A stretch of 64,000 nucleotides of DNA, from positions 1 through 64,000 of the forward strand of contig JAJPKR010000065.1 in assembly GCA_021323595.1 (NCBI GenBank). The letters run 5' to 3'. How positions within the stretch are numbered: the stretch's first letter is position 1; each line of letters begins with the position of its first letter. This DNA comes from Terriglobia bacterium. GTDB lineage: Bacteria > Acidobacteriota > Terriglobia > Terriglobales > SCQP01. Shown here one piece after another: positions 1 through 64,000 of this stretch. The translations under genes were made by a program, and so were the position numbers. The notes below the pieces were generated by a model, which worked only from the letters and a program-made list of their open reading frames with translations, was not told the origin of the DNA and did no database searches.

Positions 1-339
1 AACGGCGACGTTCGCGCCGCCCAGCTCGACTTGCCAGGTCTTGACGCCGGCCAGGCCTGCCCTGAGCGCCGTCAGATTCGAAGCCGAAACGTCGGCGAGA
101 ACGAGTTCGGCCTGGCGCGATAGCAGATGAGCGGCGAATCCGCTGCCGGGCCCAGCTTCCAGAATTTTTGGGGCAGGCGATCCGCCTAGCAGCTCGCGAA
201 TCCCGGAGTATTGGAACAGAATTTCTTCGCGCAACGGATAGTCGTGGAACGGCGCCTCCTGCCCGCCTTGCAGCCGAAGGCCTGAGCGGAACCGCAGCGT
301 TCGATGCTGGGCTGGCGGGGCGAAGACCGATGCGTTCAT
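1..339 (-). CDS. Class I SAM-dependent methyltransferase, N-terminal part (runs off the window)
   Basis: My translation from the ATG at 339 runs 113 codons to the window edge without a stop. Around residues 54-62 it carries ILEAGPGSG, the glycine-rich motif I of class I SAM-binding folds, followed by the acidic end of strand beta-2 (LVLADVS), which normally contacts the SAM ribose. A GGAG Shine-Dalgarno stands 6 bases before the ATG. The substrate cannot be told because the C-terminal half is missing. A long leader (about 195 bases) separates the start from the nearest good promoter-like sequence on this strand. The reading frame is clear; only the general function is assigned. Confidence 0.7.
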   Translation of the reverse strand, partial: MNASVFAPPAQHRTLRFRSGLRLQGGQEAPFHDYPLREEILFQYSGIRELLGGSPAPKILEAGPGSGFAAHLLSRQAELVLADVSASNLTALRAGLAGVKTWQVELGGANVAV

Positions 340-647
340 CGGAAACTCCGCGACGGTGTGGCAATTTCACTGCCATGCAGCCGCTGCGCCAAGTCATGTT
401 GTGCAAACGAGTTGGCCCCGGGCGGCGGCACGGCGCAGTGAAGCGACGGTCATGTTCTGAGAACTGCGCTTCCTGCGCTGTGAACCCAAGTGCCTACGCA
501 TGAGACCAGGCCAGCTCGGCAGTCCGATTGTAACCGATTGATTATAAAGCATTTAATATGATTTGTCGGCCTTAAAGAATGGTCTCGTCCCCCAGAGGGT
601 GCATGCAAACGGGTGGTGCGGGAACCCGGTGTCCTTATGAGGTGCGC
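340..647. other. Spacer without a convincing gene
   Basis: Between the methyltransferase start and the DAHP synthase stop there are 308 bases. They hold the promoter described at 541-569 and an AT-rich patch. Short ORFs cross the stretch on both strands, but none has a Shine-Dalgarno or a recognisable product. I see no terminator hairpin with a T-run for DAHP synthase here. Confidence 0.5.
541..569 (-). promoter_or_regulatory. Candidate sigma-70-type promoter for the partial methyltransferase
   Basis: Read on the minus strand, CCGACA (569-564) is followed 17 bases later by a perfect TATAAT (546-541). Transcription would start near 534 and leave a 195-base untranslated leader before the ATG at 339. 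The surrounding bases (about 530-560) are clearly AT-rich compared with the rest of the window. Only the -10 hexamer is strong. Confidence 0.4.
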
Positions 648-1763
648 TCACACGACAGAGGACGTAGGCCGCGCAGTTCGGCCCGCCGACGCCACCAAAG
701 TAGGATTCAGAGCCGGCGCAGAATGTTGCCTGCCTAAAGAACGGCCGAGGGCAGCGGCCAAGGGGCGGAGATCAGCCATGATGGCGGCGAATTCGGCGGG
801 AGAGATCGCCTGTTCGCGGTCGGAGATGCTTTCCTCGGGGGCGATGTGCACCTCGACGCAAAGGCCGTCGGCGCCGGCGGCGAGGGCCGCGCGGGAGGCA
901 GAGGCGACCAGGGAGCGGCGGCCGGTGGCGTGACTGGGGTCCACGAAGATGGGCAGATGAGAGAGCTCGTGGATCGCGGCGACGGCGGAGATGTCGAGGG
1001 TGTTGCGGGTGAAGGTTTCGAAGGTGCGGATGCCGCGTTCACAGAGGACGACTTGATCGTTGCCGCGGGCGAGGATGTATTCGGCGGCGGCCAGCCACTC
1101 GGCGAGGGTGGCGCCCGGTCCGCGCTTGAGCAGCACCGGCTTGCGCTGGCCGCCGACGCGCTTGAGGAGGGGGAAATTTTGCATGTTGCGCGCGCCGACT
1201 TGAAGCATGTCGGCATATTCGGCGACGAGCGGCACGTCTTCGGGAGCGAGGACTTCGGTGACGACGGCAAGGCCGGCGGCGGCGCCGGCTTCGGCCAGGA
1301 TTTCCAGGCCGCGCCGGCCGAGGCCTTGGAAGGAATAGGTCGAGGTGCGCGGCTTGAAGGCGCCGCCGCGCAGCAGCCGGGCGCCGGCGGCGGCGGCGGC
1401 ATGGGCGGTGGCGAGGGTCTGTTCGCGGGACTCCACCGAACAGGGGCCGGCGATGACCACGAACTCATCGCCGCCGATCTCCACGCCGCCGATGCGGACG
1501 CGCGTGCCCTCGGGCCGCAACTGGCGGCTGGCAAGCTCGGCGGGCCCGCAGATCACGGCGAGCAGACCGGGGACGCTTTCGGCCAGGAGGCGCGCCTGGC
1601 GCAGCGCCGCCGGCGCCGGCTCCTCTTCTTCGGGGGTTTGCAAGGAAAAGACCGTGCCCGAGAAATAGCTGACCGGCTCGAGCGAAAAGCCCAAGCTTTG
1701 GAATTGGGTGCGCAGCGACTCGAGGCGCGGCGCGGCGGCGCCGGAGCGGAGTTGGATCAGCAT
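648..1763 (-). CDS. aroF: 3-deoxy-7-phosphoheptulonate (DAHP) synthase, class I beta type
   Basis: Condenses phosphoenolpyruvate with erythrose 4-phosphate, the first step of the shikimate pathway to Phe, Tyr and Trp. The 371-residue product has an N-terminal ferredoxin-like regulatory domain (about residues 1-75) and the TIM-barrel hallmarks GPCSVES (106-112), FKPRTS (136-141), VGARNMQNF and VDPSHATG, as in the Thermotoga/Bacillus-type enzymes. I chose ATG 1763 because AGGGGGAAAC lies just before it. The frame extends to a TTG at 1787, which overlaps the upstream terminator T-tract and is unlikely to be used. Expression is probably set by the leader peptide and attenuator at 1786-1912. The neighbouring leu genes are divergent. 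The tail after about residue 345 (LGRSLGRQ onward) looks non-conserved. Confidence 0.95.
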   Translation of the reverse strand: MLIQLRSGAAAPRLESLRTQFQSLGFSLEPVSYFSGTVFSLQTPEEEEPAPAALRQARLLAESVPGLLAVICGPAELASRQLRPEGTRVRIGGVEIGGDEFVVIAGPCSVESREQTLATAHAAAAAGARLLRGGAFKPRTSTYSFQGLGRRGLEILAEAGAAAGLAVVTEVLAPEDVPLVAEYADMLQVGARNMQNFPLLKRVGGQRKPVLLKRGPGATLAEWLAAAEYILARGNDQVVLCERGIRTFETFTRNTLDISAVAAIHELSHLPIFVDPSHATGRRSLVASASRAALAAGADGLCVEVHIAPEESISDREQAISPAEFAAIMADLRPLAAALGRSLGRQHSAPALNPTLVASAGRTARPTSSVV

Positions 1764-1785
1764 GTTTCCCCCTGATTCATGGCCC

Positions 1786-1824
1786 AAAAAGCAAAAGGCC
1801 CGCTGAACTTTCGTTCAGCGGGCC
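1786..1824 (-). terminator. Intrinsic terminator acting as attenuator in the aroF leader
   Basis: On the minus strand GGCCCGCTGAAC (1824-1813), a GAAA tetraloop and GTTCAGCGGGCC (1808-1797) form a perfect 12-bp stem. TTTT (1796-1793), GC and TTTTT (1790-1786) follow. It sits 23 bases before the aroF start, after the leader peptide stop, so it can end transcription before the gene. A competing antiterminator is possible: leader bases TCAGGCGGG (1873-1865) can pair with CCCGCTGA (1822-1815) of the terminator 5' arm, with one bulged G. The pairing was done by hand. Confidence 0.88.
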
Positions 1825-1849
1825 AGGAAGTCGCGAGCTAGTTAGCTAG

Positions 1850-1912
1850 CTACGACACACCCCTCCCGCCTGACCGGTAATACCAAAAACGGCTGGCCAC
1901 GGAGCGGTGCAT
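1850..1912 (-). CDS. Aromatic-amino-acid leader peptide (Phe-Trp-Tyr-Tyr) of aroF
   Basis: A 20-codon ORF, ATG at 1912 to TAG at 1850, starts MHRSVAS and contains RFWYYR, encoded TTT TGG TAT TAC at 1888-1877. Four consecutive aromatic codons, covering all three end products of the pathway, lie directly upstream of a terminator and then DAHP synthase. This is the layout of trp/phe-type ribosome-mediated attenuation: a ribosome stalled on uncharged Phe, Trp or Tyr tRNA would let the antiterminator form. The promoter -10 ends 10 bases before the ATG, so the transcript should have almost no 5' UTR and no Shine-Dalgarno. Function is inferred from layout; the codons are directly visible. Confidence 0.85.
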   Translation of the reverse strand: MHRSVASRFWYYRSGGRGVS

Positions 1913-1921
1913 CGAAGCGCC

Positions 1922-1950
1922 AGTATAGCCGATCGCCGGAAGGCTGTCTA
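1922..1950 (-). promoter_or_regulatory. Promoter of the aroF leader transcript
   Basis: On the minus strand TAGACA (1950-1945), a 17-base spacer and TATACT (1927-1922) match the sigma-70 consensus at 5/6 and 5/6. A start 6-7 bases after the -10 falls at about 1915-1916, only 3-4 bases before the leader peptide ATG at 1912. Confidence 0.78.
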
Positions 1951-2122
1951 GAACTGCCGGGACAATCGGCTGGGGCACAGGAACCGCCATCGAGCCGGGA
2001 GCCTCCCGTCAGCTTGGTTGAGAATGCTTGGGATGGACCGGGGGCCGAGGGAGCGAGTTCCTCGGAAGTGCTGCTAAACGTTAAAAAGATTTCATGGTTG
2101 ATTGACTGACTCCCATTGACGA

Positions 2123-2160
2123 GCCTGCCGACCGGACGGTAGGCTAGAGGGAAGCAGGAG
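2123..2160 (+). promoter_or_regulatory. Hairpin and Shine-Dalgarno before leuA
   Basis: GCCTGCCG (2123-2130) and CGGTAGGC (2137-2144) form an 8-bp stem (one G-U) around ACCGGA. The CAGGAG ribosome binding site (2155-2160) is 3 bases before the leuA ATG. There is no T-run, no T-box consensus and no leucine-rich leader ORF between 1950 and 2163, so any control of leuA through this hairpin is uncertain. A TTGACG at 2118-2123 overlaps the stem, but no good -10 follows. Confidence 0.35.
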
Positions 2161-2163
2161 CGC

Positions 2164-3363
2164 ATGGCTGAAAGCATCACGATCTTTGACACTACGCTGC
2201 GGGATGGCGAGCAGGCGCCCGGCTTCAGCATGAAGCCGGCGGAGAAGGTGCGGCTGGCGCAGCAGTTGGAGGCGGCGGGGGCGGATGTGATCGAAGCCGG
2301 CTTTCCGATTTGTTCGGAAGGCGACTTCGAAGCGGTGACTGCGGTCGCGCGGGTTTGCCGGCAGGCGAAGGTGGCGGCGCTGGCGCGGGCGGTCGAAGCC
2401 GACATCCGGCGCGCGGGCGACGCCCTGCGGGAGGCGGCGCGGTCGCGGATTCACGTCTTCATCGCGACCAGCGACATTCATCTGCAATACAAGTTGAAGA
2501 AGACGCGCGCGCAGGTGCTGGCCGACACCTTCAGCGCCGTGCGCATGGCGCGCGAGTACACCGAGGACGTGGAGTTCTCGGCCGAGGACGCGACCCGCAC
2601 GGACCTCGAATACTTGATCGAGGTTTTGGAGGCGGCGCTGGAGGCGGGCGCGACCACGCTGAACGTGCCCGATACGGTGGGCTATTGCGTGCCGGCGGAG
2701 TACGCGGCGCTCATCTCGCAGTTGAAGAGCCGCGTGCGCGGCATCGAGAACGCCGCGCTGAGCGTGCACTGCCATAACGACTTGGGCCTGGCGGCGGCGA
2801 ACACGCTGGCGGCGCTGGCGGCGGGCGCGCGGCAGGTGGAGTGCACGGTGAACGGCATCGGCGAGCGGGCCGGCAACGCGGCGCTGGAGGAGATCGTGAT
2901 GGCGCTGCACGTGCGGCGCGACGCGCTGCCGTTTTTCACGAACATCAAGACGGAGATGCTGGTGCCGCTCAGCCAGGCGTTGACCGAGATCACCGGCGTC
3001 GGGGTGCAGCCGAATAAAGCGGTGGTGGGGGCGAACGCGTTCGCGCACGAGGCCGGCATTCACCAGGATGGCGTGCTCAAGTCGCCGCTGACGTACGAGA
3101 TCATGACGCCGCAGTCGGTGGGGTTGCGGCAGGGCCAGTTGGTGCTGGGCAAACATTCGGGCCGGCACGCGCTGCAGAAGCGGCTGGCGATGCTGGGCTA
3201 TAACTTCGAGCGGCGGCAACTGGACGAGATTTACCGCGAGTTCCTGGCGCTGGCGGACCGCAAGAAGACGGTCGAAGACGCGGATTTGCACCGGCTGGCC
3301 GGCGGCGGCGCCTTGCCGCGAGCGGCGGCGGAGGCGCAAGCGCAGCCGGGGGCCCGCTCCTGA
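2164..3363 (+). CDS. leuA: 2-isopropylmalate synthase, short form without the leucine regulatory domain
   Basis: Catalyses acetyl-CoA plus 2-oxoisovalerate to 2-isopropylmalate, the committed step to leucine. The 399-residue product carries [12 protein letters not shown] (9-20), HCHNDLG at about 202 (metal ligands) and HEAGIHQDG at about 295 of the DRE-TIM metallolyase family. Full-length LeuA is around 510-520 residues; here the protein stops shortly after TVEDADLH, where the C-terminal leucine-binding LeuA_dimer domain would begin. No missing segment is found in other frames, because the next gene is a cupin. It may therefore be insensitive to leucine feedback, or be a related short synthase such as a citramalate or homocitrate type. 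Linkage to leuB favours leucine synthesis. CAGGAG lies just upstream of the ATG. Confidence 0.88.
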
Positions 3364-3382
3364 GGGGCGGCGCGAGGGAATT

Positions 3383-3655
3383 ATGACGGCAGTGGCGAAA
3401 AGAATTCAGACTTTTCAGGGGACGCTGGAGCGCCTGCCTGCGGGCGAGCAGGTCGAGCGCAAGAGCGCGGAGCCATTCATCGCGGCGGTGGTGAGCGGGC
3501 GGGTGCGCCTGCGCCTCGGCGAGGAGACGGTCATGCTGCGGGCCAGCGATGCGGCGGCGGTGCCGGCGCACGCGCGGTACCGGCTCGAGGTGCTTGACGA
3601 TTCCGTGCTCTACCATTACACGGAGCCGGTGGACGAGAGTCTTTGGGGCGTCTAA
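3383..3655 (+). CDS. Small cupin-domain protein
   Basis: A 90-residue protein made almost wholly of one cupin-like beta barrel: PFIAAVVSGRVRLRLGEE, then a proline-flanked turn (AAVPAHARYRLEVLDDSVLYHYTEP). The classical cupin histidine and glutamate metal ligands are not clearly present, so it may be a non-metal or sensor-type cupin. GAGGGAATT precedes the ATG. It sits 19 bases after leuA and 25 bases before leuB, apparently in the same transcript. A role in leucine synthesis is not established. Confidence 0.7.
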   Translation: MTAVAKRIQTFQGTLERLPAGEQVERKSAEPFIAAVVSGRVRLRLGEETVMLRASDAAAVPAHARYRLEVLDDSVLYHYTEPVDESLWGV

Positions 3656-3680
3656 GCCCGGTCCAGCCCAGCGCGAGCGA

Positions 3681-4724
3681 ATGCCCGAAACCATTTGTCT
3701 TTTGCCCGGCGACGGCATCGGGCCGGAAGTCACCGCAGCGGCGGTCGAAGTGCTGGAGGCCGCGGCGCGGCGGCACCGGCTGGCGCTGGCGTTTCAAACC
3801 CAGCTGATCGGCGGGGCGGCGCTGCGGGCGGCCGGCGAGCCGCTGCCGGCGGCGACGCGGCAAGCGGCGCTGGCGGCGCGGGCGGTCCTGCTGGGGGCGG
3901 TGGGCGCGCCGGAGTTCGACGGCGAGCCGCCGGCGCGCAAGCCGGAGACCGGCCTGCTCGGGCTGCGGCGGGCGCTGGGCTGCTTCGCCAATCTGCGGCC
4001 GATGTACCGGCTGCCCGGCGCGGGGAACTCGCCGCTGCGGGAGGAGATCGTAGCCGGGGCGAATTTCGTGGTGGTGCGGGAGCTGACCGGCGGGTTGTAT
4101 TTCGGCGAGCCGCGCGGGTTCGCCGGGGACGCGGCTTTCAACACCATGCGCTAAAGCGAGGGCGAGGTCGAGCGGCTGGGGCGCGTGGCCTTCGCACTGG
4201 CGCGGCAGCGGCGGCGGCGCCTGACCAGCGTGGACAAGGCCAACGTGCTCGAGACCAGCCAACTGTGGCGGCGGGTGATGACTCGACTGGGGCAGGAATA
4301 CCCCGACGTCGAGCTGCGGCACATGTACGTGGATACCTGCGCGATGCAGTTGATCCTGCGGCCGTGCGATTTCGACGTGATCGCCACCGGCAATCTCTTT
4401 GGCGACATCTTGAGCGACGAGGCGGGGGCGCTGGCGGGCTCGCTCGGCATGCTGCCTTCGGCGTCGCTCGGCGGGCGGGTGGACTTGTACGAGCCGGTGC
4501 ACGGCTCGGCGCCGGACATCGCCGGCCAGGGCCGCGCCAACCCGGTGGGCGCGATGCTTTCGGCGGCGCTGCTGCTGCGGCATTCGCTGCAGCAAGAGCA
4601 AGCGGCGGCGGAAGTCGAGGCGGCGGTGCGCGGGGCGCTCGAGGCCGGGCCGCGCACGCGCGACTTGGGCGGCGAGGCCACGACCAGCGAGTTCACCGCC
4701 GCCGTCGTGCGCCGCCTGTCGTAA
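3681..4724 (+). pseudogene. leuB: 3-isopropylmalate dehydrogenase interrupted by an in-frame TAA
   Basis: Oxidative decarboxylation of 3-isopropylmalate in leucine synthesis. Start ATG 3681 gives PETICLLPGDGIGPE and continues as a normal LeuB until FNTMR, followed by TAA at 4152-4154 (codon 158). The same frame then resumes with [22 protein letters not shown] (K186), [15 protein letters not shown] and [12 protein letters not shown] to the normal end at 4724. Family members have a tyrosine at the interrupted position (NTxRYS); it is the catalytic Tyr139 of the Thermus enzyme. A single change (TAC or TAT to TAA) explains everything; length is otherwise normal at 348 codons. Either a true nonsense mutation, a sequencing or assembly error, or readthrough. 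Confidence 0.85.
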
Positions 4725-4922
4725 TCACGGCAACAACGGAATCGGGCAGAGGATCTCTCCGATTCGGCTACGGCGCGCGGCGGCGCAGTTCACGCTCCGC
4801 GTCTCCTTCGAGGAAGATCGTGGCGCGTTCCATGGATGAGATCTGTCCCCACCGGACGATCCTCGGAGATCGCGAGGCGAATCGCAACCAACGGCGCGAG
4901 GAGGAGCGCTCGGTTCTCGCCC
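4725..4922. other. Convergent spacer between leuB and the siroheme gene
   Basis: About 200 bases with no convincing gene and no T-rich terminator. A 21-codon minus-strand ORF (4833-4768, starting MERATIFLEGD) might be a decayed fragment, but it has no Shine-Dalgarno and I do not call it. Confidence 0.4.
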
Positions 4923-6164
4923 CTAGTTCCCGTCTGAGGTATCAAGGGCGCGTTCGGCGCGGGAGAGGACGGCGGTGCGGAGAGCGGGATGGCCGTCGAG
5001 AGAGGGCGCGAGGGCTAGGGCGACGCCGGGGAACCTCGCTTGGGCCTCGGCGACCAAAGCCGGAATGTCGCGGGCGACATGGAGACCGGCGGCGAGGAAA
5101 TAGGGCACGACGGCGGCGCGCGGCTGGCCGGCCGCGGCGGCGGCGGCGACGGCCTCGAGCAGCGAAGGGCGCGCGGGGGGCAAATAGGCAGCGCGGACGA
5201 AGCGGCCGCCGGCGGCCAGTTCGGCGCAGAGGCGCTCGACGCTGGCATGCCAGGCGGGAACGGGCGAGCCGTGGGCGAGCAGAATAATGCCGCCGGGCGC
5301 CGAGCCGGCGGCGGTCGGCGGCGCGGCCGGCGCGGCGCGCCAGCGTTCGCGGCAGGCGACGACATCGCCGACGACGATCAGCGCCGGTGAGCGCAGCCCG
5401 GCCCGGCGGACGCGGGCCGCGATGGCGGCGAGGGTGCCGGTGACGACGCGCTGGCCGGGCAGCGTGCCTTGCGAAATGACGGCGGCGGGCGTTTGCGGCG
5501 GGTAGCCTTCCGCTTGCAGTTGGCGTGCGATCTCGGGCAGGCGTTCGAGTCCCATGAACACCACTTGCGTGGGGCGCGGCGAGGGGCCGGGAGCGGAGCT
5601 TTCGGCGCAGCGGTGGCCGGTGCGGAAGACGACGGCGGAGGCATGGGCGCGATGGGTGAGCGGGATCGCCGCCAGCGCGGGCACGGCCAAGCCGGCGCTG
5701 ATGCCGGGAACGATCTCCCAGGGGATGCCGGCGGCGGCGAGCTGATCGGCTTCTTCGCCGCCGCGGCCGAAGAGAAACGGGTCGCCGCCTTTCAGCCGCA
5801 CGACGCTCGCGCCGCCGCGGGCGCGCGCGATCATCAGCGCCACGAGCTCGGCCTGCGGCAGCGCGTGATGGCGATGGCGCTTGCCGGCATAGACGCGCTC
5901 GCAGCCCGCGGGCGCGTAGTCGAGGATGGCGGGACTGACCAGCTCGTCGTAGAAGACGGCGCCGGCGGCGGCGAGCACCCGCCGCGCTTTGAGCGTCAGG
6001 AGTTCGGGATCGCCGGGACCGGCGCCGACGAGCCAGACCTTGCCGGCGGGGCGTTTCTTGGGGGCGGGGGGCGCGGCGGGGCGGCGGCGGTCTTGAGGCT
6101 TTGCGCCGCGGCGCGCCGCGGTGCCGCGCAAAAGCCGCGCTGCGGGGTCCGACTCTGCGGTCAA
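4923..6164 (-). CDS. Fusion of uroporphyrinogen-III C-methyltransferase (SUMT) and CbiX/SirB-type sirohydrochlorin chelatase
   Basis: A 413-residue bifunctional siroheme enzyme. After a basic Pro/Ala-rich N-terminal tail, residues about 43-285 are a SUMT domain: VGAGPGDPELLTLKA (46 onward), YAGKRHRHH, VVRLKGGDPFLFGRGGEE and VPGISAGLAVPA. After a linker, about 300-413 form a single CbiX-like unit with ILLAHGSPVPAWH and ...GLHVARDIP, the usual histidine metal-chelation sites. It should methylate uroporphyrinogen III to precorrin-2 and insert iron into sirohydrochlorin; the NAD-dependent precorrin-2 dehydrogenase in between is absent here. I chose TTG 6164 because it overlaps the sulfite reductase stop as TTGA and GGAGG lies 4 bases upstream, implying translational coupling. 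The frame is open much further upstream, inside the other gene. Confidence 0.85.
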   Translation of the reverse strand: MTAESDPAARLLRGTAARRGAKPQDRRRPAAPPAPKKRPAGKVWLVGAGPGDPELLTLKARRVLAAAGAVFYDELVSPAILDYAPAGCERVYAGKRHRHHALPQAELVALMIARARGGASVVRLKGGDPFLFGRGGEEADQLAAAGIPWEIVPGISAGLAVPALAAIPLTHRAHASAVVFRTGHRCAESSAPGPSPRPTQVVFMGLERLPEIARQLQAEGYPPQTPAAVISQGTLPGQRVVTGTLAAIAARVRRAGLRSPALIVVGDVVACRERWRAAPAAPPTAAGSAPGGIILLAHGSPVPAWHASVERLCAELAAGGRFVRAAYLPPARPSLLEAVAAAAAAGQPRAAVVPYFLAAGLHVARDIPALVAEAQARFPGVALALAPSLDGHPALRTAVLSRAERALDTSDGN

Positions 6165-7843
6165 ACCGCCTCCAAGCTGATCAGGTCTTCGCGGCTGGGC
6201 AGCGGCGGCAGGGCCACGGCGGGGAGCTGGCCGAGCACAGCGGCGAGGCGGGCCGGCTCGGTGCGGCGGACGAAGGCGTGGAACGGCTCGTCGCCTTGGC
6301 GCTCGGCGGCAAAAAAGCGCAGCAGCGCGGCGAGGCGATCGGCGAGCTCGGCGGCGCGGACGCGGCCGAGCGTCTTGCGCGACAATCCGGCATCGCGGCC
6401 GAGCGCGCCGCCGAGGAAGACATCGAAGCCATCTTCGGGGCCGCCGGCGGTCTTCACGCGCACGCCTTGCAGGCCGATGTCGGCGATCCAGTGCTGGCCG
6501 CAGGAATTGGGGCAGCCGTTGAGATTGATCTTGATCGGCACGGCGAAGCCGGGCAGGCGGCGTTCGAGGCCGGCGACCAGGGCGGCGGCGGCCTGCTTGG
6601 TCTCGGTGACGGCGAGTTTGCAGAACTCCTTGCCGGTGCACGAGATCACGCCGCGACGGAAGGAAGAAGCGGCCAGGGGCAGCCCCGCGGCGGCCAGGGC
6701 GCGCTCGAGCGGCGCCAGATGGCGCTCGGGAATATCGGCGACCACGAGATTCTGCATGGCCGTGGCGCGAATCGAGCCGCTGCCCCAGCGCTCGGCGGCA
6801 TCGGCGACGGCATGGAGCTGCGCGGCGGAGAGTCGCCCGCGGAGCACGGAAACACCGGCGTAAAACAGGCCGGGCTGGAGCTGGGGGTGAATGCCGACGT
6901 GGTCGCGGAAGTCGCCGGCCGGCGGGGCGTCGGGTTCGGCGCGCTCGAGCGCGAAGCCGAGGCGGCTTTCGATTTCGTCGAGGAAACGCGCGGCGGTCCA
7001 GCCGTGCTCGAGGAACAGGAATTTCAGGCGCGCCTTGGCGCGGTTCTGGCGCAGCTCGGCGCGATCGCGAAACAAGCTGACGATGGCGCGCGCCACCGGC
7101 ACGACCTGATCGGCGGCGACGAAGACCGGCAAAGGCACGGCGAGCAGCGGGGTGGAGGAGAGGCCGCCGCCGACGCGGAGCCCGAAGCCGAGGCGGTCGC
7201 CGCGGCGATGGGCGGTGAAGGCGACGTCGTTGATCTCGGGGTTGGGGCACCACTGGCGGCAGCCGGTGACGCAAATCTTGAACTTGCGCGGCAGGTTGTA
7301 ATACTCCGGGCTGGAAATCAACGCGCGCGAGACGGCGGCGGCGATCGGGCCGGCTTCACAGAACGCCTCGGGATCGATGCCGGAGAGCGGGCAGCCGGTG
7401 ACGTTGCGCGTGTCATCGCCGCAGGCCGCCTGGCTGGTCAGACCGACCGCCCAAAGTTGATGGAAGATGTCGGGCAGATGCTCGGCTTCCAGCCAATGCA
7501 GTTGGAAGTTCTGCCGCACGGTGATGTCGGCCAGGCCGCGCCCATGGCGCTCGGCGATGCGGGCGACGGCGCGCACCTGCGCGGCGTCGAGCAAGCCGGA
7601 AGGAACGCGCACGCGCAGCATGAAATAGGGCGCGGCGGCGCCGAAGGCGCCCTCGCCGTCGCCTTGCGTGTACAGGCCCCACCAGCGCAGGCGCACCGTC
7701 AGGTCGGCGGCGGCGATCGCGCCGTGGCCGGCGCGGAAAGCCTGGAAGAGGCGCGGCAGCTCCTCCCAGGGGTTTTGCTCGGCCTTGATGCGCTCGTGGC
7801 GCTGAACCTTGGTTTCGTGAAGCGGGGGTTGAGTTTGAGCCAT
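6161..7843 (-). CDS. Assimilatory siroheme sulfite reductase (nitrite/sulfite reductase hemoprotein)
   Basis: Six-electron reduction of sulfite to sulfide (nitrite reductases are close relatives), probably ferredoxin-dependent because no flavoprotein partner is seen. The 560-residue product has the duplicated NIR/SIR half-domains and the siroheme-[4Fe-4S] cysteines C403-X5-C409 (CTGKEFC) and C444-X3-C448 (NGCPNSCG). Assignment to sulfur rather than nitrogen metabolism rests on the Cys-rich leader upstream and the siroheme fusion enzyme downstream, overlapping by 4 bases. ATG 7843 is chosen; a GTG at 7852 is the alternative. Neither has a Shine-Dalgarno, and the terminator T-tract ends only about 11 bases before the ATG. 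Confidence 0.88.
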   Translation of the reverse strand: MAQTQPPLHETKVQRHERIKAEQNPWEELPRLFQAFRAGHGAIAAADLTVRLRWWGLYTQGDGEGAFGAAAPYFMLRVRVPSGLLDAAQVRAVARIAERHGRGLADITVRQNFQLHWLEAEHLPDIFHQLWAVGLTSQAACGDDTRNVTGCPLSGIDPEAFCEAGPIAAAVSRALISSPEYYNLPRKFKICVTGCRQWCPNPEINDVAFTAHRRGDRLGFGLRVGGGLSSTPLLAVPLPVFVAADQVVPVARAIVSLFRDRAELRQNRAKARLKFLFLEHGWTAARFLDEIESRLGFALERAEPDAPPAGDFRDHVGIHPQLQPGLFYAGVSVLRGRLSAAQLHAVADAAERWGSGSIRATAMQNLVVADIPERHLAPLERALAAAGLPLAASSFRRGVISCTGKEFCKLAVTETKQAAAALVAGLERRLPGFAVPIKINLNGCPNSCGQHWIADIGLQGVRVKTAGGPEDGFDVFLGGALGRDAGLSRKTLGRVRAAELADRLAALLRFFAAERQGDEPFHAFVRRTEPARLAAVLGQLPAVALPPLPSREDLISLEAV

Positions 7844-7854
7844 GAAAGACACGC

Positions 7855-7906
7855 AAAAAAAACAAAAGCGCCCATCCGCGGCCAGGAAGTCGCCAGCGGT
7901 GAGCGC
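7855..7906 (-). terminator. Intrinsic terminator acting as attenuator in the sulfite reductase leader
   Basis: On the minus strand bases 7906-7868 fold into a long stem (GCGCTCACCGC + GGC against GCC + GCGG-A-TGGGCGC, two single-base bulges), then TTTT G TTTTTTTT (7867-7855). It lies immediately before the sulfite reductase start. A competing antiterminator is visible: CCGGCGTGAGC (7959-7949), spanning the leader peptide stop, can pair with GCTCACCGCTGG (7904-7893) of the terminator 5' arm through 11 pairs with one bulge. Hand-folded. Confidence 0.87.
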
Positions 7907-7950
7907 CGATGAATCGCAGTACTTAAAAGTGATTACGAGTGCGAATCAGC

Positions 7951-8010
7951 TCACGCCGGCAGGGAATGGCGACAGCGGCAACAACAAGCCATGGTCGCGG
8001 CGTGCAGCAT
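7951..8010 (-). CDS. Polycysteine leader peptide of the sulfite reductase operon
   Basis: A 19-codon ORF from ATG 8010 to TGA 7951 reads MLHAATMACCCRCRHSLPA, with cysteine codons TGT TGT TGC (7986-7978) and TGT (7974-7972). Its promoter -10 ends 5 bases before the ATG, so transcription should begin on the ATG itself: a leaderless mRNA. Leaderless polycysteine leaders controlling cysteine or sulfur operons are known in mycobacteria. Here the downstream terminator and antiterminator (7855-7959) fit cysteine-responsive attenuation: ribosomes stalled at Cys would leave the stop-codon region free to form the antiterminator. A start at the internal Met (7992) is possible. Confidence 0.85.
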   Translation of the reverse strand: MLHAATMACCCRCRHSLPA

Positions 8011-8015
8011 GAGTC

Positions 8016-8045
8016 ACTATAACCCGGCCCGGGCGAAGCCGGCAA
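8016..8045 (-). promoter_or_regulatory. Promoter of the sulfite reductase leader transcript
   Basis: On the minus strand TTGCCG (8045-8040), an 18-base spacer and TATAGT (8021-8016; 5/6 to the -10 consensus). The predicted start is at or within a base of the leader ATG at 8010. It lies about 45 bases downstream of the stop of the gamma-glutamyltransferase gene. Confidence 0.72.
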
Positions 8046-8088
8046 GCGATCCAGATCGAAGCGTAAGGATGAGCACGGGCCGGGCGCT

Positions 8089-9801
8089 CTATTGCCGGCC
8101 GGGCGCCGGCGCGGCGGCGGGCGGAGGCTCGGGGATGGCTTCGCCATCCTTGCGGGGATCGGAGGCGCCGAAGTTGACGCCGGTGGCGAAATCGCGCTCG
8201 GTGGCTTGGCCGCCGCCGACGCGCGAGCTGTAGGGGCCGAGGACGTGAATCTGGTGGCCGCGCGCGCTGAGGGCGCCGCGGACGGCGGCGGGAATGCGGT
8301 CTTCCATGTCCACGTCGCATCCGGCGAAGCTGAGCTTGGTGAAGCGCGGGGCTTCGAGGGCGGCCTGTATGTTCATGCCGAAGTCCACGACGTTGGAAAC
8401 GAATTGCGCGTGCGCCTGCGCTTGATTGAAGCCGCCCATGATGCCGAAGGCGATGCGCGTTTCGCCCTTCTCCATGAAGGCGGGGATGATCGTGTGCAGC
8501 GGGCGCTTGTGGCCGGCCACGACGTCGGGCGCGCCGGGCTGGAGATTGAAGAGGGCGCCGCGGTTCTGCAGCGCAAAGCCGGTGCCGTCGGCGACGAGAA
8601 ACGAGCCGAAGGCGGAGTAGTTGCTTTGGATCAGCGAGACCATGTTGCCCTGGGCGTCGACGGCGGTGAGGTAGGTCGTGTCCCCGGGGCGAGGGGCGGG
8701 CACGCCCGGCGAGACATCGCAGTTGGCGCGCGCCATGTCAATCAGCGCCGCGCGCTTTCGGGCGTAATCCTTGGCGAGCAGGCCGGCGACGGGGATGCGG
8801 CTGAAACGGGGATCGCCGACGTAGCGAAGCAGGTCGGCGTAGGCGAGCTTTTTGGCCTCGATCATGACGTGCAGCGCGTCGGCGGAGTTGTGGCCGTAGC
8901 GGGCGAGCGGGAAACGCTCCATGAGGTTCAGCATTTCCAGCGCGGCGATGCCTTGGCCGTTGGGCGGCAACTCGAAAACGGTCCAGCCATGATAGGTGGC
9001 CGAGATGGGCTCGACCCATTCGGCGGAGTACGCGGTGAAGTCGGCGAGGGTGAGCGCTCCGCCTTGGCGTTGGGAGAAGTCCACGATGGCGCGGGCGATC
9101 GGGCCCTGATAGTAGGCGTCGCGGCCGCCGCCGGCGACCTCCTCCAACGAATGCGCCAAGTCGGGATTGCGGAAGATCTGACCGAGACGCGGCGGCTCGC
9201 CGCCCGGCAGATACACCGCGGCGGCGCTGGGGCTAGGCCGGATGTCGGATGCCGCGACTTGCCAATAGGCGGCGGTCCACTCGGGGACCGGGAAGCCTTC
9301 GCGCGCGTAACGAATGGCGGGGGCGAGCAATACGGCGAGCGGCAGGCGCCCGAAGCGGGCGGAGAGCTTGGCCCAGCCGTCGACGGCGCCGGGCACGGTG
9401 ACGGTGTCGATACCGTGCGCGGGCATGTGCCGCTCGCCCTTGCGGTGGAAGTAGTCGAGCGACCACGCGGCGGGCGACCAGCCGCTGGCGTTGAGCCCGT
9501 AGAGGCGGCGGCTGCGGGCGTCGTAAACGATCGCGAACAGGTCGCCGCCCATGCCGTTCATCATGGGCTCGTCCACGCCCATGACGGCGTTGGCGGCGAT
9601 GGCGGCGTCCACGGCATCGCCGCCTTGCGCCAGGACCGTGGCGCCGGCCTGCGCCGCCAAGGGGCTCTCGGCAGCGACGATGCCATAGCGGGTGAGCACC
9701 ATCGAGCGGCCTTGCGCGCGATCTTGCGCCGGCGCGCCGGATAGCAGCGGGAAAAGCGTCATGAGAACGGCGGCGAGGGGCGGAAGCAGGCGGCGAAGCA
9801 T
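8089..9801 (-). CDS. ggt: Gamma-glutamyltransferase (exported)
   Basis: Hydrolyses or transfers the gamma-glutamyl group of glutathione and related peptides, in the periplasm or outside. The 570-residue proenzyme begins with a signal peptide (LLPPLAAVLMTLFPLLSGAPAQ). The autocleavage/catalytic threonine lies in GDTTYLTAVDAQGNMVSLIQS; the first Thr of the pair is about residue 375. Other landmarks are MNGMGGDLF, ELPPNGQG and a PLHTIIPAF block near the C-terminus. The usual TTH has Tyr in place of His. It ends in a Pro/Ala-rich tail. It lies just upstream of the sulfite reductase leader on the same strand; a link to sulfur and glutathione recycling is attractive but not shown. Confidence 0.93.
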   Translation of the reverse strand: MLRRLLPPLAAVLMTLFPLLSGAPAQDRAQGRSMVLTRYGIVAAESPLAAQAGATVLAQGGDAVDAAIAANAVMGVDEPMMNGMGGDLFAIVYDARSRRLYGLNASGWSPAAWSLDYFHRKGERHMPAHGIDTVTVPGAVDGWAKLSARFGRLPLAVLLAPAIRYAREGFPVPEWTAAYWQVAASDIRPSPSAAAVYLPGGEPPRLGQIFRNPDLAHSLEEVAGGGRDAYYQGPIARAIVDFSQRQGGALTLADFTAYSAEWVEPISATYHGWTVFELPPNGQGIAALEMLNLMERFPLARYGHNSADALHVMIEAKKLAYADLLRYVGDPRFSRIPVAGLLAKDYARKRAALIDMARANCDVSPGVPAPRPGDTTYLTAVDAQGNMVSLIQSNYSAFGSFLVADGTGFALQNRGALFNLQPGAPDVVAGHKRPLHTIIPAFMEKGETRIAFGIMGGFNQAQAHAQFVSNVVDFGMNIQAALEAPRFTKLSFAGCDVDMEDRIPAAVRGALSARGHQIHVLGPYSSRVGGGQATERDFATGVNFGASDPRKDGEAIPEPPPAAAPAPGRQ

Positions 9802-9991
9802 AGCGCTCCAGTCATGGCAATGAGGTCAGGAATCAGCCATGTTACTCCACCCCCATGGCGGCGGCAGCGGCGCTGGAGGACTACGTGCTGGCACTCAGGC
9901 GCGCGCTTGCCGGCCGCGACATTTTTCACGTTTCCGGTTTTCAGCGAGTGTGGCCGCCGGATCACCGGAGCGCGCCAGGGAGATATAAACC

Positions 9992-10348
9992 ATGCAACGC
10001 AATGCGACCGTCATCTTCGCCGCCGCCGCGGCATTGGCGTTGGCGCTGGGTCTGACCGCCAACGCGCAGGACTCGTCTTCCACCACTACTTCGAAGCCCG
10101 CCACCTTGGCGCAACGCCGGCAGCGGCAGCAGGACCGGATCGCCAACGGCATCAACAGCGGCCAGCTCACCGCCGGCGAGACGCAGCGGCTGGAGCGGCG
10201 CGAAGCGGGCATCAGCCGCGAAACGCGCGACATGCGCGAGGATAACGGCGGGCATCTGAACCAGGCGCAGCGGCGCGCGGTCAATCGGCAGCAGAATCGC
10301 GCCTCGCGGCACATTTACCGCGCCAAGCATAACGGCCGCCGGCGGTAG
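9992..10348 (+). CDS. Small basic exported protein
   Basis: 118 residues: a clear signal peptide (VIFAAAAALALALGLTANAQ), then a very basic, Arg/Gln-rich helical region with RIANGINSGQLTAGETQRLERREAGI and DMREDNGGHLNQAQRRAVNRQQNRASRHIY. Similar short envelope proteins of unknown function occur in Acidobacteriota, where the second half repeats the first with 'LT..' helix starts. AGGGAG precedes the ATG by 9 bases. A strong terminator hairpin follows. No enzymatic motif is seen. Confidence 0.75.
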   Translation: MQRNATVIFAAAAALALALGLTANAQDSSSTTTSKPATLAQRRQRQQDRIANGINSGQLTAGETQRLERREAGISRETRDMREDNGGHLNQAQRRAVNRQQNRASRHIYRAKHNGRRR

Positions 10349-10385
10349 GCGAAAGTCCCAGGGACGAGCGATCGGGGATCCTGCG

Positions 10386-10430
10386 CCGGGAGGGCAAGCC
10401 GCCGCAGGCGGCTTGCCCTCCCGGGCGTTT
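10386..10430 (+). terminator. Strong hairpin in the convergent spacer, likely terminator
   Basis: CCGGGAGGGCAAGCCGCC (10386-10403) and its exact complement (10407-10424) form an 18-bp perfect stem with a GCA loop, followed by GCGTTTT. It lies 37 bases after the small exported protein gene, which it probably terminates. There is no T-run on the other strand, so it is less convincing for the convergent POTRA gene. Confidence 0.7.
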
Positions 10431-10548
10431 TAGGCGCAGGCGGGCGGCCTGCGCGTCAGGCCGCTGCCACTCGCTGAGCCGTCAGTTCCCTGCCTCAGTT
10501 GCCGAAAACCAGCTCGCGGCTGCGCCCTCCCGGAGCGAACGAGCGGCG

Positions 10549-11097
10549 CTAGTGGCGGACGAAGAAAGTGATTGCGGCGACGCCTTGGAAGTGGAAGAAG
10601 TAGGCGACCTTGCCGGGCAGATGATGGTCCTCGAGCAGCTTTTGCAGCGCCGCTTGGACCTGCCGGATCAAACCCAGCTTGAGCAGCGGCAAGGAGCCGT
10701 GGTAGAGCGGAATCTTGGCGAGGGCGGCGGCGATCTCTTGGCGGTCGAGGCCGGAAAAGCCTTCAAAGCGCGCGGGCAGGAACTGGGGCGCATCGGCGAG
10801 ATACCAGTCGAGGATCACGCCGCCAGAGAGGCGGATGACGCGCGGATCTACTTCGCTGAAGGCGCCGGTGTCGGCGAGGCGGTGGGCGGCGGCATCGAGC
10901 GCCGGCACGGAGAAGGGCGCGCCGACGGGGAGGCCGCTGGCGGCGATGACCTCGCCGGCGGCAAAGCGGCGCGAGCCGCGCACGTGAATTACCGTCACTT
11001 TCCCATCTTGAGCGAGCAGCAGGGCCGGCAAAATGCAGGTAAGCAGGGCGAGCGAGACCGGCCGCCGGACAGAGCAAATCGGGCACATAGGGTTCAT
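10549..11097 (-). CDS. POTRA-domain exported protein (no barrel)
   Basis: 182 residues. After a signal peptide (SLALLTCILPALLLAQ) comes one clear POTRA-type repeat (VTVIHVRGSRRFAAGEVIAASGLPVGAPF...RLADTGAFSEVDPRVI) and a partial second one (PARFEGFSGLDRQEIAAAL). BamA/TamA and FtsQ proteins use such domains to bind partner proteins at the outer membrane or divisome, but the protein ends without the beta-barrel of the Omp85 family. I chose ATG 11097; the frame is open farther upstream only because it runs antisense to the next gene. ATG 11088 is an alternative. The gene is divergent from the TonB-dependent receptor. Confidence 0.75.
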   Translation of the reverse strand: MNPMCPICSVRRPVSLALLTCILPALLLAQDGKVTVIHVRGSRRFAAGEVIAASGLPVGAPFSVPALDAAAHRLADTGAFSEVDPRVIRLSGGVILDWYLADAPQFLPARFEGFSGLDRQEIAAALAKIPLYHGSLPLLKLGLIRQVQAALQKLLEDHHLPGKVAYFFHFQGVAAITFFVRH

Positions 11098-11170
11098 TTT
11101 GCGCCCGCGCGCTTGACCTAACCAGCATCTCTGGGCGAAAGTCTTGGGGATCACCCGGGGGGAGGCAAAC

Positions 11171-14100
11171 GTGAGCGGCGTTCGCATGGCAGTGTGGATT
11201 CTGGGTTTGAGTCTCGGCGCGTCTTTATACGCACAAACCAATGTGGCGCAGCTGGCGGGCCGCGTGAGCGATCCGAGCGGAGCGGCCATCGCGGGCGCGC
11301 GGCTGACGCTGACGGATCCCGCCAGCGGCGCCAGCCGCGGCGCGGTGAGCGACGCGCGCGGCGAATTCGCGTTCTTGGCGGTGCCGCCGGGCCTGTACCG
11401 GCTGCGCGCGCAGGCGGCGGGCTTCACGCCGCGCGAGGTGACCGACGTCATGCTGACGGTGGGCGAGCAGGCGCGCGTCAACGTCACGCTTGCGGTCGGC
11501 AGCGTCCGCACGGAGGTGCGGGTCTCCGCCGCGCCGGCGACGGTGGAGACGACGCGCACGAGCGTGGCGACGACCATCGGCCAGCGCGCCATCGCTAACT
11601 TGCCCAGCAACGGCCGCAGTTACATCAACTTCACGCTGCTCGATTCCGCCACCACGCGCGACAACCAGCCGGTGCTGGCGCCGGCGCCGACCAGCGGCCT
11701 GAACTTCGGCGGCCAGCGCGCCCGCGCCAACTCGGTGACCATCGACGGCGTGGAGGCCAACGACGCGGCGATCAACGGCGTGCGCGCCACGCTGTCGCAA
11801 GAGGCGGTGCAGGAGTTCCAGATTTTGACCAGCGGCTACCAGGCCGAGTACGGGCGGGCGGCGGCGGCGCAGATCAACATCGTTTCGAAGCGCGGCGACA
11901 ATCAGACGCGCGGCGACGTTTTCGCCTATCTGCGCAACCGCAATCTCGACGCCGTCAACGCCTTCGCCAACGAGCCCAATCCGCCGGACACGCGCTTGCA
12001 GACGGGATTCACCCTGGGCGGGCCGATCCAGAAAGACCGGACGTTTTATTTCTTTTCGTTCGAAACGACCGAGCAGCACTCGACCGGCTTTTCGCAGGTC
12101 GGGCGCGGCAACTTCGGCTTGGTGCCGGTGCCCAACCCCTTCGGCGGCAACGTGGCGGTGCCGCTGCCGGCGGGTGTGTATGAGGCGGCGGCCAACGCGA
12201 CGGCGCTGCTGACGCCGGCGCAGGCCGCCTACATCGCGCAGACGGCGGCGGCGCAGCCGCAAGCGGCGGCGAGCTACTACGTGCTGGCGGGGGCGGCGTC
12301 GAATTTGGCGCTGACCGGCTCGGCGGCGGGCAACGGCTTCGCGGTGGCGAACGGCAACCCGGCGGCCTTCGCCTTGACCGGCTTGCCGCTGCCGCCGAGC
12401 TACACGCCGCTGGAATCGCTGGTGGGCGATTATCCAGCGACGGCCAAGGCCTATTTCGGCTCGCTGCGGCTGGATCGGCAGCTCAACGGCGCGAACAGCG
12501 TTTTCATTCGCGCCAGCCTCTCGCCCAGCTTCGTGACCGGCGTGCCCTCGAACGGCGAGAATCAGACCACCGCCCTCAACGCGGTCTCGCGCACGACCGC
12601 GACCAACACGCACGATTTCAGCCTGGCGGGGCAATTGCTCAGCGCCGGCGGGCCGGATTGGCTCAACGAGCTGCACGCGCAATTCAGCCGCCATGCCCTG
12701 CATCTGCTGCCGGCGAGCACCGGCGTGGCGGTGGAGCTGCCGGGGGTGGCCAGCTTCGGCCAGGAGCCGTTCGCGCCGGAGGAGCGGGTCGAGAAGTACA
12801 TCGAGATCGGCGACAACGTGACGCACGTGATGGGGCGGCACACGCTGAAATTCGGCGTGGATTCCGAGGTGATTCCTACGCAAGCGACGTTTCCCCTGAA
12901 TCAGGCGGGCATTTACTTTTTCGCCTCGAGCTTGCCGGTGAGCGACGCCATCTTCGGGCCGCTCTCGCAGGGATGGGCGGCGACGGGGGCGCCGGATTTC
13001 ACGCCGGCGCAGGCCTACGGCTGGGGCGCGCCGCAATCGTTCGTGCAGCAGTTCGGCGGCGCGGCGCGGGCCAGCGATCATTTTCAGGACGGCGTGGCGG
13101 GCGCGTTCGTGCAAGACAGCTTTCAGGTCTCGCGGCGGCTGACGCTGAACTACGGCCTGCGCTATGACCTCGACGTGACGCCGGTCTTTCCGCCCGCCAA
13201 CGCCACCGCGGCGTTCGCGCAGCGCACGATGGGGGTGGTCAAGGGCATTCCCGACCGCTACAAGAACTTCAGCCCGCGCGCCGGCTTCGCTTTCGATCCG
13301 GCGGGCGACGGCAAGCAGGTGGTGCGGGGCTATTACGGGATTTTCTACGGGCACCCGCTGCTGGGCCTGGCGTTTCTTTCCGACATCGTGGACGGCGTCG
13401 GCTCGCCCTACCTGATCGCGCCGCATCTGGTCGGCGCCGACGATTTGTTCCAGGGCGGCGCATTCACGCCTTTCGGCCTGCTGGCGAATCCGGCGCTGGG
13501 TTACCTGCCGGCGCAGCAGCGCTTCGATCCCTTGTCGCCGGCCTTCTTGGATCAGGCGTTCGCGCTGGGCGTGAGCCCGGTGCTGCCGCAAACGCTGCCG
13601 GTGGCGGCGAATTTCAAATTCGATTACGCGGAGCAGGGCGGCTTCGGCTACGAACGCCAGTTGAGCGCGGCGACCTCGCTCGATCTGCAATGGAACGTGA
13701 CCCATGGCGTGCACTTGCTGCGCCCGCGCAACATCAACCAAGGCAATCCGGCGCTGCTGCAAGCGTACCTGGCCGCGCTGGCCGGCCAGGGGCCGCTGCT
13801 GCCGCTGGTGCAGACGCTGGGAGCGGCGGCGCCCTTGGGGCGGCTGATCTTCAACGATTTTCGGCCGAGCGGCCCGAATTACGTTTGGACGCAGGCGGCG
13901 CTGGGCATTCCCATGGCGCAGTTACAGCAGCTGGCCGAGGCGTTCCAACTGCCGACCGGGCCGGCGGGCGGGCTGGTGCCGTATTCGAACGTGAAAAATT
14001 ACGAGTCGAGCGGCGGCTCGGTCTATCACGGCTTCACGGCGACGCTGCGGCATCGCTATTCGAACCGCTTCCAGGCGCTGGTTTCGTACACCTGGTCGCA

Positions 14101-14692
14101 CGCGATCGACGATTCGACCGACCTGCAGACGCTGCAAGAGCCCGAGAGCGACAGCCAGCCGGGGCTGGACCGCGGCAACTCCAACTTCGATCAGCGGCAC
14201 CGGTTCGTCCTCAGCGGGGTTTGGGATCTGCCGGGGCCGGCGGCGGGAGGCGCGCATGCGCTGCTGGCGAATTGGACGCTGGCGCCGATCGTGGAATTGG
14301 CGTCGGGGCGTCCCTACAACCTGATCACCAATCAAGACCAGATGCTCGTCAACAACGACAGCGATGCGCGGCCCTCGGTCGTGCCCCTCGACACGCCGGG
14401 CTCGTATCGGGCGCCGGATGGCAAGGCCGGGCTGATCTTGCCGGCGCCGTTCACGCTGGGCACGCTGGGGCGGAACGTCTATCGCATGCCGGCGTTTTAT
14501 TCGGCCGATGTGCGGCTGGCGAAACAGATCCCGCTGCGCGAGGCGGCGAGCGCGGAGTTCAGCGTGGATGCCTTCAACTTGTTCAACCACGTGAACGTGC
14601 GCGAGGCGGACAACTCCTACACCAACGGCGGGCGGCCGGTGGCGGCGTTCGATCCGCGGCAGATTCAGTTGGGCTTGAAGATCAGCTTCTGA
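11171..14692 (+). CDS. Oar-like TonB-dependent outer-membrane protein with carboxypeptidase regulatory domain
   Basis: A 1173-residue outer-membrane protein. It has a signal peptide (MAVWILGLSLGASLYAQ), then an Ig-like carboxypeptidase-regulatory domain (LAGRVSDPSGAAIAGARLTLTD ... GLYRLRAQAAGFTP), a plug with SNGRSYINFTLL and GQRARANSVTIDGVEAND, and a long TonB-dependent beta-barrel ending in a terminal phenylalanine (GLKISF). Family members are abundant in Acidobacteriota and are presumed to import large substrates; no ligand can be inferred here. GTG 11171 is chosen because GGAGG lies 5 bases upstream; ATG 11186 is the alternative. No TonB/ExbBD genes are nearby. A hairpin follows the stop. 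Confidence 0.9.
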   Translation: MSGVRMAVWILGLSLGASLYAQTNVAQLAGRVSDPSGAAIAGARLTLTDPASGASRGAVSDARGEFAFLAVPPGLYRLRAQAAGFTPREVTDVMLTVGEQARVNVTLAVGSVRTEVRVSAAPATVETTRTSVATTIGQRAIANLPSNGRSYINFTLLDSATTRDNQPVLAPAPTSGLNFGGQRARANSVTIDGVEANDAAINGVRATLSQEAVQEFQILTSGYQAEYGRAAAAQINIVSKRGDNQTRGDVFAYLRNRNLDAVNAFANEPNPPDTRLQTGFTLGGPIQKDRTFYFFSFETTEQHSTGFSQVGRGNFGLVPVPNPFGGNVAVPLPAGVYEAAANATALLTPAQAAYIAQTAAAQPQAAASYYVLAGAASNLALTGSAAGNGFAVANGNPAAFALTGLPLPPSYTPLESLVGDYPATAKAYFGSLRLDRQLNGANSVFIRASLSPSFVTGVPSNGENQTTALNAVSRTTATNTHDFSLAGQLLSAGGPDWLNELHAQFSRHALHLLPASTGVAVELPGVASFGQEPFAPEERVEKYIEIGDNVTHVMGRHTLKFGVDSEVIPTQATFPLNQAGIYFFASSLPVSDAIFGPLSQGWAATGAPDFTPAQAYGWGAPQSFVQQFGGAARASDHFQDGVAGAFVQDSFQVSRRLTLNYGLRYDLDVTPVFPPANATAAFAQRTMGVVKGIPDRYKNFSPRAGFAFDPAGDGKQVVRGYYGIFYGHPLLGLAFLSDIVDGVGSPYLIAPHLVGADDLFQGGAFTPFGLLANPALGYLPAQQRFDPLSPAFLDQAFALGVSPVLPQTLPVAANFKFDYAEQGGFGYERQLSAATSLDLQWNVTHGVHLLRPRNINQGNPALLQAYLAALAGQGPLLPLVQTLGAAAPLGRLIFNDFRPSGPNYVWTQAALGIPMAQLQQLAEAFQLPTGPAGGLVPYSNVKNYESSGGSVYHGFTATLRHRYSNRFQALVSYTWSHAIDDSTDLQTLQEPESDSQPGLDRGNSNFDQRHRFVLSGVWDLPGPAAGGAHALLANWTLAPIVELASGRPYNLITNQDQMLVNNDSDARPSVVPLDTPGSYRAPDGKAGLILPAPFTLGTLGRNVYRMPAFYSADVRLAKQIPLREAASAEFSVDAFNLFNHVNVREADNSYTNGGRPVAAFDPRQIQLGLKISF

Positions 14693-14705
14693 CGCGGCCG
14701 GATTT

Positions 14706-14732
14706 GCGGGCGCTTGCGACGCAAGCGCCCGC
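14706..14732 (+). terminator. Hairpin after the TonB-dependent gene, possible terminator
   Basis: GCGGGCGCTTGC and its exact complement around a GAC loop give a 12-bp stem 13 bases after the stop codon. No T-run follows, so it may only be an mRNA-stabilising or rho-assisted structure. The rest of 14733-14922 shows nothing I can name. Confidence 0.45.
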
Positions 14733-14922
14733 GACCGCGCGCCAGGCGCAGCCTAGGCGCCGGACTTGGGCGCCGGCTCCGGGCGCCACGGCTTCAGCCG
14801 GCCCAGGGATCGCGCCCGCCGGTCCACCGCTCGTTGTCGCCGCGCCATCCATCCACCGCCGCAAGAGCCAAGCGGCCGCCGGGGCGCGCGTTCGATCGCC
14901 GCGGCGGCAGCGGGATCTGCGG

Positions 14923-16095
14923 CTAGCGCGCGGCGGCGGCGGAGCGCTGGGCGAAATCGCCGCGCACGGCACGCGGACGGGGATGGCGAATGCGGTAGTC
15001 CCGCGCCAGCAGCGTCCAAATCGCGGGATCTTCCATGCCCAGGCGCCAAGCGGAGATGCCGGGCAGGCGATCGCGGCGCATCAGCGCCAGCTTGGCTTGG
15101 AGGCTGGCGGCATCTTCATACCAGACTTGGCCGCCGCCGGCGGCGGGCTGGGCGAGATAATGCGTGCGGGTCACGGCGTCCCACTGCGGCGGATCGGCGG
15201 CGAGCGAGGCGGCCAGGTCCGCATAAGCGACGGAATGCACGCTCCAGCGCAGGTGGGCGTCGCCGACGTTGTCTTGCGCGAAGGCGGCGGAGTGCGCGCG
15301 GCCGGCGACGGGCGTCCAGCGAAGGCCGTAGATGGGAACGCCCAGCGAGACTTTGCGCGCGGGAATGCGGGCCAGCGTGTAGGCGAGCACCTTTTGCACC
15401 CAGTCGTAGCCGGCCAGCGGCCCGGGGCCGGAGAAGCCGGCGTGCTCGGGATAGGCCATGACGCTGACGAAATCGGCGGCGCGCCCGATGGCGCGGTAAT
15501 CGTAAGCGCCGCCCCAATCGGCATAGCCGCCGGGAGCGGAGGCGAGGTCGTGATCGTCGCTCAAGCGGCCGACGAGCGCGATGCTGAGCTGCAAATGGGC
15601 GCGGTGAAAGGCCAGCGCGGCTTCGCGGAAAAACGCGGTGAAGCGCCGGCGATAGGTGTAATGGATGTGCTCGTAGTCGAATTGGAAGCCGAGGTAGCCG
15701 TCGCGGCGGGCGTAATAGATCAAGTACCGGATCGCGCGGGCGCGGGAAGCGGGGGTATCGAGCACGGTGTGAATCAGCGGCTGGCTGAAGCCGCGGTTGG
15801 TCACCAACGGCATCAGCGCCACGTGATCTTCGGCGGCGATGGCGGCGACCTCGGGCGGAACTTGGCCGCCCACGAAACCGCCCGCGTCCATGGTGAAGCA
15901 TTGCGGCGCCGCGATCGAGACCTCGGCGGCGTGGGCGCGGAAGCTGGCGATCGAATCGGGCGTGTTGACGATGTACATCAGCGTGGTGATCGCGGGCTTG
16001 GCGCGGCGCGGCGCGCGGCGCGGCACCGGGGCGCCCCAGGCCAGCGAGACGGCGGCGAACGCGAGCAGGGCGGGAAACGGACGGCGGATGTGCAT
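14923..16095 (-). CDS. Exported glycoside hydrolase family 18 protein (chitinase / YaaH-like fold)
   Basis: 390 residues with a signal peptide (ALLAFAAVSLAWG). The GH18 active-site strand is YLGFQFDYEH (D-x-E, with the glutamate as acid/base), followed by FVSVMAYPEHA and VSLGVPIYGLRW, typical of spore-germination YaaH-like and chitinase-like GH18 barrels. It should cut beta-1,4-GlcNAc-containing glycans (chitin or peptidoglycan). ATG 16095 is chosen because it puts the signal peptide at the N-terminus; the frame is open to 16146. No carbohydrate-binding or LysM domain is visible. The gene is divergent from the histidine kinase. Confidence 0.82.
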   Translation of the reverse strand: MHIRRPFPALLAFAAVSLAWGAPVPRRAPRRAKPAITTLMYIVNTPDSIASFRAHAAEVSIAAPQCFTMDAGGFVGGQVPPEVAAIAAEDHVALMPLVTNRGFSQPLIHTVLDTPASRARAIRYLIYYARRDGYLGFQFDYEHIHYTYRRRFTAFFREAALAFHRAHLQLSIALVGRLSDDHDLASAPGGYADWGGAYDYRAIGRAADFVSVMAYPEHAGFSGPGPLAGYDWVQKVLAYTLARIPARKVSLGVPIYGLRWTPVAGRAHSAAFAQDNVGDAHLRWSVHSVAYADLAASLAADPPQWDAVTRTHYLAQPAAGGGQVWYEDAASLQAKLALMRRDRLPGISAWRLGMEDPAIWTLLARDYRIRHPRPRAVRGDFAQRSAAAAR

Positions 16096-16342
16096 GCGCC
16101 TATTCTGGACCATGCGGCCGGCGGCTCGTGGATCGTCGCCGCGCAAGCCGGCGGCATGGGGCTGACTCGTGCCGGAGCGGGCGCGGGCCGGAGCGCGGGC
16201 GTATCGCAGGCGGCAACAGATGAGAGGATTTTAAGGTGATTTTGCGAAGCGGAGGCACCGACAATAGCCCCAAATCCTTCACGATGGGCGCGGGTCTCCC
16301 CCAGCCGCCGCGCGTCCGTTCGGGTATCGGGCAAGACTCGCA

Positions 16343-18130
16343 ATGTCATGGCACGGCCAACGCCCCGGCCTCCGGGGTTCCGGGGCGAACCTGGGACTAA
16401 GCGCGAAAATGGCGGCTTTCGAGCCGCGCTTCTCGCGTTGGTTCGCGGTTTTAGTGCTGCTGGGCTTGGCGGTGGCCTTGGTCGCGGTGGGCGGCTCGGA
16501 AAGCCGAAGGGCGGCACGACGCCTGGCCGAGCAGGCGGCGGCGATGGATCGCGTCCACGCGTTTCTGCTGCAATGCCGCGAGGCGGTGGCGGCGTTTGGC
16601 TGGGCGGCCCAGGTCGCCTCCGGCCAGGCGGGCGGAACGGCAAGCTGGCGCGAGCAGCAGTTTGCGGAGGCCGGGGCGCGGCTGAAGACGGCGCAGACGC
16701 AGATGCAGCAGACCGCCGATTCGCGAGACCTCGCGTTGCTGAACGCGGCCTTCCGCCAAGCCGCTGCGGCGATGGCCGCCGACGCCGCGGCCCTGCGCGG
16801 CGGCGGCAGCGCCGCGCTGCTCGCGGCAGCCCAGACGGCGGCGAGCAGCGCCTATAACGACTTCAACCAACTGCAATATAACGGCATCGACCGCCTGGCC
16901 GAGGCGGTGCCGCAAATGCGCGCGGAGGAAGCGCGGCAGCGCGATTGGGTCACCACCACCGACGATGGCGCGGCGGCGCTGGTGATCTTGGCGCTCTTCC
17001 TGCTGGCGCTGGAATTTCGTGCGCGGCGGCATGCCGCCGCCCTGCGGCGCTCGGCGCTCGAAGATTTTCGCATCGGCACGTACCGGCGCACCGGCGACGG
17101 GCGGCTGCTGTTTTACAATCGCGCGTGCGCCGAATTGCTGGGGCTGGCGCCGGGCGCGCCGCGGCCGGTTTCCCTGACCGAGTTCGCGGCCGATGATGCG
17201 GCGCGGGAGTATTTCGGGTCGAGCCAGCCGGGGGGCAACGGCGTGGAAGTGGCGCTGCAGCGGCGCGACGGCACGCGGGCGTGGGCGCGGGCGACGGCGC
17301 GCGTGGTTCGCGGCAGCGACATCGAAGGCGTGCTGCTCGACATTTCCGAGCGCCGCCTCTTGCAAGACCGCTTGCGCCAGGCGGAAAAGCTCGAAGCGCT
17401 GGGGCAGTTGAGCGGCGGGGTCGCTCACGATTTCAACAATTTGCTGACCGTGATCACCGGCCACTGCGAGCTGTTGTTGCTGCAAAGCTCGCTGGAGCCG
17501 GCGGTGCGCGCCAAGCTCGAGCGCGTGCAAGCCGCGGCGACGACGGCGGCCAACATCACCCGGCAGCTGCTGGTGTTCAGCCGCAAGCAGCCGGGATCGG
17601 TGATGGTGCTGGACCTGAACCACAGCCTCAGCGTCGGCGAGGGCCTGATTCGCGCCATCCTCGGCGAACAGATCGAGATCGTGGTGCAGCCGGCGCCGCA
17701 AGCGGCGTGGGTGCGCATCGACGCCACGCAGTTGCAGCAGATCTTGATGAACTTGGCGGTGAACGCGCGCGACGCGATGGGAAATTCGGGGCGGCTCACC
17801 TTCACGGTGCAGCACCGCCGCGTGCAGCCGGGCAGCGGGCATCCCGTGCCGAGCGGCGATTATGTGCTGCTGACGGCCAGCGACAACGGGCATGGCATGG
17901 ATGAAGCCACCAGCCGCCGCATCTTCGAGCCGTTCTTCACCACCAAGGCGCTGGGCACCGGCCTGGGGCTCTCGACCGTGCACAGCATCGTGCTCGAGGC
18001 GAACGGCTTTATCTTCGTCAACAGCCAGCCGGGCCGGGGCACGACCTTCGAGATCTATTTTCCGGCGGCGCAGCCGGCAGCCACCGGGCAACTCGGCCCG
18101 GCGGTGGCGCCCGAGGCGTCCAGGCCGTAG
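16343..18130 (+). CDS. Orphan membrane sensor histidine kinase (NtrB-type HisKA/HATPase_c)
   Basis: 595 residues. A transmembrane helix (about 34-50, WFAVLVLLGLAVALVAVGG), an extracytoplasmic helical sensor (about 55-200), a second helix (ALVILALFLLALEF), a PAS-like domain (about 240-335), then the kinase core: H-box GGVAHDFNNLLTVI (H362), N-box NLAVNARDAM, G1 DNGHGMD, F-box FEPFFTTK and G2 GTGLGLST. This is the family that often phosphorylates separate or fused receivers, but no response regulator is adjacent. The start is uncertain: ATG 16409 (MAAFEPRF) would place the first helix nearer the N-terminus. No Shine-Dalgarno is seen at either. The 247-base spacer upstream (16096-16342) must hold both divergent promoters. 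Confidence 0.88.
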   Translation: MSWHGQRPGLRGSGANLGLSAKMAAFEPRFSRWFAVLVLLGLAVALVAVGGSESRRAARRLAEQAAAMDRVHAFLLQCREAVAAFGWAAQVASGQAGGTASWREQQFAEAGARLKTAQTQMQQTADSRDLALLNAAFRQAAAAMAADAAALRGGGSAALLAAAQTAASSAYNDFNQLQYNGIDRLAEAVPQMRAEEARQRDWVTTTDDGAAALVILALFLLALEFRARRHAAALRRSALEDFRIGTYRRTGDGRLLFYNRACAELLGLAPGAPRPVSLTEFAADDAAREYFGSSQPGGNGVEVALQRRDGTRAWARATARVVRGSDIEGVLLDISERRLLQDRLRQAEKLEALGQLSGGVAHDFNNLLTVITGHCELLLLQSSLEPAVRAKLERVQAAATTAANITRQLLVFSRKQPGSVMVLDLNHSLSVGEGLIRAILGEQIEIVVQPAPQAAWVRIDATQLQQILMNLAVNARDAMGNSGRLTFTVQHRRVQPGSGHPVPSGDYVLLTASDNGHGMDEATSRRIFEPFFTTKALGTGLGLSTVHSIVLEANGFIFVNSQPGRGTTFEIYFPAAQPAATGQLGPAVAPEASRP

Positions 18131-18236
18131 GGGCGGGGCCGCGGGGGAACCTAAGCGCCTGGAACCGGCTCTGCCCGGACGGCGCAGGCGGCGCCGGCAA
18201 CGCTGGCAGGCGGCGGGAACGAATTGCGGCGCGGGT

Positions 18237-18266
18237 GTGACTTGGGGGCCGCGCTCGGCGTATGAT
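18237..18266 (+). promoter_or_regulatory. Promoter placing the M28 peptidase start at the mRNA end
   Basis: GTGACT (18237-18242), 18 bases, TATGAT (18261-18266). Transcription would start near 18272-18274, a few bases before ATG 18277. The two upstream ATG codons at 18262 and 18265 lie inside the -10 box and would not be transcribed. Confidence 0.6.
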
Positions 18267-18276
18267 GCGTCGAGTC

Positions 18277-19962
18277 ATGCGTAAATTCCTTCCGCTCATC
18301 GTCCTCGCCGTGTTCGCGAATGCGGCGCTCTTGCCGGGCGCGACCAAGGCGCACCGCGCGGCGCGGGTCACGCTTTCCGCGCTGGCGCTCGCGCACCCCA
18401 ATGCGGACGCGATCACCGCCGGCGAGCTCCAGGACTGGCTCTATTTCATCGCCTCCGACGAGTTGCAGGGGCGGAACACGCCCTCGAACGGCTTGAATAC
18501 CGCCGCGCTGTTCATCGCTTCGCACCTCGCGCAATGGGGCGTGCAGCCGGCGGGTGATCCGGGAGCGGGACCGGGGCCGCTGGCGGCGTATTTTCAGCCG
18601 ATCGCGCTGACGCGCCTGCGCTATGACCGCAAGCAATCGCAAATCCGCGTGGGCGGGCGCGAGTTCGGCTTGGGCGACGGCTTCGTGCCGGCGCGCGGCG
18701 CGGCGCCCAGCGGCCAGTTCGCCGGCGGCCTCGTGTACGTGGGCAACGGCTACTGGGTCAAGGGGCAAGCCGATCCTTATCAGGGCCTCGACGTCAAAGG
18801 CAAGTTCTTGATCGTGGCGGGAACGGCGCCGCGGGAGAGCGAATTGACGGGCAAGGAAGGCGAAGACTGGATGAGCCCCATGGACGTCGTCCGCGAACGC
18901 GGGGCGCTGGGGATCGTTCAAGTTCCGACCTTCCGCATCCTGAGCTTCTGGCCGTATTTTGCCGCGGGCTTGGAGCAGGGCGTGGTCAGCGTGGATGCGT
19001 TCAATCCCTCCGGCTCGGCGCCCATGGTCTTGGCTTCGCCGGCGCTGGTGGCGGCGATCTTCGCGGGCGAAAAAGCCGGCGGGCAGGCGATCTTCGACGG
19101 CGCCGAAACCAACCGGTTGCCCGCGCCGTTCGCGCTGAGCGCGGCGAAGACGCTGAGCCTGACGCTGGTGGGCGAGGCCGAGCCGCTGCGCACGCAAAAC
19201 GTGATCGGCATCGTTGAAGGCAGCGATCCGCAGCTCCAGCATCAATACGTCGTGATCGGCGCCCACTATGATCACGTCGGCATCGGGCGGCCGGTCAACG
19301 GCGATGACATCTATAACGGCGCCGACGACGACGGTTCGGGCACGGATGCCAACCTGGCGCTGGCGGAAGCCTTCGCGCGCGGACCGCGCCCGAAGCGCTC
19401 GATCCTGTTCATCTGGCACGCGGGCGAGGAAAAGGGGCTCTGGGGCTCGCGGTACTTCACCACCCATCCCACCGTGCCGCTGGCCGACGTGGTCACCGAG
19501 CTCAACATGGACATGCTGGGGCGGAGCAAGGCGGCCGGCGATACCGATCCGCGCGACGCCAAGCTCACCGGCCACGATGAGATTTACACCATCGGGCCCA
19601 AGATCAGCAGCGACCAGCTCGGCGCCATCGCCGACGCCGTGAACAGCCATTTTCTCGACATCTCGTTCAATCACCTCTACGACAACACCACCGATCCGCA
19701 GCGGTTCTTTTATCGCAGCGATCACTTCAACTACGCGCGGCAGGGGATTCCGATCTTGTTTTTCTTCGACGGCGTGCATCGCGATTACCATCAGCCGTCG
19801 GACTCGCCCGACAAGATCGATTACGTCAAGCTGCAGAATGTCGCGCGCACCGTCTATGCCGTCGCCTGGGCCTTGGCCGAGGAACCCGGCCGCCCGGCGC
19901 TGAACGCCACGCTGCCGCCGGCGCTGGTGACGGCCATGGAGCAGGCCAAAGCGGGCCGCTAG
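18277..19962 (+). CDS. Exported M28-family metallopeptidase with PA insert
   Basis: 561 residues with a signal peptide (FLPLIVLAVFANAALLPGATKA). The aminopeptidase core has the zinc ligands in order: GAHYDHV (H about 330), NGADDDGSGT (bridging Asp), WHAGEEKGLWGS (Glu base and ligand), ELNMDMLG and YHQPSDSPD near the end. The region between about residues 140 and 300 resembles a PA (protease-associated) domain. It should release N-terminal amino acids from peptides outside the cytoplasm. Start 18277 is preferred because the promoter leaves no room for the earlier ATG; translation would be leaderless or nearly so. Confidence 0.9.
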   Translation: MRKFLPLIVLAVFANAALLPGATKAHRAARVTLSALALAHPNADAITAGELQDWLYFIASDELQGRNTPSNGLNTAALFIASHLAQWGVQPAGDPGAGPGPLAAYFQPIALTRLRYDRKQSQIRVGGREFGLGDGFVPARGAAPSGQFAGGLVYVGNGYWVKGQADPYQGLDVKGKFLIVAGTAPRESELTGKEGEDWMSPMDVVRERGALGIVQVPTFRILSFWPYFAAGLEQGVVSVDAFNPSGSAPMVLASPALVAAIFAGEKAGGQAIFDGAETNRLPAPFALSAAKTLSLTLVGEAEPLRTQNVIGIVEGSDPQLQHQYVVIGAHYDHVGIGRPVNGDDIYNGADDDGSGTDANLALAEAFARGPRPKRSILFIWHAGEEKGLWGSRYFTTHPTVPLADVVTELNMDMLGRSKAAGDTDPRDAKLTGHDEIYTIGPKISSDQLGAIADAVNSHFLDISFNHLYDNTTDPQRFFYRSDHFNYARQGIPILFFFDGVHRDYHQPSDSPDKIDYVKLQNVARTVYAVAWALAEEPGRPALNATLPPALVTAMEQAKAGR

Positions 19963-19996
19963 CGGCGAGAGCCGCGCCGGCGGCCGAGGGCCGCGC

Positions 19997-20980
19997 TCAA
20001 TGCGCGGCGGCCGGCGGCGGGTCGGGAATGCCGCGCGCGATCATTTGTTGCACGATGGCGCGGGCGCGCGGGGCGAACGGCCCCTGCGGCGCCGCCGCCA
20101 GGTACATCTCGAGCAGATGCCGCGCCTCGGGGAAACGGCCCGCCTTGATCGCCAGGTTCGAGAGCAGGACGTAGACGGCGGGGTTGGTTTTTCCGGCCTC
20201 GGGTTCGGCGGCTCGGAGGTCGGATTCGGCGGCCGGCCACTGCCGCAGGCCGTATTCGGCGCGGCCGTGTTCCAAGCGCCAGGGCCACGCGGAATGAGCC
20301 GCGGCGGGAGCGGCGTTCAGCAGCGCCAGCGCTTGCGGCCATTGGCGGCGATCGTTGTCGAGGCGGGCGAGATTGATGGCGGCTTCGGCTTGCTTGGGAT
20401 CGAGCTCCAGCGCCTTGCGCCACGAAGCTTCGGCCTTGTCGCGTTGCCGCGTCGCCCAATACGCGTTGCCGAGCGCCACATAGCCGGGCGCGAACTTGGG
20501 AGCGGCGGCCAGGCCCGCGTTGAGGGGCGCCAGCGCTTGCTGGTATTGGCCTTGGTCGAGCAGCTTCTGCGCCGCGGAGAAGGCGCGTTGCGCCTTGGCG
20601 GAGAGCGAATGCGCACCCAGCGAACCGTACCCGCCGCGGACTTGCACGGGATGCAGGAAGAGCGAGACGCTCGCTTGCTCGCCGGAGGCGCTCAGGTCCA
20701 CGGTTTCATTGATGGGCTGGAAGCCGTCGGCGGCGACCACGATGCGGTAGGTGGCGCCGGCCAAGCCATTGAAGGTGAATTCGCCGGCGGAATCGGTCAT
20801 GGTCTGGGCCACCACGTTGCCAAACTCGTTCTGCAGCGTGACGGCGAAATGCACGGCGGGCTGCGAGCCCAGCCAGAGGCGGCCGACGATGCTCTTCTGG
20901 CGAAAGCCTTGGCCCCAAACCGCTAGCGCCGCCAAGGCGGTCAGGCTAAGGATGAGCCGGGCTTGGCGCATGCCAGGCAT
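19997..20980 (-). CDS. Exported carboxypeptidase-regulatory-like plus TPR protein
   Basis: 327 residues: signal peptide (ILSLTALAALAVWGQ), an Ig-like regulatory domain (IVGRLWLGSQPAVHFAVTLQNEFGNVV ... GEFTFNGLAGATYRIVVAADGFQP), then four or five TPR units from about residue 130 (ALAPLNAGLAAAPKFAPGYVALGNAYWATRQRDKAEASWRKALELDP). Such proteins are common in the Acidobacteriota cell envelope and probably act as scaffolds. GGAG precedes ATG 20980; the frame also has ATG at 20971. It converges with the M28 peptidase gene. Confidence 0.78.
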   Translation of the reverse strand: MPGMRQARLILSLTALAALAVWGQGFRQKSIVGRLWLGSQPAVHFAVTLQNEFGNVVAQTMTDSAGEFTFNGLAGATYRIVVAADGFQPINETVDLSASGEQASVSLFLHPVQVRGGYGSLGAHSLSAKAQRAFSAAQKLLDQGQYQQALAPLNAGLAAAPKFAPGYVALGNAYWATRQRDKAEASWRKALELDPKQAEAAINLARLDNDRRQWPQALALLNAAPAAAHSAWPWRLEHGRAEYGLRQWPAAESDLRAAEPEAGKTNPAVYVLLSNLAIKAGRFPEARHLLEMYLAAAPQGPFAPRARAIVQQMIARGIPDPPPAAAH

Positions 20981-21020
20981 GATACTCCCGCCGCAAGCGC
21001 TCGCGCACGCGCGCGCCGGG

Positions 21021-21554
21021 TCAAGGATGGATCTGGTAGAGGGCTTGGAACGGGCCCATGTGGGGATAAAACGCGCGCGCGCGCAACAGCTCGGCGATCT
21101 GGCGAATGTGCCCGAGGTCGTGGAACGCCCATTCGTTCATCAGGTGCGCGGCGGTGATGCGTCCGAAGCGCTCGTGCTCGCCCTCGGCGGCGGCCAGGCT
21201 CGCGGGCTGATACCGCAGCCAAGATACGCTGCGGTCGCGCTCGTGGCAGAAATGCTTGAGGTGCTCGCGCGCCGCGCCGCGTGAATATTCGCCGGCGGCG
21301 GCCTTCGCCTCTTGATCGTAATAAGCCAGGCGCGGCAGGCGCTCGCGCGCCATCTTTTCGATGCGCTCGCGGAAGCCCGGCGCCTCGACATCGGCGAGAT
21401 GCGCCAGCACTTCGCTGATGGACCAGCGCTGCGGCGCCGGCTTCCAAGCGAGCTGCTCGTCGCTGGCCAGCGCGACCAGCCGCTCCAGGATGATGGGCGT
21501 CTGCTCCAGAACGCCGAGGCCGGGCAGCGAATCTGGATTGAGGGGCGGGGTCAT
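21021..21554 (-). CDS. DinB-family four-helix protein
   Basis: 177 residues with the DinB/DUF664 signature: RWSISEVLAHLADVE near residue 50 and the C-terminal EWAFHDLGHIRQIAEL, which supply the three histidines that bind a divalent metal in this fold. Family members include thiol-dependent S-transferases acting on bacillithiol, mycothiol or glutathione; the reaction here is unknown. AGGAG stands 6 bases before the ATG. It lies 9 bases downstream of the radical SAM gene and is probably co-transcribed with it. Confidence 0.85.
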   Translation of the reverse strand: MTPPLNPDSLPGLGVLEQTPIILERLVALASDEQLAWKPAPQRWSISEVLAHLADVEAPGFRERIEKMARERLPRLAYYDQEAKAAAGEYSRGAAREHLKHFCHERDRSVSWLRYQPASLAAAEGEHERFGRITAAHLMNEWAFHDLGHIRQIAELLRARAFYPHMGPFQALYQIHP

Positions 21555-21563
21555 GCTGTTCTC

Positions 21564-22580
21564 CTAAAACAAGCTTAATTGCGCCCTCGCCGGCAGCGGC
21601 GCGGGGGCATGGGTCGGCAGGCCGCAGCGGGCCGCGGCGCGGGCGCCCTGCTCGCTGACGCGCTCTTGGCAGGCGCGCGGCTGGTAGCAGGAGGCGGCGA
21701 AAAGGCGCCGGTACTCGGCGGCCAGCGCGGGATACCGGCGGGCGAGGAAGGGCAGGAAGTGGGCCTGGGCCGCCGCGGGCAGATAGAGCGCGTTGGCGTG
21801 AAAAAAACGCGCGCCGTGGGCGGCGGCCGCCGCGGCGACGGCCGCGAGCGATTCCGGCTGGTCGTTGATGCCGGGCAGCACCGGCGCGCAGATGACGCCG
21901 GCTATCACGCCCGCCGCGCGCAGGGCGGCGAGCGCGCGCAGGCGCAGATCCGGGCGGGGCGCGCGCGGCTCGAGCACCCGGGCGAGCGCGGGATCGGTGG
22001 TGGTGACGGTGAGGCGCACGACCATGCGGTTGCGCGCGGCGATGCGCGCGAGCAAGGCGGCGTCGCGGGCCACGAGGGCCGACTTGGTGACCAGGCCGAG
22101 ATCCAGATCCGATTCCCGGGCGAAAACCTGGAGCAAGGCGCGGGTGATGTGGGCGCTGCGCTCGACCGGCTGATACGGGTCGGTGGCGGTGCCGACGGCA
22201 ATGCTTTCACCGGGCCGGACGCGGCGCAGGTCGGCGCGCAACAATTCGGCGGCCCGCCGCTTGATGAAAATCTTGCGCTCGAAGTCGTCGCGGCCGCGCA
22301 GCTCCATGAATTCGTGCGCGTAGCGCGCGTAGCAGTAGTGGCAGCCGAATTCGCAGCCGCGGTAGGGATTGAGCGTCCACGTGAAGGGCATCCGCGGGGA
22401 GGCGCAGCGAGTCAGGATCGAGCGCGCCTCCAGGTCGAAGAACTCCACTTGCCGGTGCGGCTCGAGCGGCGATGCCGCCGCGGCCAGGGCGGCGATGCCC
22501 GTCAGGGGCGCAGCGGCGGCGGGCGGCGCGGCGGCGGCGGGCGGCGCGGCGGAGCGGCGGGGGAGCGGGAGCGCGGCCAT
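21564..22580 (-). CDS. Radical SAM protein, spore-photoproduct-lyase-like (PA0069/Rv2578c type)
   Basis: 338 residues. After a low-complexity Pro/Ala N-terminus (two near-identical PPAAAA units), PYRGCEFGCHYCYAR holds the CxxxCxxC cluster that binds [4Fe-4S] and S-adenosylmethionine. GTATDPYQPVE and the preceding GRDDF..KIFIKR are characteristic of the SplB-like group widespread in non-spore-formers. The C-terminal part has CYQPRACQERV, a further Cys pair. The substrate is unknown; DNA or nucleotide repair has been suggested for relatives only by homology. The following DinB gene is in the same direction, 9 bases away. Confidence 0.88.
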   Translation of the reverse strand: MAALPLPRRSAAPPAAAAPPAAAAPLTGIAALAAAASPLEPHRQVEFFDLEARSILTRCASPRMPFTWTLNPYRGCEFGCHYCYARYAHEFMELRGRDDFERKIFIKRRAAELLRADLRRVRPGESIAVGTATDPYQPVERSAHITRALLQVFARESDLDLGLVTKSALVARDAALLARIAARNRMVVRLTVTTTDPALARVLEPRAPRPDLRLRALAALRAAGVIAGVICAPVLPGINDQPESLAAVAAAAAAHGARFFHANALYLPAAAQAHFLPFLARRYPALAAEYRRLFAASCYQPRACQERVSEQGARAAARCGLPTHAPAPLPARAQLSLF

Positions 22581-22686
22581 CCCCGCATTATCTTCGCTTT
22601 TTCTTCGCCATGCAACGCCGCCCCGCCGGGCAGCCCGGCCGCGGGCGGCGGCGCGGGATCCGGCGCGGCGCGGCGGCGCGGCCCGG

Positions 22687-24861
22687 CTAATGCGTCGTCG
22701 CGATGGTCTGGCCTTGCTCGAGCACCCGATCGAAGAAATCCGCGGTCGCGGCGTAGGCGCGCATCCAGGTGCGCCACATCAGGAAGCCGTGAATTTCGTC
22801 GGGAAAGACCAGCTGCTCGAAGGGCACGTGCTGCGCGCGCAGGCGCTGCACCAGATCCACCATCTGGCTGAATTGCACGTTGCGATCGTCGTCGCCTTGG
22901 ATCAGCAGCACGGGCGAGCGCCAGGTGGAGACGTAAGCGTCGGGCGAACTCTCCCACGCCAGCTTGGCCGCGGCGGCGGCATCGGGCGGCGCGGCGAAGC
23001 CGGCGCCCCCGCGCTCGGTGCGCCAATCGTGGACGCCGTGCATGTCCACGCCCGCCGCGAAGATGTCGGAGTTCTTGGCCAGGCCCATGGCGGTCAAGAA
23101 GCCGCCGTAGGAGCCGCCCCAGAGTCCGATCTTGTGCGGGTCCACGATCGGCAGCGACTGCAAGTACTTGCCGGCGGCCACGATGTCTTGGTATTCGGAA
23201 GCGCCCTTCCAGCCGGCATGGTCCGGATAGCGGAAATGGAAGCCGTACATGATGCCGGTGCGGTAGTTGACGGAGAGGACGACGTAGCCTCGGCTGACCA
23301 AGTACTGATTTTCGGCGTAGGCGTAGTGGTAGTAGTCCATCGGGTGAAAGCCGAGCATCATCTGCCGCATCGAGCCGCCGTGCATGTAGACCAGCGCCGG
23401 CCCCGGCCGCGTGCGCCCGCGCGGGACGAAGAGCTGGCCGTGCAATTGATAGAGGCCGTCGGGGCTGGCGAAGATCACCTGCTTGGGCGTGACCAGGCGA
23501 TCGGAGGGGTAATCGGCGAGCAGCCGGGAGGCGAGCATGCGGCGGCCGCCGGCGGCGATCAGATAGGGCATCGCCGGCACGGTGCCGCTGGAGCCGAGGC
23601 AGAGCGTGGATTGGCCATCGCCGGTTTGCACCGGCGTCCATTCGATGGTGTCGCCTTGCGTGAGCGGGGTCGGGCGGCTGCCGCCGGCGACGGGCACGCT
23701 CCAGATATGGCGGCGATCGATGTCGTTTTGGTTCGAGGAGTAAAGCAGCGTCTGGCCGTCGCTCGATAGCGCCGTGTCTTTCACGTCGAAGTCGCCGGGC
23801 GTGAGCAGCGCCGGTTCGCCGCCCGTGGGCGGCAGCGAATAGATGTGCAGATGGCCGTCGCGCCACGACGGGAAGAGCACGCGGCCCGGCGCGAACATGA
23901 AATCGCCCGGCATGAACTGCCAGGAGGGATAGGTGTCCTCCGGGCGGTCGCCGCTTACGAAGATGGGATGGGCCTCGCCGGTGGCGGCATCGGCGATCCA
24001 AATGGACCAATGCTCGGTGCGCCAGGGAATGATCGGCAGGCCGCGCTCGATGCCCGGTTCCCGCACGTAGGCGATCTGGCGGCCGTCGGGCGACCAGCGC
24101 GGCAGCGAGTCGCGATCCACGCTGGGCGAGAGATAACGGATGGTCTGCGCGCCGAAGTCGTAGATGCCGATGAAGCCGTGATCGCCGCGGTGGCTGGCGA
24201 ACGCGATTTCACGGCCGTCGGGCGACCAGCGCGGGGAATCGTTGTCGCCGCGGACATACGCCATCGGGCGCGCCGGCTCGGCGCCGCTGACCGGGGCGAT
24301 CCAGATTTGACCGCGCGCGGCCCAGGCGGCGTAGCGGCCGTCGGGGGAGAGCTCGATGTCTTCGCAGTCCTCCTCGCCGCACTCCATCGTGCCCAGCGGC
24401 CGCGGCTGGCCGGCGCTGGGACCATCCAGGCGCACCGCCCAAACCTCTTGCGTGGGCTTCCAGACTTCGCTATTGGGATCCGCCACTTGGCCCTGGCGAT
24501 TGGTTTCGCTGCCGCGCGAATAGACCGCCGTCTTGCCGTCCGGGGTAAGGCGCAGGCTGTCGATCTCGCGTCCGTCGTCTTCGCTGTAATGGGTGACTTG
24601 CCGCGCCTGGAAATCCGGGCCGTCGGCGACCCAGACGTTGCGCACCCCTTCGATGTCGAAGACCCAGGCGGCGCGCTCGCCGTGCGCGGCGGCCGTCAGC
24701 TCCGAGGGAAACGCGAAGCTCATGATCTGGCGCAGGGTCAGCGGCGCGGGCGCCGGCTGGCGGCGCGTCTTGCGCGCGGCGAGCGGCAGCGCGCCGGCAA
24801 GGATCACCGCAAGCGCCCAGCGGGATGCCGGGCGCAGGCCAAGGCGAGGGCTGCGATGCAT
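22687..24861 (-). CDS. Exported S9-family (prolyl oligopeptidase / DPP-IV-like) peptidase
   Basis: 724 residues: signal peptide (WALAVILAGALPLAA), a seven-bladed propeller of PD40-type repeats (LSPDGRYAAWAARGQIWI, WSPDGREIAFAS, WSPDGRQIAYVRE) up to about residue 470, then the alpha/beta-hydrolase catalytic domain with GLWGGSYGGF (Ser about 584), GDDDRNV (Asp) and PDEIHGF (His). It should cleave short peptides, often after proline or release dipeptides, in the periplasm. ATG 24861 is chosen; the frame is open to 25122 but would overlap the next gene and lose the signal peptide. TACTCT stands 7 bases before the ATG, so a leaderless start is possible. Confidence 0.92.
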   Translation of the reverse strand: MHRSPRLGLRPASRWALAVILAGALPLAARKTRRQPAPAPLTLRQIMSFAFPSELTAAAHGERAAWVFDIEGVRNVWVADGPDFQARQVTHYSEDDGREIDSLRLTPDGKTAVYSRGSETNRQGQVADPNSEVWKPTQEVWAVRLDGPSAGQPRPLGTMECGEEDCEDIELSPDGRYAAWAARGQIWIAPVSGAEPARPMAYVRGDNDSPRWSPDGREIAFASHRGDHGFIGIYDFGAQTIRYLSPSVDRDSLPRWSPDGRQIAYVREPGIERGLPIIPWRTEHWSIWIADAATGEAHPIFVSGDRPEDTYPSWQFMPGDFMFAPGRVLFPSWRDGHLHIYSLPPTGGEPALLTPGDFDVKDTALSSDGQTLLYSSNQNDIDRRHIWSVPVAGGSRPTPLTQGDTIEWTPVQTGDGQSTLCLGSSGTVPAMPYLIAAGGRRMLASRLLADYPSDRLVTPKQVIFASPDGLYQLHGQLFVPRGRTRPGPALVYMHGGSMRQMMLGFHPMDYYHYAYAENQYLVSRGYVVLSVNYRTGIMYGFHFRYPDHAGWKGASEYQDIVAAGKYLQSLPIVDPHKIGLWGGSYGGFLTAMGLAKNSDIFAAGVDMHGVHDWRTERGGAGFAAPPDAAAAAKLAWESSPDAYVSTWRSPVLLIQGDDDRNVQFSQMVDLVQRLRAQHVPFEQLVFPDEIHGFLMWRTWMRAYAATADFFDRVLEQGQTIATTH

Positions 24862-24943
24862 GGCTGCCAGAGTACAACAAAGCCGGGCCGGACTTCGCGC
24901 ACGGGGATCGGGGACCGGCGGCGGGCGGCGCGCGGACGGGCGC

Positions 24944-25216
24944 TTAACGCTCGAGCCAGCGGACGCTGGTGGCGGGGGTGTCTTGGCAGCCGATCGTGCC
25001 GGTGACGCCGGAGGTGATTTGCGCGCAGGCGTTATCGTGGGCGGCGCGCAGCGCTTCGTCGCGAGTGTGGCCGGCCGCTTCGCGGCAGGCGCTTTGGCCG
25101 TGGTAACTGACGCAAACTTCAACGTGAAAGCGCGACAGGTGCAGGCTCGAATAGGCGAGGTACACGAAGGCGGCGGCGACCAGCAGCACGATCCCCAGGC
25201 GCAGCAGGACGGGCAT
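24944..25216 (-). CDS. Small single-pass membrane protein with four cysteines
   Basis: 90 residues starting MPVLLRLGIVLLVAAAFVYLAY, one N-terminal membrane helix, followed by an outside-facing domain with VEVCVSYHGQSACREAAGHT and DNACAQITSGVTGTIGCQDT, whose four cysteines could form two disulfides. Function unknown. It starts 14 bases after the BstA-like gene, so the two are probably one transcript. The frame continues upstream through the neighbour; the ATG at 25216 is the first sensible start. Confidence 0.65.
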   Translation of the reverse strand: MPVLLRLGIVLLVAAAFVYLAYSSLHLSRFHVEVCVSYHGQSACREAAGHTRDEALRAAHDNACAQITSGVTGTIGCQDTPATSVRWLER

Positions 25217-25230
25217 GGCGCGGCGCGGCG

Positions 25231-25773
25231 TCACCAGGCGCGCGCCTCGCGCAGCGCCGCGATTTGGGCGGTGTGATGGCGGCCGTGCCAGGCGTAGAGC
25301 GCCAGATTCGCTTCGAGCGTCATCAGGCCGCGTTCCGGATGGCGGAAGGTGCGCTGCCAATCCGCCGGCGCGAGCGAGCGCAACAGACGGGCCCAGCGCT
25401 CGTGCAGGGCTTCGAGCAGGCGCAAGGAGACTTCCGGCGCAGCCTGCGCATCGGCGGAGGCCGCCCACGCGGCTTGATCGTAGGCGTTGATGGTGGGCTC
25501 GGATTGCGTCAGGGCGAGCTTGAAGCGAGTGAAGGCCATCATGTGGCTGTCGGCCAAGTGATGCACGACTTGGCGCAGCGTCCAGCCGCCCTCGCGATAC
25601 GCGGTCTCCCATTGGCTGGGGGTTAGCCCTTCGGTCGCGCGGCGCAGTTCGGCGGGCAGCGCGGCCACGGCCGCAATCCACTGGTTGCGGTCGGCTTCGC
25701 CGATGGCGGCCGGCGGAACGAAGCGGCCGAGCGGATACTGACGGGCCTCGAGTGCGGGCGGCACAGAGCTCAT
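25231..25773 (-). CDS. BstA/YfiT-like DinB-fold thiol transferase or putative metal-dependent hydrolase
   Basis: 180 residues with YREGGWTLRQVVHHLADSHMMAFTRFKLALTQSEPTI and WHGRHHTAQI near the end, the hallmark segments and three metal-binding histidines of the YfiT/BstA group of the DinB superfamily (bacillithiol S-transferase in Bacillus). The thiol cofactor of this organism is unknown. A TATCGT lies 6 bases before the ATG, so the mRNA may begin at the start codon; AAGGA just before the ATG is too close to act as a normal Shine-Dalgarno. A small membrane protein gene follows. Confidence 0.85.
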   Translation of the reverse strand: MSSVPPALEARQYPLGRFVPPAAIGEADRNQWIAAVAALPAELRRATEGLTPSQWETAYREGGWTLRQVVHHLADSHMMAFTRFKLALTQSEPTINAYDQAAWAASADAQAAPEVSLRLLEALHERWARLLRSLAPADWQRTFRHPERGLMTLEANLALYAWHGRHHTAQIAALREARAW

Positions 25774-25805
25774 GTCCTTACGATACCAGCCGCGCCCGCC
25801 GCGCT

Positions 25806-27251
25806 TCAGGGATTCGCGCTGCCGCTGGTCGCAACGGCGCCGCGCAGCTCGAGGGGACGATCGAGGCGCAGGGCGATGTCTTCGCCGATGTGCAGCGTCA
25901 GGTCGCGCTTGCGGCTCACCATCACGCCGGCGGCGCCCATGGCGCCGCCCAGGCCGCCGAGCACCGCCGCCCCGCGCCCGCCGCCGAAGATGCCGCCGAT
26001 GATCGCGCCCGCGGCCGCCGGCGCGACGACGCGCTTGACGTTTTGCCCGTTCTGGTTCGGGTGCTGGATCGTGCCTTCACTGCCGTTCACCGCGTCGGCG
26101 CCGCGCCCGACGCCGGCGGTGGTGGCGTGCAGGGAATATTGGCCGCGGCCGGGGATTTCGATGGTGTCGTAGCGTAACTGCAGACGCGCGCCGCCATGCA
26201 AGAGGCCGCCGCGCTGCGCTTCGGCGACTACGCCATGCAGGGTCGAGCCGGCGGGAATCGCAAGCGTCGCGCCCACCCAAATCGGCATGCTCACGGTCGC
26301 GCTGAACGGATCGCCGGGGCGGCTGACCTTGGTGCTGATTTCATTGTTCAGGCGCGCTTGCAGCAGCGTGCCTTCCTCGACCAGGATGCCGTTTTCATAA
26401 ACGCCGCTGGGCCGTGCGCGCGCCACTTCCGGATTGGTCGGAAGCAGGCCGGGACCGCCCGGCCCGATGCTGGTATCGGTGCGAATGCCGATTTGCGAGT
26501 TGTAAAGGCGATGGTGATAGCCGTCGTCGTAGCCCTGCCGGAATCCGTCGCGGAAGTTGTTCTGGTAAGCGGTGAAATCGCCGGCGGACTCGGAGTAGCC
26601 GGCGGAGGCGAGCCGGTACTCGGTGTTCTGCGAGAAATCGTAGGGAGTGTTACGGTTGGCGTCGAATTCGCCGGCGCTATAGCCTTCGCGGTAGCCGATG
26701 CCGATGGCGCGCTTGGCCGGGGACAGGGCAAGCGCGGGGCGGGGCGGCGCCGCGGCTGCTTGCGGGCTGGCCGGACTGGGCGGCGTCGCCGGCGGCGGCT
26801 CGGACGGAACCGCGGCGGAAGAGGCGGTGGCGGCGGCGGGAGCCGGCGTCGTTTCCTCCGGAGGCGGACCCGCGGCCGCAGGGGCGGCGCCCAGTGACCG
26901 CGGCCGCTGCCCGTAGCCGTCGTTGTAGCCGTCTTCAAAGCCGCTGCGGTAGGCGCGCTGGTAATCGGCGAGCGTACCGTAGGCTTTGGTATAGCCTTCG
27001 TCGGCCAATTGATAGGCGCGGAACTTGTGGGGATTGGCGGTCGCGCCACCGGCATGGTCGTCTTGCCCGGCGGCGTAGCCGGCGTTGTAGCCGGCCACGT
27101 AAGCGGGATCCACGCCGGCCGCTCCATTGGCGCTTGCCGCCGGCGTCGTCTGCTGCGCCCCGGCGCCCACGGCAGCACCGCTCACGGCCAAAAGCAGGCC
27201 GAGCAGCGCCAGGCGCCGGCTTGAGGCGAACCAACGAGAGGATCGTGACAT
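25806..27251 (-). CDS. Exported GY-repeat protein with C-terminal glycine-zipper region
   Basis: 481 residues. Signal peptide (LALLGLLLAVSGAAVGAGAQ), then four or more degenerate motifs rich in G-Y pairs spaced by three or four residues (VAGYNAGYAAGQDD; YRSGFEDGYNDGYG; GYREGYSAGEFD; FRDGFRQGYDDGYHHR), a Pro/Ala linker, and a C-terminal beta-rich part (ILVEEGTLLQARLNNEIS ... IWVGATLAIPAGSTLHGVV) resembling the conjugation/T4SS TrbI-VirB10-like barrel, followed by a glycine-rich stretch (AAAGAIIGGIFGGGRGAAVLGG) that could insert in a membrane. AAGGAGG precedes the ATG. Function unknown; probably an envelope protein. Confidence 0.8.
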   Translation of the reverse strand: MSRSSRWFASSRRLALLGLLLAVSGAAVGAGAQQTTPAASANGAAGVDPAYVAGYNAGYAAGQDDHAGGATANPHKFRAYQLADEGYTKAYGTLADYQRAYRSGFEDGYNDGYGQRPRSLGAAPAAAGPPPEETTPAPAAATASSAAVPSEPPPATPPSPASPQAAAAPPRPALALSPAKRAIGIGYREGYSAGEFDANRNTPYDFSQNTEYRLASAGYSESAGDFTAYQNNFRDGFRQGYDDGYHHRLYNSQIGIRTDTSIGPGGPGLLPTNPEVARARPSGVYENGILVEEGTLLQARLNNEISTKVSRPGDPFSATVSMPIWVGATLAIPAGSTLHGVVAEAQRGGLLHGGARLQLRYDTIEIPGRGQYSLHATTAGVGRGADAVNGSEGTIQHPNQNGQNVKRVVAPAAAGAIIGGIFGGGRGAAVLGGLGGAMGAAGVMVSRKRDLTLHIGEDIALRLDRPLELRGAVATSGSANP

Positions 27252-27354
27252 GAGGCCTCCTTTTCGGACGGAACGGCCGCAGCCCAGGTTTCAGCCCGAA
27301 ACAACCCTAGGAAAAGGAACGGGAAAGCGGGCTCTTCCTTGCTAAGTTTCTATC

Positions 27355-28233
27355 ATGCATCGGCCGATTCGGCACTGGCAGGTCGGCAGCCGCCGCCTCG
27401 CCCTGGGAGAGCGCACCTGGCTCATGGCGATCCTGAACCTGACGCCGGATTCGTTCTACCCCGCAAGCCGCCTCAGCGGCGAGGCGGCGGCGGTGGCCGC
27501 TGCCGAGGCCGCCGTCGCGGCGGGCGCGGACATCCTCGATTTAGGCGCCGAATCCACCCGGCCGGGCGCCGCGCCGCTGGCCGCGGAAGCGGAGTGGCAG
27601 CGCTTGCGTGCGCCGCTCGCCGCCATTCGCCGCCACCTGCCGGACACGCTCATTTCCGTCGATACCCGCCACGCGGTCACCGCCCGCGCCGCGCTGGAGG
27701 CCGGAGCGGACATCATCAATGACGTAACCGGCCTCGAGGACCCCGCCATGGCTGCGCTCGTCGCCGCCGCCGGCTGCGGCGCGGTCTTGATGCACCGGCG
27801 CGGCGAGTTCGCCGCCATGCACCGCCTGCCGCCGCTGGCGGATCCGGTCGGGGTCGTGCGCGAAGGGCTGGCGGGAATGCTGGAGCGGAGCCGCGCGGCC
27901 GGCATTGGCGACGAGCAAATCGTGCTGGATCCGGGCTTCGGCTTCGGCAAGAACTTGGACGAGAATTTTCCCATCCTGGCGCACCTGGGGGACTGGCAGG
28001 CGTTCGGACGGCCGCTGTTGGCCGGCGTATCGCGGAAGTCGTTTTTGGGCCATGCGCTCGGGGATGCGCCCGCCGAAGCCCGGCTGTTCGCGACGGTCGC
28101 GGCGGTCACCGCGGCGATTCTCGGCGGCGCCCATCTGGCGCGGGTCCATGACGTCGCGCCGTGCCGGGACGCCGCGCGCATTGCCGACGCGGTCCTGGCT
28201 GCGGCCGAGCCAGCGCGTCCGCGGCCCGACTAG
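27355..28233 (+). CDS. folP: Dihydropteroate synthase
   Basis: Joins p-aminobenzoate to dihydropterin pyrophosphate in folate synthesis. The 292-residue product has MAILNLTPDSFYPASR, DLGAESTRPGA, ISVDTRHA, INDVTGLED, LDPGFGFGKNLDENF and GVSRKSFLG in order, the conserved pterin and pABA binding loops. Its stop lies in a CTAG shared with the stop of the convergent methyltransferase, so the genes overlap by 4 bases. No ftsH or glmM neighbour is present; other folate genes are not in the window. Confidence 0.95.
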   Translation: MHRPIRHWQVGSRRLALGERTWLMAILNLTPDSFYPASRLSGEAAAVAAAEAAVAAGADILDLGAESTRPGAAPLAAEAEWQRLRAPLAAIRRHLPDTLISVDTRHAVTARAALEAGADIINDVTGLEDPAMAALVAAAGCGAVLMHRRGEFAAMHRLPPLADPVGVVREGLAGMLERSRAAGIGDEQIVLDPGFGFGKNLDENFPILAHLGDWQAFGRPLLAGVSRKSFLGHALGDAPAEARLFATVAAVTAAILGGAHLARVHDVAPCRDAARIADAVLAAAEPARPRPD

Positions 28234-28892
28234 GCGGAGGTAACGGCGGCTGCGGACGGCCGGCGCATCAAGTGATGCGCGGCCGCGGGCGGGAAGTTCA
28301 GCCAGACCTCATCGCGGCGAATTTCGTGACGGCTCAGCACCCCGCGCATGATTTCGCCGATCGCCCGCAGCCGTTCGTGCTCGGGGCCGGAGCGGAGAAA
28401 CCACTGGCGCAAGTCGCGCAGCGCCAGGTACTCGAAATAGGAAAAGACGCCGCCCTCGTTCAGCGAGTCGAGCAGGAGATGCAGAATCTCCGCGACCAGC
28501 GGTGGCGCGAAATTGTTGAAGGGCAAGCCGCAGACGATGAAGTCGAAGCCCTGGCCCAGGTCGGCGCGCAGAACATCGTCGCGGTGGAGGCAAACCTCCA
28601 GGCCGCGTTCGCGCCAGCGCATGCGGTTCAGCCGCGCCTCGAGATATTCGCAGAAGCGGGGATTGATTTCGTAGAGATCCAGGCGATCGCCGGCGTGCAT
28701 TTGCCGCAGCAGTTCCTCGGTGAAAACGCCGGTGCCGGCTCCGGCTTCCAGCACGCGGATCGGGGCCGGCGGCCGGCGCGTGAGCGGCGCCGCCATGCTC
28801 CGCGCCAGATGGTGGGAACTCGGGGCCAGCGCGCCCGTCTCCACGAAGCGTTCGCGCCACTGGCTCCAAAACAATCCGTACCCAGCCCACAT
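28230..28892 (-). CDS. Class I SAM-dependent methyltransferase (PmtA-like)
   Basis: 220 residues with VLEAGAGTGVFTEELL (motif I), LDLYEINPRFCEYLEARL (motif II acidic residue) and FDFIVCGLPFNNF (motif IV), followed by LLLDSLNEGGVFSYFEY. The arrangement with G-L-P-F-N-N-F resembles bacterial phospholipid N-methyltransferases (PmtA) and rRNA dimethylase-like enzymes; the substrate is not certain. ATG 28892 has AAAGGC upstream; ATG 28943 would add 17 residues. The stop codon is shared with folP through CTAG. Confidence 0.82.
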   Translation of the reverse strand: MWAGYGLFWSQWRERFVETGALAPSSHHLARSMAAPLTRRPPAPIRVLEAGAGTGVFTEELLRQMHAGDRLDLYEINPRFCEYLEARLNRMRWRERGLEVCLHRDDVLRADLGQGFDFIVCGLPFNNFAPPLVAEILHLLLDSLNEGGVFSYFEYLALRDLRQWFLRSGPEHERLRAIGEIMRGVLSRHEIRRDEVWLNFPPAAAHHLMRRPSAAAVTSA

Positions 28893-28979
28893 GCCTTTAC
28901 GGTCACGCTTGCACAACTTCTGCTTGGAAGCAATGCAGCGCATGCTTTCGCAGGCCCAGGGCGGGTTGGCAGGCGGGAA

Positions 28980-30071
28980 CTATTCCCCGGCGGGGCGGCC
29001 GCCCGGGCCGCGATTGGCGGCGAAGTATTGCTCGTGATCGAGGGCCCGGTAGATGCGGCCCGCCACTTCCGCCGCGCGCGGGCCGTAGACCGAACCATTG
29101 CCGCGCAGAATCACGACGACCGCCAGTTGCGGATACTGCGGGCCCAAGAACGAACCGAACAGGCCGAAGCGCGTGCCGTCGCGGCTGCAGGTGCCGGTCT
29201 TGCCCAGGATTTCTTCGTCGCTCAAATACGCCCCGCGGGCGGTGCCGTAGTCCACGGCGGCCATCATGCCGTCCTGCACGGCGGGCAGAAAATTGTGAAT
29301 GTTCAAGCGCCGCTTGACGCGGGGAACGAAATCGGCCGCTTGCTCGGCTGTCGTCGGATGCTGTAGCCAGTAAAGGGTGCCGCCGTTGGCGACGGTGGAG
29401 ACGATGGCCGCCAACTGCAACGGCGACATATGGATGCCTTCGCCGAAACTGCTGAGTTTGGCGACGCCGCCCGGGCCCGGCGCGGCGGGATACGAGCCGG
29501 GATCTTCGCCGGGAATGTTCCAGCCGGCCTTCTCGCCCAAACCCAGCAAGCGCTCGTAATGGCTCACCGTCTCGAAGCCGAGGCGCTGACCCAGCGCTTC
29601 GAAATAGGCGTTGTTGGAATGGGCCAACGCGCTGGTCAGCGTGACGAACCAATGGCGGCCCACTTGCACCGGCGTGTTTTCGTTGATGATTCCCTGGTCG
29701 AGGGCGGCCAAGGCAATGGCGATTTTGGTGGTCGAACAGGGCTGATAGTCGGCCGACAGCGCCAAATCTTGGTTGACCATGGCCAAGATGCGGCCGTTGT
29801 TGGGGTCCACGATGACCGCCGTGCCGTTGAGGTCGCCCAGAGCGTCCACGGCGGCGCGCCTGACCACGGGGTCTTCGCCGCCGGTCACATCATCGGCCGA
29901 CAGGCCATACGCGTAAGTGCTGGCGGTCCAAGTCTGTACCGGGCGGCGATAGCGGCGATGCCGGCGATGATGGCGGCTCGCGGCGGCGGGAACTACGAGC
30001 GAAAGCGCGACCAAAAGGCCCGCGCAGGCAAGAGAACGAGCAACTCCCTCATGATGTGACCGGCGCATCAT
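28980..30071 (-). CDS. Penicillin-binding transpeptidase-domain protein
   Basis: 363 residues: signal peptide (LACAGLLVALSLVVPAAA), a His/Arg-rich linker, then a class B-like D,D-transpeptidase domain with the active-site STTK (S113; preceded by PC), SNN and KTGT (K291). The large N-terminal dimerisation domain of FtsI/PBP2 is absent, so this is a compact secreted or membrane-anchored transpeptidase, carboxypeptidase or beta-lactam-sensing relative. It should act on peptidoglycan stem peptides. ATG ATG at 30071; no clear Shine-Dalgarno. Confidence 0.86.
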   Translation of the reverse strand: MMRRSHHEGVARSLACAGLLVALSLVVPAAASRHHRRHRRYRRPVQTWTASTYAYGLSADDVTGGEDPVVRRAAVDALGDLNGTAVIVDPNNGRILAMVNQDLALSADYQPCSTTKIAIALAALDQGIINENTPVQVGRHWFVTLTSALAHSNNAYFEALGQRLGFETVSHYERLLGLGEKAGWNIPGEDPGSYPAAPGPGGVAKLSSFGEGIHMSPLQLAAIVSTVANGGTLYWLQHPTTAEQAADFVPRVKRRLNIHNFLPAVQDGMMAAVDYGTARGAYLSDEEILGKTGTCSRDGTRFGLFGSFLGPQYPQLAVVVILRGNGSVYGPRAAEVAGRIYRALDHEQYFAANRGPGGRPAGE

Positions 30072-30435
30072 TGCAACTGAATGAGATTGGCTGAGCCGAA
30101 ATCGGTCCCTAGCGTCTCATTTTACTCGGAATCGGCAAAAAGCCGCTGTATTTTCCAGCGCCGAATGCGCGCTGTTTACTCTTTAGGTATCCAACCGCGC
30201 CGCTGACTCGCGCCGTTGACGTGCCAAGCCGGGTCAGGCCCGGCGCCTCCGGCCCGCAGCCGGACAAAAGCGGCTGTGCGCCCTGGGGCGATGGGCAAAA
30301 AGGGGTCAAACGCACGCTCTTAGCCCTCGCGAGCGCAGCCGCGGCAGCCCCTTGGGCCAGGTGGATGCGGGCGATGGGTTAAAATGAGGCGCAGCGGCGG
30401 TTGCGCTTAGGCCGCAGCGTGCCCTTCCTTATCGT
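30072..30435. other. Spacer before tRNA-Arg with a likely tRNA promoter element
   Basis: 364 bases without a convincing gene. TAAAAT (30380-30385, 5/6 to the -10 consensus) lies about 50 bases before the tRNA, but no good -35 sits at the expected distance. The base composition is lower in GC around 30100-30190. Short ORFs in the stretch have no ribosome binding sites. Confidence 0.45.
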
Positions 30436-30513
30436 GCGCCTGTAGCTCAGCCTGGATAGAGCGTTCGCCTCCGGAGCGAAAGGTCGCAGGTTCGAATCCT
30501 GCCAGGCGTACCA
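30436..30513 (+). tRNA. tRNA-Arg (anticodon CCG)
   Basis: Full cloverleaf: acceptor GCGCCTG pairs with CAGGCGT (first pair G-U), D-arm with TAGCTCAGCCTGGATAGAGC, anticodon stem TTCGC/GCGAA around CTCCGGA (anticodon CCG, reads CGG), variable AGGTC, T-arm GCAGG TTCGAAT CCTGC, discriminator A at 30510 and an encoded CCA (30511-30513). The ATG that overlaps the CCA should not be used as a start for trpS. Confidence 0.97.
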
Positions 30514-30584
30514 TGCGCGATGATCGTATAGGTTGCAATGGCGGCGCGCGGCTGGCGCCGGCGGCGGCGACTGCCTTCAATCGC

Positions 30585-31553
30585 ATGCAAATCGCACTCA
30601 CCGGCATCAAGCCCAGCGGACATCCGCATTTGGGGAACTACTTGGGGATGTTGCGGCCGGCGCTGGAGTTGGCGCAGCGCTACCGCGCTTTCTATTTCAT
30701 TGCCGACTATCACGCGCTGACCACGCTGCATGAGGGCCGGCAATTGCGCGAACTGACCGACGAGGTGGCGGCCACGTGGCTGGCGCTGGGGCTCGATCCG
30801 CAAAAGACGTTGCTCTACCGGCAGTCCGACGTGCCCCAGGTGATGGAGCTGGCTTGGATCCTGAGCTGCTTCACGGCCAAAGGCTGGCTGGACCGGGCGC
30901 ACGCGTATAAGGATGCGGTGGCCCAGGAGCGGGAGGCGACCGCCGGCCTGTACACCTATCCGGTGCTGATGGCGGCGGACATTTTAGCCTTCGGCACCAA
31001 CGTGGTGCCGGTGGGCCGCGATCAGAAGCAGCACGTCGAGATCTGCCGCGACATCGCCCTGCGGTTCAATCATACGTACGGCGACCTGCTGACTCCGCCC
31101 GAACCGCTGATCCGGGAAGAAGTGGAGACGATCCCCGGCATTGACGGGCGCAAGATGAGCAAGAGCTACGACAACACCATCCCGCTGTTTGCGCCGGGAC
31201 CGGCGTTGCGCAAGCGCATCTTTCAAATCCAAACCGACTCGACCTCGGTCGCGGCGCCCAAGGAGCCGGACGCGGCGCCGGTCTTCCAGCTCTATCGGCA
31301 CTTCGTGGCGGCGCCGGAAGCGCAGGCGATGGCGGCGCGGCTGCGGGCGGGGGGCACCGGCTGGGGCGAAGTCAAGGAGCAGCTCTGGCAGGCGGTCGAA
31401 CGCGCGCTGGCCGAGCCGCGCGCGCGCTACCAAGAGTGGCTGGCGGACCGGCCGCGGCTGCACGGCGTGCTCGCCGAAGGCGGAGCGCGGGCGCGCGCGA
31501 TCGCCGAAGCGCTGCTGCGGCGTGTGCGCCAGGCCGTCGGCACCGAGCTTTAG
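30585..31553 (+). CDS. trpS: Tryptophanyl-tRNA synthetase
   Basis: Charges tRNA-Trp. The 322-residue class Ic synthetase begins MQIALTGIKPSGHPHLGNYLG, containing the HIGH-type motif (HLGN), and has GRKMSKSYDN, the KMSKS loop. I placed the start at 30585 because it matches the usual N-terminus of the family; the frame continues up to an ATG within the tRNA CCA end, which would add 24 poorly conserved residues. The gene lies 71 bases after tRNA-Arg and 12 bases before hemB, suggesting one transcript. Confidence 0.94.
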   Translation: MQIALTGIKPSGHPHLGNYLGMLRPALELAQRYRAFYFIADYHALTTLHEGRQLRELTDEVAATWLALGLDPQKTLLYRQSDVPQVMELAWILSCFTAKGWLDRAHAYKDAVAQEREATAGLYTYPVLMAADILAFGTNVVPVGRDQKQHVEICRDIALRFNHTYGDLLTPPEPLIREEVETIPGIDGRKMSKSYDNTIPLFAPGPALRKRIFQIQTDSTSVAAPKEPDAAPVFQLYRHFVAAPEAQAMAARLRAGGTGWGEVKEQLWQAVERALAEPRARYQEWLADRPRLHGVLAEGGARARAIAEALLRRVRQAVGTEL

Positions 31554-31565
31554 ACTGGGAGCACG

Positions 31566-32549
31566 ATGTTTCCCGTTCACCGACCCCGGCGGCTGCGCGA
31601 TCAGCCGGTGCTGCGCGCGCTGACCCGCGAAACGCGGCTGACCCGCGACGATCTGGTGCAGCCGCTCTTCGTGGCGGCGGGCGCCGCCACGCCGGCCGAG
31701 ATCCGGGCCATGCCCGGCCAGCGGCAATGGCCGGTGGCGCAGCTGGCCGAAGAGGGGCGGCGCATCGCCGAAAGCGGCGTGAAAGCGGTGCTGCTGTTCG
31801 GCATTCCCCAGCGCAAGGACGAGCAAGGCAGCGGCGCTTGGGACGACAACGGCATCGTCCAGCAAGCCGCCCGCGCGCTCAAGCGCGCCGTGCCGGAGTT
31901 GCTGGTGATCACCGACTTGTGCCTGTGCGAATACACCACCCACGGCCATTGCGGCGTGATCGCGCGCGATGCGGCGGGCGCGATCCGGGTGCGAAACGAT
32001 CCCACGCTCGAGCTGCTGGCGCGGGCGGCGGTTTCGCAGGCGCGCGCCGGCGCTGACGTGATCGCGCCCAGCGACATGATGGATGGGCGCGTCGCCGCCA
32101 TTCGCCGCGCCCTCGACGCCGCCGGCTTCGCCGATACCCCGATCCTGGCCTATGCCGCGAAATACGCCTCGGCGTTTTACGGACCCTTTCGCGAGGCGGC
32201 CGCCTCCGCGCCGCAGGCCGGCGATCGTTCCGGCTACCAGATGGACACCGGCAACGCGCGGGAAGCGCTGCGGGAAATGGAGCTGGATTGGGAGGAAGGC
32301 GCCGACATCTTGATGGTCAAGCCGGCGCTGCCCGCGCTCGACATCCTGCGCGCGGCGCGCGAGCGCTTTACCGCGCCGCTGGCGGCGTATCAAGTTTCCG
32401 GCGAATACTCCATGCTCATCGCCGCCGCCGAGCGCGGCTGGCTCGATCGCGAGCGCGCGATGTGGGAGACGCTCACCGCCATCAAGCGCGCCGGCGCCGA
32501 TTTGATCATTACCTATTTCGCCGCCGAGGCCGCCCGCGCGCTCCCGTAG
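31566..32549 (+). CDS. hemB: Delta-aminolevulinic acid dehydratase (porphobilinogen synthase)
   Basis: Condenses two 5-aminolevulinate molecules to porphobilinogen for heme, siroheme and corrins. The 327-residue product has the zinc-type cysteines in DLCLCEYTTHGHCG, the two active-site lysines in YAAKYAS (K199) and MVKPALP (K252), and the allosteric-region residues near MDTGNAREAL. It starts 12 bases after trpS. It supplies precursors to the siroheme branch at 4923-7843, though the genes are unlinked. Confidence 0.96.
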   Translation: MFPVHRPRRLRDQPVLRALTRETRLTRDDLVQPLFVAAGAATPAEIRAMPGQRQWPVAQLAEEGRRIAESGVKAVLLFGIPQRKDEQGSGAWDDNGIVQQAARALKRAVPELLVITDLCLCEYTTHGHCGVIARDAAGAIRVRNDPTLELLARAAVSQARAGADVIAPSDMMDGRVAAIRRALDAAGFADTPILAYAAKYASAFYGPFREAAASAPQAGDRSGYQMDTGNAREALREMELDWEEGADILMVKPALPALDILRAARERFTAPLAAYQVSGEYSMLIAAAERGWLDRERAMWETLTAIKRAGADLIITYFAAEAARALP

Positions 32550-32725
32550 CGCTGCAGGTTAGCCGGGCGCCCGCCTGCGCGTCCGAATCCCGAGCGGACG
32601 AGGTTGCGGTTTTTCCCAGCCCAGCCGGGCGCTTGGTGCGAAAACAGACTTTCCTTGTTGCCGAAACCGAAGGTGGATTGCGGTACAATCGCCGCCGCCG
32701 CGGATTTCGCGGCTTAGGGGGAACC

Positions 32726-35700
32726 ATGCGTTTGGTGCGACTGATGCTGCCCGCGGTCGCGGGCTTGGCGCTGGCCGCCGCGGCTGCGGCGGCGCCGCCG
32801 GAATCGCCGCTGCTGCTCTTGCAGTCGCCGACGATGAGCCGGACGCAGATCGCGTTCGTGTATGGCGGCGACATCTGGATCGCGCCGCGCACCGGCGGCG
32901 CCGCGCACCGGCTGGTGACCGGCTTCGGACTCAGCGGCGCGCCGTATTTTTCCCCCGACGGCACGGAAATCGCCTTCAGCGGCGACTACGACGGCAACAC
33001 CGACGTGTATGTCGTGCCCGCCGCCGGCGGCGAGCCGAAGCGGCTGACCTATCATCCCTATCCCGACGTGGCGGTGGGCTGGACCCCGGACGGCGCGGCG
33101 GTGCTGTTCCGCTCCAACCGCTCCAGCTACTCCGATCCCGATCAGTTGTTCACGGTGCCCGTGCACGGCGGCTTTGCCACCGAGCTGCCGCTGCCGATGG
33201 CGGAAGAAGGCTCGTTTTCTCCCGACGGCCGGTACCTCGCCTACGTGCCCAACAGCCAGTGGGAGCGCTTCTGGCAGGGCTATCGCGGCGGGCAAACCAC
33301 GCCGATCTGGATCGCGCGGCTGGCGGATTCGAGCGTGGTCAAGATTCCTCGCGAGAACTCGAACGACAGCGACCCGATGTGGGTTGGCAAGACCGTTTAT
33401 TTCCTCTCCGATCGCAATGGCGCGGTGAGCCTTTTCGCCTACGACACCGTGACCCAGCGCGTCACCGAGGTGGTCAACGCCGATGGCGGTTTCGACATCA
33501 CCGACGCGTCCGCGGGACCGGATGGGATCATCTACTCGCAGTTCGGCCAACTGCACATCTACAATTTCCGCTCGCACCGCACGCGCCCGGTGGAAGTGTC
33601 GGTGGCGGGCGATATGCCGCAGTTGCGCCCGCATTGGGAAAACGTCGAGAAACAAATCGAGGCCGATACCGCCAGCCTGTCGCCGACCGGCGAGCGCGCC
33701 CTGTTCGAGGCGCACGGGGAAATCTTGACCGTGCCGGCGAAACACGGCGATCCGCGCAATCTCACGCAGAGCCCCGGCGTGATGGATCGCGATCCGGCAT
33801 GGTCGCCGGACGGCCAATGGATCGCGTATTTTTCCGACCGCGACGGCGAGTACGATCTGCGCATTCGCGACCAGAAGGGCTTGCATCCCGCGCGCACGAT
33901 TCGGCTCGGCAACCGCAGCTCCTTCTACCAGGATTTGACCTGGTCGCCGGATAGCAAGAAGCTGGCCTTCAGCGATCAAGCGCTGCATCTGTGGATCGTG
34001 AGCGCCGATGGCGCCGGCGCGCCGGTGCCGGTGGACACCGATCTCTACGAGACCCCGCTGCACGAGTTCGATCCCGCTTGGTCGCCGGACAGCCGATGGC
34101 TGGCCTACACCAAGCAGCTCCCCAACCATTTGCGCGCCGTCTTCATCTACTCGCTCGCCGATCACTCGGTCCACCAGGTCACCGACGGCATGAGCGACTG
34201 CCTCTACCCGCAGTTCGATTCGAGCGGCAAGTATCTGTATTTCACCGCCAGCACCAACATGGGCCTGTCGGCAGGCTGGCTGGATATGACCAGCCTGGCG
34301 CACCCGGTCACGCGCAGCGTCTACATCGCCGTCCTGCGCAACGATCTGCCCTCGCCGCTGCCGCCGGAGAGCGACGACGAGAAGGCCGAGGCCGCGCAGG
34401 CGGCGCTGGCCGCGGGCGGCCACGAGCCGGCCGGCGCGGCCGCGAAGCCGGCGGCGGCGGCCGCGCCCGCGCCCGTGCGCATCGATTTCGACGGCATCTT
34501 GCAGCGCACGCTGGCCTTGCCCGTGCCGCCGGCCAACTACGCCGGCCTGCAAGCGGCGCCCGACAGCACGCTGTTCCTGGCGTCGCTGCCGCCGGTGGCG
34601 ACGCGGTTTGGTCCGCCGCGGCTTTCCGTCAGCCGCTTCACGCTGAAGACGCGCAAGAGCGAGCCCTTGCTCACGGGCGTTGCCAACGTGGCGTTTTCCC
34701 ATGACGGCAAGAAGATGCTCTTTCTGCGCGCGCAGCATTGGTACATCGCGGCGACCGATCATGCGCCCAAGCCGGATACCGGCGAATTGCAGACCGCCGG
34801 TTTGCAGGTTTATGTCGTGCCGCGCGAAGAGTGGGCGGAGATGTACCACGACGTGTGGCGCATCGAGCGGGCCTATTACTACGATCCCGGCTTCCATGGG
34901 CTGGACATCGCCGCCGCCGAGGCGGAGTTCGCGCATTATCTGCCCGGCATCGCCAGCCGCGCCGACTTGAACTTCTTGTTCGAGGAGATGCTCAGCTACC
35001 TTTCCGTCGGCCATATGTTCGTGCGCGGCGGCGCGCAGCCGCCGATGCACGACGAAAACGTCGGCTTGCTCGGCGCCGACTACCGCATCGCCAACGGCAA
35101 GTACCAGTTCGCCAAGATCTATAGCGGCGAGAACTGGAATCCGAACCTGCACGCGCCGCTGACGGCGCCGGGGGTGAACGTCGAACCCGGCGATTACCTG
35201 CTCGCCGTCAATGGCCGCCCGCTGGACGCCAGCGAGGACATTTACCAATACTTCCAGCAGACCGCCGGCAAGCAGGTGACCCTCGAGGTCGGGCCGAACG
35301 CCGACGGGCAAGGAGCGCGGGAAGTCGTCGTGACGCCGGTCGCCAGCGAGCGCGGGCTGCGCAACCTGGATTGGATGGAAGCCAACCGCCGCTTGGTGGA
35401 TCGCCTCAGCCACGGCGAGCTCGCCTACGTCTATCTGCCCGACACCGGCTTCGGCGGCTTCACCAACTTCAATCGCTATTACTTCTCCCAGGTCGGCAAG
35501 CGCGGCGCGATCATCGACGAGCGCTTCAACCACGGCGGCGACTTGAGCGACTACATCATCGACTACTTGCGGCGCACGCCGATGAGCCTGCAAGTCACCA
35601 AACACGGCCAGGGCTACCTCGACCCGCAAGAGGCGATCTTCGGGCCGAAGGTGATGATCATCAATCAATTCGCCGGTTCGGGCGGCGATGCCCTGCCCTG

Positions 35701-36100
35701 GTACTTCCGCAAGGCGCACGTCGGCACGCTCGTGGGCGTGCGGACCTGGGGTGGGCTGGTGGGCATCGGCGGCTATCCGCGCTTGATGGACGGCGGCTCG
35801 GTGACGGCGCCGCGCTGGGCCATCGGCGGCCTGACCGGCCACTGGGAAGTCGAGAATCACGGCATCGCGCCCGACGTGACGGTGTGGCAGGATCCGGCGC
35901 TGGTGCGCAAGGGCGAGGATCCGCAATTGCTGGCGGCCGTGCAGATCGCGATGAAGCAAATCGCCGAGGCCCAGCCGCTCGCCTACCCGAAGATCCCGTA
36001 CCCGAATCACCATCCGGTGTTGCCGCCGCTGCCGGGACAGACGGCCGTGGCGCAAACCGGCGCGGCGCAGGGAACGGCGTCCAACCGCCACCACCAATAG
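32726..36100 (+). CDS. Tricorn protease homologue (S41 family)
   Basis: 1124 residues. Signal peptide (LMLPAVAGLALAAAAAAA), then two propeller domains made of PD40/WD40-like units (FSPDGTEIAFSGDYDGNTDVYVV, WSPDGQWIAYFSDRDGEYDL, WSPDSKKLAFSD, WSPDSRWLAYT), a helical region, a PDZ domain (about 820-900; VEPGDYLLAVNGRPLDASEDIY) and the catalytic S41 domain with the nucleophile in FAGSGGDA (S985). Archaeal tricorn trims proteasome products; bacterial exported forms degrade peptides in the periplasm. GGGGGAACC precedes ATG 32726, and a TACAAT lies about 35 bases upstream. Confidence 0.93.
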   Translation: MRLVRLMLPAVAGLALAAAAAAAPPESPLLLLQSPTMSRTQIAFVYGGDIWIAPRTGGAAHRLVTGFGLSGAPYFSPDGTEIAFSGDYDGNTDVYVVPAAGGEPKRLTYHPYPDVAVGWTPDGAAVLFRSNRSSYSDPDQLFTVPVHGGFATELPLPMAEEGSFSPDGRYLAYVPNSQWERFWQGYRGGQTTPIWIARLADSSVVKIPRENSNDSDPMWVGKTVYFLSDRNGAVSLFAYDTVTQRVTEVVNADGGFDITDASAGPDGIIYSQFGQLHIYNFRSHRTRPVEVSVAGDMPQLRPHWENVEKQIEADTASLSPTGERALFEAHGEILTVPAKHGDPRNLTQSPGVMDRDPAWSPDGQWIAYFSDRDGEYDLRIRDQKGLHPARTIRLGNRSSFYQDLTWSPDSKKLAFSDQALHLWIVSADGAGAPVPVDTDLYETPLHEFDPAWSPDSRWLAYTKQLPNHLRAVFIYSLADHSVHQVTDGMSDCLYPQFDSSGKYLYFTASTNMGLSAGWLDMTSLAHPVTRSVYIAVLRNDLPSPLPPESDDEKAEAAQAALAAGGHEPAGAAAKPAAAAAPAPVRIDFDGILQRTLALPVPPANYAGLQAAPDSTLFLASLPPVATRFGPPRLSVSRFTLKTRKSEPLLTGVANVAFSHDGKKMLFLRAQHWYIAATDHAPKPDTGELQTAGLQVYVVPREEWAEMYHDVWRIERAYYYDPGFHGLDIAAAEAEFAHYLPGIASRADLNFLFEEMLSYLSVGHMFVRGGAQPPMHDENVGLLGADYRIANGKYQFAKIYSGENWNPNLHAPLTAPGVNVEPGDYLLAVNGRPLDASEDIYQYFQQTAGKQVTLEVGPNADGQGAREVVVTPVASERGLRNLDWMEANRRLVDRLSHGELAYVYLPDTGFGGFTNFNRYYFSQVGKRGAIIDERFNHGGDLSDYIIDYLRRTPMSLQVTKHGQGYLDPQEAIFGPKVMIINQFAGSGGDALPWYFRKAHVGTLVGVRTWGGLVGIGGYPRLMDGGSVTAPRWAIGGLTGHWEVENHGIAPDVTVWQDPALVRKGEDPQLLAAVQIAMKQIAEAQPLAYPKIPYPNHHPVLPPLPGQTAVAQTGAAQGTASNRHHQ

Positions 36101-36116
36101 CGCGCCGCCGCGGCGC

Positions 36117-37100
36117 TCAGTAGCCGCGGCTTTTCTCGACCAGGTGGAGCAGCGGCTCGCCGTCCAGGAACCGCCGCAGGTTTTCCTCGAACAGCTCGAG
36201 TTGCCGCTGCCAGAGCGCCTCAGTCGCGGAGCCGAGATGGGGCACGATCAAGACTTGGTTGAGATCCCATAGCGGCGAGGCCGGCGCGAGCGGCTCGTGG
36301 GCAAAGACGTCGAGAGCGGCGCCGCGCAGGCGGCCCGCCTGCAGCGCCTCGGCCAGCGCGGCTTCATCCACCAGGCTGCCGCGGCCGACGTTGATCAGGC
36401 GGGCGTGCGCGGGCAGCAGCGCCAGGCGGCGGCGGTCGAGCAGGCGCTCGGTCGTGGCGGTGACGGGCGAGGCGAGCACCAAGTAATCGGCGCGGGGCAG
36501 CAGCGCCTCGAGCGCATCGGGCGCATGCACCTCGTCGGCGCCGGCGGCGCCGCGCTCGGGATGGGCGCGGACGCCGAGCACGGTCGCGCCGAGCGCCTTG
36601 AGCATCCGCGCCAAATTGCCGCCGATCGCGCCCAGGCCCACCAGCACCACCGTGGCGCCGCGCAACTCGCCCGGCCGGTCCGGCCGCTGCCAGATCTCCT
36701 GCTGCGCCCAGGCATGGCGCGCCTGGGCCCGCACCGCCGCCGGCAGCGAGCGCGACAGCGCCAGCATCATCGCCAACGCATGCTCCGCCACCGGCCAGCC
36801 ATGCACCTCCCGGCCGTTGGTGACGACCACCGGGCTGGCGACTAGCGCCGGAAACAGCAGTTGGTGCACGGCGGCGGCGGGGGAATGGATCCAGCGCAGG
36901 CGCCTGGCCAGAGCGAACTGATCGGGGTGCAACTGGCTGGCCACCAGGATGTCGGCCTCGGGCAGCACGCGCGCGCGCTCGCCGGGGTCGGTCAGATGGT
37001 GGACCTGCACGCCGGGAAAATCGCGGCGCAGCGCGTCGGCCGCCCAGGCCGGCCAGTTCCAGAGATCGAAGCGGTTGTGAACCGAGATGACGACGTTCAT
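36117..37100 (-). CDS. D-isomer-specific 2-hydroxyacid dehydrogenase
   Basis: 327 residues. NAD-binding VVLVGLGAIGGNLARML (GxGxxG, about residues 148-164) and the catalytic triad Arg (NVGRGSLVDEAAL), Glu (DVFAHEPL) and His (VPHLGSATEAL). It reduces or oxidises a 2-keto/2-hydroxy acid pair; the subtype (glyoxylate/hydroxypyruvate reductase-like or phosphoglycerate dehydrogenase-like) cannot be settled, and no ACT domain is present. AGGGG precedes the ATG. It is convergent with the tricorn gene. Confidence 0.88.
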   Translation of the reverse strand: MNVVISVHNRFDLWNWPAWAADALRRDFPGVQVHHLTDPGERARVLPEADILVASQLHPDQFALARRLRWIHSPAAAVHQLLFPALVASPVVVTNGREVHGWPVAEHALAMMLALSRSLPAAVRAQARHAWAQQEIWQRPDRPGELRGATVVLVGLGAIGGNLARMLKALGATVLGVRAHPERGAAGADEVHAPDALEALLPRADYLVLASPVTATTERLLDRRRLALLPAHARLINVGRGSLVDEAALAEALQAGRLRGAALDVFAHEPLAPASPLWDLNQVLIVPHLGSATEALWQRQLELFEENLRRFLDGEPLLHLVEKSRGY

Positions 37101-37176
37101 GCGCCCCTACATGGTAAAGGCGGCGGCAGCCGGGCGTAGCCGCGTGGCTGCGGCGCATGACCGAACGCCCGGTTGC

Positions 37177-37205
37177 TTGCCCGGTCCTAAGGCCCCGTTT
37201 AGACT
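37177..37205 (+). promoter_or_regulatory. Promoter of the methylmalonyl-CoA mutase genes
   Basis: TTGCCC (37177-37182), 17 bases, TAGACT (37200-37205). Transcription should begin near 37212, only about 12 bases before ATG 37224 and 3 bases before the in-frame GTG 37215. Confidence 0.5.
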
Positions 37206-37223
37206 GGCATTTAGGTGCCTCCG

Positions 37224-38948
37224 ATGAGCTTGAAAGCGCCTCCGGCCCCGTCCCAGCCGGCCGCGAACGCCGCCGCTGCCGCGGCGGAGCGGCATCCTTC
37301 CGAGCGCGAACAGGCCTGGCAGCGGGACGTGCTCGCGCCCGCGCTGGAGAAATCACCGGAGCGCCCGGCCGAGTTCACCACTATCAGCGGCCGCCCCGTC
37401 CAGCGCCTCTATACCGCGGCGGATCTGCCCCCCGATTTCGACTTCGAGCGCGATGTTGGCTTTCCCGGCCAGCCTCCCTACGTGCGCGGGATTCATCCCA
37501 CGATGTACCGCGGCCGGCTGTGGACGATGCGCCAGTTCTCGGGATTCGCCACGCCGGAGCAGACGAACGAACGCTACCGCTATTTGCTGTCCCAAGGCCA
37601 AAGCGGGCTTTCGGTGGCCTTCGATCTGCCCACGCTGATGGGCTACGACAGCGACCATGCCGCCAGCGAGGGCGAAGTCGGCAAGTGCGGCGTTGCCATT
37701 GACTCGCTCGAAGACATGGAAACGCTGTTCCGGGGCATTCGCCTCGATCAGGTCACCACCTCGATGACCATCAACTCGCCGGCGGCGCCGATCTGGGCGA
37801 TGTTCCTGGTGGCGGCGGAACGGCAGGGGGTGGCGTGGCGGCAACTGGCGGGCACGCTGCAAAACGACATCCTGAAGGAATATATCGCGCAGAAGGAGTA
37901 CATCTTTCCGCCCGGGCCTTCGATGCGGCTGGTGGTGGACACGATCGAGTTCGGCGCGCGCGAAACACCGCGCTTCAACCCGATTTCGATCAGCGGCTAT
38001 CACATTCGCGAGGCGGGCTCCACGGCGCTGCAAGAGCTGGCCTTTACCCTGCGCGACGGCATGGAGTACGTAGAGTGGGCGCTGCGCCGCGGCCTGCCGG
38101 TGGATGCATTCGCGCCGCGGTTGTCGTTTTTCTTCAACGCCCACAACGATTTCTTCGAGGAGATCGCGAAATACCGGGCGGCGCGCAAGATCTGGCACCG
38201 GGTCATGACCGAGCGCTACGGCGCCCGCGACGCGCGCTCCGCCATGCTGCGCTTCCACACGCAGACGGCGGGCGTCTCGCTCACCGCCCAGCAGCCCTAC
38301 AACAACGTGGCGCGCACGGCGATCCAGGCGCTGGCGGCGGTGCTGGGGGGCACGCAGTCGCTGCACACCAACTCGCTCGACGAAGCGCTGGCGCTGCCGA
38401 CCGAGCACGCGGCGACGATCGCCCTGCGCACGCAGCAGATCATCGCTCATGAGAGCGGCGTCGCCAACACCGTGGATCCGCTGGGCGGCTCCTTCTTCGT
38501 CGAGAAGCTGACGCTCGACATGGAGCAGGGCGCCTTCGCCTATTTCGACCGCATTGACGCGATGGGCGGCATGGTGGCCGCGGTCGAGCAAGGATTTCCC
38601 CAGCGCGAGATCGCCGACGCCAGCTACCGCTATCAGCAGGCGCTCGAAGCCAAGCGCAAAATCATGGTCGGGGTGAACGAATTCACGGCGGAAGAGCAGC
38701 CGGTGCCGACCCTCTACATCGACGAATCGGTGCGCGAGGCGCAAACGGCGAAGCTGCGCGCCTTGCGTGCGCGCCGCGACAACGGGGCGGTGCGGCGCGC
38801 GCTCGATGCCCTCAAGCGCGCCGCCGCCGGCGACGCCAACGTCATGGGCCCGCTGCTCGAGAGCGTGCGCGCCTACGCCACCCTTGGGGAAATCTGCGAC
38901 GCTCTGCGCGAGGTCTTCGGCACCTACGAGGAATCGGCGCTGGCCTGA
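37224..38948 (+). CDS. Acyl-CoA mutase large subunit (methylmalonyl-CoA mutase family), split type
   Basis: Adenosylcobalamin-dependent rearrangement of acyl-CoA carbon skeletons, most likely methylmalonyl-CoA to succinyl-CoA. 574 residues covering only the TIM-barrel substrate domain: [84 protein letters not shown]. The B12 domain is a separate gene 3 bases downstream. TMY and PSMR sit where the methylmalonyl-CoA enzymes have carboxylate-binding residues, but other mutases such as isobutyryl-CoA mutase share this split layout, so specificity is inferred. ATG 37224 (AGG at 8 bases) is preferred over GTG 37215. Confidence 0.87.
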
Positions 38949-38951
38949 GCC

Positions 38952-39380
38952 ATGACGATGGACCGAAAAATCCGGGTGCTCGTCGCCAAGCCGGGGCTCG
39001 ATGGCCACGATCGTGGCGCCAAGGTGGTGGCGCGGGCGCTGCGCGACGCCGGCATGGAAGTGATCTATACCGGCCTGCGCCAGACGCCGGAGATGATCGC
39101 CGCCGCCGCGCTGCAGGAGGACGTGGATTGCATCGGCCTCTCGATCCTGAGCGGCGCGCATAACGCGATCGTGCCGCGCCTCATGGAGCTGCTCCGCCAG
39201 CACAAGCTCGACGACGTGCTGGTGGTAGTGGGCGGGATCGTGCCCGAAGAGGACGCGAAGGCGCTGACGGCGTCGGGCGTGGGCGCGGTGTTTCCGCCCG
39301 GCTCGAGCCTGCAAGCGATTATCGAGTTCATTCAGACGCATGTGCGTCCGGCGGCCAGCCTCGGCGCCGCGCCGCGTTAG
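38952..39380 (+). CDS. Cobalamin-binding small subunit of the acyl-CoA mutase
   Basis: 142 residues forming a complete B12-binding Rossmann domain: [18 protein letters not shown] contains the DxHxxG motif whose histidine ligates cobalt, followed by SILSGAH (SxL) and [11 protein letters not shown] and a terminal [11 protein letters not shown]. It pairs with the large subunit immediately upstream (3-base gap). ATG at 38958 is a possible alternative start. Confidence 0.92.
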
Positions 39381-39383
39381 CCG

Positions 39384-39995
39384 GTGCTGCGCCTGGTCGA
39401 GCTGCGCCTGGCCGTCGGCGCGTTTCGCTTGGGGCCGATCAGCGCCGAGCTGGCGGCCGGCGAGTCGCTGGGGGTGCTGGGGCCCAGCGGCAGCGGCAAG
39501 ACCAAGCTCATCGAAGCCATTGCCGGAGTCATCCCAACGGCTGGCGGCGCGATCTGGCTGGCTGGCCAAGACGTGACCGCGGCCCCGCCGGAGGCGCGCG
39601 GCATCGGCTGGGTGCCGCAACAGGCGCTGGTCTTCCCGCATTTGACGGTGGCGCGCAATTTGTCGTTCGCCGCGGCCGCGGGCGCCGGCCCGAGTGCCGG
39701 AGATGAGCCGAGCCTGCGCGGGCTGGCGGCGCGCCTGGGCTTGGCGGAGCTGCTGCCGCGGCCGGCGGCTTCGCTCAGCGGCGGCGAGCAGCAGCGCTTG
39801 GCGCTGGCGCGCGCCCTCTACCGGCGGCCGCGGCTGTTGCTGCTGGACGAGCCCTTCAGCGCCATGGACCCGGCGGCGCGCGCGGCGGCCGAGGCGCTGC
39901 TGGCCGAGGCGCTGCGGCGCGGCGTGGCGCTCATCCGCACCGCTCACGCCGCCGCCGACCTCGCCGGCTGCGCCCGGCGGATCGAGTTGGCCTGA
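39384..39995 (+). CDS. Orphan ABC transporter ATPase (short)
   Basis: 203 residues: Walker [10 protein letters not shown]-loop VPQQ, signature [15 protein letters not shown], Walker B LLLLDEPF and H-loop [10 protein letters not shown]. It is most like molybdate/sulfate/polyamine-type importer ATPases (ModC, PotA) but lacks their C-terminal TOBE/regulatory extension, and no permease or binding protein gene is adjacent. The start is a GTG 3 bases after the mutase small-subunit stop, so it is probably in that transcript; whether it is related to acyl-CoA mutase or cobalamin supply is unknown. Confidence 0.82.
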
Positions 39996-40057
39996 GCCGC
40001 GCCGGCCGCAACCGCGCCGCCCCTGTCGCGCGCCGCTCCCCGCGGCTAAGCTGAAAG

Positions 40058-41068
40058 TTGGCCTTGGCAGACGAATATATTCCGCCCGCGTGGCTGCGCA
40101 ACGGGCACGTCAATACCCTCTATTCCTACCTGCGCCCCCGCCGCGCCGCTTTGCCGCCGCCGCAGGACGCGCGGCTGGCGGTGGCGGCGGGGGTGCGCCT
40201 GCTGCTGCGCTGCCATTGGCAGCCGGCGCCGGCGCCCGCGCTGCTGCTCGTCCACGGACTCGAGGGTCACAGCGACGTCGGCTACATGCGGACGATGGCG
40301 GCCAAGGCCGCGCGGCGCGGCTGGCACGTCATTCGCATGAACGTTCGCGGCTGCGGCGCTTCGGAGGCGGACTCGGCGACGCTGTACAACTCGGGGCTGT
40401 CCGGTGATCTGGCGCAGGCGGCGGCTTGGGTCTGCGCGCAGCCGCGGGTCGCGGCCTTGGGGCTCGTGGGGTTTTCCATGGGCGGCAACACGGTACTGAA
40501 GTACGCCGGCGAGCTGGGCGCGGGCGCGTGGCCCCCGCTCGATCGGTTGGCGGCCTGCGCCGCGGTTTCGGCCTGCCTCGATTTGGCGGAATCCGCCGAT
40601 GCGCTGCACCGCCGCCCCTGCTGGCTTTATGAGCGGCGCTTCTTGTTTCATTTGCACCGGCGGGTGCGGCGCTGGCAGGCGCGCACCGGGGCGGACGGCG
40701 GCTTCGCGCGCCGCCGCTATCGCTCGATCCGGGACTTCGACGATCGCGTGGTGGCGCCGCTGTTCGGCTATCGCGATGCCGCCGACTATTATTTCCGCGC
40801 CAGCGCCGCGCGCGTCCTGGCCTCCATCCGCGTGCCCACCCTGGTGCTGCATGCCGAGGACGATCCGTTTATCGTGGTTACGGCGGCTTCGCGCGCGCTC
40901 ATGGCCGCCAACCCCGCCATCGAGTTTCGCGTCACGCGCTACGGCGGGCACTGTGCCTTCATGAACCCGCAAAACGGCGCCGATCCCGATCCTTATTGGG
41001 CGGAAAATCGGGTGCTCGATTTTTGCGCCCGCGCCTTCCGCGCCCCCGGGTTTCGTGGGACGATATAG
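40058..41068 (+). CDS. YheT-family alpha/beta hydrolase
   Basis: 336 residues. PPAWLRNGHVNTLY near the start and LLLVHGLEGHSDVGYMRTM, followed by MNVRGCG and the nucleophile elbow GFSMGGN, LHAEDDPF (Asp) and YGGHCAFM (His), match the YheT/EMB8 group of esterase-like hydrolases. Substrate unknown. The only usable starts are TTG codons (40058 or 40064); no ATG precedes the conserved region. It lies 17 bases before the E2 gene. Confidence 0.84.
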   Translation: MALADEYIPPAWLRNGHVNTLYSYLRPRRAALPPPQDARLAVAAGVRLLLRCHWQPAPAPALLLVHGLEGHSDVGYMRTMAAKAARRGWHVIRMNVRGCGASEADSATLYNSGLSGDLAQAAAWVCAQPRVAALGLVGFSMGGNTVLKYAGELGAGAWPPLDRLAACAAVSACLDLAESADALHRRPCWLYERRFLFHLHRRVRRWQARTGADGGFARRRYRSIRDFDDRVVAPLFGYRDAADYYFRASAARVLASIRVPTLVLHAEDDPFIVVTAASRALMAANPAIEFRVTRYGGHCAFMNPQNGADPDPYWAENRVLDFCARAFRAPGFRGTI

Positions 41069-41085
41069 GGTTTACCGAGGAAATT

Positions 41086-42423
41086 ATGCCTGTGGACGTG
41101 ATCATGCCCCAGATGGGGGAATCCATTTTCGAAGGCACTGTCACCAAGTGGCTGAAGAAGCCCGGGGACAAGGTGCAGCGGGATGAGCCGCTGTTCGAGA
41201 TTTCGACCGATAAGGTGGATGCGGAGATTCCCGCCCCCGCCGCCGGGGTCTTGAAGGAGATCAAGATCCCCGAGGGCAAAACCGTCCAGGTGAATACCGT
41301 GGTGGCGGTGATCGACAGCGATGGCGCGGGCGCGCCCGCCGCCGCGCCGCAGCCGGCCGCGGCCGTGGCGCCGCCGCCGCGTCCGGCGCCGCAAGCCGCC
41401 CCGCCCCCGCCGCGGCCCGCGCCGCAGGCCGCTCCGCCGCCGCGGCCTACGCCCGCCCCCGCGCCGCGCGCCGCCGCGCCTACGCCCGCTCCGGCGCCGG
41501 CCGCCGCCGCGACCGTGCGCTCCTCGCCGCTGGTGCGGCGATTGGCGCGCGAAAACGAAGTGGACTTGGCGCAGGTCGCGGGCACCGGCGAGCACGGGCG
41601 CGTTTCCAAGCGCGACATCCTCAGCTACATCGAGCAGCGCCGCGCCGCGCCGCCGCAGGCGGCGGCGGTGCCCGCGCCGGTCCCCGAACCGGCGCCGCTC
41701 GCCCCTGCCGTTCCCGCCGCGCCCTACCAGCCGGGTGCGGTCGAGATTGTCCCCATGTCGGTGATGCGCAAACGCATCGCCGAACACATGGTGATGAGCA
41801 AGCGTACGTCGCCGCACGTCTATTCCGTCTTCCAGGCCGATGTGTCGAAGATCGTGGCGCTGCGCGAGAAATCGAAGGCGCAGTTCGAGGCGGCGGGGAC
41901 GAAGCTGACCTTCATGCCCTTCTTCGCCCAGGCGGCGATCGCGGCGCTCAAGCAGTTTCCCATCGTCAACTCCTCGGTGCAGGAGGAGTCGATCGTCTAC
42001 AAGAAGGACATCAATTTGGGCATCGCCGTCGCCCTCGATTGGGGGCTGATCGTGCCCGTGATCAAGCACGCCGAGGAGCGCAACTTCCTCGGCCTGCAGC
42101 GGGCCATCAACGATCTGGCCGAGCGCGCGCGCACGAAGCGGCTCTCGCCCGACGAGGTGCAGGACGGCACCTTCACCATCACCAACCCCGGCGTCTTCGG
42201 CGGCCTGTTCGGCCTGCCGATCATCAATCAGCCGCAGGTGGCGATTTTGGGGGTCGGCGGCATTCATAAGACGCCGGTCGTCGTGGATGACGCGATCGCG
42301 ATCCGCTCGATCGTGCATCTCACGCTGAGCTTCGACCACCGGGTCGTGGATGGCGCCGTCGCCGACCAGTTTCTCGCTGCGGTCGTGAACTCGCTGGAGA
42401 ACTGGTCGCAGCCGCTGCTCTGA
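41086..42423 (+). CDS. Dihydrolipoamide acyltransferase (E2) of a 2-oxoacid dehydrogenase complex
   Basis: 445 residues. One lipoyl domain (residues 1-77; lysine in EISTDKVDAEIPAP), a long Pro/Ala linker with repeated PPRPAPQAAPP units (about 85-145), a peripheral E1/E3-binding domain (SSPLVRRLARENEVDLAQVAGTGEHGRVSKRDI) and the catalytic domain with SFDHRVVDG (H418, D422). It transfers an acyl group from lipoate to CoA. Whether it serves pyruvate, 2-oxoglutarate or branched-chain 2-oxoacids is undecided; no E1 or E3 genes are adjacent. GAGGAAATT precedes ATG 41086. Confidence 0.92.
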   Translation: MPVDVIMPQMGESIFEGTVTKWLKKPGDKVQRDEPLFEISTDKVDAEIPAPAAGVLKEIKIPEGKTVQVNTVVAVIDSDGAGAPAAAPQPAAAVAPPPRPAPQAAPPPPRPAPQAAPPPRPTPAPAPRAAAPTPAPAPAAAATVRSSPLVRRLARENEVDLAQVAGTGEHGRVSKRDILSYIEQRRAAPPQAAAVPAPVPEPAPLAPAVPAAPYQPGAVEIVPMSVMRKRIAEHMVMSKRTSPHVYSVFQADVSKIVALREKSKAQFEAAGTKLTFMPFFAQAAIAALKQFPIVNSSVQEESIVYKKDINLGIAVALDWGLIVPVIKHAEERNFLGLQRAINDLAERARTKRLSPDEVQDGTFTITNPGVFGGLFGLPIINQPQVAILGVGGIHKTPVVVDDAIAIRSIVHLTLSFDHRVVDGAVADQFLAAVVNSLENWSQPLL

Positions 42424-42473
42424 AGCGGCGCCGCTCTTGCTTGCGCCGTTCCGGCGAGGCAAGATCGCAAGGC

Positions 42474-43333
42474 ATGGCGCCTGACCGCGGCAGCCGCCGA
42501 AATCCCGTCCGAGCGCCGGCCGCTAAACCGGGCAAGTCGGCCGCGAAATTCACCAGTGCGGAACGCCGCCCCCGGCCTCCGGCTCGCATCGCCGCGCCCG
42601 CGCTGCTGCGCGGGCAGCGGGCGCTGGTGACGGGCGCGTCGGGCGGCATGGCGCCGCGATCGCGGCGGCGCTGGCCGGCGCCGGCGCCGAAGTTTGGCTG
42701 CATTATGGCCGCGGACGCGGCCGCGCCGAGGCGGTGGCGCGCCGCATCGCCGCCGGCGGCGGCCGGGCGCGGGTCATCGCCGCCGACCTGCGGCGCGCCG
42801 ATGCCATCGCCGCGCTCGCGCGCGCGCTGCCGGCGCGGCTCGACATCTTGGTGCATTGCGCCGGCCTGTGGGGCGACACGCCGCTGGGCGAGACCGCGGA
42901 GCCGTCGTTCGACGATCTCGCGGCGGTCAACTTCAAGGCGCCGTTTTGGCTGACGCAGGCGCTGCTGCCCGCGCTGCGGCGCGGCGCGCGCATCGTCAAC
43001 GTCTCGTCGGTGGCGGCCCGCACCGGCGTGGCGCGGCGCAGCCTGTACGGCGCCACCAAGGCCGCGCTCGATGCCTATACCCGCTCCTGGGCGCTGGAGC
43101 TGGCGCCGCGCGGGATTCGCGTCAACGCCGTCGCGCCCGGCTACGTGCTCACGCGCATGACCGCAAGCCACTTCGCCGACGCGGCGGTCAAGACTCGCGC
43201 CTTGGCGCGGCATCCCTTCGGCCGCTTCACCCGCGCCGCGGAGGTGGCGGCGGCGGTGCTGTTTCTCTGCTCCCCCGCCAGCGCCGGCATCACCGGGCAA
43301 ATCTTGAACGTCAGCGGCGGCTTCGTCATCTAG
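42474..43333 (+). pseudogene. SDR-family oxidoreductase (FabG-like) with a one-base frameshift
   Basis: The N-terminal frame starts at ATG 42474, runs through a basic tail into ALVTGASGGM, then loses frame just after ATG 42648-42650. The frame used from there on reads AIAAALAGAGAEVWLHYG, DILVHCAGLWG, NVSSVAAR, then YGATKAALDAYTRSWALELAPRGIRVNAVAPGYV (catalytic Tyr-x-x-x-Lys) and ITGQILNVSGGFVI. Inserting one G (ATGGGCGCC in place of ATGGCGCC) restores TGASGGMGAAIAAAL, a proper nucleotide-binding loop. So either a recent -1 mutation or a sequencing error. The stop shares a CTAG with the convergent glycosidase gene. Confidence 0.78.
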
Positions 43334-44658
43334 CCGCGCGGCGCCGCCGCCGTGCGCGCCGCCGCGGGCGGCCGGATTGCGGCCGGATCGAAGCCGGATT
43401 GCGCCTCCGCCGCCATGTGCTCGGCCAGCAGATCCCAGCTCACGAAGTGGCCGCCGGCATCGGGCGCGCCGGTTTCGGGGTTGTAGTTTTCGTTCATGCC
43501 CCCCGTGACGCGCAGATCGCGCGCCAGCAGCGCCGTCGTCTTGGCCGCCAGCTCCCGCGCCTGCGCGCGATAGCCGTAGTGCAGCAGGCCGTGCATCAGC
43601 AGGTAGTCGGAAATCACCCACACCGGGCCGCGCCAATAGCCGGACTGGGGGTTGTAGAGCGGCTCGTCGGCGGCGAGGCTGCGCACGCCATCAGGCGCCC
43701 AAAACTCCCGCGCATTGAGGAGGTGATCTTCGATCATGCGCCGCGCTTGCTCCTGGGTGGGAATGCCCGCCCAGAGCGGCGCCAGGTCGGTCCAGGTCTT
43801 GACGCGAATCCACCGCCCGCTGCGAGCATCGCGGTTGTAGTAGAGACCGTCGGCGGCGGACCAGAGCAGCCGCTGCATGGCGCTGCGCAAATGCGCCGCC
43901 CGCGCCCGATATTCGGCGGCGGCGGCGGGATGGCCCAGCCAGCCGGAGAGCACGGCCATGGCCAGGTACTCGCGGTAGACGTAGGTTTGCAAATCGACGC
44001 CTTCGGTGATGCCGGTGGGATCGTCGGAGACGGCGGGGTTGTTGTCCACCCCGCTCTCGACGCCGTCGAACCACACGAAAAGGCCGTCGGGCGCGCGGCG
44101 GCTGCGCTCCCAGAACGTCAGAGTGTCGGCGAGCTTCTGCAAGTACGAGCGATGGCTCGCGCCGCTCGGCTGCGCGAGCCAACTCGCGTCGTGCAGCGTC
44201 AGCGAAGCGCGCAGCGCCGCCTGCGCGAGAAAGGGCTTGCACATCTCCGGCAAGGCCCACAGGCTGTCGGGGGCGATCTCGCGCGGCGTATAGCCCAGCC
44301 AATTGGCATGCTCATCGGTGAAGTCGAGAAAATCCTCGACCGAACCGGCCAGCGCTCGCCCGCGGTGGTCGTAGCTGAGGGCCACGCCCATGAAATACGT
44401 GTCCCAGTCGAAGAGCTGGAAGTACGGCCCCGAGGGCACGAGATATTCATGGTGCAAGAGTCCCCGGGGCGGCTTGACGATGTCTTCCTTGAGATGATGC
44501 TCGGCGAAGAGGGCGGACAGGTCGGCCGGTTGCTGCGCTGCGCTCGGCAGCGGCAGCAGGATGAGCGCGGCGAGCGAAGCCAGACCAGCGAAAACGCGGC
44601 GGGGGGCGCGTGCCATGGCGAGGCGCAGCATAGCACGAAGGAGAGCGCGGGCGGTCAT
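43330..44658 (-). CDS. Exported glycosidase with six-hairpin fold (GH63/trehalase-like)
   Basis: 442 residues. A signal peptide (FAGLASLAALILLPLPSAAQQ) precedes an (alpha/alpha)6 domain with QLFDWDTYFMGVAL, DLQTYVYREYLAMAVLSGWLG, WTDLAPLWAGIP and SGYWRGPVWVISDYLLMHGL, plus GGMNENYNPETGAP. These motifs resemble GH63 (mannosylglycerate hydrolase, processing glucosidase) and GH37 (trehalase) enzymes; the acid Asp/Glu pair is probably in the WDTYF-to-YVYREY span and in NENY. Substrate unproven. The start at 44658 overlaps the upstream gene stop as ATGA, so it is translationally coupled to the CRTAC1 gene. The stop shares CTAG with the SDR. Confidence 0.8.
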   Translation of the reverse strand: MTARALLRAMLRLAMARAPRRVFAGLASLAALILLPLPSAAQQPADLSALFAEHHLKEDIVKPPRGLLHHEYLVPSGPYFQLFDWDTYFMGVALSYDHRGRALAGSVEDFLDFTDEHANWLGYTPREIAPDSLWALPEMCKPFLAQAALRASLTLHDASWLAQPSGASHRSYLQKLADTLTFWERSRRAPDGLFVWFDGVESGVDNNPAVSDDPTGITEGVDLQTYVYREYLAMAVLSGWLGHPAAAAEYRARAAHLRSAMQRLLWSAADGLYYNRDARSGRWIRVKTWTDLAPLWAGIPTQEQARRMIEDHLLNAREFWAPDGVRSLAADEPLYNPQSGYWRGPVWVISDYLLMHGLLHYGYRAQARELAAKTTALLARDLRVTGGMNENYNPETGAPDAGGHFVSWDLLAEHMAAEAQSGFDPAAIRPPAAARTAAAPRG

Positions 44659-46403
44659 TTCGCGAGCGGGAAGGGCTGGCTGGAGACGATGCCCTTGCCC
44701 TCCTCGATGACGTAAAGGCGATTGGGCGCCAGCGCGTGCAGCGTGTCGCGCGCGCCGCTCGGCCAGCGGATCGAGGCTTCGTCCACTTGCGTCGCCTCGC
44801 CCAGACCGAAGTGCAGGCGCAGGTCGGATTGGGAGATGTAGCTGCCTCCGGAACGGACTTCGTCGATCAGCCGGCGGGAGCCGCAGCGAATCTCCACGCG
44901 CGCGCCGATGGCGCTGCGATTCGATCGGACGCCGCGCAGCTTGAACTTGATCCAGCGCTCTTTCCGGCTGGTGTCGCGGCGGTAGAGCGAGGGCGGCTCG
45001 TTGACGTTGTTGACGACGACGTCCACGTCGCCGTCGTTATCGAAGTCGCCGAAGGCGGCGCCGCGGGCCGCATGGCGCTCCAGCACCGCCGGCCCGAGCG
45101 AATGACTGGCGTCGGAAAACCGGCCCGTGCCGAGGTTGCGGTACACCACCTTGCGCTGCCGGTAGCCGGCCTCCGAGGCCAGCTTTTCGACCTCCGGATA
45201 GACGTGGCCGTTGGCGATGAACAGGTCGGGCCAGCTATCGTTGTCGATATCCACGAAGGCGCAGCCCCAGCCCAAAAATCGTGTGTTCACGCCGATGCCG
45301 GCGGAAAAGGTCCGGTCCTCGAAGGTGCCGTCGCCCAGATTGCGGTAAAGGGAAGAGGTGTCACCCGCGAAGTTGGTCTTGAAAATATCCAGCCAGCCGT
45401 CGCCATCGTAGTCGGCGGCGGCCATGCCCATGCCCGCCTGCGGCTTGCCGTCGGGACTGAGCGCGCAGCCGGCCTCGAGCGCGACCTCGGTGAAGGTGCC
45501 GTTGCGATTGTTGTGAAACAGAAGGCTGGGATTGGAGTCGTCGGCCACGTAAATGTCCGGCCAGCCGTCGTTGTCGTAGTCGAGTGTGAGCACGCCCAGA
45601 CCGTAGGTGCCATCCACCTGCGTGATCCCGGCCTTTTCGCTGACATCGGTGAACGTGCCATCGCCGTTGTTGTGGTAGAGGAGATTGACGCCGCCGCGCA
45701 GGCCGGGAGGACCGCAAGCCACCTCCAGGCCCTTGTAGAGGCACGGCCCGGAAGCGGGCGTGGGCGCGGTCTTGGGGTCGAAATCGATGTAGTTGGCGAC
45801 AAAGAGATCCAGGTGTCCGTCACGGTCGTAATCGACGAAGGCGCAGCCCGTGTTCCAGCGCCGCCGGGGCTGGATCAGGCCGGCCCGAGCGGTCACGTCC
45901 GTGAAGGTGCCGTCGCCGTTGTTGTGGTACAGAACATTCTGGCCCCAGTAGGTGACGAACAAATCATCCCAGCCGTCGTTATCGAAATCGCCGATGCAGC
46001 AGCCCTGGCCCCAGCCGGAGCGAGTCAGGCCGGCGCGTTCGGTCACGTCCGTGAACGTGCCGTCGCGATTGTTCTTGTAAAGGCGGTTGCTGGGTTTGAT
46101 TCCTGGCGGGAAGCCTTCGAAGCGCCAGCCGTTGACCAGGAAGATGTCGAGCCAGCCGTCGTTGTCGTAGTCGAAAAAAGCGACGCCGCAGCCGGTGGTT
46201 TCCAATAAGTACTTGTTGTGGCGCGGGCTGCCGAAGAGCGTCGGCGCCCGCAGCCCCGCCGCCTGCGCGATCTCCTCGAAGCGGATGCCCTCAAAGCCGG
46301 CGGCGGCGGCGTCGGCGCCGCGCAGCCGCGGCCGCGCCGCCGCGATAACAAGCGCGCTACGAAGGAGTTGCGCGAGCATAGCGCGGCGGTTCATCGCGCC
46401 CAT
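44655..46403 (-). CDS. Exported CRTAC1-type FG-GAP repeat protein with ASPIC/UnbV domain
   Basis: 582 residues. N-terminal Tat/Sec-like signal (MNRRAMLAQLLRSALVIAAARPRLRGADA), then at least seven FG-GAP/VCBS repeats, each with a calcium-loop pattern DYDNDGWxDI/L followed by YxNNxDGTFTDVT, and a C-terminal ASPIC/UnbV domain (RSNRSAIGARVEIRCGSRRLIDEVRSGGSYISQSDLRLHFGLG). It forms a propeller that probably binds glycans or proteins outside the cell. It is coupled to the downstream glycosidase (4-base overlap) and divergent from the TonB-dependent gene, so it belongs to the carbohydrate locus. ATG 46394 is an alternative start. Confidence 0.9.
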   Translation of the reverse strand: MGAMNRRAMLAQLLRSALVIAAARPRLRGADAAAAGFEGIRFEEIAQAAGLRAPTLFGSPRHNKYLLETTGCGVAFFDYDNDGWLDIFLVNGWRFEGFPPGIKPSNRLYKNNRDGTFTDVTERAGLTRSGWGQGCCIGDFDNDGWDDLFVTYWGQNVLYHNNGDGTFTDVTARAGLIQPRRRWNTGCAFVDYDRDGHLDLFVANYIDFDPKTAPTPASGPCLYKGLEVACGPPGLRGGVNLLYHNNGDGTFTDVSEKAGITQVDGTYGLGVLTLDYDNDGWPDIYVADDSNPSLLFHNNRNGTFTEVALEAGCALSPDGKPQAGMGMAAADYDGDGWLDIFKTNFAGDTSSLYRNLGDGTFEDRTFSAGIGVNTRFLGWGCAFVDIDNDSWPDLFIANGHVYPEVEKLASEAGYRQRKVVYRNLGTGRFSDASHSLGPAVLERHAARGAAFGDFDNDGDVDVVVNNVNEPPSLYRRDTSRKERWIKFKLRGVRSNRSAIGARVEIRCGSRRLIDEVRSGGSYISQSDLRLHFGLGEATQVDEASIRWPSGARDTLHALAPNRLYVIEEGKGIVSSQPFPLAK

Positions 46404-46447
46404 GATCGCGCCCCGCCGCTAAAACGATTCATCGCGTATACAATATG

Positions 46448-46489
46448 TTCCAATTCTGGAATTTGCGTTTGTGATCTGCGCGATCACAA
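46448..46489. promoter_or_regulatory. Two operator-like palindromes in the divergent promoter of the carbohydrate locus
   Basis: TTCCA-ATTC-TGGAA (46448-46461) and TTGTGATC-TGCGC-GATCACAA (46469-46489) are perfect inverted repeats 7 bases apart. They lie between the CRTAC1 start (46403) and the rightward -35 box (46495). The second resembles a CRP half-site pair (TGTGA/TCACA) but the half-sites are 9 bases apart rather than 6, so a different regulator is likely. The region is distinctly AT-rich. Confidence 0.65.
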
Positions 46490-46494
46490 TAACC

Positions 46495-46523
46495 TTGACA
46501 CCGCCCCGTGATTGCATTAGTTT
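46495..46523 (+). promoter_or_regulatory. Promoter of the TonB-dependent gene at 46596
   Basis: TTGACA (46495-46500, perfect), 17 bases, TAGTTT (46518-46523). It begins 6 bases after the larger palindrome, well placed for activation or repression by the bound protein. The mRNA would have a leader of about 65 bases with AAGGAG before the ATG. Confidence 0.65.
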
Positions 46524-46595
46524 TCCACACGTTTGTTGTGTGAGCGCGGCGACTGCCTCGGTGTCTGGAGACGCCGACAGCAAGGAGACTACGAC

Positions 46596-49500
46596 ATGAC
46601 TCGTGTGCGGTCCCTCCTGACTTTACTCGCGACCTTCGCGTTGTTGGCGCTGACGGCCTGGGGCCAGGCGACGACGGGCAGCGTCTTCGGCACCGTCACC
46701 GACACCAGCGGCGCCGCCGTGCCCAACGCCAAGGTCACCTTGCGCGACACCTTGAAGGGGACCGTCTTCACCACCACCACCAACGCTTCCGGCAACTACA
46801 CCATCATCCACTTGATCCCCGACCCGTATCAACTGACGGTCGAAAAGAGCGGGTTCGAGAAGTTCACCCAATCGAACGTGACCGTCGTCGCCGACCAGGG
46901 CTTGAAGGTGGACGCGGCGATGCACGTCGGCGCGGTTTCGCAAACGGTGGAAGTCACCAGCGCGCCGCCGCTGCTCAAGACCGATCGTGCCGACGTGGCG
47001 ACGGTGCTCGATACGCGCCAGATCGAGGACACGCCGGTCGCCAACCGCAACTTCACCGACCTCGAGTTGCTGATGCCGGGCACGGTGATGCTGGGCTGGC
47101 AGCACGCCTCGTCGGAGAATCCGCAGCGCAGCGCGCAGATCGAGGTCAACGGCCAAGGCTTCTTCGGCACCGATTACATCCTGGACGGCACCGACAATCG
47201 CGACCCGATTTTGGGCATTATCGTCATCAATCCCGATCCCGATTCGATTCAGGAAGTGAAGATGACCACCGACAACTTCGACGCCGAGTTCGGGACGGCA
47301 ACGGCGGCGGTGATGACGGCGCAGACCAAATCGGGAACGAACACGCTGCACGGCGAGGGCTTCGACTACATCCAGAACGACAAGTTGATGGTGGCGCGCG
47401 ATCCCTTCTCCCAGAGCGTGCCCAACCCGATCACCGGCAAGTTCAACAACCCGCTGCGCTATAACCAATTCGGCGGCAACATCGGCGGCGCGATCATCAA
47501 GCGGAAGCTGTTTTTCTTCGGCGATTATGAAGGGCTGATTCGGCACCGCACGGCCAACAACGTCACCTTCGTGCCCACCGCCGCCGAGCGCGCCGGCGAC
47601 TTCAGCGGCCAGCTCGGCAAATACCTGTGCCAGAGCGGCAATAGCTTCGCCACCCCCTGCGCCAACAACGGCGACACGCCGATCACCGTCACCGACACCA
47701 GCGGCCTGCCGCAGCAAGCGCGGGAAGGCATGATCTTCGATCCCACCACCGGTACGCCGGACGGCAAGGGACGGGAACAGTTCGCCGGCAACATCATTCC
47801 CGCCGGGCGCATCGATTCGGTGGCCGGCAAGATTTTGGGCATGCTGCCCGCCCCCAATTACGTGGCGCCGGGCAACAACACCTCGCAGGACTATTTGGCG
47901 ACGGGGCAAGAAATCTTCGACAGCAACTCCTTCGACACCCGCGAGGACTGGAACATCAGCGAAAACTCGCAGTTCTTCGCCCGCTACTCCTTCGCGCAAT
48001 ATCACAAGACCGCGCCCGGCGACTTCGGCACCGACCTTGGCGGCCCCGCCCTGGATGGAGTGAACTTCGCCGGCGTTTCTTCCTCGCGCGATCAGAGCTT
48101 GGCGCTGGGCTTCAACCACACCTTCTCGCCCACCCTGCTCACCGAGGTCCGCTACGGCTATGCCCGCTATCGCGTCAACGTGGACATGGGCGGAGCCGGC
48201 AAGGACCTGGGGGCGCAAGTCGGAATCGGCGGCGTCAACCTGGGAGATTATTTCACCAGCGGCTTTCCCTCCTTCCAAATCGACGGCAACGGCTCGGTGG
48301 GCGTCGGCACCACCACGCTCGGCTACGCCGTGCACAACATCGCCAACAACAACCAGTGCAACTGCCCGCTGCGCGAGCTCGAGTTCCAGCACCAGTTCGT
48401 GAACAACTGGACGAAGTTCGTCGGCAACCATCAGTTCAAGTGGGGCGCCGACGTGCGCTTCGCCAACAATCTGCGGGTGCCCAGCGATAACAGCCGCAAC
48501 GGCCAGTTCTTCTATCACACGGACCCCACCAGCGCCTTCGGCATCACCAATTCCGGCGACGGCGTGGCCAGCTTCGATCTCGGCATCACCTCGCAGTTCA
48601 TGCGCTACGTCAGCACCACCACCAACGCGCACGAGCTGCAAAACCGCTATTTCCTCTACGCCCAAGACACCTATCGCGCGACGCCGTCGCTGACGCTGAG
48701 CTACGGCCTGCGCTGGGAGTTCTATCAGCCCCAGCGGGTCAACGGCCCCAATCTCGGCGGTTGGTTCGACTTCACCAACGCCAACATCATCGCCGCAGGC
48801 GTCGGCCCCTATAACCTCAGCGGCAACGTGCAGGCCGCCTACAAGAACTTCGCGCCGCGGCTGGGCGTCGCCTGGCAGATGGACAACAAGACCGTCGTGC
48901 GCGTCGGCTACGGGCGCAGCTTCGATATCGGCGTCTTCGGCACCCTCTTCGGCCACACCGTCACGCAGAACTTGCCGGTGCTGGCGTTTCAAGATGTCGA
49001 GCCGACCAACACGTTCCAGGGCTTGAACTTCACCCTGACGCAAGGGCCGCCGTCGGGGCTGGCGCTGTTCCCGAATCCCTCCAGCTATTCCTCGACCGGC
49101 GAATTCCCGCTGCCGAACGGCGTCAACGTGCACGCCGACGAGCGCAAGGAAGTGGTCCCCTACGTGGATCAATGGAACTTGAGCGTGCAGCGGCAGTTGT
49201 CGTCCACCATGGCGCTGGACTTGGCCTATGTGGGCAATAAGGGCACGCACATCGGCACCACGCCCAACATCAACGCGCCCACTTCGATCCCCTCGATCAC
49301 GGATACGACCGGCGGGCTCTATTTGTCGCCCTACTTCCAGAAATTCGGCTTGACGCAGGGCATCACCGACTACTGCAATTGCGATTCGAACAACTACAAC
49401 GCCCTGCAAATCAAGCTCAGCAAGCAGTACTCGAACGGCCTGCAAATCTTCGCCAACTACGCCTGGGCCCATTCGATGGGCTTCAATGACAACTGGTTTT

Positions 49501-50117
49501 ATGGCTGGCGTTACGGCTACGGCACCAGCGGCATCGATATTCGCCAGGTCTTCAACCTGGTGCACAACTACGATCTGCCGATCGGGCGCGGCAAGAAGTA
49601 TTTGAGCAACGCCAGCGGCTGGATGAACGCGCTCGTCGGCGGCTGGACGTTCAACGGCGACACCTCGATCCATAGCGGGCTGGCGACGACCGCCGGATAC
49701 AGCGGCGCCGGCTGCAAGAATTGCCCATTCCAGACCTGGCCCGACAAGGTGGGAAACCCCTATAGCGGCAACGGCGCCGGCAGCCAGCAGACCTTCTGGA
49801 ACCGTGCCGCGTTCAAGGATGTGCCGCCTTCGACCAGCACCGGCATTCAACGGCAAGGCACCGCCTGTTTGAACTGCCTGACCGGACCGGCGTTTTGGAC
49901 CTCGAACCTGTCGCTCTTCAAGTCCTTCCAGGTGAGCGAGCGGGCGAAGTTGCAAGTGCGCATCGAGGCCTTCAACGCCTTCAATCACGACAACTGGGCG
50001 GTGCCGGATTCGAACATCGACGACCCGCAGTTCGGCCAGGTCACCGGCACGCAGATTTTCGCGCCCGACCTCAACGCCATGCGCACCGGCGAGGTGGCCT
50101 TGAAGCTGAGCTGGTAG
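46596..50117 (+). CDS. Oar-like TonB-dependent outer-membrane protein of the carbohydrate locus
   Basis: 1173 residues. Signal peptide (LLTLLATFALLALTAWGQ), carboxypeptidase-regulatory domain (GSVFGTVTDTSGAAVPNAKVTLRDT ... NYTIIHLIPDPYQLTVEKSGFEKF), plug (LDTRQIEDTPVANRNFTDLELLMPG; IEVNGQGFFGTDYILDGTDNRDP), then a very large barrel. Two internal Cys pairs (NNQCNCP, DYCNCDSNN) and GAGCKNCPFQ occur in loops. Proposed to take up an oligosaccharide, based on the GH13 and GH63-like genes around it; direct evidence is lacking. AAGGAG lies 9 bases before ATG 46596. Two TPR genes and the alpha-glucosidase follow in the same direction. Confidence 0.92.
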   Translation: MTRVRSLLTLLATFALLALTAWGQATTGSVFGTVTDTSGAAVPNAKVTLRDTLKGTVFTTTTNASGNYTIIHLIPDPYQLTVEKSGFEKFTQSNVTVVADQGLKVDAAMHVGAVSQTVEVTSAPPLLKTDRADVATVLDTRQIEDTPVANRNFTDLELLMPGTVMLGWQHASSENPQRSAQIEVNGQGFFGTDYILDGTDNRDPILGIIVINPDPDSIQEVKMTTDNFDAEFGTATAAVMTAQTKSGTNTLHGEGFDYIQNDKLMVARDPFSQSVPNPITGKFNNPLRYNQFGGNIGGAIIKRKLFFFGDYEGLIRHRTANNVTFVPTAAERAGDFSGQLGKYLCQSGNSFATPCANNGDTPITVTDTSGLPQQAREGMIFDPTTGTPDGKGREQFAGNIIPAGRIDSVAGKILGMLPAPNYVAPGNNTSQDYLATGQEIFDSNSFDTREDWNISENSQFFARYSFAQYHKTAPGDFGTDLGGPALDGVNFAGVSSSRDQSLALGFNHTFSPTLLTEVRYGYARYRVNVDMGGAGKDLGAQVGIGGVNLGDYFTSGFPSFQIDGNGSVGVGTTTLGYAVHNIANNNQCNCPLRELEFQHQFVNNWTKFVGNHQFKWGADVRFANNLRVPSDNSRNGQFFYHTDPTSAFGITNSGDGVASFDLGITSQFMRYVSTTTNAHELQNRYFLYAQDTYRATPSLTLSYGLRWEFYQPQRVNGPNLGGWFDFTNANIIAAGVGPYNLSGNVQAAYKNFAPRLGVAWQMDNKTVVRVGYGRSFDIGVFGTLFGHTVTQNLPVLAFQDVEPTNTFQGLNFTLTQGPPSGLALFPNPSSYSSTGEFPLPNGVNVHADERKEVVPYVDQWNLSVQRQLSSTMALDLAYVGNKGTHIGTTPNINAPTSIPSITDTTGGLYLSPYFQKFGLTQGITDYCNCDSNNYNALQIKLSKQYSNGLQIFANYAWAHSMGFNDNWFYGWRYGYGTSGIDIRQVFNLVHNYDLPIGRGKKYLSNASGWMNALVGGWTFNGDTSIHSGLATTAGYSGAGCKNCPFQTWPDKVGNPYSGNGAGSQQTFWNRAAFKDVPPSTSTGIQRQGTACLNCLTGPAFWTSNLSLFKSFQVSERAKLQVRIEAFNAFNHDNWAVPDSNIDDPQFGQVTGTQIFAPDLNAMRTGEVALKLSW

Positions 50118-50165
50118 CGCCAGGCGGGGCCGCCGCCGGTGCGGCCCATGGCGTAAAGTAATGCA

Positions 50166-51182
50166 GTGCTGAAGTGGTTCGCATCGGCGCTGGCCGCCGC
50201 CGGTCTGGCGGCGGCGCTAGCGGCACAAGCGCCCGCGCCCGCGCCGCTGGCGCCAGTGCGCGCGGAGTTGCAGCAGGGGCGCTACACGGAAGCCGCGGCG
50301 GCGCTCAAGCGATATCTTCAGGTCCATCCCGGCGACAACGAAGCCGAATTGCTCTTGGCGGCGGCCGATTACGGCCTGCACGACTATGCGGGCGCCCTCC
50401 CGGCGCTGCAAGCGGTGCTGGCCGCCGCGCCCGCGAATCACGAGGCGGTGAAGCTGATGGGCCTGGACCTTTTCTTCCTGGGCCGTCCGCAAGCGGCGAT
50501 TCCCTACCTCAAGCAGGTCCGCGCCTGGATGCCGGGCCAGGTGGACCTGCAATATCTGCTGGCCGTCTGCCAGCTCGACGCCGGCGATGCCGCGGCCGCC
50601 CGGGCTTCGGCGGCGGCCATGCTGGGCGTGGATGCGCGCTCCCCGGGCGCGTACGTGGCGTTGGCGAAGGTGCTGCTGCGGCAGCAGATGGAGACGCAGG
50701 CGGCCGATCAGTTGCGGCGCGGTTTGGCCCTGGATCCGCGTCTGCCGCTGGCGCATTTTCTGCTCGCCGAGATCGAAATCACGCACGCGCAATACGCGGC
50801 GGCGATCGCCGACTTGAAGCAAGAAATCGCGCTCAACCCGGTCTTTCCCAAGGCCTATTACCGGCTGGGCGATGCGCTGTATCGTTCCGGCGACTCCGCC
50901 CAAGCGCAAGCCTATCTCAGCCGCGCCATTTGGCTCGATCCGACCTACAGCGGCCCCTATATTCTCAGCGCCAAGATTCTGCTGGAGCAAAAGGACGCCG
51001 AGCTGGCCGAACGCATGCTCAGCCGCGCGATCTCGCTCGATCCCAACAACTATGATGCGCATTATCTGCGCGGCCGGGCGCTGGCGGTGCTGCATCGGGA
51101 CCGGGAAGCGCAGCGGGAGTTCGCGCTCTCGAATTCGTTGCGGCCACAGGCGGAGGGGGACTTCGGCGCCGATGTGCGGTAA
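50166..51182 (+). CDS. Exported TPR-repeat protein (first of two)
   Basis: 338 residues from a GTG start: signal peptide (FASALAAAGLAAALAAQAPA), then about eight TPR units (ELQQGRYTEAAAALKRYLQVHPGDNEAELLLAAADYGLHDY; AYYRLGDALYRSGDSAQAQAYLSRAIWLDP; AHYLRGRALAVLHRDREAQREFALS). Likely a periplasmic scaffold. It lies 48 bases after the TonB-dependent gene and overlaps the next TPR gene by 11 bases. Confidence 0.8.
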   Translation: MLKWFASALAAAGLAAALAAQAPAPAPLAPVRAELQQGRYTEAAAALKRYLQVHPGDNEAELLLAAADYGLHDYAGALPALQAVLAAAPANHEAVKLMGLDLFFLGRPQAAIPYLKQVRAWMPGQVDLQYLLAVCQLDAGDAAAARASAAAMLGVDARSPGAYVALAKVLLRQQMETQAADQLRRGLALDPRLPLAHFLLAEIEITHAQYAAAIADLKQEIALNPVFPKAYYRLGDALYRSGDSAQAQAYLSRAIWLDPTYSGPYILSAKILLEQKDAELAERMLSRAISLDPNNYDAHYLRGRALAVLHRDREAQREFALSNSLRPQAEGDFGADVR

Positions 51183-52905
51183 GCGCCCAGCGCGCCACGC
51201 CTGGCCGGCGATCGCGGCCGCGGCGCTGCTGCTGGCGGGAGCGACCGCCGCGGCGGCGCAAGCGGCGGGCGCGGCGCGTCCGGCGGACTGGTACCGGCAG
51301 GGCGTCAGCGCCTACCGCGCGGGCTGCTATCGCGCGGCCGAGCGCGACTTCCGCGCCGCCCTGGCGCTCGACTCCCGCGCGCCGGAGATTCGCAATGCCC
51401 TCGGCGAAACGCTGCTGGCGCAAGGCCATGCCGCCGCGGCCGTCGCCGAACTGCGCGCGGCGCGCCGCCTCGATCCGCATTCCGAGCGCATCGGCGTGAA
51501 TCTCGCGCGCGCCTACGCCGCCGCCGGCCGGCGCGCCGCCGCCATCGCCCTGTATCGGGCGCTGCTCGCCCAGACCCCCGCCGCGTCCCCCGCGGCCGCC
51601 GGCCTGCACGATGCCATCGGCGTCGTGCTCCTGGCCGCCGGGCAGCCGGCGAACGCGTTGCCCGAGTTCGATCGCGCCTTAGCCCTCGGGCCGGACGTTC
51701 CCGAATTTCTCTATCACGCCGGCGAAGCGCGCCGCCAGATCGGCGATACCTCGGATGCCATCGCCCTCCTCGAGCGGGCGGTGCGGGCGCGGCCGCAATC
51801 GGCCGAGGCGCAGTTCTCCTTGGGCGCCGCCTTGGCGGCGGAGGGGAAAGATGCCGCCGCCCTGCCGCATCTGAGCGCGGCGCGCCGCCTCGATCCGCGC
51901 TCCGCGCCGGCCGCCGACCAACTGGGGCTCGCGCTCGAGAAGCTCGGCGACGTGGATGGCGCGGTGGCGGCGTTGCAAGCGGCGGTGCGGCTGGCGCCCA
52001 AGGATTGGAACGCCCGCAATCACCTGGGCCTGGCGCTGCTCGAAAAGGGCGACGCGGCGGGGTCGGTGGCCGCGTTCCAGGCCTTGGTGCAAGCGCTGCC
52101 CAATAACCTGCGCGCGCGCGTCAACCTCGGCGTCGCCGAGCTGCAGCAGGCGAACTTCGACGGCGCCATCGTCCAGTTTCGCTGGGTGCTGGCGCGGGAT
52201 CCCAAGAACGCCGAAGCCCATTACAATCTCGGTTTCTGCTACAAGCAAAAAGATCAACTGGCGGCGGCGATCGCGGAGCTGCGCCGCGCGCTGGCCATCG
52301 CGCCCCAGCTCGCCGACGCCCGCTATACCTTGGGCGTGATCGAGTGGCAGCAGGGCAACGCGCCGGCCGCGATCGAGGATTTGCGGGCGGCGATCGCGCT
52401 GCGCCCCGACTACGCCGCCGCGTATTACACGCTCGGCTCGGCCTATCAGCAGGCCGGCGACAAGCGTCAGGGCATCCAGCAACTGGAGACCGCCCTGGCG
52501 CTCGATCCCTCCCTGGCCGGCGCCCATTACGCCCTGGCGCGGCTGCTGCAAGAGACCGGCGACCGCGCCGGCGCGGCTCGCGAACGCGCCGCCGGGCTGC
52601 AACTGGAAAAGGCGCGCGAGGCGCACCTGGCGGCGATCTTCAAGGTGAATATCGCGGCGCGGGACCTGGCGGCCGGCCAGGCCGCCGCGGCGGAAACCCA
52701 ACTCCGGCAAGCGCTCGCCGACGACCCCAGCTTCGCCCGCGCCCACCTGCTGCTGGCGCAGGCGCTGGCCAAACAGGGTCAGGAGCAGCGCGCGCAACAG
52801 GAGCGGCAACAGGCCGCCCGCCTCGATCCCCGGCTGCGGGCGCTGGTGGCGGCGCTGGCGGCGCCGGCGCCCGCCGCTCCCGCTCGGCCACCTGCAAACC
52901 CATGA
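51172..52905 (+). CDS. Exported TPR-repeat protein (second, about 15 repeats)
   Basis: 577 residues. Signal peptide (WPAIAAAALLLAGATAAAAQ) followed by uninterrupted 34-residue TPR units to the C-terminus (for example GLALEKLGDVDGAVAALQAAVRLAPKDWNARNHLGLALLEKGDAAGSVAAFQALV). The start at 51172 overlaps the end of the previous TPR gene by 11 bases; the stop overlaps the glucosidase start as ATGA, so three genes are coupled. Such long TPR proteins usually hold multiprotein assemblies; its partner is unknown. Confidence 0.82.
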   Translation: MCGKRPARHAWPAIAAAALLLAGATAAAAQAAGAARPADWYRQGVSAYRAGCYRAAERDFRAALALDSRAPEIRNALGETLLAQGHAAAAVAELRAARRLDPHSERIGVNLARAYAAAGRRAAAIALYRALLAQTPAASPAAAGLHDAIGVVLLAAGQPANALPEFDRALALGPDVPEFLYHAGEARRQIGDTSDAIALLERAVRARPQSAEAQFSLGAALAAEGKDAAALPHLSAARRLDPRSAPAADQLGLALEKLGDVDGAVAALQAAVRLAPKDWNARNHLGLALLEKGDAAGSVAAFQALVQALPNNLRARVNLGVAELQQANFDGAIVQFRWVLARDPKNAEAHYNLGFCYKQKDQLAAAIAELRRALAIAPQLADARYTLGVIEWQQGNAPAAIEDLRAAIALRPDYAAAYYTLGSAYQQAGDKRQGIQQLETALALDPSLAGAHYALARLLQETGDRAGAARERAAGLQLEKAREAHLAAIFKVNIAARDLAAGQAAAAETQLRQALADDPSFARAHLLLAQALAKQGQEQRAQQERQQAARLDPRLRALVAALAAPAPAAPARPPANP

Positions 52906-54632
52906 GCATGCTTACGCCTCGACGCTATCTTCGCTATCTGCTTCTTTGCCTTGGCTTCGTCTTCGCCGCCGCCCTGGGCGCGGCCGCGCCCGCTCCCACG
53001 CCGCCCCGCCCCGCCGCCGCCCCGGCCTGGTGGCAGCACGCGGTGATCTATGAGATCTACCCGCGCAGCTTCGCCGATTCCGACAACGACGGCACCGGCG
53101 ACTTGCGCGGCATCACCGCCCATCTCGGCTATCTGCAAAGCCTCGGCGTGAACGCCATCTGGATCACGCCCTTCTACCCCTCGCCGCAGGTGGACTTCGG
53201 CTATGACATCTCCAACTACGACGCCATCGATCCGCGCTACGGCACCCTGGCCGATTTCGACGCCCTGCTGGCCGCCGCCCACCGCCGCCACATCCGCGTG
53301 CTGCTCGATCTCGTCCTGAACCACACCTCCGATCAGCACCCCTGGTTCCTCAACTCGCGCAGCTCGCGCACCGCCAAGTACCGCGATTTTTATATTTGGC
53401 GCGACGGGCGCAACGGCGGCCCGCCCAACAATTGGACCTCGATCTTTGGCGGCTCCGCCTGGGAGTACGATCCCCGCACCGGCCAGTACTATTACCACTT
53501 CTTTTACAAGCAGCAGCCCGATCTCAACTGGCGCAATCCCGCCGTCGAAAAGGCGATGTTCGACAACGTGCGCTTCTGGCTGCGGCGCGGCGTGGATGGC
53601 TTCCGGCTGGATGCGGTCACCACCCTGTTCGAGGATCCGCGCTTGCGCGACAATCCGATGGGCGTGCTGAAGACCGGCGATTTCCTCGGCCCCCAGCAGA
53701 TCCACAAGTACAACCAGAATTTGCCCGAGGTGCACGGGGTTCTGCGGCGCCTGCGCCGGCTCGCGGACCAATATCACGCGGTGCTGATCGGCGAGACCGT
53801 GGGCGACAACGAAGCCGAGCTCTCGCAGTACTACGGCGCCCATAACGACGAGATCGAGCTGCCGTTCGACTTCCTGTTCGCCGACGTGAACCGGCTCTCC
53901 GCGCCGGAGTTTCGCCGCCGCATCGCCGCCTGGGACGGGAACGCGGCGCACGGCACGCCCGATTGGTTCTTCGACAATCACGACCAGCCGCGCGAGCTCG
54001 ACCGGTACGGCGACAAGATCCACAACCGGCAGATCGCGCGCTTGCTGCCGACGCTGCTGCTGACGCTGCGCGGAACGGCGATCCTTTACTACGGCCAAGA
54101 GATCGGCATGGTCACCACCGATCCGGTGTCGCTGGCGGACGTGCGCGATCCCGTCGGCCGGCGCTGGTGGCCGCGGTTCAAGGGGCGCGACGGCGAGCGC
54201 ACGCCGATGCAGTGGAACGGCGGCGTGAATGGCGGCTTTTGCCGCGTGCGGCCCTGGCTGCCCGTGCCGGCCAGCGCCAAGACGGTCAACGTAGCCGCGG
54301 AAGAGCGCGATCCGCACTCGCTGCTGGCCTATTACCGCGCCCTGCTGCATCTGCGGAGCACCGACGCCGCCCTGCGCGCCGGCCGCTGGCGCGCGATCGA
54401 CGTTCGCGACCCCGACGTGCTCGCCTACCTGCGGCAAACGAACGGCGAGTCCGTGCTGGTCGCGCTCAACATGAGCGCCCGCCCGCAGCGGCGCGACTTG
54501 ACGGCGGCGGGAGCCGCACGGGCGCGCTTGCTGCTCGACTCCCGGCCGCGCGCTCCCGAGCTCGCGCTCGCGCGGCTGGCCTTGCAGCCGTATGAGGCGC
54601 TGGTCGCTCGCCTGCAACCGGCGGCGCGCTAG
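52902..54632 (+). CDS. Exported GH13 alpha-glucosidase / oligo-1,6-glucosidase-like enzyme
   Basis: 576 residues. Signal peptide (YLLLCLGFVFAAALGAAAP), then the GH13 barrel: AVIYEIYPRSFADSDNDGTGDLRGI, DLVLNHTSDQHPWF, GFRLDAV (nucleophile D237), LIGETVG (acid/base E298) and FFDNHDQPR (D361). The QHPWF and PRSF context is that of the oligo-1,6-glucosidase, alpha-glucosidase and trehalose-synthase group. A C-terminal beta domain follows. It should release glucose from alpha-linked oligosaccharides in the periplasm, feeding the locus. ATG 52902 is fixed by the ATGA overlap with the TPR gene. Confidence 0.92.
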   Translation: MSMLTPRRYLRYLLLCLGFVFAAALGAAAPAPTPPRPAAAPAWWQHAVIYEIYPRSFADSDNDGTGDLRGITAHLGYLQSLGVNAIWITPFYPSPQVDFGYDISNYDAIDPRYGTLADFDALLAAAHRRHIRVLLDLVLNHTSDQHPWFLNSRSSRTAKYRDFYIWRDGRNGGPPNNWTSIFGGSAWEYDPRTGQYYYHFFYKQQPDLNWRNPAVEKAMFDNVRFWLRRGVDGFRLDAVTTLFEDPRLRDNPMGVLKTGDFLGPQQIHKYNQNLPEVHGVLRRLRRLADQYHAVLIGETVGDNEAELSQYYGAHNDEIELPFDFLFADVNRLSAPEFRRRIAAWDGNAAHGTPDWFFDNHDQPRELDRYGDKIHNRQIARLLPTLLLTLRGTAILYYGQEIGMVTTDPVSLADVRDPVGRRWWPRFKGRDGERTPMQWNGGVNGGFCRVRPWLPVPASAKTVNVAAEERDPHSLLAYYRALLHLRSTDAALRAGRWRAIDVRDPDVLAYLRQTNGESVLVALNMSARPQRRDLTAAGAARARLLLDSRPRAPELALARLALQPYEALVARLQPAAR

Positions 54633-54745
54633 GCGCTAACTGGCCGCCAGTCACGAGTGACCGCAGTAGGCACTCGCCTCTAAGCGAATTTCCCAATCGC
54701 CGCCGGGCCTTCGCCCGAACTACGATCCTTTTTCTCGCAGGTACT

Positions 54746-54830
54746 TTCCTCTCAATCCGCCCGGCGGCGCGCTGAGCCGCTCCTGAGCGTTTGGTGCCCC
54801 CGGGCGGCTCTGCCACTCGTCGGAGAGGAA
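54746..54830 (+). promoter_or_regulatory. Structured 5' leader that hides the ribosome binding site of the next gene
   Basis: TTCCTCTC (54746-54753) pairs exactly with GAGAGGAA (54823-54830), whose GAGG is the Shine-Dalgarno 9 bases before the TTG start at 54838. Inside lies a second perfect 8-bp stem, CCGCCCGG (54757-54764) with CCGGGCGG (54800-54807), and a third, GCGGC/GCCGC (54764-54768 with 54776-54780, sharing one base). An RNA with a closed ribosome site is typical of translation-controlling riboswitches or thermosensors. It matches no riboswitch consensus I know. Nothing else is recognised between 54633 and 54745. Confidence 0.6.
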
Positions 54831-54837
54831 CCCGCAT

Positions 54838-56262
54838 TTGAGGATCCGCCTTGCCGTACCCTGCCTTTTATTCGCCACTTTGACCGCGTGCAGCGGAAAC
54901 GCCGCCAAGAATCAGGCCGCCGACGCGCCGATTACCGTGGCGGTGTCGCCCGCGAGCGCCAGCCTCGCCTTCGGCGCCAGCCTGCAGTTCCGCGCCACGG
55001 TGACCGGGACCAGCAATGCCGCCGTGACCTGGAAGGCGACCGGCGGCAGCATCACTGCCGGCGGCATCTTCACCGCCGGTTCCCAGGCCGGGGACTTCCA
55101 AGTGACGGCGGCCAGCGCCGTCGCGCCGCAGAGCAGCGCCTCGGCGAAGGTGACCGTGACCGATCCCGGCCCGCCGCCGGCGCGGCCGGCGATCGCCATC
55201 AGTCCCGCTTCCGTTTCTGTGCAAGCGGGGGCGACCCAGCAGTTCACGGCCGCGGTCTCGGGCCTCTCCAGCACCGCCGTCCACTGGCAGGCGGCCGGCG
55301 GCACGATCGACGCCGGCGGCCTCTTCACCGCCGGCGCCCAGACCGGCGCGGCGACGGTGACCGCCACCGCCCAGGCCGACGCATCGCTGTCGGCGACGGC
55401 GCAGGTGACGATCACGGCCGTGCCCAGCGCGCCGGCGCCCGCGCCCCGGCTCTTCACCAGCTCCGGCGCCAACTGGCTCTATAGCCCGCCCAGCGGGCAA
55501 GGCCTCGACATCTCGAGCATTCTCGTCGCCGACAATCTGGGATTCTCGCTGAACACCGTGCAGGGCTTCGGCTACCCCGTCGAGTACACCGACGGCTCCT
55601 ACGGCTGCACCACCTTCACCGACACGCTCTATTACAACTACACGGATAAGATCTGCGTGCCCAATCCGCCCAACGGCTATTGGCCGACGCTGGGCTGCTG
55701 CAACGGCACGTCCAACGATGGCCACCTGATCGTCATCGACACCAAGACGCTCGACTATTACGATTTCTGGAAGCTGTTCACCGACGGCAGCGGCAATCCC
55801 ACCAGCACCAACGTCGGCAAGATCGTCAGCGGCAACCTCGCCACCAGCGACGGCACGCCCGGCACCACCGCCGCGCTCGTCACCGGCCTGGCCGGCGACG
55901 TCATGCCCGGCGAACTCGACTGCGAAGATTGCCTGCAGCACGCCTTGAACGTCATCGTTCCGGGCAGCATGAACAGCCCCTTGCTCGGCCGCCAAGGGCC
56001 GCCCAACACATGGACGGATGGCTCGGTGCAAGGGGGCATCTTTCGCGAAGGGGCGAAAATCCGCTTCGATCCCAGCGTCAACGTGGATTCCCTGCCCGCC
56101 AGCACCGCCGTCAAGGCGATCATGAAGGCGCTGCAGCAATACGGCGGCCTGATCACCGATCAGACCGGCGCCAACGCCATCTGCATTTACTCCGATTTAA
56201 AGCAGCAGCCGGACATGACCGGGCAAGACCTGATCAAGCAGCATCTCCTGATCTATTACTAG
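54838..56262 (+). CDS. Lipoprotein with two bacterial Ig-like (BIG2) domains and an uncharacterised C-terminal domain
   Basis: 474 residues. Lipobox LTAC/SG after LLFAT marks a type II signal. Residues about 30-112 and 118-198 are BIG2-type beta sandwiches (ITVAVSPASASLAFGASLQF; IAISPASVSVQAGATQQF), each with the GTIDAGGLFTAG-like turn. The remaining ~270 residues start FTSSGANWLYSPPSGQG and contain CTTFTDTLYYN, NGYWPTLGCCNGTSNDGHLIVID and MPGELDCEDCLQHALNVIV; I do not recognise the fold, though the layout suggests a surface carbohydrate-active or adhesive domain. Start TTG 54838 is chosen from the Shine-Dalgarno spacing. The gene lies behind a structured leader. Confidence 0.78.
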   Translation: MRIRLAVPCLLFATLTACSGNAAKNQAADAPITVAVSPASASLAFGASLQFRATVTGTSNAAVTWKATGGSITAGGIFTAGSQAGDFQVTAASAVAPQSSASAKVTVTDPGPPPARPAIAISPASVSVQAGATQQFTAAVSGLSSTAVHWQAAGGTIDAGGLFTAGAQTGAATVTATAQADASLSATAQVTITAVPSAPAPAPRLFTSSGANWLYSPPSGQGLDISSILVADNLGFSLNTVQGFGYPVEYTDGSYGCTTFTDTLYYNYTDKICVPNPPNGYWPTLGCCNGTSNDGHLIVIDTKTLDYYDFWKLFTDGSGNPTSTNVGKIVSGNLATSDGTPGTTAALVTGLAGDVMPGELDCEDCLQHALNVIVPGSMNSPLLGRQGPPNTWTDGSVQGGIFREGAKIRFDPSVNVDSLPASTAVKAIMKALQQYGGLITDQTGANAICIYSDLKQQPDMTGQDLIKQHLLIYY

Positions 56263-56341
56263 CCGGCGTGCGGTCGGCCCGCCGCCCTGCGCGCGGCGCA
56301 GGGCCGGCGGGGACGGCGGCGGGCATGGGCCGCCGCCGGGG

Positions 56342-57952
56342 CTACTGCGTTCTCGACGCGGCGGTGATGAAGGCTTCGGCGTCCTTCGCCAGCTTGATGC
56401 GGGCGCTTTCTTCCAAATAGATCATGTGCCCGACCTCGTAATGGCCGACGGTGACGCTGTTGCGCACCGGCGGCGGCAGGAACAGGTGCTTGATGCTGTA
56501 TTGCGCCTCGAAAAACGGCGTGGCCAGGTCGTAGTAGCCTTCGGCGACGAAGAGCTTCATGTATTGATTCTTGGCCATGGCGCTCTCGAGCAGCGTGCTG
56601 GCGTCGGCGTAGCCGCCGCCGAAGCCCTCGGCGTTCCAATTCCAGCGGTCGATGCCGCCGCCGAGCGAGTAATAGAGGATATCGCTCTTGTAGTCCAGCT
56701 CGTTGCGGACGTAGTTCAGGAACATCTCGGTGAAGGTCGGGCCGACGGCGGCGTCGCTGGGATCATAGTCGGGGAAGGGATCGCCGGGGTTGCGGTTGTA
56801 GCCCACCATGCGGCTGTCGTAACGGCCGACGATCTGGCCCTGGTCGCGCAGCAGCTCGGTCATGAACTGGGCGGTGTTCACGCGCAAATTGCGCTGGTCG
56901 AGGTATTGCTTGCTCAGCCCGGTGAATCGGGCGAGCTGCGTCAACGCCTGCTCCCGCGCCGCGCCCTGCAAGGCGTCGCCCTGATCGAGAGCTTCCTGAT
57001 AGTCGGGAATCGCCCAGGCTTCGGCTTGCTTGACCACCTCGGTCAGCGGCAGCCGCTGCAGGTCGGGCGGCAGCTTGTGGTGATACCAGGCCGAGGCGGC
57101 CAGGGTCGGCAGATAGAGCACATAGGGCAGGTCGTTGCCGGGGGCGTAGTTCAGCGTCTGCAGGTTCAAGACGCTCGATAGCAGCATGACGCCGTTGAGC
57201 GCGATGCCGTGGTTGAAGAGATAACCCGCCAGGCCGGCGGAGCGGAACGTGCCGTAGCTTTCGCCCGCCAAAAACAGCGGCGAGGTCAAACGGTTGTAGC
57301 GCTCCAAATACATGCGGATGAACTCGCCGAAGGCTTCGTAGTCGCCTTCCACGCCCGAGGCGCGGCGCAGCATCTCCGGAGAAACGGCGCGGCTGTAGCC
57401 GGTGCCCACGGCATCCACGAAGACCAAATCGGTGAAGGGCAGCCAGGTCTGGTCGTTATCCACCATGTGATACGGCGGAGCCGGCTGCATGCCGGTCGGC
57501 AGCATGGCGATGCGGCGCGGGCCGAAGCCGCCGATATGGACGTAGAGCGACGCCGCGCCCGGGCCGCCGTTATAGGAAAACGTCAGCGGACGCCGGTTGG
57601 GCGAGGCCTCGTTGTCGAGCGTATAGGCCACGAAAAACATGTGGGCCTCGAGCTTGCGCTCATGGTTCTCGACCACGTAGATGGGCAGCGTGCCCGCGGT
57701 CGCGGTGTAGGCCCAGGCGCGGCCGTTGAGGGTGATCGTGTGATGGGTGACGACCGGCTCGCCCAGGGCCGGGTCGCCCTTGGGATAGGGCTCGGCGGCT
57801 TCGGGGTTGGGGCTGGCGGGTCGGGCCGCGCTGGTCGCGCCGGGCGCCGCCGGGGCGCTCGGCGATTCCATGCGTGGGCGGCGCTGCTGCGCGGCGGCGG
57901 CGCATCCCGCCAGGGCGATGGCGAGAAGGCTCGCGAAGTAACGGGATTTCAT
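56342..57952 (-). CDS. S10-family serine carboxypeptidase-like lipoprotein
   Basis: 536 residues. Lipobox LAGC marks a lipoprotein signal. Catalytic triad: GESYGTFRSAG (S232), EGYYDLATPF (Asp) and GHYEVGHMIY (His), with the oxyanion motif NGGPGAAS. These match the S10 carboxypeptidase family, which removes C-terminal residues at acidic pH. GGAGG lies 5 bases before ATG 57952; the longer reading frame upstream has no signal peptide. It lies 67 bases downstream of a small minus-strand ORF. Confidence 0.93.
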   Translation of the reverse strand: MKSRYFASLLAIALAGCAAAAQQRRPRMESPSAPAAPGATSAARPASPNPEAAEPYPKGDPALGEPVVTHHTITLNGRAWAYTATAGTLPIYVVENHERKLEAHMFFVAYTLDNEASPNRRPLTFSYNGGPGAASLYVHIGGFGPRRIAMLPTGMQPAPPYHMVDNDQTWLPFTDLVFVDAVGTGYSRAVSPEMLRRASGVEGDYEAFGEFIRMYLERYNRLTSPLFLAGESYGTFRSAGLAGYLFNHGIALNGVMLLSSVLNLQTLNYAPGNDLPYVLYLPTLAASAWYHHKLPPDLQRLPLTEVVKQAEAWAIPDYQEALDQGDALQGAAREQALTQLARFTGLSKQYLDQRNLRVNTAQFMTELLRDQGQIVGRYDSRMVGYNRNPGDPFPDYDPSDAAVGPTFTEMFLNYVRNELDYKSDILYYSLGGGIDRWNWNAEGFGGGYADASTLLESAMAKNQYMKLFVAEGYYDLATPFFEAQYSIKHLFLPPPVRNSVTVGHYEVGHMIYLEESARIKLAKDAEAFITAASRTQ

Positions 57953-58019
57953 AGCTGCCTCCGGCAAAATGACCGGCCATTGTGACACAAGACGCCCGCC
58001 TGCGACAGTCACAAAGCTC

Positions 58020-58325
58020 TCATTTGGGCGCGATCGTCGCGCCGGCAGCGCCCGCGCGGGCGGCGGGGAGGCGCACGCGCTCGACCGTTTCCATGGCGGC
58101 GATGTCGCGGCGCACGATCTCGGCTTCCGGGCGCTCGCCGGTTCCGGGGCCGGGTTCGTTCTGCCAGCTGGTGGGATCGTCAGGGCGATTGTTCGCGGTG
58201 GGCACGAGCAGCCCGGAGAGCGGGGGCGCGATGGTCATGGGCGGCGGCGCCAGCCGCGGCGGCCGGGCGGCCTGCCGCGGCAGCACAACGATGTAGCCAG
58301 GCTCGGGCCCGCGGCGGAACTTCAT
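58020..58325 (-). CDS. Hypothetical proline-rich protein
   Basis: 101 residues, MKFRRGPEPGYIVVLPR onward, with a Pro/Ala-rich middle (RPPRLAPPPMTIAPPLSG). Codon third positions are G/C-biased like the neighbours and AAGG precedes the ATG by one base, so it is probably real, but no domain is recognised. It reads in the same direction as the S10 gene that follows. Confidence 0.5.
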   Translation of the reverse strand: MKFRRGPEPGYIVVLPRQAARPPRLAPPPMTIAPPLSGLLVPTANNRPDDPTSWQNEPGPGTGERPEAEIVRRDIAAMETVERVRLPAARAGAAGATIAPK

Positions 58326-58441
58326 CCTTATTTCGATGCCGCGCGCGATCCCTCCGCTGGCCGCGCCGGCGGGGCGCGGCCGCAACCGGCCGCCGCGAGC
58401 CGCAGCGGCGCGGGACGCCGCGGGGGCGCGCAACGGCAGCG

Positions 58442-58909
58442 CTACTCGGCGGCTTCGGCTTGGCCGTGGCGGCGCAGCAGCGCCGGCAGATTTTGCGAAA
58501 ACGCCGACCGCGGCATCACCAGATCGCAGCCGGCCTGCTGCGCGCGCAGCTTCAAATCCGCCTGCAGATGGTTCAAGAAGCCCAGCAGCGCCACGCGCTT
58601 CAACTCCGGGTTGGCGCGCAGTTTGGCGATGGTGGCGATGGGCTTGGTCGCGGTGCCGTTCAGATCGAAGATGATCAGCGACGGCGGCGGCGGCGCTTGC
58701 GACCGTTCCAGCACGTCGGCGGCGCTCTTGGCGACCTGAATTTTCACTCCCAACTGGCGCGCGGTCTCTTGGATCTTAGCCAGGAAAAATAAATCCTCCA
58801 CGGCCACCAGGATCCGGCTGGGACCGGAACCGTTGGCCGCCGCGCCCGCGGCGCTGGCTGGCCGGGAGCCGGCGGACTCCCAGCTTCCACCGTTGATAAC
58901 CGTGCTCAA
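58442..58909 (-). CDS. Stand-alone receiver-like (REC) domain, probably degenerate
   Basis: 155 residues. After about 30 low-complexity residues, RILVAVEDLFFLAKIQETARQLGVKI aligns with the start of a receiver (acidic ED pair), and SLIIFDLNGTA holds the candidate phosphoacceptor Asp. The conserved Thr/Ser is replaced (VALLGFL) and the conserved Lys before Pro is Met (CDLVMPRS), so phosphorylation is doubtful. TTG 58909 is chosen because GGAGG stands 9 bases upstream. No output domain. A partnership with the orphan kinase at 16343 cannot be shown. Confidence 0.68.
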   Translation of the reverse strand: MSTVINGGSWESAGSRPASAAGAAANGSGPSRILVAVEDLFFLAKIQETARQLGVKIQVAKSAADVLERSQAPPPPSLIIFDLNGTATKPIATIAKLRANPELKRVALLGFLNHLQADLKLRAQQAGCDLVMPRSAFSQNLPALLRRHGQAEAAE

Positions 58910-59105
58910 AGGTTTTTGCCTCCTTCCCTCGACTGCTTGCCCCCTGCTGGGCCGCATCATAGCCGCCGCCTCCGGCGCCGCGCAATACCGCCGCAGCGGG
59001 ATCTGCGGGGGTATCCGGGCCCGCGGCCCGGCGCCGCCCTAGCGCCGCAAACGCCGTGCGCATCTTCCTGCGGCCCTGCTCGCCGGGCCGCCGCGCCGCC
59101 GCGGA

Positions 59106-59624
59106 CTAAGTCCCGGCGAAGAGGTTCGCCATCTCCAAGGCGGCGAGCGCCGCTTCCGCGCCTTTATTGCCGGCCTTGAGTCCGGCCCGGTCCACGGCTT
59201 CTTCCAGCGTGTCGCAGGTGAGCACTCCGAACCCGTGCGGCACGCCGGTTTCCAGCGCGGCTTGGCCGATGCCCCGGGTCACCTCGCGGCCGATGAAGTC
59301 GAAATGCGGGGTCTGGCCGCGCAGGATCAACCCTAAGCATACGACAGCTTGAAAACGGCCGCTGGCGGCGGCGCGGCGGGCGGCGACCGGAATTTCGAAG
59401 GCGCCGGGCACCCAAATCACCTCGAGATCGCGCGGCCGCGCGCCGGCCCGCAGCAGCAGATCGGCCGCGCCGTCGAGCATGCGCTCGGTGATGAAGCGAT
59501 TGAAGCGGCTCACCACCAAGGCGAAGCGCAGTCCCCGGGCCGACAAGCCGCCGGCGCGCGCCGGCAGGCGGCGGGCAGGACGGACGGCGCGGGCGGCGCG
59601 GGCGGTGCGTCTGGGCTTGGCCAT
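59106..59624 (-). CDS. ribH: 6,7-dimethyl-8-ribityllumazine synthase
   Basis: Second-last step of riboflavin synthesis: condenses 5-amino-6-ribitylaminouracil with dihydroxybutanone phosphate. 172 residues with FALVVSRFNRFITERMLDGA, WVPGAFEIPVAAR, CLGLILRGQTPHFDF (active-site His) and FGVLTCDTLEEAVDRAG. A basic Arg/Ala-rich N-terminal extension of about 25 residues is unusual for the family. It starts 9 bases after the crotonase gene and is probably the last gene of the acyl-CoA operon; other rib genes are not nearby. Confidence 0.93.
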   Translation of the reverse strand: MAKPRRTARAARAVRPARRLPARAGGLSARGLRFALVVSRFNRFITERMLDGAADLLLRAGARPRDLEVIWVPGAFEIPVAARRAAASGRFQAVVCLGLILRGQTPHFDFIGREVTRGIGQAALETGVPHGFGVLTCDTLEEAVDRAGLKAGNKGAEAALAALEMANLFAGT

Positions 59625-59633
59625 CGCGCGCCG

Positions 59634-60410
59634 CTAGCGTCCCTCGAAGCGCGCCGCCCGCTTCTCCAAGAAGGCGCGCGTGCCCTCTTTCATGTCGCTG
59701 CTGGCGCAGCAGAGCGCGAAGAGACTCGATTCCAAAGCCAGCGCCTCCTCCAAGTTCATCTCCAGCCCGCGGCGCACCGCCTCCAGGCAGAGGCGCGTGG
59801 CGAGCGGCGCATTGGCGGCCATCTTGGCGGCCAGGGCCTCGGCGCGGGGCAGCAATTCGGCGGCCGGGGTGACCGCGTTCACCAGACCGCACGCCAGCGC
59901 CGCCGCGGCGGTCAGCGGCTCGCCGGTCAGCAGCAGCTCCAGCGCCCGGCCGGCGCCGATCAGCCGGGGCAAGCGCTGCGTGCCGCCGTAGCCGGGGATC
60001 AGGCCCAGCTTGACTTCCGGCTGGCCCAGCTTGGCATGTTCGGCCGCCAGCCGAACGCTGCAGGCCAGCGCCAGCTCCAGGCCGCCGCCCAAGGCGTGGC
60101 CGTTGATGGCGGCGATGACCGGCTTGGGCGACAGCTCGAGGGCGCGCAGCAGCGCCTGGCCGCGGCGCGCGTATTCGCGTCCGGCGATGGGGTCGAGCGC
60201 CGATAATTCCGCGATATCGGCGCCGGCGACGAACGCCTTCTCGCCCGCTCCCGTGAGAACGATGACGCGCAGCTCCGGCGCCGCTTGCACCTCCGCCAGC
60301 GCCTGCTCCAACTCGCCGATCGTCGCGGCATTGAGGGCGTTCAGCTTCTCCGGGCGGTCGATGGTGATGCGGGCCAGCGGCGCCTGGCGCTCGACGCGGA
60401 CGTAGGCCAT
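59634..60410 (-). CDS. Enoyl-CoA hydratase (crotonase)
   Basis: Hydrates enoyl-CoA to 3-hydroxyacyl-CoA. 258 residues with FVAGADIAEL (oxyanion hole), NGHALGGGLELALAC (catalytic Glu region) and LGQPEVKLGLIPGYGGTQRLPRLIG (second catalytic Glu). The gene follows the 3-hydroxyacyl-CoA dehydrogenase by 5 bases and precedes ribH by 9. Specificity (short-chain, crotonyl) is inferred from the neighbours. Confidence 0.93.
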   Translation of the reverse strand: MAYVRVERQAPLARITIDRPEKLNALNAATIGELEQALAEVQAAPELRVIVLTGAGEKAFVAGADIAELSALDPIAGREYARRGQALLRALELSPKPVIAAINGHALGGGLELALACSVRLAAEHAKLGQPEVKLGLIPGYGGTQRLPRLIGAGRALELLLTGEPLTAAAALACGLVNAVTPAAELLPRAEALAAKMAANAPLATRLCLEAVRRGLEMNLEEALALESSLFALCCASSDMKEGTRAFLEKRAARFEGR

Positions 60411-60415
60411 GGCGG

Positions 60416-61312
60416 CTAGCCCAGCGCCACGGGCCGGGGCGGGCCCGGCTGGCGGTAGTCGTAAAAGCCGCGGCCGGCCTTGCGTCCATGCCAGCCGGCC
60501 AGCACCATGCGCTTGAGCAGCGGCGGCGGCGCGAAGCGGCGCTCGCGGAATTCGTTGTACATGATCTCGGCGGCGTAATAGGTGGTGTCGAGCCCCACGA
60601 AATCGAGCAAGGTGAAGGGGCCCATCGGGTAGCCGCACCCCAGCTTCATCGCGCGATCGATGTCTTCCATCGAGCCGGCGCCCTCCTCCAGCGCCCGCAC
60701 GGCGTCGAGCAGATAGGGAATCAGCAGGCGGTTGACGATGAAGCCGCTGCGGTCGCCGGTGCGCACCGGGGTCTTGCCGAGCGAGGCGGCGAAGGCGACG
60801 ACCTGCTCGTAAACGCCGGCATCGGTGGCGACGGTGCGCACGACTTCGACCAAGGGCATCAGCGCCACGGGATTGAAGAAGTGCAGGCCCACGAAGCGCT
60901 CCGGCCGCCGCGTCGCGGTCATGATCTCGGTGATCGGCAGGGAGCTGGTGTTGGAGGCGAAGACCGCTTCCGGCCGCAGCCGCCCGTCCAGGCGCGCGAA
61001 CAACTCGCGCTTCGCGGCCAGGTTTTCGACGATCGCCTCGATCACCAGGTCGCAGCCGGCGAGGTCCTCGAGGCGCGTCGTCGGCCGCAGCCGCCCCTGA
61101 ATCGCGGCGGCTTGCTCGCCGCTGATCTGCCCCTTGCTCTGAAACTTCTCGAGCGACTTGCGGATGCTTTCGAGGCCCGGTTTCAGCCGCTCCTCGCTGA
61201 CTTCCGCCACCTGCGTCGGATAGCCGGCGGTGGCGCACGCCTGCGCGATGCCGGAGCCCATCAGCCCGCAGCCGACTACGCCGATCGCCTCGAACTTTCC
61301 ATCTTTCGTCAT
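60416..61312 (-). CDS. 3-hydroxybutyryl-CoA dehydrogenase
   Basis: NAD-dependent oxidation of 3-hydroxyacyl-CoA to 3-ketoacyl-CoA (or reverse). 298 residues with [23 protein letters not shown] (Rossmann GxGxxG), [28 protein letters not shown] (catalytic His) and [18 protein letters not shown]. It lies 33 bases after the thiolase gene and 5 bases before crotonase. Single-domain form of the hbd/paaH type. Confidence 0.95.
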
Positions 61313-61345
61313 AGCTTGCCTTGCAGAAAAAAGAGCCGGGCGCCT

Positions 61346-62533
61346 TCAGCGGCCGTTGCCGCGGCGCAGGTTCTCGACGATCATGGCGATGCCCTGGCCG
61401 CCGCCGATGCAGGCCGCGGCCAGGCCCCAGCGGCCGCCGCTGCGCGCCAGCTCGCACAGCAGCGTGATCACCAGCCGCGTGCCGGTGGCGCCGAGCGGAT
61501 GGCCCAAGGCGATGGCGCCGCCATTGACGTTGGTGCGCTCGCGCTCCAGCCCCAGCTCGCGCTCCACGGCGAGATATTGTGCCGCGAAGGCTTCGTTGAT
61601 TTCGATGCGGTCCATGTCCTCGAGCCGCAGGCCGGCTTTGGCCAGGGCGGCGCGGCTGGCGGGCACTGGGCCGCGGCCCATGCGCGCCGGCTCGACGCCC
61701 GCCGTCGCATAACTGACGATCCGGCCCCAGGGCGCCAGGCCGCGCCGCCGCGCCTCCGCCGCCGTCGTCAGCACCACGGCGGCGGCGCCGTCCACGATGC
61801 CGCTGGCATTGCCGGCGGTGACGCAGCCGTTCTTGCTGAACGCCGGCGGCAGGGCCGCGAGTTTCTCGAGGGTGGTGTCGGGGCGCAGGTGGTTGTCGGC
61901 GCTGAACTGCTTGCCCTTGCCCACGGGCACGGGCACGATCTCTTCGCTCAGGCGGCAGGCGGCCTGGGCCGCCTGCGCGCGCTGCTGGCTGAGCAGCGCG
62001 AATTCGTCTTGCTGCCGCCGCGTGATGCCCAGGTCGGCGGCCAGGCCTTCAGCGGTTTCGGCCATGGAGAGGCCGCACTGGGTGTCGAGCAGCGCCACCA
62101 TCAAGGCATCTTCCAGCTTGCCCTCGCCCAGCCGGAAGCCCACGCGCGCGCCGCGAATCACATGCGGGGCTTGCGTCATGTTTTCCATGCCGCCGGCCAG
62201 CACGACGCCAGCCTCTTCCAATTGCAGGCGATGGGCGCCGCTGATGATCGCCTCCAGGCCCGAGCCGCACAGCCGGTTGACGGTCACCGCCGGCGTCGCC
62301 ACCGGCAAGCCGGCGCGCAAGCCGACGTGGCGGGCGCCATAAAGAGCGTCGCCGCTGGTCTGCAAGGCGTTGCCGAAGACGACATGATCGAAGTCCGCCG
62401 CCGCGATGCCGGAGCGGGCGATGGCGCCCGCGGCCGCCACCGCGCCCAGCTCCAGCGCGGATACCCGCTGCAACTCGCCCATGTAGCGCGCCATCGGCGT
62501 GCGCGCGCCGGCGACGATGACGATCTCCTGCAT
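61346..62533 (-). CDS. Acetyl-CoA acetyltransferase / 3-ketoacyl-CoA thiolase
   Basis: Cleaves 3-ketoacyl-CoA or forms acetoacetyl-CoA. 395 residues with NRLCGSG (nucleophile C89), [14 protein letters not shown] (His about 352) and CIGGGQG (second Cys about 382; usually GGGMG). First gene of a minus-strand operon thiolase - dehydrogenase - crotonase - ribH, with a TetR-type palindrome upstream. The -10 TAGAAT ends 9 bases before the ATG, so the message would have almost no 5' UTR. Confidence 0.95.
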
Positions 62534-62542
62534 CCGCTTTTT

Positions 62543-62585
62543 ATTCTAGTCCGCGGCGGCGCCGCCTCGTCTGACCGAGCGGTCA
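62543..62585 (-). promoter_or_regulatory. Promoter with TetR-type palindrome for the acyl-CoA operon
   Basis: On the minus strand the -10 is TAGAAT (62548-62543). A perfect palindrome TGACCG-AG-CGGTCA occupies 62572-62585, where the -35 would lie; no consensus -35 is seen. Placement over the promoter suggests repression. TetR-family regulators of fatty-acid or acyl-CoA degradation often bind short palindromes of this kind; the identity of the regulator is unknown and no regulator gene is next to it. The rest of 62586-62705 shows nothing I can name. Confidence 0.6.
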
Positions 62586-62705
62586 TGCGGCGCCGCCCCG
62601 CGCCCGCGGCCAACGGCCGCGCCGGAGCCCAGCCCAGCGTCCGCGCGCCGCTGGCGAATCCTTGGGGCCCGCCCCCAAACGTCAACAGGAGCGCCGCTCT
62701 CTGAG

Positions 62706-63857
62706 TCAGGGGAGGGACGCGATAGTGAGCGTCCCATTTGCAAGGGCGGCAACGCGGCGTCCGTCGGGGCTGATCGCAGTAGCCGCGGGCGGCTCGCCTT
62801 TGGCCGTCGGCACCGGGATGTCCGCCAGTTGCGCCCCGGTGGAAATGTTGAGGACGATCATGCGCTGCGCTGCCGTGTGGGGGAAGATGTCCAGCCACGC
62901 TGCTCCTCCCTCGTACCTCACGACCGATACCAGCGCACGCTGGGCGTTTTGACTAAGCGCTACGCGCGCGCCCTCGTGCTTGTCGATCGGCAGTTTCAAG
63001 ACGTTTAGCGGCCGGCCATTTGGGGCGTAGAAAGTCACCTCGCGTTGCTGCGGGTAGAAGCTTTCAAGGAAGAGTTCGTCGTCGGTTGGCGCGTGCACGG
63101 CGCCGTGCCGATGTACTGGAATCGTTGTCCGCCGGGAGTAATCGCACAGCGGCCACCGATACAGCACCGGTGACGGGTGGGTGGGGAGGTTGCCAGGGTC
63201 GGCGTTGAAGTAGGCGTACGTGTCAGTAATCGACACCAATTTTGGGATCACAGTGAGCGGGTGGGCGCAGTGCGCAATGATTCCCCGGCTTTCCAGGCTG
63301 ACAACCGTCACGAGATATCTGTCGGAGCGACGTCCGGGATCCATGGTAAGCAGGAATGTGCGTCGGCTTGGCGATTCTGCCAAATAGCATGAGGGTGGAC
63401 ACGCCGCCAGCTTCGTCCAATTCTCAGTTGCCGCTCGCCCCGCCTCGGGCGTCAGCACCTGAACCCAGCCATCGGCGCGCACGAGGATATCGTCGTGGCT
63501 GTCGAGATAGACGCCGCCCCACTGATCGCCCGTACGCGCTGGCACGGACTCGAGAAGCTCGCCGGAGGGCGACAGCCGGAGCACGCGGTACTCGAATCCC
63601 GGACGGGAGCGCGTACTCAGGCGGGGAGGACCGCTGCGCACCGTGAACCCGACTACCACGTTGCCTTTGGAATCAAACGCAACCTGCTGGGCGGCGTAGC
63701 CAAGGTCTTCCCAGGAGCCGGGCCGTGGCGGCTCCCAGCCGTAGCGCTGGAGCTTGACGGTCGTCACAGCCACTCGAGGCGTGGTCTGGGCGGCGCGGCC
63801 AAGGGTCGTCACGGACAGGATGGTTCCGAGCGCGAGCGCGCTGAAGCTGCGCGTCAT
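62706..63857 (-). CDS. Exported beta-propeller-like protein of unknown function
   Basis: 383 residues with a signal peptide (FSALALGTILSVTTLGRAAQ). Irregular repeats such as VAFDSKGNVVVGFTV, RLSPSGELLESV, VYLDSHDDILVRADG and AISPDGRRVAALANGTL suggest a propeller. No catalytic residues are recognised. Codon use is more mixed (more A/T in third positions) than in the rest of the window. It starts 10 bases after the stop of a further minus-strand gene that enters from the right, so the two are probably co-transcribed. Confidence 0.7.
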   Translation of the reverse strand: MTRSFSALALGTILSVTTLGRAAQTTPRVAVTTVKLQRYGWEPPRPGSWEDLGYAAQQVAFDSKGNVVVGFTVRSGPPRLSTRSRPGFEYRVLRLSPSGELLESVPARTGDQWGGVYLDSHDDILVRADGWVQVLTPEAGRAATENWTKLAACPPSCYLAESPSRRTFLLTMDPGRRSDRYLVTVVSLESRGIIAHCAHPLTVIPKLVSITDTYAYFNADPGNLPTHPSPVLYRWPLCDYSRRTTIPVHRHGAVHAPTDDELFLESFYPQQREVTFYAPNGRPLNVLKLPIDKHEGARVALSQNAQRALVSVVRYEGGAAWLDIFPHTAAQRMIVLNISTGAQLADIPVPTAKGEPPAATAISPDGRRVAALANGTLTIASLP

Positions 63858-63867
63858 TTAACTATAA

Positions 63868-64000
63868 CTAATGTGGCCCGGTCCCGAAGGGGACGGAGGA
63901 GTTGATCATCCCGAAAAGGTCCCCAATGTGCAGGATAAACCCCACGAAGCCAGAAAAAGGGTCGCCCGCGTCAAGGTGGACAATTTTCACGCCCTGCACG
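63868..64000 (-). CDS. C-terminal end of an unidentified protein (partial)
   Basis: The minus-strand frame ending at TAG 63868 encodes 43 residues in the window: VQGVKIVHLDAGDPFSGFVG, then a hydrophobic ILHIGDLFGMI and a tail ending GTGPH. Too short to identify. It is called because the frame is open to the edge, ends 10 bases before the next same-strand gene and has the same mixed codon use as that gene. Confidence 0.5.
   Translation of the reverse strand, partial: VQGVKIVHLDAGDPFSGFVGFILHIGDLFGMINSSVPFGTGPH

Follow-up and report, generated by a model that had tools for sequence, protein, structure and literature searches.

How does this bacterium decide whether to transcribe aroF, the gene of a DAHP synthase, when a promoter, a 20-codon open reading frame with four successive aromatic codons and an intrinsic terminator all stand upstream of it? 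The window in which this arrangement lies is a stretch of 64,000 nt from a Terriglobia bacterium (contig JAJPKR010000065.1), and the parts of the locus are listed in table 1. We consider it very probable, from the sequence and its predicted folds, that they attenuate the transcription of a single DAHP synthase isozyme by a ribosome-mediated mechanism, in which the codons for Phe, Trp, and Tyr would be read jointly.

Table 1. Features of the aroF leader locus (positions in the window).
Feature	Position	Strand	Remarks
-35 hexamer TAGACA	1945..1950	minus	5/6 vs TTGACA, 17-nt spacer
-10 hexamer TATACT	1922..1927	minus	5/6 vs TATAAT; 3' end 9 nt before leader ATG
Leader ORF, 20 codons + TAG, MHRSVASRFWYYRSGGRGVS	1850..1912	minus	
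Putative regulatory codons TTT TGG TAT TAC (Phe9 Trp10 Tyr11 Tyr12)	1877..1888	minus	
Predicted antiterminator 5' arm GGCGGG, within leader ORF	1865..1870	minus	
Hairpin that spans the stop codon of the leader and runs past it; inner part of the extended antiterminator	1829..1856	minus	
Terminator 5' arm GGCCCGCTGAAC	1813..1824	minus	1822-1817 also used by antiterminator
GAAA loop, terminator 3' arm (1808-1797), and T tract (1796-1786)	1786..1812	minus	
aroF, N-terminally extended DAHP synthase of 371 aa	651..1763	minus	TIGR01361, NF006421, PF00793

The preliminary description of this DNA had reported a consensus-like promoter, a 20-codon ORF with TTT TGG TAT TAC in a row, and a perfect 12-bp GNRA-looped terminator with a T-tract followed by aroF, and each of these parts was found again. 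The promoter (TAGACA-17-TATACT, 1950-1922, minus strand) matches the sigma-70 consensus at 10/12 positions and is the sole one of its kind in 600 bp, where 0.1 would be expected, while the terminator (1824-1797) has 12 perfect pairs, 9 of them G-C, around a GAAA loop, with the tail TTTTGCTTTTT. Beyond it, a ribosome-binding site (AGGGGGA, 1773-1767) precedes the aroF ATG at 1763, and the aroF product scores above the cut-off for both TIGR01361 and NF006421, as a DAHP synthase. Since the other neighbor of the leader, leuA, points away from it and no gene of the minus strand ends immediately upstream, the terminator can act on the leader transcript only. When the window was scanned as 1158 overlapping 330-nt pieces on both strands, an aromatic ORF (four or more aromatics within 10 codons) combined with a terminator was seen twice, both times at the aroF leader itself, and the predicted fold of the leader RNA is 5.7 sd better than those of its dinucleotide shuffles. 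A longer reading of the ORF, with 46 codons from an upstream ATG, was rejected since that ATG precedes the promoter and relatives keep the 20-codon start. In the product of the divergent leuA (window 2164-3363, plus strand; 399 aa), a Pfam search recovered just the HMGL-like and post-HMGL domains, with no LeuA allosteric domain at the C terminus, and this enzyme may thus escape leucine feedback. A small cupin-like ORF (3383-3655) and a leuB-like ORF lie downstream of leuA.

Within the leader ORF, the segment GGCGGGAGG, coding for S-G-G-R, resembles the terminator 3' arm (CAGCGGGCC) and can pair with the terminator 5' arm. The alternative helix put forward earlier, 1873-1865 with 1822-1815, is the same helix as the one recovered here, give or take a one-base bulge: its core joins 1870-1865 (GGCGGG) to 1822-1817 (CCCGCU) and is extended by inner pairs. 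In the predicted folds, a ribosome that stalls on Phe9, Trp10, or Tyr11 leads to antitermination and one that gets as far as the stop codon leads to termination, in agreement with the attenuator reading of the preliminary description, in that the two predicted folds are mutually exclusive and the switch would fall at the aromatic codons. With the ribosome at Phe9 and the terminator 3' arm still unmade, 7/7 sequences (the window leader and its six family orthologues) are predicted to fold into a long antiterminator that uses the ORF arm; with the ribosome at the stop codon, which masks this arm, the terminator alone is predicted to remain. According to the codon in the A site, the predicted energy of the antiterminator stage in the window rises from -31.6 kcal/mol at Phe9, -30.4 at Trp10, and -29.5 at Tyr11 to -20.8 at Tyr12, -14.4 at Ser14, and -3.6 at the stop, and the same predicted step is found in relatives near the end of the aromatic codons; Tyr12 is thus predicted to be a weaker stall site than Phe9 to Tyr11. 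When translation is left out of the model, the antiterminator arm is taken up by a hairpin within the ORF and the terminator forms. Since the most stable fold of the full transcript always includes the terminator, antitermination must be kinetic.

For the window alone, the arm pairs with the terminator no better, by duplex energy, than do shuffled arms of like G-rich composition (p 0.2 to 0.4); since such shuffles pair equally well, we turned to comparative evidence. Across 46 distinct leaders of DAHP synthase genes, pairing with upstream sequence takes up 69% of the terminator 5' arm versus 47% after shuffling (Wilcoxon 2e-5, indicative only, the rows being related rather than independent). 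The partner arm begins before the start of the stop codon, or at most 13 nt after it, in 42/46 leaders, and the terminator is predicted to form with the ribosome at the stop in a mean of 96%.

From the parts of the locus, their conservation, and the mutually exclusive folds, we infer the following course of translation, stalling, termination, and amino acid sensing. Transcription would begin at the leader AUG or a few bases before it, as the promoter spacing suggests, and the ribosome would load at the 5' end. If Phe-, Trp-, and Tyr-tRNAs were all charged, it would reach the stop codon and mask the GGCGGG arm, leaving the terminator 5' arm free to form the terminator, and transcription would end near 1786. 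If any one of these tRNAs were uncharged, the ribosome would stall at codons 9-11, its front stopping shortly before the GGCGGG arm or barely reaching onto it, and this arm could then pair with 1822-1817 while the terminator 3' arm is still to be transcribed, allowing readthrough into aroF. Were the leader not translated at all, the hairpin in the ORF would sequester the arm, so that termination would be the default.

This architecture recurs in the family. The search covered 13 other family genomes, six of which carry an aroF orthologue (59-70% identical), and, as the preliminary description had anticipated for close relatives, an FWY-rich ORF and a terminator precede every one of these orthologues (6/6, with the antiterminator arm inside the ORF in all), as they do many DAHP synthases of the class. 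The six leaders read RFWYYRSGGRGVS, RFWYYRSGGRGVW, RFWYYRSGGRGVS, RFWYFGTSGRGVS, RFTYYWYYRTNGRDLP, and RFTYWYYPSGGRSLP. Their aromatic run is FWYY, FWYF, FTYYWYY, or FTYWYY, its indels are all in-frame (multiples of three), and Phe stands at codon 9 in 7/7 family members even though codons 2-7 vary and the stop codon may be TAG, TAA, or TGA. The clustered aromatic codons with their frame, position, and stop are thus kept in 7/7, as are the terminator and the CGGG of the antiterminator arm. At the level of RNA, the outer antiterminator helix is nearly invariant and hence shows no covariation, while in the hairpin at 1829-1856 relatives differ in sequence yet remain paired, as read from single-sequence folds.

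A structured leader with a terminator ahead of an amino-acid gene could also be a T-box or a riboswitch, that is, a leader RNA that binds tRNA or a ligand rather than being translated. We find this very improbable, given that the Rfam scan of the whole window returned a single tRNA match, with no Phe_leader, Trp_leader, T-box, or riboswitch at gathering score, and that in the family the coding pattern of the leader is conserved while the RNA between is not. Alternatively, the good conservation of FWYYRSGGRGV among the closest relatives might betray an arrest peptide, which would sense free aromatics or another ligand in the ribosome tunnel in the manner of TnaC instead of tRNA charging. Yet this stretch coincides with the antiterminator arm, which accounts for its conservation at the RNA level, and elsewhere in the class the peptides differ almost wholly save for their aromatic content; an arrest peptide therefore seems to us quite improbable.

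Within the family, the leader goes with one paralogue. The genome of the window (G000) holds three DAHP synthase paralogues of at least 50% identity, plus a weaker match, and the leader was not found before the other DAHP synthase paralogues of the family, including the two further copies of this genome (L002 and L003; C14 and C11). Some 4 kb separate the C11 copy from trpE, which is on the other strand. The neighbors of aroF vary among the genomes inspected (for instance, leuA runs divergently in the window and L089 has a lexA-like ORF upstream), and hence the leader travels with the gene rather than with the locus. In the same family, no aromatic ORF with a terminator was found upstream of trpE or of the prephenate dehydratase gene, so that, in what was checked, the signal is specific to DAHP synthase. 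One family genome (G013, 95% complete) gave no DAHP synthase match at E 1e-60, and it may use another class of the enzyme or have an assembly gap.

To follow the leader beyond the family, we scored an upstream region as positive when it combined a hairpin and a T run with an ORF 8-45 codons long in which some stretch of 10 codons has four or more F/W/Y, in samples of best protein matches rather than random draws, so that the percentages hold for these sets only. By this measure, 16/110 DAHP synthase upstreams were positive in a first set (versus 0.12% of shuffles) and 36/135 in further genomes (versus 0.26% of shuffles), or 52/243 when pooled, against 1/243 on the reverse strand, 3/1830 inside genes, and 3/1286 further upstream, all below 0.5%. 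Among the further genomes, positives reach 31/79 in other families of the class (the ORF alone, 39/79, about half), 3/14 in the sister family of the order, and 2/42 in other classes. These figures also bear on the idea of an unregulated terminator accompanied by a chance ORF. Such hairpins are indeed not rare by a simple scan (0.8 expected in 600 bp), but the frame, codon 9, stop, and arm are conserved in 7/7, the control rates are those just given, and an unregulated terminator between a promoter and its gene would merely waste transcripts; we give this idea almost no credence. In a tree of 105 Acidobacteriota DAHP synthases, where a few leader labels were set by hand because the script had missed a start codon or terminator, the presence of a leader is clustered, changing 9 times versus 30 with shuffled labels. 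The paralogue groups holding the other two copies of the window genome (26 and 18 rows) have zero leaders, whereas 28 of the 43 rows in another group have one, as do 7/7 in the group of the window.

The leader of the window is also close to its promoter, its -10 box ending 9 nt before the ATG. Many relatives share this spacing (8-10 nt between the end of the -10 box and the ATG, with TATACT at a gap of 9 recurring), and a strong -10 box (score at least 6) lies 5-13 nt before the start in 23/56 leaders versus 3% of shuffles. This spacing points to leader mRNAs that may be leaderless or nearly so. Leaderless leader peptides, with an ORF at or near the transcript start and no ribosome-binding site, are known from Streptomyces (PMC8079986). 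Those of Streptomyces and Corynebacterium are backed by RNA-seq or experiment, whereas the window leader, from another phylum, is judged by its -10 spacing. For Corynebacterium, a leaderless leader peptide was reportedly described by Morbach and colleagues in 2000.

With regard to known systems, the preliminary description knew of no DAHP synthase attenuator of this form, and here it has to be corrected, for the kind is already known: both aroR of Corynebacterium and uORFC-13-1 of Acholeplasma precede aroF. The aroR leader of C. glutamicum encodes Phe-Tyr-Phe and responds to Phe and not to Tyr (Neshat et al. 2014 via PMC11802643; PMC4046766). Like the window leader, it places aromatic codons in a peptide upstream of a DAHP synthase gene, with ribosome-mediated attenuation (predicted in the window); unlike it, its motif as reported there is without Trp, and it belongs to another phylum (the two were compared by peptide motif alone, by eye, FYF vs FWYY). 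The uORFC-13-1 motif, described upstream of aroF in Acholeplasma and environmental sequences only, combines an upstream ORF with an intrinsic terminator, as does the window leader, but its RNA is different and its description gives Phe codons and a ribosome-binding site (PMC8632094); two Acholeplasma loci (L027, L072, with YYYFY) probably represent this motif. Attenuation had likewise been hypothesized for aroF of Escherichia coli. The trpL, pheL, and pheST leaders of E. coli share with the window leader end-product codons, alternative hairpins, and a stop near the antiterminator arm, but each reads one amino acid and controls a terminal branch or a synthetase, where the window leader would read three at the common first step. 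Closer in logic are the ilv leaders (Ile/Leu/Val), of which E. coli ilvL is a multi-amino-acid example and in which one leader reads all the end products of a branched pathway, albeit branched-chain rather than aromatic. The ilvB leader of Corynebacterium also reads several amino acids (PMC11109978).

The behavior of AroR, in which Tyr is encoded yet its availability is without effect, raises the alternative that the attenuator responds in practice to one aromatic, that with the scarcest tRNA, the others being passengers. The weak stall predicted at Tyr12 would fit, and so might composition: codons for F, W, and Y occur together in 46/57 distinct leaders (204 F, 150 Y, and 67 W in total), when a random F/W/Y mix at the same aromatic counts would, by our own estimate, bring all three together in about 70% of leaders. 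On the other hand, Trp, the rarest amino acid, is present in most leaders, no residue is kept class-wide, and the geometry of the arm would permit stalling at Phe9, Trp10, and Tyr11 alike, so we regard a single-aromatic response as rather unlikely. It is plausible, albeit unproven, that the leader responds to each of the three.

What appears to be new here is the presence of codons for all three aromatics, the phylum, and a class-wide distribution specific to one paralogue; our search of the open-access literature found no paper on Acidobacteriota aroF leaders. Acidobacteriota are abundant in soil, and almost none of the attenuators predicted in a premature-terminator survey of Acidobacteria has an assigned function (PMC2965389); one class of these would now gain a proposed target, signal, and mechanism. 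The leader would be the aromatic counterpart of the ilv leader, all end products being read at the first common enzyme. More broadly, it may be that a class-wide, paralogue-specific system of Acidobacteriota, in which a leaderless and fast-evolving leader peptide integrates the charging of three aromatic tRNAs, controls the entry into the shikimate pathway and takes the place that TyrR/TrpR repressors and leaders for one amino acid have in model bacteria, a proposal that we hold tentatively, leaning slightly against it. The dozens of natural variants, with unlike peptides and the same logic, offer a good system for studying the origin and turnover of leader attenuators, and also suit the question of whether a leader with mixed codons reacts to every shortage or to the worst one only.

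Several minor observations accompany this distribution. A second type of attenuator, in which a GAGUGG-CGUUGG arm just past the stop codon pairs with a CCACUC-type terminator arm, was seen at L060, L076, L043, L131, L137, and other loci, and looks like a separate RNA lineage suited to a covariance model. The leaders of family f9 (RPYSSFGSFSSLSWYYRGRRAD type; L005, L113, L114, L117, L118, L121) have no obvious ATG near the -10 box. Finally, aromatic-run leaders, several with clear terminators, also stand before DAHP synthase genes outside the class (L036, L061, L041, L263, L266), in Spirochaetia (FSFGYFYFYF), Lachnospiraceae (YFFYFFNFFFQGFYFF), a contig labeled Micrarchaeota (WNYFFGFYSFSF), and two genomes of other Acidobacteriota classes (QYFYFYYFY, QFYFYFFYF).
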